DNA of 35,088 nt from positions 1-35,088 of IMG/VR virus record IMGVR_UViG_3300045972_000017, one strand, 5' to 3'. The translations under genes were made by a program, and so were the position numbers. This DNA comes from a virus. This document shows positions 1 through 35,088 of the stretch, in pieces. Position 1 is the first letter of the stretch. Every line of letters starts with the position of its first letter. The notes under the pieces were generated by a model. The model did not search any database. It saw only the letters and a program-made list of their open reading frames with translations, and was not told the DNA's origin.

Positions 1-2
1 AC

Positions 3-1118
3 AAGACCACGGCGATTGGCTTCTTCGGCACAGGGCTGAAGTACGCCATCGCCGCGGTTCTCCGCCTGGGCGGCAGCATCGTCATCCACTCGGGGCTGTG
101 TACCTACGAGTTCGGAACCGAGCGCACCAAGATTCGCAACGATGAGTTCAGCATCGTGACGATGAACGGTAAGCCCATTGGCTTCACCACCGAGCTCGGC
201 AAGACCTGGGAACCGTGGCAAGCCTTCCGCGAGCTGTACTGCAACATGCTCGATGAGAAGGGATCCTGCTGGGAGCGGGGTGTGAATCAGCCGCACTTCG
301 CAAGCGCGTCTGAAACTACGGTCGTCGTCACTGGCGACGCGTTCGCCAAGGCGTGGGACGAGCGGGACAGTGTGATTCTGAATCGCGGCACGCCGCTGTT
401 CACTGGCGAGCGGGTGCAGATCTTCCCCGGCGAGTCCAAGCACCTGTATCTGCGGGGCGTGCGCGTCTACACTGCCCCCAAGAACTTCCGCTACACGTAC
501 AACCTGCTCAGCAAGGTGGACCTCACCGAGGACCGCACGATCAAGTACACCTGGGAGGCGCAGAACCGCCTAGCCGGCGCGCTGCGGTTGGAGGTGACGG
601 ACGCCGAAGTGCTGGACAGCGTGCTCACCGCCGACCCCGACCTGTACGAAGATGCTCAGTTCAGCTACGGGGGCGAGACTAGTGAAGCCTTCGTGGCCCG
701 CGTGGCCCACCACGCGCAGAACTTCACGCGGCACCTGAGCACTTCCGCCAGGGAGACGTGCCGCAAGTCCATGCTCAGCGTGCTCGTGCAGACGGAACCC
801 TACACGCTGGACCTCACGGACCAGAAGCGCCTACAGATCGCCATCGCCTTCTGCAAGCGGATTGGCCTCGACGTCACCAAGTACCCCATCAAGGTGACGG
901 AGCACCTGGGCCAGGGTGTGATGGGCATGGCCTCTGACGGCGTTATCTACATCAGCAAGCGCACGTTCACGATGGGCACCAAGCAGCTCGCCGGCACGCT
1001 GATCGAGGAGTACCTGCACCTTGCCGAGCAGACGAGCGACTGCACCCGCGACATGCAGAACCTGCTGATCGACACCATCGTTTCCCTCGGCGAGCGGATC
1101 ACCAAGAAGCCGCTCTGA
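3..1118 (+). CDS. GHKL-type ATP-binding protein, C-terminal part (5' truncated by window edge)
   Basis: The frame is already open at base 3, so the ATG at 156 is internal and the gene begins left of the window. The first visible residues, IGFFGTGLKYAIAAVLR, look like the glycine-rich lid motif (GxFGxGLKYA) of GHKL ATPases such as Hsp90, histidine kinases and topoisomerase VI-B; the N-terminal ATP-binding motifs would be off-window. Near the C-terminus, LIEEYLHLAEQTSDCTRD resembles a degenerate zincin helix (EExxH rather than HExxH) followed by a conserved D-x-T-R. Similar two-part proteins occur in phages without an experimental role known to me. It is the first visible gene of the rightward arm and is followed by a UACG hairpin. 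The GHKL call is moderate; the protease-like reading is weak. Confidence 0.55.
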   Translation, partial: KTTAIGFFGTGLKYAIAAVLRLGGSIVIHSGLCTYEFGTERTKIRNDEFSIVTMNGKPIGFTTELGKTWEPWQAFRELYCNMLDEKGSCWERGVNQPHFASASETTVVVTGDAFAKAWDERDSVILNRGTPLFTGERVQIFPGESKHLYLRGVRVYTAPKNFRYTYNLLSKVDLTEDRTIKYTWEAQNRLAGALRLEVTDAEVLDSVLTADPDLYEDAQFSYGGETSEAFVARVAHHAQNFTRHLSTSARETCRKSMLSVLVQTEPYTLDLTDQKRLQIAIAFCKRIGLDVTKYPIKVTEHLGQGVMGMASDGVIYISKRTFTMGTKQLAGTLIEEYLHLAEQTSDCTRDMQNLLIDTIVSLGERITKKPL

Positions 1119-1126
1119 CCTAACCC

Positions 1127-1140
1127 GGCCCTACGGGGCC
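1127..1140 (+). other. short UACG-tetraloop hairpin, intergenic
   Basis: GGCCC-TACG-GGGCC forms a 5-bp perfect stem closed by a C(UACG)G tetraloop in the gap between the GHKL gene and the next ORF. No T-run follows, so it is not a standard intrinsic terminator; it may stabilise or process the transcript. Confidence 0.45.
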
Positions 1141-1156
1141 ATCAACTGGAGAATTT

Positions 1157-1423
1157 ATGAGCAAGACCCTGACCCCCAAGCCCCAGATCCAAGAGCAGCT
1201 AGAGAATCTGGACGGGAGCCTCACCGTGCTCCACAACACGGTGAACTCCCTGCTGGAGCATCTGCACGCCGCAGGTCTCTTCTCGGAAGAAGTCGACCTC
1301 GCGCACTACGAGGCTGAGCTGGAGAGCACGAGCGCGCTGGCGGGTAAGATCGAGGCATGCGCGCACTTCGCCGCTAACCTCGCGCACACGCTGGCGCTGG
1401 CGCAGGCTGCGCTGGCGGTGTAG
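1157..1423 (+). CDS. small acidic helical protein, unknown function
   Basis: An 88-residue protein starting at ATG 1157, supported by GGAG six bases upstream. The sequence is predicted mostly helical: leucines and acidic residues are regularly spaced (for example LENLDGSLTVLHNTVNSLLEHL) and the C-terminus is alanine-rich. There is no signal peptide, membrane segment or metal-binding motif. I do not recognise a family. It is the last gene before a strong intrinsic terminator, so it closes the transcription unit that includes the GHKL gene. Confidence 0.6.
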   Translation: MSKTLTPKPQIQEQLENLDGSLTVLHNTVNSLLEHLHAAGLFSEEVDLAHYEAELESTSALAGKIEACAHFAANLAHTLALAQAALAV

Positions 1424-1461
1424 AGGCCACTGCGGCTTGTCAGGCGGGGCTCAGACGGCCC

Positions 1462-1503
1462 CGGCGCGGCGCAGGCATACCCTAGGGTGCCCGCGCCGTT
1501 TTT
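1462..1503 (+). terminator. intrinsic terminator
   Basis: CGGCGCGG (1462-1469) pairs perfectly with CCGCGCCG (1491-1498), and five Ts follow directly at 1499-1503. The loop contains its own palindrome, ACCCTAGGGT. This is a textbook rho-independent terminator, placed 38 bases after the preceding stop codon. Confidence 0.85.
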
Positions 1504-1531
1504 GTTGGTCCTAGGGCTTTGGAGAACGCAC

Positions 1532-1792
1532 GTGATTGAAGCACTTGAAGGCTTGACCAGAGAGCAGATCCTGGAACTAGCAGACAGAGAGACGCCGAAG
1601 CAGGAGAGGGGAACGTGGACTCTGACTTCCCCCAGCGGGCTGATCTACACGGGCACTTCCCCACTCGCCTGCATGCGTGCGGAAACGGAAGTGCGCGTGC
1701 CGCCCCTGGTCGCGCTGGCACGCATGCAGAGGGGAACCTGGGAGGACGACGCAGCGATTGAGAAGTTTGTTACAACTTCCCCCTTGCTTTGA
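1532..1792 (+). CDS. small protein, unknown function
   Basis: The start is taken at GTG 1532 because GGAG at 1521-1524 sits seven bases upstream; an in-frame GTG at 1487 lies inside the terminator and has no ribosome site. The 86-residue product begins with a helical segment (IEALEGLTREQILELADRE) and continues with a short beta-like stretch (GTWTLTSPSGLIYTG). No family is recognised. Its 3' end overlaps the upstream element of the next promoter, so that promoter is embedded in this coding region. Confidence 0.55.
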   Translation: MIEALEGLTREQILELADRETPKQERGTWTLTSPSGLIYTGTSPLACMRAETEVRVPPLVALARMQRGTWEDDAAIEKFVTTSPLL

Positions 1793-1812
1793 CCTATCCA
1801 CGCCGCACAATG
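1769..1812 (+). promoter_or_regulatory. putative early promoter P1 (ACAA-box/TTG type)
   Basis: GTTACAACTTC at 1769-1779 is followed, 15 bases from its start, by TTGCTT (1784-1789, -35-like) and by CACAAT/ACAATG at a 16-17 base spacer (-10-like). The same arrangement recurs at 3005, 11056 and 15309. It would drive the gene group beginning at 1852. Confidence 0.55.
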
Positions 1813-1851
1813 GCCCTGTGCCATGCAGGCACGCCACAAGGAGCAATCAAG

Positions 1852-2073
1852 ATGCAGATCATCAGAAAGTCGATGTTGACCAAGGAGGTCAACACACGCG
1901 AGGTCCCAGTGGACCCCGACAAATACGCCAACTACGGCGCCCGCAGACTGCGCGGCACGGCGGGTCTCATTCAAGATGAGTTCCCCGAGCTGAGCAAGGA
2001 CGACCGAGAATTCATTCTGACGGGCGTCACGCCCGAGGAATGGGCCAAGACTTTTCCTCCTGAGGAGAACTGA
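1852..2073 (+). CDS. small protein, unknown function
   Basis: The start at ATG 1852 is chosen over upstream in-frame codons because AAGGAG lies eight bases before it; the earlier codons fall inside the promoter region. The 73-residue product has a basic N-terminus (MQIIRKSMLTKEV) and an acidic C-terminal half that includes SKDDREFILTGVTPEEWAKTF. That half resembles short helical segments in other small phage early proteins, but I recognise no family. It is the first gene downstream of promoter P1 and is followed after one base by the next ORF, so the two are probably co-translated. Confidence 0.6.
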   Translation: MQIIRKSMLTKEVNTREVPVDPDKYANYGARRLRGTAGLIQDEFPELSKDDREFILTGVTPEEWAKTFPPEEN

Positions 2074-2074
2074 G

Positions 2075-2374
2075 ATGACACGCGCAAAGTCAAACTGCCT
2101 GAACAAAGCACAGAACTTCAAGCTGTGCAGCTTCGTACTCGCAGAGTACCTCAGGGAACACACCACGGACGCAAGGTTCGCAGTGCGTGTGGAGAAAGAG
2201 CTGGGCTTCAAGGTCAGCAACAAGCAAGTGCTCGACGCTCGGGACGCTGTGGGCGTGGCCCCCTGGAAGCCCCGCCGCATTGAGAAGGCCCCCGGCACCA
2301 CGATGGCGGACCGGGTCACCAAGCTGGAAGCCGAAGTCGAGGCCCTGAAGCGGGCTCTGAAGGATCTGCTGTGA
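2075..2374 (+). CDS. putative DNA-binding protein with C-terminal coiled coil
   Basis: A 99-residue basic protein starting one base after the preceding stop. Residues 1-70 contain a helical segment with VRVEKELGFKVSNKQVLDAR, which could be a helix-turn-helix. The last 25 residues form a clear heptad pattern (VTKLEAEVEALKRALKDLL), suggesting dimerisation through a short coiled coil. A small dimeric DNA-binding regulator is plausible but not proven. It overlaps the following gene by GTGA, so the two are translationally coupled. Confidence 0.55.
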   Translation: MTRAKSNCLNKAQNFKLCSFVLAEYLREHTTDARFAVRVEKELGFKVSNKQVLDARDAVGVAPWKPRRIEKAPGTTMADRVTKLEAEVEALKRALKDLL

Positions 2375-2559
2375 AGAACGGATTCATCAGCGTGACAGAC
2401 CGCAACGACGAGATCACCAAGATCCGCGTCAGCGTGGAGAAGATCTGCTACTTCATGTCGTACAGCGAGGTGATGGGCACGCACATCGTCATGGATCGCG
2501 GCAATGAAGTGATCTGCAAGGAAACTCCGGAGCAGCTTGAAGAGCTGATGACATCATGA
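2371..2559 (+). CDS. small FlbD-like beta-strand protein
   Basis: It starts at GTG 2371, overlapping the previous stop (GTGA), and encodes 62 residues. The pattern of alternating strands ending in NEVICKETPEQLEELM is reminiscent of the small FlbD-type fold (hydrophobic strands, then a V-x-K-E-T-P-E-x-hydrophobic ending). FlbD proteins are known from flagellar operons, but this similarity may only be structural and no motility role is implied. It is flanked by overlapping start/stop codons on both sides, a typical phage polycistronic arrangement. Confidence 0.5.
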   Translation: MKNGFISVTDRNDEITKIRVSVEKICYFMSYSEVMGTHIVMDRGNEVICKETPEQLEELMTS

Positions 2560-2675
2560 ACGATACGAACTTCTCCACGCTCACGCAGCTAGCGGGGCCG
2601 TACCCCGCTAAGAAGTTGCTGCGGGACCACCTGCGCTTGTTCTGGCAGTACCTCCGCAGCCCGAGCTTCTGGTAG
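2556..2675 (+). CDS. 39-residue basic protein, unknown
   Basis: ATG at 2556 overlaps the previous stop (ATGA) and the frame ends with TAG at 2673-2675, which itself overlaps the GTG of the next gene (TAGTG). The product is short and basic with an aromatic C-terminal half (LRLFWQYLRSPSFW). It is too short for most gene finders, but perfect coupling at both ends argues that it is translated. It might be an inhibitor peptide or membrane-associated peptide; it has no full membrane helix. Confidence 0.5.
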   Translation: MNDTNFSTLTQLAGPYPAKKLLRDHLRLFWQYLRSPSFW

Positions 2676-3049
2676 TGCCTAAAGTCCGCACCAACGCGCT
2701 CGCCTACGCCCAGCTGATCCTAGCGCTTAGCACGGAACAGATGGGCTACGAAGAGCTTGCAGAGTTCAGTGGGCTGCACTACCACACCGTGCGGGAACAC
2801 GTCACCGCGCTGCGGAAAGCGAAACTGGTACGCATTCGCGGATGGGGGGTGTCAGCCCTGAACGCGCCAACTATCCCCCAGTTCGCGCTCTGTGTTACGG
2901 GCAGCACGAAGGACGTCCGTAAGCCTGATAAGAAGAGCGGGGCCGAGCGGTCAAGGTCCTACAGAGAGCGCAAAGCGTCTCGCGAGGCGGGGAAGGAGAT
3001 CCAGCTTACAATTTCCTGCTTGTGTGAGCCGGTCCAAAAGCTAAACTAG
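2675..3049 (+). CDS. winged helix-turn-helix DNA-binding protein
   Basis: It starts at GTG 2675 within TAGTG and encodes 124 residues. Residues 10-55 have the MarR/ArsR-like pattern: an entry helix, then YEELAEFSGLHYHTVREHVT as helix-turn-helix, then ALRKAKLVRIRGWG as the last helix and wing. The C-terminal third is highly basic (DKKSGAERSRSYRERKASRE), consistent with extra nucleic-acid contact. It probably regulates phage transcription or DNA metabolism. Promoter P2 is embedded in its last codons, so it ends one transcription unit just where the next begins. Confidence 0.7.
   Translation: MPKVRTNALAYAQLILALSTEQMGYEELAEFSGLHYHTVREHVTALRKAKLVRIRGWGVSALNAPTIPQFALCVTGSTKDVRKPDKKSGAERSRSYRERKASREAGKEIQLTISCLCEPVQKLN
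3005..3047 (+). promoter_or_regulatory. putative early promoter P2 (ACAA-box/TTG type)
   Basis: CTTACAATTTC (3005-3015), then TTGTGT (3020-3025) at the same 15-base offset as in the other copies, a 16-base spacer, and TAAACT (3042-3047) as a good -10. The DUF932 gene starts 68 bases downstream. Confidence 0.55.
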
Positions 3050-3114
3050 CCGTGCAGGTGGGGCATACCCCCGCACAAACCGTCCCAGTTACTATCAACC
3101 CTGAGGTGCCAAAC

Positions 3115-3963
3115 ATGGTACGAGCTATTCTCAAGTCCCCCCGCATTGTGCGGACGGGCAACCCCCTCACGCTGGAGGGCATCCGGCAAGCCTGCCCCGC
3201 AGTATTCGCAGCAGGGCCGCACGAGTCCCGTGGCGGGCGCTACCGCTACGTGCCGACCATCGAGCCTGTGCAGGCCCTGATGGACAACGGCTGGGGCATC
3301 TACGAGGCCAGCCAGCAGCGGTCCCGCGCAGCGGACAAGGACCCCTACACCAAGCACATGCTCCGCATGCGGCGGCTCAGCGACTTCGATGCGCTGTCCC
3401 TGCGCGGTGATGGCGTGCCCGAGGTGATCCTTATCAACGCCCACGATGGCACCGCTGCCTATCACCTCAAGGCGGGGTTCTTCCGCTTTGTGTGCAGCAA
3501 CGGGCTGATGGTGGGAACGCAGCTTGCCGGCTTCACCATCCGGCACACCATCACCAGCCAGACGACCAGCGAGGTGCTGACGGCTGCTGAGTCTGTGGTG
3601 ACTGACTCGTTCCCCCGCATGCTGGGCAACATCGAGCGGTTCAAGAGCTGCAAAGTCGACACGACGCAGCAGTACCGGCTTGCCAAGAAGGCCAAGGAAC
3701 TGCGCTCCGGCACGATGCTGACGCCATTCAACCTCCAGGACTTGCTGGAGGTGCGCCGGCCCGAAGACGCGGAACCCACGCTGTGGAACGTACTCAACCG
3801 CGTGCAGGAGGCCGCTGTGTACGGTGGCTTCGAGACCATGTCCTTCGGGTATGGTCGCCGCAGCACGGTCCGCCCCATCGAGCGCGTTTCGCAGGTCACC
3901 AAGATCAACACCGGCCTGTGGGACGAAGCACAGACCATCGCCGAGGAGATGGAAAGTTCATGA
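3115..3963 (+). CDS. DUF932 family protein
   Basis: The start is placed at ATG 3115, where GAGGTG lies seven bases upstream; the in-frame codon at 3052 has no ribosome site. The 282-residue product shows the DUF932 hallmark near its middle: PEVILINAHDGTAAYHL followed by AGFFRFVCSNGLMVG, a pattern shared by phage and plasmid proteins of this family. Function is unknown; members are often encoded near replication or recombination genes, as here. It overlaps the next gene by ATGA and is the first gene after promoter P2, so it should be expressed early and strongly. Confidence 0.8.
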   Translation: MVRAILKSPRIVRTGNPLTLEGIRQACPAVFAAGPHESRGGRYRYVPTIEPVQALMDNGWGIYEASQQRSRAADKDPYTKHMLRMRRLSDFDALSLRGDGVPEVILINAHDGTAAYHLKAGFFRFVCSNGLMVGTQLAGFTIRHTITSQTTSEVLTAAESVVTDSFPRMLGNIERFKSCKVDTTQQYRLAKKAKELRSGTMLTPFNLQDLLEVRRPEDAEPTLWNVLNRVQEAAVYGGFETMSFGYGRRSTVRPIERVSQVTKINTGLWDEAQTIAEEMESS

Positions 3964-4307
3964 CTGAAACGCATATCCACGAGTCTGACTTCGGGGTCAG
4001 CATTGCCGTTGAGTTCACGCGGGAAGATGACGGGGGCATCACCTTCGAGTCTGCCCGTGCGCTGGACGGCGGCTACGCCCCCACGGGGCCGGACTTGTGC
4101 GATATGCTGCACACCCTCCGCATCGTCGAGGATGGCCCAGACGGCGACCTCGTGGCGGAGACCTACCTGACCAAGATACTTGAGGAGATTCAAGATGGAG
4201 ATTCACGAGCTGGCGGCAATGGCGGACCTGTTTTGGGAAACCCACCTCAAGCGGCTGGCGGCGGACAAGGCAGCGGCGGAACTCAAGACGGAGGAATCCA
4301 AACTTGA
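3960..4307 (+). CDS. small acidic protein with long 3' overlap
   Basis: ATG 3960 overlaps the DUF932 stop (ATGA). The 115-residue product has a strand-rich, acidic N-terminal three quarters and a low-complexity Gly/Gln tail after about residue 78. That tail coincides with the 113-base overlap with the next gene (start 4195), so it is probably dictated by the other frame rather than by selection. No family is recognised. Either the overlap is real or an early stop was lost by mutation. Confidence 0.55.
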   Translation: MTETHIHESDFGVSIAVEFTREDDGGITFESARALDGGYAPTGPDLCDMLHTLRIVEDGPDGDLVAETYLTKILEEIQDGDSRAGGNGGPVLGNPPQAAGGGQGSGGTQDGGIQT

Positions 4308-4578
4308 GTCCAAGCTGACCGAGGAGATGCGCGCACTGGGCCTCACGGCTCTGGGCGGCAAGCGGGTCCGGCTCAGCATTCCCGCTGAGCCGGAGTATGC
4401 GCCAACAGTCCAGGATTGGCAGAAGCTGTGGGACCACATTGTGGAAACTCGCGACTTCTCCCTGCTGGAGAAACGAGTCGGCAAGGCAGCAGTGAAGGAG
4501 CACTGGTCCGCCGATGAAGAGGTTCCGGGCGTTATCAAGTTCCCGGTTTACAAGTTGTCCAAGTCTGAGGTGAAGTGA
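4195..4578 (+). CDS. conserved-type phage protein with N-terminal coiled coil
   Basis: ATG 4195 is preceded by GAGGAG, which selects it over the TTG at 4180. The 127-residue protein starts with a charged heptad region (LAADKAAAELKTEESKLESKL, about residues 18-38). A beta-like stretch (KRVRLSIPAEPEY) and a segment around VQDWQKLWDHIVETRDFSLLEK follow, ending near a VPGV motif. This layout is common in small proteins found beside ssDNA-binding or polymerase genes in phages, but the function is not established. It sits two bases from the zinc-ribbon protein and probably works with it. Confidence 0.6.
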   Translation: MEIHELAAMADLFWETHLKRLAADKAAAELKTEESKLESKLTEEMRALGLTALGGKRVRLSIPAEPEYAPTVQDWQKLWDHIVETRDFSLLEKRVGKAAVKEHWSADEEVPGVIKFPVYKLSKSEVK

Positions 4579-4579
4579 C

Positions 4580-5386
4580 ATGAGTGATGAGATCGTTGAA
4601 GTGAAAGCCGCTGGGGGCGCTGTGGCGATGCCCCAGGACGTGATGGCGATGCTGGCGCAGCACGCCAAGGATGCCGCCGCCAAGGAACGGCCCGCCACCA
4701 GCATGATCAGCCTGCGGGCTGGCGTGTTGTCGTACGGGGGCACCCCCGTACCGAACAACAAGCTGGAGGTGATCGTCGTGGCAGCGGCGTTCCGCAACGT
4801 GTGGTACGCCGGCAAGTTCGACCCCAACAACATCGTGAACCCGAACTGTTTCGCGCTCTCGCTCGACGAGTCCGGCATGGTTCCCGACGAGGTTGTTGCG
4901 CAGAAGCCACACACGTCCTGCGCCGGGTGCCCCAAGAACGAGTGGGGCAGCGATCCGGGCGGTGGCCGTGGCAAGGCGTGCAAGCAGTCCCGCCGCTTGG
5001 TGATGCTGCCGGCCGACTGTGCCACGAAGCCCGAGGCCGACGTGATGACGGCTGAGTTCGCCAAGATGGACATCCCCGTGACGTCCGTCAAGAACTACAG
5101 TTCGTATGTCAACGCGGTGGCGGCGTCCACCAACCGCCCGACGTTCGCCATCGTGACCGAGATCTCCACTTCTCCGGACGTGAAGACTCAGTTCAAGGTG
5201 AACTTCAAGCCCATGCGCCTGATCGACAACATGGAATCGCTGACTGCGATCATGAAGCGGATCGACTCGGCGCAGGCACTGGCCCTGGAGCCCTACGAGG
5301 AGACCGCCGTCCTCGAGCTGGACCCCGACGGCAACGTCAAGGAGCCCGTGCCGGTCAGCGCCCCCGCTGGGAAGCGGAAGTACTGA
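4580..5386 (+). CDS. putative zinc-binding phage protein, possibly ssDNA-binding
   Basis: A 268-residue protein whose ATG is preceded by GAGGTGAAG. The centre carries CAGCPKNEWGSDPGGG followed by KACK, a cysteine cluster likely to bind zinc, surrounded by beta-rich sequence. It lies just before the polymerase unit. Proteins with this C-x2-C...GKxCK arrangement are often annotated as DNA- or ssDNA-binding in podoviruses, but I cannot confirm that. The C-terminus is basic (GKRKY), unlike the acidic tail of classical SSB or gp2.5. A role as a replication or recombination accessory is the best inference. Confidence 0.5.
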   Translation: MSDEIVEVKAAGGAVAMPQDVMAMLAQHAKDAAAKERPATSMISLRAGVLSYGGTPVPNNKLEVIVVAAAFRNVWYAGKFDPNNIVNPNCFALSLDESGMVPDEVVAQKPHTSCAGCPKNEWGSDPGGGRGKACKQSRRLVMLPADCATKPEADVMTAEFAKMDIPVTSVKNYSSYVNAVAASTNRPTFAIVTEISTSPDVKTQFKVNFKPMRLIDNMESLTAIMKRIDSAQALALEPYEETAVLELDPDGNVKEPVPVSAPAGKRKY

Positions 5387-5393
5387 CGAGTTG

Positions 5394-5468
5394 AGGGGGC
5401 GGTGTCCGGCACGTCAGCGCGCTTAGGTGTGCGTTCGAATCCGTGGGGAGAGCCCGGCACCGCCCCCC
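5394..5468 (+). ncRNA. long inverted-repeat structured element, possible small RNA
   Basis: The 75-base segment begins GGGGGCGGTGTCCGGC and ends GCCCGGCACCGCCCCC; these arms pair over 16 positions with one C-C mismatch and one G-T wobble. The interior holds a second hairpin (CGCGC/GTGCG) and the T-loop-like string GTTCGAATCC. It lies in a 129-base gap and is followed directly by an intrinsic terminator. It does not fold as a canonical tRNA: there is no T stem and no matching acceptor beside the T-loop. Function unknown; it could be a small RNA, a leader structure, or part of an extended terminator. Confidence 0.4.
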
Positions 5469-5478
5469 ACCCACCCAT

Positions 5479-5503
5479 GACGGCCCTTCGGGGCTGTCTT
5501 TTT
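5479..5503 (+). terminator. intrinsic terminator with UUCG tetraloop
   Basis: GACGGCCC (5479-5486) pairs with GGGCTGTC (5491-5498) around a TTCG loop, followed by TTTTT (5499-5503). It ends transcription after the zinc-ribbon gene, or attenuates entry into the polymerase unit. Confidence 0.85.
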
Positions 5504-5515
5504 CAGGAGCAAGAT

Positions 5516-5770
5516 ATGCTTGAGAAGTATGTGGAAGAGCGATTTCCGCGCTGGATGCTGATGGGCTACCACGGCACGACGGAGTCGCCCGACGACAACC
5601 TTACGAATGCCAACGATGAATTCAACCTGCGCCTACGGGCTGACACGTCTCAGCAGGTAGTGCAGATGCACAATGACTTGCTGGCAAAGTTCGCCAAGAT
5701 GGCCGACGCCTTCGACAAGGCGGACCACGCGGCCTTTCAGAAGTTCTGGTACTGCGGGGGGCTCGAATGA
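5516..5770 (+). CDS. small protein upstream of DNA polymerase
   Basis: ATG 5516 has AGGAG seven bases upstream; the in-frame extension back to 5402 would run through the structured element and terminator, so it is rejected. The 84-residue product is helical, with FNLRLRADTSQQVVQMHNDL and a following amphipathic stretch rich in Ala, Lys and Asp. It overlaps the polymerase start by ATGA, so its translation is coupled to polymerase synthesis. I do not recognise the family. Confidence 0.6.
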   Translation: MLEKYVEERFPRWMLMGYHGTTESPDDNLTNANDEFNLRLRADTSQQVVQMHNDLLAKFAKMADAFDKADHAAFQKFWYCGGLE

Positions 5771-7614
5771 CTTGGACACTAGACTTCGAATCCGAGGCCA
5801 TAGTTGGCAACCCGGTCTACAACCCGCCCAAGCCGGTCGGGTACAGCCTGAAGAAGGACAACGAACCTAGCGAGTACTGGGCGTGGGGTCACCCCACCGA
5901 GAACAACTGTACGTGGCCGGAAGCCCGCGCACGGCTGCTCGCGGCACTAAAGGAAGACCCCGAGTTCATCGCCCACAATGCGCCGTTTGAGTGCGCCATC
6001 CTGCGGAGGTACTTTGGCTGGGAGCCCGCCGACCCGCTGAAAGTGCACGACACTCAGTACCTGTTGTTCCTTACTGACCCCTACGCCTACAGCTTCGCAC
6101 TCAAGGCTTCCGCTGAGCGTGTGCTGGGCATCAAGCCGGACGAACAGGACGAGCTACACCGATGGATCGCTGCGCACGTACCTGAGGCAACGAGAAAGAC
6201 TGCTGGGGCCTATATCTGCCGTGCCCCCGGTGGTCTCGTCGGGCGGTATGCTATCGGAGACACTGACCGCACGAAGCTTCTCTTCGACGCGCTCTACCCC
6301 AAGGTGTGCGAAGCCGGGATGCTTGAGGCTTACCGCCGCGAACAGAAACTTATGCCCATCCTGTGCGAATCCACTCGACGAGGAGTTCGAGTTGACACAG
6401 ATCGACTTGAACGAGACACTGGCATCTACCGTGGGGCAATGGCACTATCAGAGCAGTATATTCACGAACGGCTCGGGCACTTCAACATCGACTCGGATGC
6501 CGAGCTCGCAGCGGCGCTAGACAAGCACGGCCAAGTGACGGAGTGGGTGCTTACCCCCACGGGCAAGCGCTCCACTGCGCGTAAGAACCTTGTAGGACGC
6601 GTCAGGGACCCCGCGCTGCTAGCCCACATGGCATACCGGGGGGTGCTTGCAACGTGCCTAGGAACGTTTGCTGAGCCCTGGCTGGCCTCTGCCCTAGCGG
6701 CTGGCGGGCGCCTGCATGCACAGTGGAACCAAGTGCGGGGGGATAAGGGTGCTGACGGAGACATGTCCGGAGCTCGCACGGGGCGCATGTCCTGCCGTGA
6801 CCCCAACCTGACGAACGTCCCCAACGACTTTGAGGGCATGGTAATCCCCACGGAAATCCTTGCGTACTTCGAGGTTCTGTACAAGACCGGCTGGGTTGGC
6901 CCCAACATCCCTCGCATGCGGAACTATCTGCTGCCTGACGAGGGCCATGTGTGGCTGAAGCGCGACTTCAGCGCACAGGAAATGCGTATCATGGCACACT
7001 TTGCCGAGGGCCGGCTGTACGAAGCCTTCCGGGAGAAGCCTGAGACCGACCCCCACGTGGCGGTGCAGAAGCTCATTAAGGACCTTGTGGGCATTGACAT
7101 GCCCCGCAAGTATGTGAAAATCACTGGCTTTGGGATTATGTATGGGCGCGGGATTCCGAATCTGTCTGCCGCACTCGGCGTCGATCAAGAAGAAGGAAAG
7201 CGAGTGCGAGAAGCGTACTTCGCCGCACTTCCAGAAGTACGGACACTTAGCTATGACACCCGCAACCGTGGAAAACGCGGCCAGTTTATCCGCACCTGGG
7301 GCAGTCGAGTTTACTATCGTGAGCCGGACCCCGCCCGTGATCTTAGCTACAAGCTGCTCAATTACCTGATTCAAGGCTCGGCAGCCGACCAGACCAAGCA
7401 GTCTATGATTGACTGGTCTGCCGGCGCGGACAACGACGTGCATCTGCTTGCCGCAGTGCATGACGAAATCAACATCAGCGCCCCCGTGGAGAAGCAGGTA
7501 TCGGCCATGACGCGCCTGCGCGCCACGATGAACGCTGACCGCTTCGACGTCCCCTTCCGTAGCCAAGGGTTTGCAGGCCCCACCTGGGGCGAAATTGAGG
7601 ACTACGAGTCATGA
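5767..7614 (+). CDS. polA: DNA polymerase I-like (family A) with 3'-5' exonuclease
   Basis: A 615-residue replicative polymerase. The exonuclease domain shows DFE near residues 6-8 (Exo I), HNAPFE near 70-75 (Exo II) and YAIGD near 161-165 (Exo III). The polymerase domain has motif A DFSAQEMR (about 400), motif B with K...GFGIMYG (about 448-460) and motif C VHDEIN (about 563-568). All catalytic acids are present, so both activities should be active. It is short compared with bacterial Pol I (about 930) because there is no 5' nuclease domain, as in other phage enzymes. It is coupled to the preceding small gene and to the following 59-residue ORF by ATGA overlaps. It replicates the phage genome with the helicase and nucleases encoded downstream. 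Confidence 0.95.
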   Translation: MTWTLDFESEAIVGNPVYNPPKPVGYSLKKDNEPSEYWAWGHPTENNCTWPEARARLLAALKEDPEFIAHNAPFECAILRRYFGWEPADPLKVHDTQYLLFLTDPYAYSFALKASAERVLGIKPDEQDELHRWIAAHVPEATRKTAGAYICRAPGGLVGRYAIGDTDRTKLLFDALYPKVCEAGMLEAYRREQKLMPILCESTRRGVRVDTDRLERDTGIYRGAMALSEQYIHERLGHFNIDSDAELAAALDKHGQVTEWVLTPTGKRSTARKNLVGRVRDPALLAHMAYRGVLATCLGTFAEPWLASALAAGGRLHAQWNQVRGDKGADGDMSGARTGRMSCRDPNLTNVPNDFEGMVIPTEILAYFEVLYKTGWVGPNIPRMRNYLLPDEGHVWLKRDFSAQEMRIMAHFAEGRLYEAFREKPETDPHVAVQKLIKDLVGIDMPRKYVKITGFGIMYGRGIPNLSAALGVDQEEGKRVREAYFAALPEVRTLSYDTRNRGKRGQFIRTWGSRVYYREPDPARDLSYKLLNYLIQGSAADQTKQSMIDWSAGADNDVHLLAAVHDEINISAPVEKQVSAMTRLRATMNADRFDVPFRSQGFAGPTWGEIEDYES

Positions 7615-7790
7615 ACAGATACAGGCTGCGTGAGACCACGTACCAGAAGGGGAACGGTCAGTGCGTGCGGAAGTATGAAATTCAGCAGCGGCACTTTGTG
7701 TTCTGGTGGCGCTACTTCCTGCCGTTCGATGAATTAGCAGACGCGAAGTTCGCGGTGAACCTGCTCAACACTGAGAAAGTAATCAAATGA
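7611..7790 (+). CDS. 59-residue basic protein between polymerase and nuclease
   Basis: ATG 7611 overlaps the polymerase stop (ATGA) and its own stop overlaps the next start (ATGA). The product is basic and aromatic, with FVFWWRYFLPF near residues 29-39 as a strongly hydrophobic patch that is too short for a confident membrane helix. No family is recognised. The perfect coupling on both sides makes translation likely even though it is short. Confidence 0.55.
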   Translation: MNRYRLRETTYQKGNGQCVRKYEIQQRHFVFWWRYFLPFDELADAKFAVNLLNTEKVIK

Positions 7791-8539
7791 GTGAAGAAGT
7801 CGTTACCCCATCGTTCCGCTGGAGTTTCAGCCAATTCGAGACCTACAACTCCTGCCCGGCCAAGTGGAAGTTCCAGAATGTACTCAAGCTCCCCCGCTCG
7901 GCTCCTGGGCCTGCGGCGGCGCGTGGTCTGGATATGCACGACCGTGCTGAGAAGTACATCAAGGGCGAGATCAGTCTTGAGGAGTGCCAGTATGGCGACC
8001 CCACCAAGTCGTTCGGAGACAAGAAGCCAGCCAAGATACACGAGAAGTACATCCCCATACTGGACGCGTACCGTGACCACCCCACGGGGGACAAGGGCTG
8101 CGAGAAGAAGCTGGCGTTTACGGATGGCTGGTATCTCACAGGCTCCAAGGACCCCAAGGCTGCGTGCATCGCCGTGCTGGACGCGTATCGCTTCATTCGC
8201 CCCCACACTACGGTCACGGGCGTGCTGGAGATTGGCGAGTGGAAGAGCGGCAAGCCCAAGGACACCCACTCCGACCAACGGAAGCTCTACGCCATGTTCG
8301 GCTACAAAGCCTTTCTGGCCGACGAAGTGCGGGTAACAACCTTCTATCTGGAGGACACGGCCCCGCCCGAGCGGCTGGTGCTAAAGTCACAGTCTGGGTT
8401 CGACAAGCTGGCCGCGATGTGGGACTCCCGCATACAGACTATGCGTGGGGACCAGATCTGCGCGCCCAAACCATCCTTTGGATGCAACTGGTGTGACTTC
8501 GCCAAGTCGAAGGGCGGGCCTTGCCAATTCGGGAACTGA
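7787..8539 (+). CDS. PD-(D/E)XK nuclease, RecB/Cas4-like, with probable Fe-S cluster
   Basis: A 250-residue nuclease. It starts with the family's SFSQFETYNSCPAKWKF signature (residues 13-29) and has an RGLDMH segment (H51). The catalytic core is LD at 131-132, EWK at 151-153 and QRKLY at 164-168, matching the H-D-ExK-QxxxY order of RecB-type nucleases. Cys23 plus Cys233, Cys236 and Cys246 form the one-plus-three cysteine pattern that holds a 4Fe-4S cluster in Cas4 and AddB. It probably trims or resects DNA ends during phage replication or recombination. There is no CRISPR array in the window, so this is a phage exonuclease rather than part of an adaptation module. It abuts the VRR-NUC gene without a gap. 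Confidence 0.85.
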   Translation: MSEEVVTPSFRWSFSQFETYNSCPAKWKFQNVLKLPRSAPGPAAARGLDMHDRAEKYIKGEISLEECQYGDPTKSFGDKKPAKIHEKYIPILDAYRDHPTGDKGCEKKLAFTDGWYLTGSKDPKAACIAVLDAYRFIRPHTTVTGVLEIGEWKSGKPKDTHSDQRKLYAMFGYKAFLADEVRVTTFYLEDTAPPERLVLKSQSGFDKLAAMWDSRIQTMRGDQICAPKPSFGCNWCDFAKSKGGPCQFGN

Positions 8540-8866
8540 GTGCGCGAGTCCTCGACTGAGAAGGCGGTGAATGCGTGGGCACGCGCCCACGGCATTCAAC
8601 CGCTCAAGCTCAGCGTGATGGGGGAGAACGGCTGGCCGGACCGGCTGTATCTCTTCCAGTACCCGTTCGTCGCGTTTATCGAGTTTAAGTCACCTGGAAA
8701 CAAGCCACGTCCGCTGCAAGAAGCCAGAACTGCTGGGCTTAGGAAGCGGGGCTACCCTGTTGGAGTGTTTGATGAAGTTCATTCAGCAATTGCGTTCCTG
8801 GAACTACACCTGGAGAACCTAAAGCATGGAAAAACCAACCAGAGAGCAGATGGCCCTGTGGGTTAG
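8540..8866 (+). CDS. VRR-NUC domain endonuclease
   Basis: It starts at GTG 8540 directly after the preceding TGA and encodes 108 residues. The compact VRR-NUC core is visible: GWPDRLYL (D34), then FVAFIEFKSPG (E48, K50), Q60, and the VGVFD strand near residue 75. Stand-alone VRR-NUC proteins in phages are Holliday-junction or structure-specific endonucleases, so this probably resolves branched replication intermediates. It may act with the polymerase and RecB-like nuclease encoded just before it. Its 3' end is overlapped by 41 bases by the HNH gene, which suggests that the HNH gene was inserted at or near this boundary. Confidence 0.85.
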   Translation: MRESSTEKAVNAWARAHGIQPLKLSVMGENGWPDRLYLFQYPFVAFIEFKSPGNKPRPLQEARTAGLRKRGYPVGVFDEVHSAIAFLELHLENLKHGKTNQRADGPVG

Positions 8867-9314
8867 ATACGACGCACACACTGGAGAAATCGTGTGGGTG
8901 GCCAATAGAAAAGTCGAGAAAGTCGGCTTGTCTGCCATTACATGGGGAGACGGAAGATACGGCAGGGTAGCCGCATGTGGAGTCAGAGTCTACGCACATC
9001 AGGTGGCTGTGCTATTCATGACTGGTGAGTGGCCCGACGAACACACGGACCACAAAGATGGGAATACCCGAGACAATAGGTGGGACAACCTGCGCGCCTG
9101 CTCACAGAAGGTAAACAAACAGAACTGGCAGGGGGCCACGAGCAGGAGCAGCACGGGTCTTCTTGGGGCCTACACCCACCCCACCAAGGGATACCAGAGC
9201 ACCGTACGCGTAGAGGGTAAGCTGAAGCACTTGGGGTTCTTTGATACAGCACAGGAGGCGCACGACGCGCACATGCTTGCCCGCAGGATACACTACGAGG
9301 GGAATACGCTGTGA
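8826..9314 (+). CDS. HNH endonuclease with AP2-like DNA-binding domain (homing type)
   Basis: A 162-residue protein. The N-terminal half carries the HNH_3 signature: AHQVAVLF (H58), then DHKDGNTRDNRWDNLR (residues 75-90) with the Asn residues of the beta-beta-alpha metal fold. The C-terminal half (about 107-160) matches an AP2-type domain: STGLLGAY, then YQSTVRVEGKLKHLGFFDTA and AHDAHMLARRIHYEG. This pairing is typical of free-standing homing endonucleases in phages. Its start lies inside the VRR-NUC gene and its stop overlaps the helicase GTG. It is probably selfish and not needed for replication. Confidence 0.9.
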   Translation: MEKPTREQMALWVRYDAHTGEIVWVANRKVEKVGLSAITWGDGRYGRVAACGVRVYAHQVAVLFMTGEWPDEHTDHKDGNTRDNRWDNLRACSQKVNKQNWQGATSRSSTGLLGAYTHPTKGYQSTVRVEGKLKHLGFFDTAQEAHDAHMLARRIHYEGNTL

Positions 9315-10726
9315 GTTTTCTTGCACCGCTGCGGAAGTGGGTCCCCAGAAAGTACCAGGAGCTAGCCGTACAGATGATGGTGAGCCAGGCGTGCGCGGGT
9401 CTTCTAATGGAGCCGGGGCTGGGTAAGACCTCCACTGTCTATGCTACATACAAGATACTCAAGACAGCCAACCTAGTTAGGAGAGTGATTGTAGTAGCCC
9501 CCTTACGGGTCGTGTGGAACGTCTGGCCCACGCAGTGCGGCGAGTGGCAGGAGTTCTCCGACCTGCGCGTCACCATCTTGCACGGCAAGGACAAGGACAA
9601 GAAGTTAGCCGACCTAGACCAGGACATCTACTGCATCAACCCCGAGGGGCTAGCGTGGCTCACGGGGGCGAAGACCGTGGGGGGCCGGCTGGTGATGGAC
9701 CCCGTGCGGCTGAAGTACCTGCGCGAGCACTTTGACATGCTCGTAGTCGACGAGAGTACCAAGTTCAAAGACACCGGCACCAACAGATTCAAGCTCATCC
9801 GCTCGTTCATCAAGAGCTTCAAGCGCCGGTATATACTCACTGGTACGATCGCCCCCAACGGGCTGCTGGACCTATTTGGCCAGATCTATCTGCTGGACGA
9901 GGGTGCGTCGCTGGGGCAGTACATCACGGGCTACAAGTCCAAGTATTTCTACCCGACGGACCACACGGGGTACAACCTCGCCCCGCACGACTGGGCGACT
10001 GCGGAGATCGCCAGGAAGATTGCCCCCCTTACGCTCGTGCTGAAGCGGGCCGAGCACCTGGACATGCCAGAGCTGATATTCAACGACATCAAGATAGACC
10101 TCCCCGCCCCAGCGCGGAAGATCTACGACAAGATGTACGACGACCTTGTGGTCAACATCAACGACGACAACATCATTGCCGCGAACGCCGCTGTGGCGAC
10201 GAGTAAGTGCCGCCAAGTCGCCAACGGGGGGCTCTACAAGAACAGCTCGGACCGCGAATGGGAAGACATCCACAACGAGAAGCTGGACGCTCTCAGCGAT
10301 TTGCTGGACCAGCTCACGGGGTGCCCCGTGCTTATCGCCTTCGAGTTCGAGTTTGACCTACTGAAGATACAGGAGAAGCTGAAGATCCCCGCCATTGGCC
10401 GGGGGAGCCCTGCCAAGGACGCACAAACCATTGCCGCGTTTAACGCGGGGCTGCTGCCAGCGGTCCTAGGCCATCCTGCCAGCATTGCACTAGGCTTGAA
10501 CCTACAGGGTGCCTGTAGCCACGTGGTGTGGTACGGCCTAACGTGGAACCTGGAGCAGTATCTGCAGACTATTGACCGGGTCTACCGGCAAGGCCAGAAA
10601 GCGTCCACCGTCGTGGTCCACAGAATAATCGCCAAGGACACCCTTGACGAACGAGTTCTCCGTGTGCTGGACGCCAAGGAGAAGACTCAGAGTGACTTCC
10701 TAGACCTCTTGAAAGGTATGAGATGA
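9311..10726 (+). CDS. SNF2/SF2-type DNA helicase
   Basis: A 471-residue superfamily 2 ATPase starting at GTG 9311 (GTGA overlap). Motif I is EPGLGKTST (about residues 34-42), motif II is VVDEST (about 144-149, a DEST variant of DEAH) and motif III is LTGT near 178. Motif VI is DRVYRQGQK (about 421-429), where RQGQ is the SNF2-subfamily form. It likely remodels or unwinds DNA for replication or recombination. It lacks extra domains, is of typical size for phage SNF2-like helicases, and is coupled to the downstream coiled-coil gene (ATGA). No DnaB-type helicase or primase is visible in the window. Confidence 0.9.
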   Translation: MSFLAPLRKWVPRKYQELAVQMMVSQACAGLLMEPGLGKTSTVYATYKILKTANLVRRVIVVAPLRVVWNVWPTQCGEWQEFSDLRVTILHGKDKDKKLADLDQDIYCINPEGLAWLTGAKTVGGRLVMDPVRLKYLREHFDMLVVDESTKFKDTGTNRFKLIRSFIKSFKRRYILTGTIAPNGLLDLFGQIYLLDEGASLGQYITGYKSKYFYPTDHTGYNLAPHDWATAEIARKIAPLTLVLKRAEHLDMPELIFNDIKIDLPAPARKIYDKMYDDLVVNINDDNIIAANAAVATSKCRQVANGGLYKNSSDREWEDIHNEKLDALSDLLDQLTGCPVLIAFEFEFDLLKIQEKLKIPAIGRGSPAKDAQTIAAFNAGLLPAVLGHPASIALGLNLQGACSHVVWYGLTWNLEQYLQTIDRVYRQGQKASTVVVHRIIAKDTLDERVLRVLDAKEKTQSDFLDLLKGMR

Positions 10727-11049
10727 ACAGAGACACCCTGATGGCTGCGCTGGAGGTCTACTCCCGCCCCCGCATGCTGGAAGATTCAGTGTTCGAGTAC
10801 GGCGGTCCCCGTGGACGCACTTTCGTCATGGGGAGCGAGGCCGTGGCGCGTGCGGTGGCGTACATTCACAAGCTGGAGGACATGCAGGCGTTCCTGATGC
10901 TGGAGCCATCCGCGAAAGTGGTGCGGCTGGAGCAGATGCAGGTAGAGCTCTGGCAGACCAGAACTGAGATGGCGAAGCTAGAGGACCGGAACAAGCGACA
11001 GGCGGACGAGATCATGCGTATGAACCGACTACTGGCAGCTAGAGACTGA
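10723..11049 (+). CDS. coiled-coil protein downstream of helicase
   Basis: ATG 10723 overlaps the helicase stop. The 108-residue product has a compact N-terminal region and a long C-terminal heptad helix (about residues 65-105; for example VRLEQMQVELWQTRTEMAKL), so it is probably an oligomeric coiled coil. No catalytic motif is seen. It ends the replication transcription unit; promoter P3 lies in the following gap. A helicase or recombination partner is possible but unproven. Confidence 0.6.
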   Translation: MNRDTLMAALEVYSRPRMLEDSVFEYGGPRGRTFVMGSEAVARAVAYIHKLEDMQAFLMLEPSAKVVRLEQMQVELWQTRTEMAKLEDRNKRQADEIMRMNRLLAARD

Positions 11050-11055
11050 TGTAAA

Positions 11056-11098
11056 AGGACAAAATAACGCTTGCGTTAGAAAATCTGGCGGCTATACT
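11056..11098 (+). promoter_or_regulatory. putative promoter P3 (TTGCGT-16-TATACT)
   Basis: TTGCGT (11071-11076), a 16-base spacer, then TATACT (11093-11098), the best -10 of the four candidates. ACAA at 11059-11062 lies at exactly the offset seen in the other three. It drives the lysine-rich protein and probably the modification block. Confidence 0.65.
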
Positions 11099-11175
11099 GT
11101 AGCCTCGATACCTGGGCACACTGCCCAAACCCGGCGCCCCTCGGGATTCCATAGGTGGCAACAAGGATGAATGAA

Positions 11176-11625
11176 ATGACTGAGCAAGTGAGCGCAAGCT
11201 CGACCCCCGTTGCGGCAGACGCACCGCAAGCATCGACTGTCGGCGTTCGCGGTCCCAAGGGCGTGTCCCTGGACGCGAAGATTCTGGTCCTTGCCGCTGG
11301 CAACCCCAAGCGTGAAGGCTCCAAGGCCCACGCAGTGTTCGCCAAGTACCATGACGGCATGACAGTGCAGGAGTTCCTGGACTCCGCTGGCGCCGAAGCC
11401 ACCCCCAACCTCGTCTACGACGCGGGCCACGGCTTCATCTCCATCGACGGCTACACCCCCACCAAGGTGTTCGTCGCCAAGGTGAAGGAGCCCAAGGCTC
11501 CGGTGGAGGCCGCCGCGCCGAAGCCCAAGAAGGAGAAGGTTGCCAAGGCCGCCAAGCCGAAGAAGACCGTGGAAGCCGCGCCGGTTGCCCCGGACCTCGT
11601 GGTGGCTGAAGAAACCATCGACTAA
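11176..11625 (+). CDS. lysine/alanine/proline-tailed protein, possibly nucleoid-like
   Basis: Three in-frame starts exist (GTG 11155, ATG 11167, ATG 11176). The last is chosen because AAGGA ends eight bases before it. The 149-residue protein has a folded middle (about residues 25-95, including DAKILVLAAGNPKREGSKAH and YHDGMTVQEFLDSAG). A histone-H1-like tail follows, with repeated K-P-K-K and A-A-K motifs (KPKKEKVAKAAKPKKTVEAA). The tail suggests nucleic-acid binding. It is encoded just before the modification block under a strong promoter, so it may coat or organise phage DNA; this is inference. Confidence 0.6.
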   Translation: MTEQVSASSTPVAADAPQASTVGVRGPKGVSLDAKILVLAAGNPKREGSKAHAVFAKYHDGMTVQEFLDSAGAEATPNLVYDAGHGFISIDGYTPTKVFVAKVKEPKAPVEAAAPKPKKEKVAKAAKPKKTVEAAPVAPDLVVAEETID

Positions 11626-11646
11626 GCACGCCGTCAAGCGTGTCCT

Positions 11647-11670
11647 GAAGAGGCCCTACGGGGCCTCTTC
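11647..11670 (+). other. stable UACG-tetraloop hairpin
   Basis: GAAGAGGCCC pairs perfectly with GGGCCTCTTC around TACG, a 10-bp stem with a UNCG loop. No T-run follows (GACCACTCGAAGGAG), so it is not a full intrinsic terminator. It lies 10 bases before the ribosome site of the glycosyltransferase and may weaken readthrough or tune expression of the modification genes. Confidence 0.6.
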
Positions 11671-11693
11671 GACCACTCGAAGGAGATTCGATC

Positions 11694-12482
11694 TTGGAGA
11701 TTATTATCCACACATATGGGCGTGCGACGCTGGCCCAGCAGCACACGCTCCAGGCCCTGCTGGCTGACGGCATAAAGCCGTGGCTGTGCGTGCAGGACCG
11801 TGAGAAGGACAAGTACGAGTGGTACGAGGGGCCGCTGATTGTTCTGCCCCCGCACATCACCACGCTGGCCCCCACCCGCGACTGGCTGATCCACGAGTGG
11901 CCGGAGGGGGACAACGAAGTCGTGTTCCTGGACGACGACTTGGCGTTCTTCGTGCGCCGCGACGACGACCGCACCAAGTTCCGCAAGCTGGTGAAGGGGG
12001 ACCTCACCGCCATGTTTGACTACATGAGGAAGTGCTTGTCGCCAGACAACGAGGGCTACCCCCACGTCGGCATTGCGCCGCGAGAGGGGGGAAACCGCTT
12101 GACTGACCATTCATACCCCAATACTCGCCTGATGCGTGTGCTGGGCTACCGCCGCGACTACCTGCGCCACCACAAAATCACGTTCGCCCCGATGGTGGTC
12201 ATGGAGGACTTCAGTGTCAACCTCCAGGTGCTGCGTTCAGGCGAAGATTCGCTGATGCTGAACAACTGGTGCAGTAATCAGGTGGGCGGCAGCGACGCCC
12301 CCGGTGGCTGCTCCACGTACCGCACCTCACAGGTGCAGAATGACAGTGCACATTTGCTCGCCAAGATCCACGCACCCTTCGTGCGTGTGGTGGAGAAGAC
12401 TACGAAGGGCGCGTGGGGTGGGGGCACTCGCACCGACGTCGTGGTTTCGTGGAAGGCCGCGAGAAGGAGTGCTGACAAGTGA
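11694..12482 (+). CDS. TET-associated glycosyltransferase (TAGT)-like DNA-base glycosyltransferase
   Basis: It starts at TTG 11694, supported by AAGGAG eight bases upstream. The 262-residue GT-A-type enzyme opens with IIIHTYGRATLAQQHT, a nucleotide-sugar strand-loop. A metal-binding acidic triad, FLDDDLAFF (D80-82), follows. The C-terminal half has VMEDFSVNLQVLRSG (E171, D172) and GGCSTYRTSQ (about 204-213). This order (GR, DDD, EDF...LLR, GGCSxYR) matches my memory of the TAGT family. Comparative genomics predicts that family to glycosylate oxidised or hydroxymethylated pyrimidines in DNA. The next gene is another DNA-hypermodification family, which supports the call. Sugar donor and base are unknown. 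Confidence 0.72.
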   Translation: MEIIIHTYGRATLAQQHTLQALLADGIKPWLCVQDREKDKYEWYEGPLIVLPPHITTLAPTRDWLIHEWPEGDNEVVFLDDDLAFFVRRDDDRTKFRKLVKGDLTAMFDYMRKCLSPDNEGYPHVGIAPREGGNRLTDHSYPNTRLMRVLGYRRDYLRHHKITFAPMVVMEDFSVNLQVLRSGEDSLMLNNWCSNQVGGSDAPGGCSTYRTSQVQNDSAHLLAKIHAPFVRVVEKTTKGAWGGGTRTDVVVSWKAARRSADK

Positions 12483-13309
12483 GCGCCGAACAGCAACTGG
12501 CCTACTGGATCAACGAGCGCTGGGCGATCCACGTCAAGAAGGACATCCAGAACCTGCCCAAGCCGTGGTCTAGTGACCCCATCTTCCAGCGGGTACGGTT
12601 CTGCAACGTGCACCGCGAGGACGACGCGGTGACGAAGTGGATGCGGGAGAACTGGAACCGTGCCCACGACCCCGTGTGGAAGTTCGTGCTGGGGCGGATG
12701 ATGAATCTGGTCGACACGCTGGCATTCATCCCCACGGAGCCGAACAGCGATTCTCCAGCCGGCGCCATGTTCGCAGTGAGCCACCTTCGCGACGCCGGTG
12801 ATAAGATATTCACAAGCGCCTACACTATCAGCACCTGTGGCAAGAGCATGGACAAGCTGAAGTATGTGCAGGGGGTATTGGAGGCTGTGGAAGCCCGAGA
12901 GTTCGGAGGCGTGGGGTGGCCGAACTGCACTTCTCTCGCCACGGCTTGGAAGAGCCTATGCGAGATCGACGGTCTGGGAAGCTTCCTCGCCGCGCAGGTG
13001 GTGGCTGACATGAAGAACACGCCGAACCACGCCCTAGCAGGCGCGGTTGACTGGTGGTCCTGGAGCGCCCCCGGCCCTGGGAGCCTGCGGGGGCTGAACT
13101 GGTTCTTCTACGGCAGCGACAAGGGGCCAATCACCCCCGGCGGGTACGACAACGCCATCAATGAGTGCTGGGAGAAGACACAGCCGCTGATCGACACGAT
13201 GCCGAGAATCGGCATGCAGGACTTCCAGAATTGCCTCTGTGAATTCAGCAAGTACATGAAGCTTAAACATCGCGGGGGCCATGCGCGCAACCGCTTCCAA
13301 GGAGTGTGA
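12479..13309 (+). CDS. 5-hmdU DNA kinase helical-domain (aGPT-PPlase type) protein
   Basis: GTG 12479 overlaps the previous stop. The 276-residue helical protein has the signature PWSSDPIFQRVRFCNVHRED (residues 29-48) followed by AVTKW. Further on are GLGSFLAAQVVADM (165-178), which resembles a helix-hairpin-helix glycosylase-like segment, and GPGSLRGL (199-206). These match the family first predicted as alpha-glutamyl/putrescinyl-thymine pyrophosphorylases and later linked to 5-hydroxymethyl-dU DNA kinases as a helical domain. No P-loop kinase domain is attached. It probably recognises or modifies 5-hydroxymethylated bases in duplex DNA. Its 3' end overlaps a small membrane-peptide ORF. Confidence 0.72.
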   Translation: MSAEQQLAYWINERWAIHVKKDIQNLPKPWSSDPIFQRVRFCNVHREDDAVTKWMRENWNRAHDPVWKFVLGRMMNLVDTLAFIPTEPNSDSPAGAMFAVSHLRDAGDKIFTSAYTISTCGKSMDKLKYVQGVLEAVEAREFGGVGWPNCTSLATAWKSLCEIDGLGSFLAAQVVADMKNTPNHALAGAVDWWSWSAPGPGSLRGLNWFFYGSDKGPITPGGYDNAINECWEKTQPLIDTMPRIGMQDFQNCLCEFSKYMKLKHRGGHARNRFQGV

Positions 13310-13427
13310 CGCGAGCACTAAAGACGTGGCGTGGGCAGTGGCCTGTATCGCGGGATTCGTGGTGGCCTGGGTTGTCATCGGTCTGATGGCGTGGTCCACC
13401 TACAGAAACGGCAAGGAAAGGAAATAG
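13281..13427 (+). CDS. 48-residue single-pass membrane peptide
   Basis: The frame from ATG 13281 to TAG 13425 encodes a charged N-terminus (MRATASKECDASTKD), then a clear transmembrane stretch (AWAVACIAGFVVAWVVIGLM, residues 17-36) and a basic tail ending in NGKERK, fitting an N-out/C-in topology. It overlaps the preceding gene by 29 bases and has only a weak ribosome site, so translation may depend on coupling. It could be holin-like or an exclusion peptide; nothing proves either. The next gene starts three bases later. Confidence 0.5.
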   Translation: MRATASKECDASTKDVAWAVACIAGFVVAWVVIGLMAWSTYRNGKERK

Positions 13428-13429
13428 AC

Positions 13430-13849
13430 ATGGCCGACTTTTTCAAGAGTGTTGAGACCTTCAACAAGATGTACCGCATCCCCTGCCCGGCCACCCCGGG
13501 GCTCCATGGGGGCATGACCCAGCGCATCCAACAGTTCCAGTCCATGGTGCAGCACGAGCTGACTGAGGGCGGGGAGATTGCTGAGAAGGTCCAGGACGGC
13601 GCACCGCAGATCGAGATCCTTACCGACCTCGCCGACTGGCTGGGGGACATTGTGGTGTATGCGACGTCCGAGGCCGTGCGCTACGGCATCCCGCTGCCCG
13701 AGGTGCTTGCCATCATCATGGAGAGCAACGCCTCCAAGCTACAGGCTGACGGCACTGCCAAGTTCGTCGATGGTAAGCTCCAGAAGGGGCCGAACTATTG
13801 GAAACCCGAGCCCCGTATCCGGGCTCTTCTTGAGGAGAAGCTGAATTGA
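13430..13849 (+). CDS. MazG/PRA-PH-like NTP pyrophosphohydrolase
   Basis: ATG 13430 follows AAGGAAAGG. The 139-residue all-alpha protein has the metal-binding pattern of the MazG/HisE/dUTPase superfamily: QHELTEGGEIAEKV (E-x3-E type helix), then LADWLGDIVVYATSEAVRYG (D and E/D metal ligands), then IMESNASKL and GPNYWKPEPRI at the end. Members hydrolyse nucleoside triphosphates or phosphoribosyl-ATP. Beside a thymidylate synthase homologue, a plausible role is shaping the dNTP pool, for instance removing an unmodified nucleotide. Its end overlaps the TTG of the next gene (TTGA). Confidence 0.8.
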   Translation: MADFFKSVETFNKMYRIPCPATPGLHGGMTQRIQQFQSMVQHELTEGGEIAEKVQDGAPQIEILTDLADWLGDIVVYATSEAVRYGIPLPEVLAIIMESNASKLQADGTAKFVDGKLQKGPNYWKPEPRIRALLEEKLN

Positions 13850-14823
13850 GAAGCATCACAGTTCCCGGTGTCAACCAAGCCTTCGTGGAAGGATGGTGGC
13901 ACCTGAAGACGAGCGGGGTGCGGGAGGAATCCCGTAACGGCCCCGTGCTCGTGTCCCCCGACCCCGTCTGTACGACTTACTTCTACCCCCAGCAGCGGGT
14001 GCTGTTCAACGAGAAGCGGGACGCCAACCCCGTGTTCCACTTGATGGAGTCCCTGTGGATGCTGGCAGGTCAGGCCGAGATTGCGTGGCTGGAGCAGTTC
14101 AACGCAGGCATATCTAGGTATGCAGAGCCGGAAGGGTACATCCACGGAGCCTATGGAGCTCGGTGGCGTTTCTGGTCTGGGTTCGACCAGCTAGATGTGC
14201 TGGTAGACAAGTTCAAGAATGATCTTGGAACCCGACACGGTGTTCTACAGATGTGGGATGCAGAAACCGACATCGACGGCGACTGGAAAGACAGGCCATG
14301 TAACACTCACATCTACTTCGACTGTCGCCCAGGAATGGGTGGGCAGCGCAGGCTGAACATGACGGTGTGCTGCCGGAGTAATGACATGCTGTGGGGTGCC
14401 TACGGCGCCAACGTGGTGCACATGAGCATCCTGCAAGAGTGGCTGGCTGCGGCGATTGGCGTGCCGATGGGTGTGTACCGCCAGATGTCCAACAACTTCC
14501 ACGTCTACCTGGACAATGAGCAGGTCAAGCACTTCCTGGACAACCCGCCAGACGAGTGCCACCAGAAGTACCCGGAAGTCTACCCCCTCCTTTCACCGGG
14601 GGAACCCCCCATGCAGTTCTTGACGGACTGCGACCGCATTTCGTCCGGAGCACTGGATGGCTTTCAGACTCGGTTCTTTAAGAACGTGGCTGGCCCGCTG
14701 GCGGATGCCTACCTGTCCCGCAAGGCCGGGCGTCCCATGGACCTCGGAGCCATCGCCGACTGTGACTGGAAACAAGCGTTCCAACAATGGCTCAACAGGA
14801 GAAGCAGCAGTGTCAAAAGCTAA
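13846..14823 (+). CDS. thymidylate synthase family enzyme (candidate dUMP/dCMP hydroxymethylase)
   Basis: It starts at TTG 13846, with GAGGAG upstream, and has 325 residues. Conserved elements are RDANPVFHLMESLWMLAG (58-75), GAYGARWRF (101-109), the catalytic cysteine in RPCNTHIYF (C152), CRSNDMLWGAYGANVVHMS (176-194) and NNFHVYLDN (216-224). This is the phage branch of the thymidylate synthase fold with GAYGAN in place of the bacterial GLPFN. That branch includes true dTMP synthases and hydroxymethylases that make 5-hydroxymethyl-dUMP or -dCMP. Position in a block with hydroxymethylpyrimidine-modifying families favours the hydroxymethylase reading; motif reading alone cannot decide. It is translationally coupled upstream and overlaps the DUF3310 gene. 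Confidence 0.85.
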   Translation: MRSITVPGVNQAFVEGWWHLKTSGVREESRNGPVLVSPDPVCTTYFYPQQRVLFNEKRDANPVFHLMESLWMLAGQAEIAWLEQFNAGISRYAEPEGYIHGAYGARWRFWSGFDQLDVLVDKFKNDLGTRHGVLQMWDAETDIDGDWKDRPCNTHIYFDCRPGMGGQRRLNMTVCCRSNDMLWGAYGANVVHMSILQEWLAAAIGVPMGVYRQMSNNFHVYLDNEQVKHFLDNPPDECHQKYPEVYPLLSPGEPPMQFLTDCDRISSGALDGFQTRFFKNVAGPLADAYLSRKAGRPMDLGAIADCDWKQAFQQWLNRRSSSVKS

Positions 14824-15250
14824 CGAAACACAGGTGGGCGGCGACCACTATCACTCCCAAGGCAATCAGCTCCAGCACTGGGACGTAGTCAGGATCTTCA
14901 AGCTGGACTACTTCCAGGGTCAGATCACGAAGTACGTTCTTCGTTGGAAGGACAAGCACAGCACCCACGAGGGTCGGGTGCAGGACTTGAAGAAGGCCCG
15001 GCACTTCCTGGACAAGTACATCGAGACTGCCGAAGACTGGGACTTCCGGCTGGCCGAGGAGCTGATCTCCAAGGAGCCTATGGTCGTAAGAACAGAGGTC
15101 CACACGTGGTGCGCCGTGGAGGGTTACTTTGGCAACATGACGCAGGAGTATAAGTGCCTGCACTGCCATGTTTGCACCGTGGCAGCGGCCCCGCCGGAGG
15201 CTTGCCCCGCCTGCGGCAACGGCCAAGACGGGCTTACGCGCCCCAAGTAA
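14810..15250 (+). CDS. DUF3310 (SaV-like) protein with C-terminal zinc ribbon
   Basis: It starts at GTG 14810 with AGGAG eight bases upstream and overlaps the thymidylate synthase gene by 14 bases. Residues 4-60 are DUF3310: TQVGGDHYHS, then LQHWDVVRIFKLDYFQGQIT and KYVLRWKDK. This small phage domain was proposed as a nucleotide-metabolism protein and is often found with thymidylate synthases. The last 40 residues add a putative zinc ribbon (CLHCHVC ... CPACG). The fusion could tether the domain to DNA or to a partner enzyme. It is the last gene of the modification block. Confidence 0.8.
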   Translation: MSKANETQVGGDHYHSQGNQLQHWDVVRIFKLDYFQGQITKYVLRWKDKHSTHEGRVQDLKKARHFLDKYIETAEDWDFRLAEELISKEPMVVRTEVHTWCAVEGYFGNMTQEYKCLHCHVCTVAAAPPEACPACGNGQDGLTRPK

Positions 15251-15263
15251 GGGCCAGGGCACA

Positions 15264-15288
15264 GCAGGGGCCAAACTTTGGCTCCTGC
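15264..15288 (+). other. intergenic hairpin without T-run
   Basis: GCAGGGGCCAAA and TTTGGCTCCTGC form a near-perfect stem (one G-T wobble) after the DUF3310 stop, in a 149-base gap that otherwise holds only promoter P4. No T-tract follows; it may weaken readthrough from the modification block. Confidence 0.5.
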
Positions 15289-15308
15289 ACCCGCCTGACG
15301 AGCCCAGT

Positions 15309-15352
15309 GTTACAACTTCTTGCTTGCTTTAGAAATATCTAAGGCGCATAGT
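15309..15352 (+). promoter_or_regulatory. putative early promoter P4 (ACAA-box/TTG type)
   Basis: GTTACAACTTC (15309-15319) is identical to P1, followed at the same 15-base offset by TTGCTT (15324-15329) and by CATAGT (15347-15352) after 17 bases. It precedes the gene starting at GTG 15400. Confidence 0.6.
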
Positions 15353-15399
15353 TGCTGTGTGGGGTAGCGCACATTGCGCCGCCGATACAGGAGCCCAGC

Positions 15400-15585
15400 G
15401 TGGCAAAGTTCCAAGTCTATAGGTGCGTACGGATTGACATGGGGGGTCCGTACCTTGAGGTGCAGTGGGCGTCAATGAACACCACCATCGTCGCTGAGAG
15501 CGCGGAGGCTGCTCTGGCAGCAGCTTCCGCCAAGTTCCCCAAGAAACGCGGCATGCTTGCCGTCCAACCAATCGCGGAGAAGTGA
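15400..15585 (+). CDS. small protein, unknown function
   Basis: GTG 15400 is preceded by AGGAG; the in-frame start at 15352 would lie within the promoter. The 61-residue product looks like a small alpha/beta domain: a beta strand (KFQVYRCVRID), another strand (LEVQWASMNTTIVAES), an alanine-rich helix (EAALAAASAKF) and a basic end. Such compact proteins are common in early phage operons; function is unknown. The next gene starts one base after its stop. Confidence 0.6.
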   Translation: MAKFQVYRCVRIDMGGPYLEVQWASMNTTIVAESAEAALAAASAKFPKKRGMLAVQPIAEK

Positions 15586-15586
15586 G

Positions 15587-16231
15587 ATGCAGAAGTATCT
15601 AGCCCTGACCAATGTCGATTCCCTGGACCCCCTGCCCGCGCTGGGGGCGCGGCTGCTGCGGGGGTACGAGAAGCCAGTGGAGACGAAGATCAACGCGTTC
15701 CGAGAGTTCGAGACTCAGAAGTTCGAGCTGAACGACGAGGTGTGCAAGCAAGTCAGCTACCCCGGTGACTTTCTTAAGGCTCTAGCCTATTCCACTGCGT
15801 CGTGCGAAGCAGTGAAGAAGTTCAACAGCGACATGAACAAGCTGGTCCAGAAGACGTGCGGCACGCCAGTCACCAAGGCGCAGGTCTTGGAAGCCCGTGG
15901 GAAGGCCGCAGCCCGGGTGGGTATGCCAGTGAGTCGACTGAATGATCTGTGGGCCAAGCACTGCGAAGAGAAGCGGCTTGGCGGCTACAAGGACTCGGCC
16001 AACGAAGAACTGTATCAGCAAGCCCGGGACTTCTTCAACAGCCTGGGGAAGACTGTGCTGGTGTCTGACTACCACGCAGTTATCGCAGCGAGTGAGGGGG
16101 CGAGTACAGAAGAAGACCCCCACGATTTCTATGCCCAAGCTCGGGCTGCTGTGCTTGGACGGCTTGGTGGCCCCAAGCCCACCCCTGAGCAGTACGGCGC
16201 CATGCTGACGTGGATCGAGAGCCATGCTTAA
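15587..16231 (+). CDS. helical protein, unknown function
   Basis: ATG 15587 follows the previous stop by one base and lies close to GGAGAAG. The 214-residue product is mostly helical and rich in Lys, Glu and Ala. Recognisable landmarks are LLRGYEKPVETKINAFREFE near the N-terminus and ARVGMPVSRLNDLWAKHCEE in the middle. No catalytic motif, membrane segment or domain is evident. It overlaps the HAD gene by eight bases, so the two are coupled and may act together. Confidence 0.6.
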   Translation: MQKYLALTNVDSLDPLPALGARLLRGYEKPVETKINAFREFETQKFELNDEVCKQVSYPGDFLKALAYSTASCEAVKKFNSDMNKLVQKTCGTPVTKAQVLEARGKAAARVGMPVSRLNDLWAKHCEEKRLGGYKDSANEELYQQARDFFNSLGKTVLVSDYHAVIAASEGASTEEDPHDFYAQARAAVLGRLGGPKPTPEQYGAMLTWIESHA

Positions 16232-16703
16232 CAAGGCGCTTCTCCTAGATCGAGACGGGACGCTCATCCTGGAGAAGACCCCTGGCATGCTGCCAAAAGA
16301 CGTGCAGCTCATTCCAGGGGTGCTTGCCAATCTGCGGCAGGCGCGTCTCGATGGGTTCAGGCTCCTGCTGGTGACGAATATGTCGTCAGTGGGCCTGGGG
16401 CTGATTACCGAAGCGCACAGCCGGGCGGTGTTCCGGGCCATGCACAAGCTCCTGCACGATGGAGGCGCACCCCTCGACGACGTATACGTGTGTGACCACT
16501 CCCCCGACGAGGAGTGCTACTGCCGCAAGCCCATGCCGGGGCTCCTGCATCTGGCGATGGCAGAGCACGACGTGGACGCCCGTGAATCCTGGGTGATAGG
16601 TGACCGCGAGACCGACATAAAGGCTGGGGAGAGGGTCTATGGGATGAATACCCACCGCGTTGCGAAGAACCACCCATGGAAGCTTCCGTACAGAGGGTAC
16701 TAG
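16224..16703 (+). CDS. HAD phosphatase, GmhB-like (D,D-heptose 1,7-bisphosphate type)
   Basis: A 159-residue HAD enzyme. Motif I is LLLDRDGTLI (nucleophile D9, acid D11), motif II is LLLVTN (47-52), and motif IV is IGDRETDIKAG (125-135). The zinc site of the GmhB/histidinol-phosphatase branch is present: C90, H92, C98 and C100 in CDHSPDEECYCRKPMPG. GmhB enzymes remove the C7 phosphate from heptose bisphosphate in LPS core synthesis. Here it may feed a nucleotide-sugar route, or simply be a generic phosphatase. A GT9-type glycosyltransferase is encoded in the late arm, which makes a sugar role attractive but unproven. Confidence 0.85.
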   Translation: MLNKALLLDRDGTLILEKTPGMLPKDVQLIPGVLANLRQARLDGFRLLLVTNMSSVGLGLITEAHSRAVFRAMHKLLHDGGAPLDDVYVCDHSPDEECYCRKPMPGLLHLAMAEHDVDARESWVIGDRETDIKAGERVYGMNTHRVAKNHPWKLPYRGY

Positions 16704-16960
16704 ACCCCTGGGGATTGACCAGCAAGCAACAGATGTGTCTGTACTTGCTGGGCACCCTGGGAGGCTACAAGCGGGTAGCGGACCGGCTAGACCTGGGCAT
16801 GGAGACCGTGAAAGAGCACATCAGCCTAGCGATCCAGAAGACCGGGGCGCGGGACGGCACGGTGGCGGCGGTTCGCTGGGCGGTGTGGAACACAAGAAGA
16901 GAACTAGCGGGCGGGGCCCGTTCATCAGGGAGCCAAGGGTGGAGTTGTCACGCAGTATAG
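16676..16960 (+). CDS. LuxR-type (GerE) helix-turn-helix protein
   Basis: ATG 16676 lies inside the end of the HAD gene. Residues 15-70 match the LuxR C-terminal DNA-binding domain: LTSKQQMCLYLLGTLGG, YKRVADRLDLGMETVKEHIS (the HTH, about 31-50) and AIQKTGARDGTVAAVRWAVW. There is no response-regulator receiver domain, so this is a stand-alone 94-residue DNA-binding protein, possibly a middle- or late-gene activator. It is near the end of the rightward arm, a good place for a regulator of the convergent late operon. Confidence 0.75.
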   Translation: MEASVQRVLDPWGLTSKQQMCLYLLGTLGGYKRVADRLDLGMETVKEHISLAIQKTGARDGTVAAVRWAVWNTRRELAGGARSSGSQGWSCHAV

Positions 16961-17133
16961 ACCCCAAGTTCTTCGTAGACATCGTCTGTAAGCCCCCGGT
17001 GCAGTTCAGTGAGAACTGGGGGCTGCGAGATCCAGTGTCCATGGAGTTCCGCCGTGCCTGGGCGCTGGCAGTGGTCAGTAGCTTGCAGGCAAGCCCGCCA
17101 AGCACCGCAAAACCTGCGGGTAGTAGGGCCTAG
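16939..17133 (+). CDS. small protein at end of rightward arm, unknown
   Basis: The start at GTG 16939 is supported by AGGGAG seven bases upstream; the longer in-frame reading back to 16660 is an out-of-frame shadow of the HAD and LuxR genes. The 64-residue product includes IDPKFFVDIVCKPPVQFSE and a helical middle (MEFRRAWALAVVSSLQA) with a Pro/Ala/Ser tail. No family is recognised. It is the last rightward gene before the convergent junction. Confidence 0.5.
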   Translation: MELSRSIDPKFFVDIVCKPPVQFSENWGLRDPVSMEFRRAWALAVVSSLQASPPSTAKPAGSRA

Positions 17134-17143
17134 GCACCTACGT

Positions 17144-17175
17144 AAAAACGGCGCCTGACGCGTCAGAGGCCCCCG
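17144..17175 (-). terminator. leftward terminator region at convergent junction
   Basis: Read on the minus strand, the end of the late operon gives GCC-TC-TGA-CGCG-TCA-GGC, a stem with a two-base bulge built on the perfect palindrome CTGACGCGTCAG (17155-17166). GCCG and TTTTT (plus AAAAA at 17144-17148) follow. A second hairpin, GAGGCCCC/GGGGCCTC (17166-17173 with 17179-17186), overlaps the last codons. Confidence 0.55.
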
Positions 17176-19452
17176 CGTGGGGCCTCACCGTTTGCAGCGG
17201 CCCCCGCCGCTCCCGCGCCAGCGGCCCCCGCCCCCACATTGAACAGCTGCGTCCGCTTCTGGCTCGGCTTGACGGGCACCTCAATCCAACGGTGGCCCTT
17301 GTCGTCAATGTGCTCCGTACCGCCAAGCTGCTTCAGGTACTTCTCCACGTCCTTCTTGTAACGGTCGTAGATACCCTGGTGTTCTGGGGAGAACTTCTCC
17401 TTGGGCGGGTTCTTCTGCATCTCTGTCAGCTTACCGGCAAGCTCCTCAGCGTCTGCCGTGGTGCGCTCCAGGATTCCCTGCCTGCGGTGTAGTTCAAGCT
17501 GCTGGGCTTCCCGCTGATAGTCGTTGTACGGCGTGCCGTCGAAGTTGTTGGGGTGGCTGATAGCTTCCTGGTACGACTCAAGCGACTGCTGAGCGCGGGC
17601 ACGGGAGGACTCTGCTTTGGAGTACTGATTGCCCAGATCCGCCACGGGGTTGACTTTGGGCCACCCCTCCACCGCAGCCACGGTGTCTGCGTCTGCGAAG
17701 CGGACTACCTTGGGCGTATCCTCAAACTGCTTGCGCTTTCCAGCCTTGGCCTTCAGTTCTGCGAAGCTGGAGTCGGCCTCTAAAGCGTCCGCAATGGCGT
17801 CGTGCCCAGACTGTCTATAGCTGGCAATCTCCTTCTCCACCGACTGCACGTCTGCCTGCCCCTCTGCGTAGTGGGCGGAATGCCTGGGCGTTGCAGCCCT
17901 GCTCAGCTCCTCGCGGATAAGTCGGCGGTCCCAGTTCTTCAGCATGGGGTTGATAGACTCGGCGGCAGGGGCGCCACTCAACTTGGCGCGGTGCTCGGCG
18001 CGTAGTACCTCAAGGTCTTCCGAGAAGTCGGTCATCGCCTGCCGCAGCGCACGCTTGATCTTGTTGCCCTTGGCAGTGTCGCCCTGCTTACGGAGTACGT
18101 CCTGCAAGACCTCCACAGTCTTGAAGGGGTCTTCACGGACGGCCTCGGCCTCGTTGTAGGGCAGTGCGTCATACAATACCTTGCGAATCTTCATGTTGTC
18201 GCCAATGGCGATGTCCACATCTGGATTCGTATTGCGGATGTTGGTCAGAGCAGTGTCGAACCGGTCAGCGAACTCCTTGGCCGTGTACTGCTCGTCCCAG
18301 TTGAACGCATGCGACCCGCCTTCGCGAGGTTGCTTGAACGTCTTGAGGTGCCCAAGCTGCTCCTCCACGGACGACAAGTGGCCCTCTATCGCAGTCTTCT
18401 CCTCTGGGGCCAGAGCCTTGAAGTTGGCCCCCCTTCTGCGCCAAGTCGCTCTGGATCTCCACGACGTGGGGGATGCCATCCTGCTCGAACGCCCGCGTGT
18501 GGCCGAAGTACTTCGGGTTCCCAAAGTGGTTGCCCGTGTCGCCGTGGGCGATGGGGAGCTCCCACTGTGTAGTGCGTATGTTCTTGGGAGCGCTGCCCGC
18601 TTCTCCGCTATCCAGCTCAGCCTGCACCATGCGGAGAACCTCCGGGTTGGAGGCACCGGGATTCTCACCCGCCAATCGCTCGTAGATAGCATCCGCAGGA
18701 CCACCATCGTTCCACGGATCTTCGGCTGCCCGACCGATTCTCTCTAGTCCGTAGTCCGCGTACTCGTCGGAGTCCTTGGCGGCAAGGCCGAACTTCTCGG
18801 TCTCTTTGGCCACCTTCTTCACGAGCGTGTTGGCAGACACAGAGTCTTCGCCAATGTCGCTAAGGACCTTCTCCATCACGTCACGCTCAGACTTCGTCAC
18901 CTCGGGGCGGGCGAGCTGCTGGCGGATTGTAGACGTCTGTATCTTGGCCTTGTCAGGCAGGTTCTCAAGCGTCCTGAGCGTTGTGCGTTGAGGAGCCAGG
19001 GCCTCGGACATTGGAATGTCGCCACGGAGGCGCGTGGGGGTCGGCACGCCTGAGTACAGCTTCCCAGCCTCCATCGGCACAGCGCGCTCAATCGCTTGCG
19101 CGCCCATGCGGAAAGGTTTGACCAGCGCGCCGGCCACGGGCGCCACGTTCAGCGCGGTGTCAACAGCGTCATCACGCAGGCGTAGCGTCTGTCCCTTGCC
19201 CGTAGTGAACGGGTTCTCCCCATAGGCAACCCGCTCCGCAGTGCGCTGGAGGGGGCGGATCACCATGTCGCTCACAGCCTCGCCCGGCGTGTAGCCGATG
19301 CCCGGTGGCTTGCTGGAGAGGAAGTCCCCCGCCTTGCGTGCCCCACGGCTGATTAGGTCAGCAATCCGGAAGCGGGGGCCGTCCTGTGGCTTCCACTCGG
19401 ATACCTCGTCCTGCGTCGGGGGCGCAAGGTCTTCGTCATCAGTAGTTGGCAT
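17163..19452 (-). CDS. large late protein split by a +1 frame break (polyvalent-protein-like)
   Basis: Two overlapping frames form one gene of about 762 residues. The first frame runs from ATG 19452 (14-base overlap with the ATP-grasp gene) to HVVEIQSDLAQKG; the second continues ANFKALAPEEKTAIEGHLSS to the stop at 17163. They meet at a run of six Gs on the minus strand (plus 18428-18433), and dropping one G joins them. The sequence around HTRAFEQDGIPHVVEIQSD recalls the HxR...EiQSDW block found in large polyvalent phage proteins. The C-terminal half (for example QGIYDRYKKDVEKYLKQLGG, then HRWIEVPVKP) fits the same domain. It ends the late operon and may be an ejected virion protein. Sequencing error, a broken gene and programmed +1 shifting are all possible. 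Confidence 0.6.
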
Positions 19453-20752
19453 GTTCCGCGTACCCCATCGCATGCAGTGCAGGCAGTTGGTCCTTCAGTC
19501 CCTCGCCCACGTCGTCACGGACGATGGGATTCGCCACGTGGAGCTTGTCCACTGTGCCATAGGCTCGGCGGGCGGCTTGCCGGACGTTGGCGCCGTAGCC
19601 GGTTATTACCGCCACGTAATCACCTGCGGTTGCCCACATTTCCCGTTCCTTGATCCCCTTGCCATCTGGGCCAGAATCGGGTAGCGTCATCAACTGCACT
19701 GCTTGTGGATGAACATGCTGTTGGACGCCACGGGTGATTCCGTAGATCGGCACACCAGAAACTTCTGCTTTCGTAAAATTCCCATGCGGGAAGTCGCCAT
19801 GTGCCAGGATCAAACAGCATCCAATGTCCTCGCTGAAGGTTGTGGTGTCCTTGCCGTCAAGTGCGTCCTTCATCCAGCTGATGGGGTCGCCTTTGGTGGC
19901 GCCCAGCATCATGTTAGCGATGGGCCACCCCAGCCGACACGTCCACTCCGTGGGCCAGGGCTTTCCCTTCTCGTCGATCATGAAGCCCAGCGCCGTGTCG
20001 CCGCGATGCCCAAGGGACAGGAGCTTCTCTTCCAGCTTGCCAAGGGTTTCCTCTCCCAGCTTGGACTTCTTGGTGAAGTAGGCAATAGTTCCCATCTCTC
20101 CAGTGTTCGGCCCGTAGTTGCTGGGCATGAGCTTCTTGTGTTCGAAGCTCTCGTTCCACTGGCCCACCCAGCCCTTGCTCCCCATGAAGCGACTGACCCC
20201 CATCTCGATGCCCTTGATAAACGTCTGGAGCATCACCTCCCCCTTGGGGGGCGGCGTGCGGCGCATCCAGGCCACAAGGTCGGCGGGGCTCTTGCTGACG
20301 TAGGTCAGTGACTTGTCCTCGTTGTCGCCCAGAGTCTTGAATACGTAGCGCTCGTCAGTCTTTATGACGTGCCGCTCTGCCGCTTGCATGGTGGGGAATG
20401 TCATGTATGGGGCGCATTCAATGCCCACGGCTTCCATGGCCTTCATGCCGTCCTTGCGGGAGATCTCCAGCTTCGCGCTCGCTGGCGTGGGGGCGAAGAC
20501 GGGGGCGCCCTTCTTGGCAAAGAACTCCAGGCGCTCGATGTAGTCGTCGTTTGACGTGGAGAAGATCAGGTCCGCCCAGCTTACGCTGCTCACCCAGTTG
20601 TCCACCTTCTCGATGCCCTTGAAGCCCTTGCCAATGTCCTTGGAGTTGGTGGGGCGTGGCTTGATAAACCAGCGGACCTGATGGCCCGCTGTGTGCGCCC
20701 TGATGGCGAAGGACAGGCCCACCCCGTCTTGGTCAATAATCAGGACTTTCAC
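19439..20752 (-). CDS. ATP-grasp ligase, PurD (GARS)-like
   Basis: GTG 20752 overlaps the preceding stop (GTGA). The 437-residue protein is PurD-like throughout. It starts with a Rossmann-type strand (MKVLIIDQDGVGLSFAIRAH); the ATP-grasp fold includes YVFKTLGD (about 136-143) and LQTFIKGIEMGVSRFM (175-190). It also has GPNTGEMGTIAYFT (214-227, PurD GPNTGGMG) and TEWTCRLGWP (268-277, PurD NxRxGDPE region). The end has RRAYGTVDKL and RDDVG. PurD condenses phosphoribosylamine with glycine, but the catalytic region has diverged, so the substrate may differ (peptide-like or sugar-amine ligation). It is embedded between ejection-protein genes in the late operon, which is unusual for purine synthesis. 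Confidence 0.85.
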   Translation of the reverse strand: MKVLIIDQDGVGLSFAIRAHTAGHQVRWFIKPRPTNSKDIGKGFKGIEKVDNWVSSVSWADLIFSTSNDDYIERLEFFAKKGAPVFAPTPASAKLEISRKDGMKAMEAVGIECAPYMTFPTMQAAERHVIKTDERYVFKTLGDNEDKSLTYVSKSPADLVAWMRRTPPPKGEVMLQTFIKGIEMGVSRFMGSKGWVGQWNESFEHKKLMPSNYGPNTGEMGTIAYFTKKSKLGEETLGKLEEKLLSLGHRGDTALGFMIDEKGKPWPTEWTCRLGWPIANMMLGATKGDPISWMKDALDGKDTTTFSEDIGCCLILAHGDFPHGNFTKAEVSGVPIYGITRGVQQHVHPQAVQLMTLPDSGPDGKGIKEREMWATAGDYVAVITGYGANVRQAARRAYGTVDKLHVANPIVRDDVGEGLKDQLPALHAMGYAEHANY

Positions 20753-22527
20753 TTCTCGCCTTCTTTCCAGAATCGGTCTTTGTACTCGCCCATCGGGACC
20801 TTGGACACAGCGTCGGCCGCTACGCCAGCCAGCGCTCCCCGCGTCTGTGCGGTAGCCATGCTCTCCGCCTGCGGACGTCCGTTGGGGCTGTACTCGCGGA
20901 TGTGCTTCTCAAACGTTCCGTGGGTCAGTGGCTCGGCCGCCACCTTAGCCGCCTGGATGCCTGAGCGCATCATGCCAGCCTTGGTCACGGGCACTTCGTC
21001 GCTGATGCCGCCAGAGCTGAGCCCCTTGCCGGACGTAATTCTAGCCTGCCCCATGCCACGGATGCCAAAGCTCTCCCCGAGCTGACCCAGCTCCTGGAGG
21101 GGGTGACTGCTGTCGCCGCTGACGTACTTGTTCTCAGTGGCGCGGAGCATCCGGCCCAGGTCTGCCGCGCTGACGTTGCCCTGTGGATCCACGATGCCCT
21201 TGGTGGCGGCGCGCTCCAGGGTGACTAGCGTGCGGTACTGCGGGCGGAGCTCAGTCAGCTTGGCTGCGAGTGCGGGGTGGTTGCGTGCGATTGATTGGTC
21301 AATCTCGTCAATCACCTGCCCGATGCTGTAGCGGTCAAAGTCGTCCCCTGCACGGCGAGCAGACGCGGACAGCTCGTTGCGGAGTAGTTGGACGTCCTCA
21401 GCATTCACCTTCAGCTTGATGCCCTTGGCTTGTCCAGGGTTAATCTGCCGGTACGCCGCGACGATGCGCCCCGCCGCAGTCTGTGACTCGCGGTTGGCCC
21501 AGGGATAGCCAACGTGCTGCTGATAGTTCAGGAAGTCTTCCAGCCCCTGCACGGCGGAGGCGTCCACCTTCATCTGCGTGCCGGGCTTGTAAATCTCGTC
21601 GAACTTGGCGCCCAGCTCTTGGTGGCGTTCACTGAAGAACTTAGGAGTGAGCGCCTGCGCTTCCTGCCCCGTGGGGGCGCTGGCGAGCTTATTCGCCACC
21701 TGCTGATTCTGTAGCTGTTCAGAGGTGCCGAAGCCAGACTGCAGAATGCGGGACTCATCCTGCCGAGCTTGGTCAGGGCGGATAGAGAACCCTAGGTTCT
21801 TAGCCCGCTGCCATAGCCGCTGCTGTTCGGCGCCGGGGGTGCCAAAGTACATCTTCTTCGCAGCATCGGCCACAGCAGGGGCGGCCTCAGCCACAGCTTG
21901 CCCGGCCCCGCCTAGAGCGGCCCCCATGCCGAACTGTTCTGCTTTGTTCTTGGCAAAATCCTCGCTCGTAGGAGCGCCCACCGGGGCGCTGCCCATAGCC
22001 AGGGCACCCCCAGTAGCTGCGGCCTGTCCTACGCGCTGTAGAGCCGTGCCGGTGGCCGCTGCTGCGGGGAGCGCCTTGGCCGCAGCCCCGCCCATGAGCA
22101 TGGCCCCACCAGCCTCGCCCGCAGTTTCAGGGCCAAGGAGGTCCGTAGCCTTACGGGTGATCCGGTCCGCCATGCTGGTCGTGCTGCCAGTCAGGGGGCG
22201 CACAGGCTCCTCCAGCATCTGCACGACGGCAGCGCCGGTCTTTGCCCCCTGCCGCCAGAACCCACGGCCCGTGGCCGCAGCGGCGTCCTTTAGACGACCA
22301 AGCTGCTCAGGCACCGAACCCACAGCACGGCCCAGACCGGCCATAAAGCCTTCAGGCTCCGGAGTCTTCTCGGGAGCCACGGTGCCCGGCGTGGGGCCGG
22401 GGATCTGCGGCGGGCCGGACGGTGCGGCAGACGCGCCCGCAGCCTCCTCCCACGGGGCAGCATCAGCCGCAGCGGGAGCCGACTTCTTGCCTGTTGCGGC
22501 CTCTTCCCACGGGGCTAGATCAGCCAT
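20749..22527 (-). CDS. internal virion (ejection) protein, Ala-rich
   Basis: ATG 22527 (TGATG overlap with the previous stop) is preferred over the TTG at 22542 because GGGAG lies upstream of it. The 592-residue protein has two near-identical N-terminal repeats (LAPWEEAATG and AAPWEEAAGA) and a Pro/Ala linker. A small-residue-rich region that could insert in membranes follows (LMGGAAAKALPAAAATGTAL, then the AVAEAAPAVADAAKKMYFG stretch). The C-terminal half is helical with many Gln and Arg (LWQRAKNLGFSIRPDQARQD). This composition and position match P22-like DNA ejection proteins, which leave the virion to help DNA cross the cell envelope. No lytic transglycosylase motif was found. Confidence 0.7.
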   Translation of the reverse strand: MADLAPWEEAATGKKSAPAAADAAPWEEAAGASAAPSGPPQIPGPTPGTVAPEKTPEPEGFMAGLGRAVGSVPEQLGRLKDAAAATGRGFWRQGAKTGAAVVQMLEEPVRPLTGSTTSMADRITRKATDLLGPETAGEAGGAMLMGGAAAKALPAAAATGTALQRVGQAAATGGALAMGSAPVGAPTSEDFAKNKAEQFGMGAALGGAGQAVAEAAPAVADAAKKMYFGTPGAEQQRLWQRAKNLGFSIRPDQARQDESRILQSGFGTSEQLQNQQVANKLASAPTGQEAQALTPKFFSERHQELGAKFDEIYKPGTQMKVDASAVQGLEDFLNYQQHVGYPWANRESQTAAGRIVAAYRQINPGQAKGIKLKVNAEDVQLLRNELSASARRAGDDFDRYSIGQVIDEIDQSIARNHPALAAKLTELRPQYRTLVTLERAATKGIVDPQGNVSAADLGRMLRATENKYVSGDSSHPLQELGQLGESFGIRGMGQARITSGKGLSSGGISDEVPVTKAGMMRSGIQAAKVAAEPLTHGTFEKHIREYSPNGRPQAESMATAQTRGALAGVAADAVSKVPMGEYKDRFWKEGEK

Positions 22528-24311
22528 CAGAGCTTCTCCCAATTTTCCTTGTTGGACGCCACGCCGCCCTTGAAGATATAGCCCTTGTAGACGTCACCGG
22601 GGCGGGCAGTGTTGGCGCTCTGGGCCTCAGTCAGCGTCTTGTTGCGCTTCTGCTCGTTGCGGATGGCTTTGACGTCCCCCCACTTACGAGCCTTCTCTTC
22701 AGTGGTCTTGGCGCTGGCGTAGCCGGATAGGATCTTGTCAGCCTCCTGGGAAAGAACCTTGCCCGCATCGGAGTCGCGGGCCTTCTGTTCCGTAGGACTG
22801 ACTTGGGCGTCCGTGCGAGTACCGCCCCCGCTGTTCGGCAGCTCCCCCACAGACTTGAGGGCTTCAAGCACCGACTTACTGGCGTCTGTACGGGCGCCGA
22901 CCAGGGCGGGAAGAGCCTTCTTGAGGGCAAGAATCTGTGCCAAGCTGGGATTCTTGGGGAGGGCTTTCTCAGCCAGCTCTACGAACTTGACAGGCACGCC
23001 CGCCGCGCCTGTGTTGCCTGAGTAGATCTTGGCAAGACCTTCCTGCAGGTCCACGCTGGCGAGGTTGAGCGTAGTGAATTCAGGGTCACCAGCCCACTCG
23101 GACATGCCCTTGTTCCAGATGCTGCGCAGCTTGGGCGAGTCCGGCCCGCCCAGCTTCTTCACTTCCTTCTCAACCATGTCCACCACGTTGGCGACGTTCT
23201 TCTCAGCCGCCTCCATCACAGCGGTCTGCGAAGTCAGTTTCTTCATGGCTTCGGCAGATGCACTGCGCGCCATTGAGGACTCGGCCATCTGCTCGGGGTT
23301 CAGTCCCTTTTCTTTGGCGAGACTTACAAAGCTCTTCAGGTACGCCAGCCGCGCCGCAGCCGCAGCCGCGCCAGTCCCCACGGGCAGGCCGGGGATCGGC
23401 TTACCGTTGCGGAACTGGTACTCAGCCATGAATCGATTCTCTTCGTCGGTCAGGGGCACGGAGCCAGTGTCCGCCGTGCCGGCGCCCTTCACTCCCAGGG
23501 GCTTGACGTCAGCAGGCAGCTCGGACAGGGGGATGGGCTCGGTGCCATTCTTCATGGCGATGTTGCGGCCAGGGGTGACGTCGTACTTGTTGCCCGCCGA
23601 GTCAACGAAGATGCGGGCGGACCCCGGCTTGCCGCCAGTCTTCAGCTGCTCTTCAAGGGCCTTCTCCTTGGCAGCGCGGGCCTCAAGCTCGGCGTTGACG
23701 AGCAGGCCATGCTTATACTTGGACCCTGCGTACAGGGCTTTCAGGTTCTCTGCATTGCCGGACTCTATATGGCTGAGCACCTCTGGGGAGTATCCGGGGG
23801 ACGCGCTCAGCTTGGCGTGCAGCGCGCCCCCGGACTCTTTCAGCTTCTGCTCGGCGTACTGCTGTCCTTTCTCACTGGCGTCCTTGTCGTACTGCTTGAG
23901 CAGACCGTCCAGGAGGGGCATGGTGTTCTCCACCCGCTCCGCCGTGGCCTGCCGTGTCTTCTCGTCCATGCTGGCGATAGATGACTTCAACTGCGCATCG
24001 GCCTGCTTCAGCTTGGTGGCGTGGCCCATCAGGTTCTCATACCCCGACGGGCTGAGCTTGCCCTTCAGACCCTCAAGAGCCTTGTCCACGCCCGTGGGGG
24101 TGTAGATGTCGAACTCTGGGTTCTGCATGGCCTGCTTCAGCACGTCGCGGTCTTGGTTAGCGTCTTGCTGCCCCTGCGCCGCTTCTTCAGTCTTGATCCG
24201 CTGACCGGCTAGGGTGTACCCAGCCTGTACGGAACCAGGATAGTCGAAGGACGACGGAGCCGCCTTCATGGGGAGCTGATTGCTGTTCAGCAGTCCAAAG
24301 TCAACAGCCAT
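22527..24311 (-). CDS. internal virion (ejection) protein, helical/coiled coil
   Basis: ATG 24311 starts three bases after the preceding TAA, with GGAGTAAG upstream. The 594-residue protein is Gln-, Lys- and Ala-rich with long predicted helices (for example GQQYAEQKLKESGGALHAKL and LEARAAKEKALEEQLKTGG). The short N-terminal segment is NSNQLPMKAAPSSFDYPG. Composition and genome position place it in the ejection-protein set, between the S74-tailed protein and the APWEEAA protein. No enzymatic motif is visible. Confidence 0.7.
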   Translation of the reverse strand: MAVDFGLLNSNQLPMKAAPSSFDYPGSVQAGYTLAGQRIKTEEAAQGQQDANQDRDVLKQAMQNPEFDIYTPTGVDKALEGLKGKLSPSGYENLMGHATKLKQADAQLKSSIASMDEKTRQATAERVENTMPLLDGLLKQYDKDASEKGQQYAEQKLKESGGALHAKLSASPGYSPEVLSHIESGNAENLKALYAGSKYKHGLLVNAELEARAAKEKALEEQLKTGGKPGSARIFVDSAGNKYDVTPGRNIAMKNGTEPIPLSELPADVKPLGVKGAGTADTGSVPLTDEENRFMAEYQFRNGKPIPGLPVGTGAAAAAARLAYLKSFVSLAKEKGLNPEQMAESSMARSASAEAMKKLTSQTAVMEAAEKNVANVVDMVEKEVKKLGGPDSPKLRSIWNKGMSEWAGDPEFTTLNLASVDLQEGLAKIYSGNTGAAGVPVKFVELAEKALPKNPSLAQILALKKALPALVGARTDASKSVLEALKSVGELPNSGGGTRTDAQVSPTEQKARDSDAGKVLSQEADKILSGYASAKTTEEKARKWGDVKAIRNEQKRNKTLTEAQSANTARPGDVYKGYIFKGGVASNKENWEKL

Positions 24312-24314
24312 TTC

Positions 24315-25278
24315 TTACTCCAGCTTGCCGTAGTCCACCATGCGGAACCCTTGGGTGTCCTTCTTCACGGCGGCTGGGCGCATCTTCTCAACGTCCTGAG
24401 CCATGACCCCCATCTGCTTAGGACCGCCAGACTTCATGCGGTACGTGTAGATGGGGATGCCCTCGTTGGTGTAGCCAACATGCTCAATGTCGTCCTTCAA
24501 TCGCTCGTCGGAGTACAGGGAGCCGCTGGCGCCGCTTGTGTCCACCACGGGGTCGCCTGCGCCGTTGACGCCCGCAGCCTGTGAGGACGAGGTGCTGTTC
24601 TGGTTGCTGAAGATGCCGTTCAGCGTGTTCTGCACCGTCTGGTTGTTCGCTATATCCCCAAAGGCTTTGCCGTAGGCGTTGGACTGCGCCAGTCCGCCCG
24701 CCGCCTGCGCCGCCCCGGAGGCCAGCGCCGCGTTGGACGCAGCGTCCGCCACGGAGTTCACCGCAGTCTGCCCCACCTGCGCCAGAGATTGTGTGGCATT
24801 CAGCTTCTGGTTCTGCTGCGCCATCCACTGGTTGAACGCCTGATTCTGGAACTGGGCAGCGTTCTCCTCGGCGAACTTGGTGCCCGCCTGCTGTGCGTTC
24901 GTGCCCAGCAGGCCGCCCTTGGCCGCGAAGCTGTTGCCGATCTGCTGCTCGCCCTGCTTGAGGGCGAACTGCATGGCGTCGCTGTTCGTGGCGTCGGCCA
25001 TGGAGAACTTCTTGTCGAACTCACCCCCAGGCTTGAGGCCCGCAGACAGATCGCCAAGCGCGGCAGTGCCCGCATCTACCCACGGCTTGCGCTGCTCGGC
25101 GGATATGTCTGTCGCCCGGTTCGCTGCGTCCGACTGCTTGTTTGCCGCGCTACGCGACGAATCGGCGCTGATTAGCGCCCCTCCAACTACTGCTGCTGCG
25201 GCCCACGGGATAACGTCACGCTACCTTAGCGGGGGTGTTATCCCCGCTAAGGTCCAGAAGAGATTGATTGAAGGTCAT
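24315..25278 (-). CDS. ejection-type virion protein with S74-like tail; +1 frame break near N-terminus
   Basis: ATG 25278 lies two bases after the oxygenase stop, with GGAG well placed. It encodes only 20 residues (MTFNQSLLDLSGDNTPAKVA) before UGA at 25218-25216. The main open frame begins at 25220 in the +1 frame and has no ATG, GTG or TTG until residue 74 (ATG 25001), yet its sequence before that is clearly coding (IPWAAAAVVGGALISADSS, then NKQSDAANRATDISAEQRKP). Joining the frames at GCG-UGA-C gives about 320 residues. The middle is Gln/Ala-rich; the C-terminus, SDERLKDDIEHVG followed by IPIYTYRM and GVMAQDVEKMRPAAV, resembles the S74 intramolecular chaperone domain. A non-canonical start coupled to the 20-residue ORF is the alternative. 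Confidence 0.7.
25223..25253 (-). promoter_or_regulatory. 12-bp stem-loop beside the frame break
   Basis: ACCTTAGCGGGG and CCCCGCTAAGGT pair perfectly over 12 bp around a 7-base loop, ending five bases upstream of the UGA at 25218-25216. It lies inside the 20-residue reading frame. The AAGG of its 3' arm is also an SD-like sequence just upstream of UGA-C, an arrangement reminiscent of the RF2 (prfB) +1 frameshift site. Confidence 0.55.
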
Positions 25279-25279
25279 A

Positions 25280-25813
25280 TCAGGTCTCCAGTCGTACGCA
25301 AATAATCATCGAGACGCGCTCGTAGGGGGTGGGGTTCTCCACCCAGTGGAGGTACTGATTGTCGAACCAGTACAGGTCGCCCGGCTTGGTCTCCAGGGCG
25401 CAGTCTTCCATTGCGAAGACCTGCCCCGGGGCGCTGGCAATCTGCACGGCGAACTTCGAGTACCTACGGGCGTGCCAGCCGGGGTCCACGTGCGGCTTGC
25501 ACGTCTTGCCAGGGGGGATGCGGGTGATGAGTACCCCGCCCAGCTCCACCCCGTTGGTGAAGTGCAGGATGTCCGAGCACAAGCCCTTCACGCCCAGCAC
25601 GTCGGCACTGGGGTACCAGAACGACGTATGCGGCTGGCCGTCAACCGAGCGCTCGGGCTCTCCGTACCGGAGCCAGATGTCGTCAAGCCCGTAGTGCGGG
25701 CTCTCCGGGCTGGCGGTGCGCGTAGTGTGCTCGTTCCATAGCTGTGGGTTCTTCAGCAGCGCCCAGTAGATGGGCGCCACGTTCAGACCCTGACCGATGA
25801 GCTGCGCGTTCAT
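25280..25813 (-). CDS. 2-oxoglutarate/Fe(II)-dependent oxygenase (Asp/Asn hydroxylase type)
   Basis: A 177-residue protein starting at ATG 25813 (ATGA overlap with the cupin gene). The Fe(II) facial triad is visible as H108 and D110 (PHVDPG) and H156 (YLHWVENP), and R166 in ERVSMIICVR fits the 2-oxoglutarate-binding Arg. The jelly-roll pattern and NxxxHxVxN-type tail resemble aspartyl/asparaginyl beta-hydroxylases and phage 2OG oxygenases. The substrate could be a virion protein, an amino acid or a nucleic-acid base; location in the late operon favours a virion or cell-envelope target. The next gene starts two bases after its stop. Confidence 0.8.
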   Translation of the reverse strand: MNAQLIGQGLNVAPIYWALLKNPQLWNEHTTRTASPESPHYGLDDIWLRYGEPERSVDGQPHTSFWYPSADVLGVKGLCSDILHFTNGVELGGVLITRIPPGKTCKPHVDPGWHARRYSKFAVQIASAPGQVFAMEDCALETKPGDLYWFDNQYLHWVENPTPYERVSMIICVRLET

Positions 25814-26127
25814 GCCACGAGCCTCAGCGATTCTTCAGCCAACTGGCGCGGGGCTAGATCCCCAGCCCACAGGCACAGCCAGATGATGTCTGTCTTGGCG
25901 TAGACAGAGTGGCGCGTATTGGCCGGCACCGTGGCCGTGCAGTACCCCGTCAACTCCTGCTCCACGCCGTCGATTGTAACGATAGCGGTGCCAGACACTA
26001 GCACGGAGGTGTGCGCGTGCGGGTGGACGTGGGACTCCAGCATGTGCCCAGCGGGCGCCGTGGTTTCGACGACGAACACGTTGCCGTCGGCCTCTTCGCC
26101 ACCAAAGAACTTGATTCCGAATGTCAT
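25810..26127 (-). CDS. cupin-domain protein
   Basis: A 105-residue single-domain cupin with ATGA overlaps at both ends. Cupin motif 1 is SHVHPHAHTSVLVSG (H33, H35, H37, H39) and motif 2 is VPANTRHSVYA (H73), enough to bind one metal ion. Small cupins include sugar epimerases, dioxygenases and ligand-binding proteins, so the activity is undetermined. It is paired with a 2OG oxygenase, suggesting joint action on one metabolite or on a virion component. Confidence 0.8.
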   Translation of the reverse strand: MTFGIKFFGGEEADGNVFVVETTAPAGHMLESHVHPHAHTSVLVSGTAIVTIDGVEQELTGYCTATVPANTRHSVYAKTDIIWLCLWAGDLAPRQLAEESLRLVA

Positions 26128-26396
26128 ATAGCCTCTGCGGTTAGGAACTCAGGCTTATTCACAAGTATAGCATACAGAGTGGCCCGGTCCGCGTCGGGGC
26201 GGAAGTCATTGCCTGAAAGTGAAACCTTAACCGACGCGATGGGGAGCTTACCGCGTTCCTGCGCCACCTTCGTCACGTAGCCGAATAGCAACACCTCGCA
26301 CGTCTTGGTTCGGTAGTCTTGGCTGACTGCTCCGATGTGCCAGTACGTAGCGTTGACGCCGAATTCGGTCGGGATTACTGCTGCAAGGCCCATCAC
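26124..26396 (-). CDS. small protein, tail region, unknown function
   Basis: GTG 26396 or ATG 26393 (GTGATG) could start this 90-residue protein; both overlap the previous stop. The pattern is beta-rich (NATYWHIGAVSQDYRTKTCE, then VLLFGYVTKVAQERG). It lies among tail genes and is perhaps a minor virion component or fibre chaperone; no family is recognised. Confidence 0.6.
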   Translation of the reverse strand: MMGLAAVIPTEFGVNATYWHIGAVSQDYRTKTCEVLLFGYVTKVAQERGKLPIASVKVSLSGNDFRPDADRATLYAILVNKPEFLTAEAI

Positions 26397-26941
26397 ACCA
26401 CCGCCAAATGACGAACAGTGCCGCCAGAGTCAGTGACTGTGATGTACCCCGTAACAGGGGCGAGCGCAGAAACGGTAAACACTCCGAATTTTAAGCCCCC
26501 ACCCACAGTGAGGTTATTTACCGTGACGTCCTGCACCCAGGCTCCATCCGCTTGGAGTAGGCGTGTTCCACCGGGGCTGGCAGGCACTAGCCCCTTGACT
26601 GTGCCGCTGAAGGAGTCCAGCGCGGCAGTCACCTGCGTGGGGGTGAGCGTCTCTACGCTGCCGGTGCCCGCCGTAGTGCGGCCGAGGAACGTAGACGTGG
26701 GCACGTCCTGCACCTTGGCAAGCGTGACTGCCTTGGGGTCAATGGTCCACACAGCGCCGCTGCCGCTGACAGTGACGTCCCCCCGATCGCCATCGAACGT
26801 AAAGTTCTGTACTGAGGCGCTGATGCGCTGTACTTCAGTAAACCAAGTCAGCCACGCCTTCTCCACCCCCTGAAGCGTAGGCGACATAGACCTAGATATG
26901 GGAGACCCCGCTGGGGGGTTCCCTAGTTGTCTAACTGTCAT
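26393..26941 (-). CDS. tail fibre-like protein
   Basis: The start is ATG 26941, overlapping the gp10-like stop; the extension to 26995 shadows that gene. The 182-residue protein begins with a helical head (MSPTLQGVEKAWLTWFTEVQ) and continues with short beta repeats typical of fibres: VTVSGSGAVWTIDPKAVTL, ALDSFSGTVKGLVPASPGGT and LQADGAWVQ. The SGTVKGLVPASP...ADGAW string is common in tail fibre and collar proteins. It probably attaches to or follows the gp10-like hub, possibly as a short fibre or spike base. Confidence 0.65.
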   Translation of the reverse strand: MTVRQLGNPPAGSPISRSMSPTLQGVEKAWLTWFTEVQRISASVQNFTFDGDRGDVTVSGSGAVWTIDPKAVTLAKVQDVPTSTFLGRTTAGTGSVETLTPTQVTAALDSFSGTVKGLVPASPGGTRLLQADGAWVQDVTVNNLTVGGGLKFGVFTVSALAPVTGYITVTDSGGTVRHLAVV

Positions 26942-28364
26942 CGGACTCCACCACTGCAGAGATGTTGCCCAGAATGAATGGGGAAGAGTCCACACTCTTT
27001 ATGCGGAACACGTAGTCTTCAGCGGACCCCAGCCGGCGCACCACGGCGCGGGAAGTGCGGGGGTTGGCGCCGCTGAAGGATAGTGTCTTCACAGGTCCAA
27101 AATTGATGCCCCCGTCCTTCGACACTTCCAGTGACACCGTACCCGAGGACTGCTCGGTCGTGTTCATGTCTATCATGAGTTCACTAACCGAGATGGTGTT
27201 TCCCCCATCACGGAGGTGCTTGGTGCACACCTCCCTGGGAATGGTAACTCCATTGTCCGTTCCGCTGTAGGCATTCACCACGTAGATGTTTCCCGTGGTG
27301 GCGTCCGCCACCAGCGTTCCACGGGCAGAGGACGTACTTAGATTTCCAAGATACCGGCCAGACGACCCCGTCTGTAGCTCAGACCACACCCCAGTAAGCG
27401 TGTCCAGCATGATGGAGAGGGCTGTTCCCGGCCACGACAGGCAATACATCGCGTGCCCATTCACCGAGTACGCCATGCCCACAGCAGAGGGCATAACATC
27501 AAATCCCACACGCTTTTCTAGCCAGTTGTTGACGTCTTCCGTACTCACAGGCTTGACAGCGTACCCACTGAGCACCAGCACCTGAATGCTGCTCTCGCCG
27601 TTGGATCCCACAAAGTAGATGTCGTTACCGATGCGGACACGGGAGTAGACGGCAGTAAGCCCCCATGCTAGCGTGGTGCCGTTCACACGCTGAAACGGGC
27701 TGGGGGAGGTGCCTATGTTAGACCAGAACTCAATGCTGGACTCGCCCCAGAGTACGACAGTGCTGTTGAACGCGTCGATGGCTATGAGGGGGTCGCCACT
27801 GCTTTCCTTGAATGCCGACACCAGAGGTGTCCACGTGGTGGGGTCTAGCAACACGCTCTGGCGGAACTCTCGGGTAGCGCCAGGAACCACGGCAAGGAAC
27901 AGAGAATCAATGTACGCAACGGACAGAGTTGTCTGGGGGGCGTTGGCGTCCACAACCACCGTGAGCGTGTTCGTTGACGAATCAACCTGCCAGAGATTGG
28001 TGCCGTCTGGAATAAGTATGTGCCTACCGTCGTAGACCATACCAACCACTGGCGCGGTGCCTACGTATGTGCTGATGCCTCCAACGAGCGTGACGGCCCC
28101 CGTAGCCGTCAGCATCACGTAGACAGAGGAGCCGGCCACGATGTATACGCGGTCAGTGGCTGCGTCGCCGGGCACACGCAGAAGACCCCGTATCGGAGAA
28201 GACGGAACGGCAGAAAACAACGTGAGGCCGGGGGTGCCAAGGACGAACACCGACGACCGGTCGCCATCTGTCCGTACAGAGTAGTAGACGTTAAGTCGGC
28301 GTTGGCTGGTGATAAGCGGGTCGATGGACTTGAACCCATGCCCCAGGAGCGGTACGGGCTTCAA
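26931..28364 (-). CDS. P22 gp10-like packaged DNA stabilisation / tail hub protein
   Basis: TTG 28364 overlaps the gp4-like stop (TTGA). The 477-residue length is almost that of P22 gp10 (472), and the sequence opens with the gp10-type region KPVPLLGHGFKSIDPLI followed by RLNVYYS and GTPGLTLFSAVPSSPIRGLL. Repeated beta hairpins with VYIVAGSSVYVM and SIEFWSNIGTSP follow. gp10 closes the portal channel and forms the tail-hub layer to which the needle and spikes attach. Together with the adjacent gp4-like gene it defines a podovirus neck. Confidence 0.82.
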   Translation of the reverse strand: MKPVPLLGHGFKSIDPLITSQRRLNVYYSVRTDGDRSSVFVLGTPGLTLFSAVPSSPIRGLLRVPGDAATDRVYIVAGSSVYVMLTATGAVTLVGGISTYVGTAPVVGMVYDGRHILIPDGTNLWQVDSSTNTLTVVVDANAPQTTLSVAYIDSLFLAVVPGATREFRQSVLLDPTTWTPLVSAFKESSGDPLIAIDAFNSTVVLWGESSIEFWSNIGTSPSPFQRVNGTTLAWGLTAVYSRVRIGNDIYFVGSNGESSIQVLVLSGYAVKPVSTEDVNNWLEKRVGFDVMPSAVGMAYSVNGHAMYCLSWPGTALSIMLDTLTGVWSELQTGSSGRYLGNLSTSSARGTLVADATTGNIYVVNAYSGTDNGVTIPREVCTKHLRDGGNTISVSELMIDMNTTEQSSGTVSLEVSKDGGINFGPVKTLSFSGANPRTSRAVVRRLGSAEDYVFRIKSVDSSPFILGNISAVVESDDS

Positions 28365-29314
28365 TCCTCGCCCCCGGGTTGGAAGTATGCGTCAGAGATT
28401 TCCGCCCCGCCATTACGGGCGATGGCGAGCGCGCTGTTCTTCAACTGCTCCATCTTCTGGTCCCACTTGGCGCGGAACATGGGGCAGATCTGCTCGGCCA
28501 GCCCCCAGCACAGCGCCAGAAACCACTCCTGCGGGAAGTGAGGGGCGTCTGTGCCGTTGACGAAGTCCTGTACGGGCTCCATGTAGGTCAGCACGGCGTA
28601 CTTGGTGACGTCCTGCGCAGCCCCCACGTCAAAGTAGACCGTGGCTGCGTTGATACCCTTCTCAAAATACAGGGCTGAGGGGTCGCCAATGTTCGTGGGG
28701 TCGGCCTTGTTCGGCAGTGCGTCGTATGTCTGCACGGTCATGACGCGCAGGGGGTTGTCTGAGAGGTCAGAATCGCGCAAAAGCGCGGTTTCGACGACTA
28801 GGGGCGACTGGGCTGCTGTTTGGTAGACAAAAAGTTGCGCCCCGGCCTGCACTGCGGCAGGCAGTGCGCCCGCTAGGTTTATCGTGGTGCCCGCTACTGA
28901 GGACACTGTGGTCCAGAACAGCGTGCCAGCGCACTCAATGCCAATGTGATAGGTGCCGGCCACCCCCGTGACTGAGGAAGCGACGACTGCTATGGCCCCC
29001 TGAGCTGCGTCCAGCGTGGTGGCCGTGCTAGCAAACGAGTTGGTCCAGCCAGTGGCCGTGGGGCCGATGGGGCGCACGCCCGTCGTGCCATCAAGGAACA
29101 GGTAACCCCGCCTGCGAGTCCACACCTTGAGTCCAGGGGCGAAGTCAGACTTCCCCATCCACTGCTTCACCAGCATATTCAGCACAAAGGCACAGTCCGT
29201 GAGTTCTGTGCCTTGGACGGTGTCGTCAGGGTCCAGGCGATGTATGTTCAACATCGCCTGCCGGATGATCTGGTCCCTAGTTACTGAGAAGCTGTAGCTG
29301 CCCGATGTTGTCAC
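28361..29314 (-). CDS. P22 gp4-like head-to-tail adaptor
   Basis: It starts at GTG 29314 with GGAG eight bases upstream and overlaps the previous gene by 38 bases. The 317-residue protein begins with the gp4-type helical N-terminus (RDQIIRQAMLNIHRLDPDD, LTDCAFVLNMLVKQWM). It ends with a helical tail (QEWFLALCWGLAEQICPMFR). It is longer than P22 gp4 (166 residues) because of a beta-rich insertion in the middle (about residues 85-180). It should bind the portal and connect to the gp10-like hub encoded next; the portal gene itself is not in the window. Confidence 0.75.
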   Translation of the reverse strand: MTTSGSYSFSVTRDQIIRQAMLNIHRLDPDDTVQGTELTDCAFVLNMLVKQWMGKSDFAPGLKVWTRRRGYLFLDGTTGVRPIGPTATGWTNSFASTATTLDAAQGAIAVVASSVTGVAGTYHIGIECAGTLFWTTVSSVAGTTINLAGALPAAVQAGAQLFVYQTAAQSPLVVETALLRDSDLSDNPLRVMTVQTYDALPNKADPTNIGDPSALYFEKGINAATVYFDVGAAQDVTKYAVLTYMEPVQDFVNGTDAPHFPQEWFLALCWGLAEQICPMFRAKWDQKMEQLKNSALAIARNGGAEISDAYFQPGGED

Positions 29315-30851
29315 TTAAGCACTCCGCGATGGCGTCCCAGACTTCCTCTACGGGAATGTCTTTCTGACACTGCGCAGTGCCGGTCTCGGCATCCCGCTTG
29401 CAGTGGTCCCAGCCGTAGTGTAGCTGATGGCAGGCCGGAACGGCACCATTCCCGCGCCCAGGACAGGCAGTGTTCTTCGCCCACAGTGAGGTAGTGTTCA
29501 CCCAGTCACGTGTGAGGTTCTCTGCCGTAGAGTGGGAGAGGAACACGATCTTGCGGGCGGGCAACAGCGCGGCGGCATTCATCACGCCGGTCTCCGGGCC
29601 AATAATCAGGTCTGCCTGCTCGAGGAAGGCAAGACTCTGCCGGATACTCCAGACGCCCGAAGTCTTGACGATGCGGGGCTCGTTCTCCCAGCCAGACTCG
29701 AGTATTACGCACTCCGGCCCACCCACCAGCACCACGCACACGTCCGGCATGCTGACCATGAAGCTAGCCAGTATGTTGTCTAGGCCCGCCCACGTCTTGT
29801 GCACAGAACTGCCTGCCAGTGACCAGACGACGACTTTACTGCCGCCAATCTTCCGCCGCTGGGCCTGCGCCCACGTGCGCTCCCCCTCTGTGGGGTAGAA
29901 CCTCGACTCCAGCTTGTACGGGGTCTCTGCGATGGCGTGCTGCATCTCCGTGTAGTTGCGGTTCATCAACGAGTGCCGCAGCGCCGGGGGATAGAAGTGA
30001 ATGGTGCGGCCCGGCATAGCGAGCAGCGCGCCCTCCACGGACTCACTGAGGTTTACCCACTTGTCGAACTTCTTTTTCTGCCAGTTCCAGAAGTCAGTAA
30101 GGTTGGCGTTCGGCACCTGATCTTTGTCGAACAGAACAATCTTGTCCAGGTGGGGGTCATTCTCCACGACTGCTGCGCCCGGCAGGCTGCTGAATAGCGT
30201 GACGTGGTAGCCCTGCTTCTTCAACGCAGCAAACACCGAGCTGGATTGCATAAGATCCCCGAAGGCGCCGTACCGCACTACGCAAGCCGTCTTCTCAGGC
30301 TTGCTGCACCGCCACGACTCTCGCCGTTCCTTGCTGCTGAGCTTCTGGTACACCTGGAGGAAACTGTACTCCATCCCCTCGTTACGCTCCTGGTTCTCCA
30401 GGAGATCGAAGCCCGCAGGCATCTTCGCAGTGACGTGCTCGGGCAGGAAGTCGTGCTTGTGGTCTGTATTCGCCCCAGGCTGTCCGATGTTCGGGTAGAA
30501 GTCTTTGTGGGGGAGGTACAGGACGAGGTAGCCCCCCACCTTCAACACGCGCCACCACTCCCGCAGGGTAGCCTCAGTGTCCTGTAGGTGTTCCAGCGTG
30601 TGGCTGGAGTACACGAAGTCCATAGACTTGCTGGCGATCATCTCGAGATTGTCAGCCTCAGCGACGATGTCTGGCTTGTGTTGGAACCCGAAGTGCTGGT
30701 GGTGATGAAGGTTGTCTACCGTGATGGCGTGGGGCAGGATGCGGAAGTCCCCCGCGCCTACGTCAAGGCCCCGTCCTTTCAGGTACGGTGCCACTTCCCA
30801 CACAATCTTCTTTGACTCGTTGCCTTGCGGGTCTTGGATGTTCCAGGTCAT
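29277..30851 (-). CDS. SAM methyltransferase / GT9-type glycosyltransferase fusion
   Basis: The start is ATG 30851, with AGGAGCAGGA upstream and an ATGA overlap. The 524-residue protein has an N-terminal class I methyltransferase (about 1-180): GRGLDVGAGDFRILP as the SAM loop, SHTLEHL, and LREWWRVLKVGGYLVLYLP. The C-terminal half (about 210-520) is GT-B fold of the heptosyltransferase (GT9) type: CVVRYGAFGDLMQSSSVFAA, VVVWSLAGSSVHKTWAG and IGPETGVMNAAALLPARKIV. GT9 members add heptose to LPS, but phage homologues may decorate virion or host surface. It sits between a wHTH-type gene and the gp4-like adaptor. Confidence 0.8.
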   Translation of the reverse strand: MTWNIQDPQGNESKKIVWEVAPYLKGRGLDVGAGDFRILPHAITVDNLHHHQHFGFQHKPDIVAEADNLEMIASKSMDFVYSSHTLEHLQDTEATLREWWRVLKVGGYLVLYLPHKDFYPNIGQPGANTDHKHDFLPEHVTAKMPAGFDLLENQERNEGMEYSFLQVYQKLSSKERRESWRCSKPEKTACVVRYGAFGDLMQSSSVFAALKKQGYHVTLFSSLPGAAVVENDPHLDKIVLFDKDQVPNANLTDFWNWQKKKFDKWVNLSESVEGALLAMPGRTIHFYPPALRHSLMNRNYTEMQHAIAETPYKLESRFYPTEGERTWAQAQRRKIGGSKVVVWSLAGSSVHKTWAGLDNILASFMVSMPDVCVVLVGGPECVILESGWENEPRIVKTSGVWSIRQSLAFLEQADLIIGPETGVMNAAALLPARKIVFLSHSTAENLTRDWVNTTSLWAKNTACPGRGNGAVPACHQLHYGWDHCKRDAETGTAQCQKDIPVEEVWDAIAECLSDNIGQLQLLSN

Positions 30852-31210
30852 TCCTGCTCCTGTGGTAGCTTCCAGGTCTCCATCTTCTGGTACTGGAACT
30901 TTACGATGCTGAGGGACGCCGCAGCCTTGGTGACCCAGGCCCACGTCTGGTTGTTCTGCTCAGCCGCCTTGTAGACCGCTGACTTAGAGACGGGGCTGGT
31001 GCGGAGCACCGTGCGTAGGAACTGCTTGGCAGACTCCAGCTCGTCTGTGGGGACCTCTAGATCGGTCTGCGGGACGAGCTCGAGCTTAGGGGGCTCTTGG
31101 GGAGACCCGAGCTCGATGCCCTGAGCGTTGAAGCACACCCCTCCCTGCTCGTAGCGAATTGTGTCGCTGCCGTAGACGTCTGCGTAGGGCTTGGAGCGGT
31201 CAAGGAGCAT
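30848..31210 (-). CDS. small protein with helix-turn-helix-like C-terminus
   Basis: ATG 31210 is chosen because AAGGAGG lies nine bases upstream, within the preceding gene; the longer frame to 31267 lacks this. The 120-residue protein has an extended N-terminal part (including AQGIELGSPQEPPKLELVP). Its C-terminal helix bundle, LESAKQFLRTVLRTSPVSKS then AVYKAAEQNNQTWAWVTKAA, has the turn pattern of a winged helix. This would be an unusual DNA-binding domain in a tail module; a small terminase-like or structural role is possible. The function is unknown. Confidence 0.55.
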   Translation of the reverse strand: MLLDRSKPYADVYGSDTIRYEQGGVCFNAQGIELGSPQEPPKLELVPQTDLEVPTDELESAKQFLRTVLRTSPVSKSAVYKAAEQNNQTWAWVTKAAASLSIVKFQYQKMETWKLPQEQE

Positions 31211-31439
31211 GGGCTGAAGCCTCCTTGATGCCCTCCAGCACTGCGGGTATGGCAGCGATGGCCGCACTTTCTAGCGCAGACTTAGTGAACACTAGCGCGG
31301 GACTGGGCATGCTAGCCACCAGCGCCCTGACGAAGTCCTCTATAGAAACGGACATGGCTAGGCCAGCATTAGAAACCTGCACGGTTACAGCCGCGTCGTT
31401 CCATCGCCTAGAGACTACTACAGACGTAGATCCCACCAT
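31200..31439 (-). CDS. small protein downstream of large tail protein, unknown
   Basis: ATG 31439 is preceded by AAAGG. The 79-residue product has a beta-like N-terminal half (MVGSTSVVVSRRWNDAAVTV) and an Ala-rich helical end (ALESAAIAAIPAVLEGI). It overlaps the next gene by 11 bases. Fibre assembly or attachment is possible; no family is recognised. Confidence 0.55.
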   Translation of the reverse strand: MVGSTSVVVSRRWNDAAVTVQVSNAGLAMSVSIEDFVRALVASMPSPALVFTKSALESAAIAAIPAVLEGIKEASAHAP

Positions 31440-31448
31440 ACAAGACCT

Positions 31449-34400
31449 TTATTTTAGAGATATGAACTTACCGACGGTAAGCGCCTGTGGGGAGGACCAC
31501 ACCGCAGATGCATTCTGCGCAGTCGTAGGGGTGGATCCCGTGACAATAGTAGCAACAAGAGCCGCATCAGGCAACCCCATCAACTGCGCCGATTCAGCCG
31601 GACTCAGGCCCGAGCCAGTTGCATACGCGACTACATGGTCAGGTGTCTGGTAGATGTTGCCGGTTGACCCTGCCGTGTCGATCAGGCTCGCCACCGTGCC
31701 GGTTGCAGAATCACGGCCATACCCGCCAGTGATCGACAAAGGCACGGCGCTTGTATTGCGAATTTGGAATCCGGCAACCGTGTAGTTGGCTGTGTCGACA
31801 GCCGTGATGATGGCGCCTTGGTCGACGATGCCGGCCAGTGTGCTTAGCCAATACACGTTGTAGGCGTAGATTTGCGACCATGACACCGATCCACCCGCGA
31901 TACTGATCACCATACGGCTGATGCCATCGCTGATCGTGATGCCCGTGATCGTCGAACCGTCGATGGCGTTGGCGTTGTAGGCCGTGTCCGTCTGCTGGCT
32001 GGCGAGGTAGGTCACGCCCGCGGCAACGCTCGTTGTGCCGCAAGTGCCGACGCTGGCCTCAATGAACAGCTTGGCAGTGACGCCGGACACATAGGCAACC
32101 CGCACCCGTATCGACCGAGAGGCGACTGCTGGTGAGGAATCCGTCCATGAGTATGTCGTTGTGCTCGTGCCCGTCGACAGGGCGACAGAGTTTGTCAGGT
32201 CATAGATTTGCACCAGCGAGCCCGACACCAAGCCGTTGACAGTGACCGACTGCGTGACCGTCGGCGTCGTGACAGTGATCGACGGGCCGGTATTGGTGTA
32301 GCTCGTGCCGCTTGGCACAGACACCGTGACCGCGCCGCCCGACGTATTGACCAGTTCAACCATGCCAGCGAACGTCGTGCCGCTCATGTTGTAGGCGCCT
32401 GCCGCCTGAAACTCGATCTTCGTGCCCGATAGGCGATAGCTGTGCACACCGGTTGCCGCCAGCAGCAGCCATCCGCCCGACAGCGTCTTGTCTCCAGGCA
32501 TGCCCGGCCATGAGAGCTTGCATGTCAGTGGCAGGGAGAACGTCTGCGCGTCTGTGCTTGTCAGGCGCACCGTCTCGGTGAGGTTCAACACTGCCCAGGC
32601 TTGCGAGTAGTCGTAAACCTTCTGCCATGTGCCTGCCGTGCCGGCTCCCACTGTGATCTGCGGCGTGGCAGGCGTCATCGTGACGCCGGTATATGCTGCG
32701 GCGGTTGACTCGCTGGCGCCGATAGCTGCGTTCACCACGCGAAAGGGGTTTGCCTCGTCAAAGACGAAGCCGTAGTGCCGAACCTCTTGCACGAACGGGT
32801 AGATGGGAACACCGTCGAACCATGCTGAGCTGCTGGCGTTGGCTGCTCCGTTCGCGCTCAACGTGACGGTGATTTCCTTCGTGCTGCCCGTGGTGTTCGT
32901 GATGCTCAGATCAGTCTGAAACCACGTATCTGCCGTGTCGGTCACAGCACTGACGACACTGGTCACACCAGGAATCGACAGCGTGATCGTCGGCATGCTG
33001 CCCGCTGCGTATGTCGCATTGCGGCGCAGGTAGCCGATGACGCGCCGCGTCTCGCCGTTGGGGATAGCTGCGGTGAAGGTGTAGACGAACGGTGATGTCG
33101 TGCGGTTGACGACTTGCAGCGCAGCATCGCCGCGATTGCGGGTGCTAGTGTCGCTGTAGGCGTAGCCCTCGTTGTCCCAGATTTCGTGCGTGCGTGAGTT
33201 ACTGCGGGCAACGGCGAAGGTGCTGGTGATGCGGCAGTTTGGATACGTCCCATAAACCCATGTCGGGTCTTGTACGAACCGGCACGCGACTATGCTGTTT
33301 TTTGCTGACGTGTTTGTAATGCTCCACGCCGCCAGCGTCTGCATGTTGAATGGGTCGACGTTGATGTTGTTTATTGTGCAGCCCGGCGCGACGATCTGCC
33401 AATGAGTGCCAAATGCGCTACCTGTAAGGATAGTGTTGCTTGAAAACTCGCCAGCGGTTGCGCTTAGCTGCGTTAACACCCTAAAAACGCCGGGTGCGGC
33501 TATCAGCGAGCCGGTTAGTCTGCCAAACGCCCCAGGCGTTGTAGCAGATGGCCCCGATGACAAAAGTCCTCTGCTTTGCTGCGATAGACCCAGCAAAACC
33601 CCACCACTAAAAACAGATGCATCAAACTGCTGATGGGCTGCGCCCGAGTTCCCGTCGTCTGCCGCAATGCATCCGGTCAATACTGGTGCATGTGCCGCGC
33701 CCGACAGCACAAGTGCAGACGTTGCTGTTGTTCCGCGGAACACGCATTTGTCGGCATAGATCGCGTTGGCGTCGGTCGCCCCACTGGACCCGCTCAGCGC
33801 CCACGGCTGGGTGCCGTTATTTGTGCCGGCAGAGAACGCACTATTGCAGCAATCGAAATCCCGAGCAAGTGACGCCGATGATGACGAGAACGTCGCGTTA
33901 AACCCCTTCGTCGCGTCGTAAGGCGCCGTGGTGATGTTGCTCGACACGTTGACGATATACGCGCCCGAAGCCTTGGCGAACGTCAGACCGCTCGATATGC
34001 CGATGGTCAGGCCAGATACTGAATTGACGGTGCGCTGCTCGAATGATGTAGCAAGGTCGCTGGCGGTGGTTGGCAGGATGATGACGGAATCACCGACGGC
34101 CCAGCCCGTGGCGTCCGCGACAGGGAAACTCGTTGCGCCAGCACTTGCTGCTGATGTGAGCGTCGTCAGGCGCGTTCTTGTTACGCCGTAGTGCTTGACC
34201 CTGCCGCCTGCGGTTTTTGTGTACGTGTACTTGTTTGCGGCCAGCACCGCCGAGTAATTGCACAGCAGCGTCGCATTCACGCTCGTGATCGGATCAACAG
34301 CCGTGCCGCGATCCTCGGTGCCCGTCGCGCCGACGGTGTATGTGCCCTTGACCTGCATGCTCGCGTTAGCGGCCCGGTCCCAGTACAGCACGCCGTTGAC

Positions 34401-34796
34401 CGTGACGCCGGTCGCTGTGTCGTCGCCCCATACCGTCGTACCGGTCAGCACCACCTTGTGCCCCCGATTGCGCAGCGTGGCGCCCGAGGCGATGGCGCCG
34501 GCCAGAACTGGTGTGACAACGGCAGTGCCTGCGCTTGCCGTGAATCCTGTGGTCAGTTCGTAATACTCGCCCGGTCGGCTGTCGAACTCGATGACCTCAC
34601 CAATCAAGCCCGTGCCAGTGCCGGCGGTGACGGGCACGTTCGCCGACCCGGCACTGATGGAGCCCGACGTTGTTCGACTGGTCGCCGTGCCGAGTTTGGA
34701 GATCGTGACCTTGTCGCCGTCGACAGGTTTGCTGCCGCCCGACCAGACGGCGCCAGTCGTGTCGGTGCCGCTTGTGAGCGTGGTGACGGTTGCCAT
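31449..34796 (-). CDS. large beta-rich tail/receptor-binding protein
   Basis: The start at ATG 34796 has AAAGG six bases upstream. The 1115-residue product is rich in Thr, Ser, Gly and Ala with almost no charge clusters, typical of a beta-helix fibre or spike. The N-terminus (AVWSGGSKPVDGDKVTI, then WDRAANASMQVKG) resembles G8/parallel beta-helix entry sequences. Many Ig-like strand repeats follow, including YTNTGPSITVTTPTVTQSVT, and near the end a repeat-breaking tail (GLSPAESAQLMGLPDAA) like that of other tail proteins. It probably contacts the host surface. The AT content looks slightly higher and the codon mix different from neighbours, which suggests modular acquisition. No enzymatic spike motif or S74 tail was found. 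Confidence 0.8.
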   Translation of the reverse strand: MATVTTLTSGTDTTGAVWSGGSKPVDGDKVTISKLGTATSRTTSGSISAGSANVPVTAGTGTGLIGEVIEFDSRPGEYYELTTGFTASAGTAVVTPVLAGAIASGATLRNRGHKVVLTGTTVWGDDTATGVTVNGVLYWDRAANASMQVKGTYTVGATGTEDRGTAVDPITSVNATLLCNYSAVLAANKYTYTKTAGGRVKHYGVTRTRLTTLTSAASAGATSFPVADATGWAVGDSVIILPTTASDLATSFEQRTVNSVSGLTIGISSGLTFAKASGAYIVNVSSNITTAPYDATKGFNATFSSSSASLARDFDCCNSAFSAGTNNGTQPWALSGSSGATDANAIYADKCVFRGTTATSALVLSGAAHAPVLTGCIAADDGNSGAAHQQFDASVFSGGVLLGLSQQSRGLLSSGPSATTPGAFGRLTGSLIAAPGVFRVLTQLSATAGEFSSNTILTGSAFGTHWQIVAPGCTINNINVDPFNMQTLAAWSITNTSAKNSIVACRFVQDPTWVYGTYPNCRITSTFAVARSNSRTHEIWDNEGYAYSDTSTRNRGDAALQVVNRTTSPFVYTFTAAIPNGETRRVIGYLRRNATYAAGSMPTITLSIPGVTSVVSAVTDTADTWFQTDLSITNTTGSTKEITVTLSANGAANASSSAWFDGVPIYPFVQEVRHYGFVFDEANPFRVVNAAIGASESTAAAYTGVTMTPATPQITVGAGTAGTWQKVYDYSQAWAVLNLTETVRLTSTDAQTFSLPLTCKLSWPGMPGDKTLSGGWLLLAATGVHSYRLSGTKIEFQAAGAYNMSGTTFAGMVELVNTSGGAVTVSVPSGTSYTNTGPSITVTTPTVTQSVTVNGLVSGSLVQIYDLTNSVALSTGTSTTTYSWTDSSPAVASRSIRVRVAYVSGVTAKLFIEASVGTCGTTSVAAGVTYLASQQTDTAYNANAIDGSTITGITISDGISRMVISIAGGSVSWSQIYAYNVYWLSTLAGIVDQGAIITAVDTANYTVAGFQIRNTSAVPLSITGGYGRDSATGTVASLIDTAGSTGNIYQTPDHVVAYATGSGLSPAESAQLMGLPDAALVATIVTGSTPTTAQNASAVWSSPQALTVGKFISLK

Positions 34797-34804
34797 CTAC
34801 GCCT

Positions 34805-35088
34805 TTACGAGTATGACTGAGAAGCCCTGGAAGACCAGGAGTACGAGTACGTACTGACCCCGCCAGCCCAGGTGACCGTCACGTTCCCTGACGAGTCTGT
34901 GACGACCCTAGATATTTTCCAGACAGCAGACGTCTCGCTGGCCCCAGGGGGGGCGGACCCGCTGTACGCGACAGTGCTGCTTGCCTGTTCAAACCGAATG
35001 GCCGCGTCCTGACCCTGAGTTACCCAGGGAGTAGTTCCTTGAGTGACTAGTCCGCCCCGGGGGCGGCGCCCCCCCCCCCCCCCCCGGG
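34805..35088 (-). CDS. C-terminal part of small tail-region protein (truncated by window edge)
   Basis: Read on the minus strand, a frame open to the window edge ends at TAA 34807-34805. It gives TQGTTPWVTQGQDAAIRFEQ, then ASSTVAYSGSAPPGASETSA, WKISRVVTDSSGNVTVTW and AGGVSTYSYSW. This AIRFEQASxTVxYxG...VWxIxR...WAGG layout is typical of short proteins encoded beside tail fibres in podoviruses. The stop is nine bases before the large tail gene start, so it is the preceding late gene. Its N-terminus and any late promoter are outside the window, and the last bases are affected by a C-run. Confidence 0.6.
   Translation of the reverse strand, partial: RGGGGGRRPRGGLVTQGTTPWVTQGQDAAIRFEQASSTVAYSGSAPPGASETSAVWKISRVVTDSSGNVTVTWAGGVSTYSYSWSSRASQSYS
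35069..35085 (+). repeat. poly-C run at window end, likely artefact
   Basis: Seventeen consecutive Cs follow a GC-rich stretch and end with GGG. Such a run is atypical for this genome and sits at the very end of the sequence, so it is likely a contig-end or sequencing artefact rather than a biological repeat. Confidence 0.6.

Follow-up and report, generated by a model that had tools for sequence, protein, structure and literature searches.

What does a run of five consecutive genes on the + strand of a virus, spanning positions 11694–15250 of a 35,088-nt window (the whole stretch of DNA analysed here), do to the DNA of that virus? An earlier note had read it as a candidate cassette for hypermodification of a DNA pyrimidine, consisting in order of a TAGT-like glycosyltransferase, an HMUDK-type helical protein, a MazG-like NTP pyrophosphohydrolase, a thymidylate synthase (TS)-type enzyme and a DUF3310 protein. 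All five families are present in that order, and the conservation of this order and the linkage between HMUDK_hel and the TS homologue agree with such a function. The pathway class is well supported; most likely, part of the phage thymine is swapped for hydroxymethyluracil carrying a sugar.

The first gene (11694..12482, +) encodes a 262-residue protein that matches the TAGT family PF20691 in Pfam (E 5.3e-13; 49.8 bits against a cut-off of 27.5), a match recovered as well when the record was searched with this family, and the second (12479..13309, +) a 276-residue protein that matches HMUDK_hel, also called aGPT-PPlase1 (PF18723; E 6.1e-34; 118.1 bits against a cut-off of 25); neither protein thus belongs to an unrelated family. 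The fourth gene (13846..14823, +; 325 residues) also lies above the Pfam cut-off, for Thymidylat_synt (PF00303; E 2.2e-19; 70.1 bits against 24.3), and matches phrog_5131 in PHROGs (E 1.8e-92). The remaining two proteins, for which Pfam matches had likewise been expected, fall below the Pfam cut-offs and are assigned by PHROGs. These are the MazG-like protein (PF03819, E 0.0023; phrog_671 nucleotide pyrophosphohydrolase, E 1e-16) and the DUF3310 protein (PF11753, E 4.6e-4; phrog_5839, E 1.4e-20; phrog_236, E 6.7e-18), whose relatives frequently occur as fusions with nucleotide kinases. For both, the start given previously has been moved: the MazG-like gene (13430..13849, +) most likely begins at the ATG at 13430 behind AAGGAAAGG, giving 139 rather than 172 residues, and the DUF3310 gene (14810..15250, +) most likely at the GTG at 14810, giving 146 residues. 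The description of the genes as mostly overlapping holds for three pairs (TAGT/HMUDK_hel, MazG/TS and TS/DUF3310), but a gap of about 120 nt separates HMUDK_hel from MazG.

The order TAGT–HMUDK_hel–(MazG)–TS–DUF3310 is seen again in other loci at 42–60% identity, and the cassette is kept in more than 100 virus contigs. Among loci seeded with TAGT, TS is found in 79/80 and HMUDK_hel in 78/80. Three TAGT loci (L009, L057 and L087) have no detectable HMUDK_hel. The recurrence of the order at this level of identity, together with the linkage of HMUDK_hel and TS, argues that the arrangement goes beyond chance. With the 8 kb region as a nucleotide query, the phage collection gave no match. That the cassette has decayed, or that its co-location is mere phage synteny, is very improbable. 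The other heptose genes have been lost in the window and the nearby replication genes are also syntenic, but the five frames are open and carry conserved motifs, and the linkage holds in unrelated settings (LuckyBarnes, Luna18 and M6) while the gene upstream of HMUDK_hel changes.

The earlier note was right in the idea that a pre-formed 5-hydroxymethyl base is glycosylated, but left the base vague; it can be narrowed to hmdU from the residues of the TS homologue. Its catalytic cysteine, C152, is invariant among the TS homologues aligned, and an asparagine aligns to E. coli TS Asn177, as in Pseudomonas phage M6, whose enzyme shares 39% identity over the full length. Asn at this position and a PCN motif occur in about 100 TS homologues with a readable motif, and this signature is identical whether the locus carries TAGT, a kinase or another putative glycosyltransferase. 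Under the Asn-177 substrate rule for the TS superfamily (PMC8670742), the catalytic cysteine and the asparagine, as in M6, indicate that the product should be 5-hydroxymethyl-dUMP and not hmC; the M6 DNA modification derives from hmdU (PMC6449724, PMC9476957). Cytosine as the target was ruled out by the Asn177 signature. It is quite unlikely that this enzyme is a standard thymidylate synthase, or one that hydroxymethylates dCMP, and that TAGT acts on hmC or on a non-DNA target. The T-even TAGT does use hmC derivatives as substrate (PMC13216743) and most depositors label the family thymidylate synthase, but the asparagine speaks against dCMP, and the gene is strictly linked to HMUDK_hel, the M6 homologue of which is part of an hmdU system.

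HMUDK_hel of the window is homologous to M6 gp55. The label 'HMUDK-type' is misleading in that it implies a kinase: PF18723 describes only the helical partner of the 5-hmdU DNA kinase, the P-loop kinase itself being a separate family, PF18748, which is absent here. PF18748 matched neither the 35,088-base record, which is possibly incomplete, nor the TAGT-type records searched, M6 serving as a positive control that did match. A second profile, made from 11 kinases, was likewise silent in the window, and a P-loop kinase hidden there was therefore rejected. Two actinophages likewise carry TAGT and HMUDK_hel without PF18748; among phages in culture, LuckyBarnes and Luna18 have this pair and no detectable kinase.

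In M6 the kinase gene lies directly upstream of HMUDK_hel; in the window this slot is occupied by TAGT. Across 108 non-redundant loci the slot holds TAGT in 95, a kinase in 7, and one of two other putative glycosyltransferases in 5 (GTb in 3, GTa in 2). Partners were assigned in 107/108, that of L117 being unreadable, and two occupants are never found in one locus. Counted by starred branches on the tree, the partner has switched at least 6 times. Bacillus phage SBSphiC carries a natural kinase–HMUDK_hel fusion. The exchange of slot occupants is thus observed directly, and it suggests that TAGT and HMUDK_hel act jointly. The TAGT residues D80 D81 D82, a DxD-type acidic motif, are invariant in 64 homologues, and the fold of the T6 TAGT is reported to be GT-A (PMC13216743). 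Comparison of GTa with GTb by hhalign showed no relation, and the predicted GTa model is of low confidence (pLDDT 46). The exchangeable slot, the fusion of kinase and helical protein elsewhere and the ADP-heptose genes in sister phages (below) all go beyond the earlier note. Its remark that no TET/JBP oxygenase is visible is consistent with PF12851 matching 0/37 records including the window, a count to be read against control genomes that were equally silent; 'TET-associated' is not an apt term for the surroundings of this cassette.

The predicted model of HMUDK_hel (pLDDT 94.7) has DNA glycosylases as its best Foldseek matches, with weak E-values of 0.06–0.4, and VIA structural alignment gave Z 8.0–9.2, moderate for a helical protein. 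The PaMx11 5-PmdU glycinyltransferase (8z2m) aligned with Z 9.0 over 212 residues at 8% identity; a search by sequence found no solved structure of HMUDK_hel or of the kinase. Seventeen residues of HMUDK_hel are invariant, the same ones with every type of partner. Because its fold resembles that of a DNA glycosylase, HMUDK_hel may be a shared base-engaging subunit served by exchangeable catalysts. Chromosomal HMUDK_hel genes were retrieved but excluded, because TS, kinase and TAGT are often missing nearby.

An alternative is that HMUDK_hel is itself an enzyme, for example a base-acting transferase, with TAGT acting separately to give two modifications or a two-step product. The likeness to 8z2m, which acts on phosphomethyl-dU, the pyrophosphorylase-type activity predicted by the older name aGPT-PPlase1 and the 17 invariant residues would fit this, but we consider it unlikely: the kinase that would supply a phosphorylated substrate is missing, the kinase–HMUDK_hel fusion and the adjacency of the genes indicate one joint reaction, and the invariant residues are identical with every partner.

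The reading we favour, with somewhat better than even confidence, is a thymidine-replacing glycosylation cassette in which hmdU is made before replication and glycosylated in DNA, probably with heptose. The TS-family enzyme would convert dUMP into 5-hydroxymethyl-dUMP, as its active-site signature and kinship with M6 suggest; the MazG-like enzyme may help to remove competing dNTPs, probably dTTP or dUTP, and the phage PolA would incorporate hmdUTP. After replication, HMUDK_hel would engage the DNA and present hmdU, and TAGT would place a sugar, instead of a phosphate, on the 5-hydroxymethyl group. ADP-heptose is the candidate donor, the GmhB-like step being encoded by the phage and the rest presumably supplied by a Gram-negative host. 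The modified product would protect phage DNA against restriction.

The identity of the sugar is the weakest step, and the case for heptose from ADP-heptose stands slightly short of even. Heptose is preferred because every step of the pathway is encoded in the sister phages, and the GmhB-like one persists in the window. In the sister loci an HldE-kinase/GmhA/HldE-NT/GmhB operon follows the cassette; these sisters lie in a 99* clade of the tree, and the operon, confined to that one clade, is therefore a single evolutionary observation. No heptose gene lies within 10 kb of L243, a distant GTa homologue. The window holds, at the same place, only a gene for a 159-residue GmhB-like HAD phosphatase (16224..16703, +), which matches NCBIfam GmhB (E 2.8e-31, below the equivalog cut-off), PDB 4pnh (E 3e-22) and HisB (E 1.8e-21); GmhA and HldE (kinase, nucleotidyltransferase) were not found in the window. 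The gene is proposed to be a remnant, or the remaining step, of the pathway complete in the sisters. That hmdU instead receives a sugar common in the host, for instance glucose donated by UDP-glucose, and that the GmhB-like gene is a relic or serves another role, appears rather unlikely. Known TAGTs do add glucose (PMC13216743), GmhA and HldE are missing from the window, and most TAGT loci of its type have no sugar-donor genes nearby. Yet the closest relatives retain the whole operon immediately after the cassette, where the window, too, has its GmhB-like gene. A bolder reading, less likely than not, is both that HMUDK_hel is a general DNA- and base-presenting subunit for interchangeable catalysts (kinase, TAGT and the two putative glycosyltransferases) and that this phage clade carries heptosyl-hydroxymethyluracil DNA, a base of which no report was found in the literature searched.

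The nearest known system, the thymidine hypermodification of M6 (Mesyanzhinovviridae), shares with the window a homologous dUMP-hydroxymethylase-type TS, HMUDK_hel and the local order slot–HMUDK_hel–x–TS near PolA. M6 has a P-loop kinase in the slot, an amino-acid:DNA transferase, and radical SAM and PLP enzymes, whereas in the window the slot is taken by TAGT, and PF18748 and PF18724 are both missing. The latter family, the amino-acid:DNA transferase, was above cut-off in kinase-type records only, and searches for it were positive in M6 and Sonora and without match in the window. PaMx11 gp46 (8z2m) has an all-helical fold similar to the HMUDK_hel model, but acts on phosphorylated hmdU and so needs a kinase not found in the window. 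The T2/T6 TAGT (beta-glucosyl-HMC-alpha-glucosyltransferase) belongs to the same family, PF20691, but its substrate is already glucosylated hmC (PMC13216743), in contrast to the context of hmdU and HMUDK_hel here. Gram-negative LPS ADP-heptose biosynthesis (GmhA, HldE, GmhB) has all four enzymes in common with the sister phages, in which, unlike the LPS pathway, the genes come immediately after a cassette for DNA modification. The set of TS, aGPT-PPlase1 and TAGT is already known from pelagiphages: the parts of the HTVC023P-type podovirus report available to us describe TS, aGPT-PPlase1 and a putative TAGT near PolA, without proposing how they work, that partners are exchanged or which donor supplies the sugar (PMC9599517).

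If correct, this reading would give the 'aGPT-PPlase1 / HMUDK helical' family, so far unexplained, a role that can be tested, as a targeting subunit common to kinases and glycosyltransferases, and would account for part of the solitary phage TAGTs, which occur in 288/753 phage genomes (PMC13216743). It would also predict a DNA base that is new and bears a seven-carbon sugar, and that could withstand restriction enzymes and known sugar-removing defences. The exchange of kinase for TAGT beside a putative DNA-gripping protein hints at an interchangeable viral tool for DNA decoration, and a subunit presenting hmdU to various enzymes might serve as a DNA-labelling tool. Directly upstream of the cassette lies a further small gene (11155..11625, +), which is found at 36–69% identity in related TAGT loci.

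The five genes lying in succession at 11694–15250 (+ strand) of this 35,088-base IMG/VR virus record (G+C 61%) most likely form a cassette for DNA hypermodification based on 5-hydroxymethyluracil deoxynucleoside (hmdU), in which a TAGT glycosyltransferase replaces the DNA kinase beside its helical partner, HMUDK_hel; the added sugar is probably heptose. Pfam places all five families that the earlier note had named, in the order TAGT (E 5.3e-13), HMUDK_hel (6.1e-34), MazG (0.0023, sub-threshold), thymidylate synthase (TS; 2.2e-19) and DUF3310 (4.6e-4, sub-threshold), and PHROGs backs all five assignments. The MazG and DUF3310 genes most likely start at 13430 and 14810, respectively, so that HMUDK_hel and MazG are separated by ~120 nt and the remaining cassette junctions overlap. 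This gap holds an open frame (13307–13427, +) for a potential small hydrophobic single-helix peptide of ~33–39 residues.

In Pseudomonas phage M6 the HMUDK_hel homologue is gp55, and gp54, directly upstream, is the P-loop 5-hmdU DNA kinase (PF18748), whereas in the window TAGT adjoins HMUDK_hel in place of the kinase. The kinase is also directly upstream in Sonora and Pam3, is separated from HMUDK_hel by one small gene in Rhizobium RHph_I65, and is naturally fused to it in a 636-residue protein of Bacillus phage SBSphiC (L241:4056–5966; kinase 35–193, HMUDK_hel 312–597). PF18748 had no match in the window or in those TAGT-type relatives whose whole records were searched, and a profile built from 11 kinases and applied to 149 loci confirmed the absence of the kinase from the window and TAGT-type loci. 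Among HMUDK_hel-seeded loci without TAGT, the slot directly upstream of HMUDK_hel is occupied by the kinase (L123, L126, L128, L144, L145, L146, L149), by a GT4-like protein (L104, L134, L139) or by GTa (L090, L094), which has no Pfam match and is taken for a glycosyltransferase from its motif and context; the partner in L117 was not readable. Two partner types never share a locus (0 of 108 non-redundant loci). Parsimony on the HMUDK_hel tree requires 12 changes of partner; counting well-supported branches for TAGT gives at least six, and the partner labels cluster no more than shuffled labels do. The amino-acid:DNA transferase PF18724 had no match in the glycosyltransferase-type records searched; M6 and Sonora alone scored above the cut-off, and the remaining two matches, both sub-threshold, lie in other kinase-type contigs.

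Searching with the HMUDK_hel protein recovered six contigs with identical gene order (42–60% identity). In profile scans, TAGT-seeded loci (n=80) contained HMUDK_hel in 78 cases and TS in 79, while HMUDK_hel-seeded loci (n=80) contained TAGT in 67 and TS in 79. The loci share the order PolA, SNF2 helicase, a small gene that is conserved in the TAGT loci shown, the slot, HMUDK_hel, (MazG), TS, (HD nucleotidase) and DUF3310; HMUDK_hel precedes TAGT in seven TAGT-seeded loci. MazG and the HD nucleotidase are mutually exclusive in the compared loci, as if both did the same pool-clearing job, which would be the role of MazG here.

TAGT, HMUDK_hel and TS also occur outside this phage family, in the two actinophages LuckyBarnes and Luna18, which have no PF18748 match. 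PhiW-14, Montesquieu and nACB2 (L234, L236, L238) have HMUDK_hel and match neither the PF18748 nor the TAGT profile; there the partner either has diverged or belongs to a different class, and the slot rule thus does not yet cover every member. Divergent HMUDK_hel homologues (L262–L278), mostly in alphaproteobacterial MAGs, have no TS, kinase or TAGT nearby.

The choice between dUMP and dCMP is set by the residue at the E. coli Asn177 position (PMC8670742). An alignment with solved TS structures puts Asn at this position in the window homologue and Asp in a CMP hydroxymethylase. All homologues with a readable motif have this Asn, and all but one have PCN around the active-site Cys, whichever partner class they belong to. 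M6, whose DNA is hmdU-derived (PMC6449724), has a homologous enzyme (39% identity); signature and kinship together point to hmdU as the base. That the product would be hydroxymethylated rather than methylated is suggested by kinship and context.

HMUDK_hel keeps an identical 17 invariant residues whatever its partner, and its AlphaFold2 model is confident (pLDDT 94.7). Foldseek ranked 8-oxoguanine glycosylases, MutY and AlkA highest, with weak E-values; VIA-align gave Z 9.2 for the DUF2419 queuine salvage enzyme, 9.0 for 8z2m, the PaMx11 5-PmdU glycinyltransferase, and 8.1 for endonuclease III. These matches make a base-engaging role plausible for the modelled protein, and we infer that TAGT and HMUDK_hel act jointly.

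The window belongs to a clade (99*) comprising L002, L013/L014, L016, L053 and L088 (TAGT) and L090 and L094 (GTa). Where these loci reach far enough, DUF3310 is directly followed 3' by HldE kinase, GmhA, HldE nucleotidyltransferase and GmhB (NCBIfam E 4e-52, 5e-59, 8.5e-31 and 5e-40 in L002). This heptose operon is present in all three GTa contigs found in the viral collection, and 10 of 80 GmhA-seeded virus loci contain HMUDK_hel, each with TAGT or GTa. Heptose genes were sought within 10 kb in the distant GTa locus L243 and none was seen; the operon, confined to one clade, counts as one evolutionary observation. The window retains a single heptose-pathway gene, GmhB-like (16224–16703; PDB 4pnh, E 3e-22, HisB close behind). 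Together with the operon in sister loci, this gene indicates ADP-heptose as the probable donor in the clade; the window phage may take the remaining steps from its host. At the position of the sister phages' heptose kinase and isomerase, 15557–16231 (+) encodes a 224-residue protein with no family and no homologue in the loci. The window and two sister records each have, in the late region, a weak match to GT9, a heptosyltransferase family; in the window (29277–30944, −) it is C-terminal (E 8e-4) to a methyltransferase domain, a possible second use of ADP-heptose.

No report of heptose in phage DNA was found in the literature searched, which took in a minority of subscription papers. Diverse DNA glycans were reportedly described by Pyle in 2024. 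The combination of TS, aGPT-PPlase1 (HMUDK_hel) and a putative TAGT had already been noted in pelagiphages (PMC9599517), and many phages carry solitary TAGTs whose role is unknown (PMC13216743).

Elsewhere in the window, among the structural genes, an Asp/Asn beta-hydroxylase-like 2OG oxygenase (25280–26127, −) adjoins a cupin-like protein, and an HNH_3 endonuclease gene (8826–9314, +), probably encoding a homing endonuclease, lies outside that region, flanked by VRR-NUC and SNF2 helicase genes.
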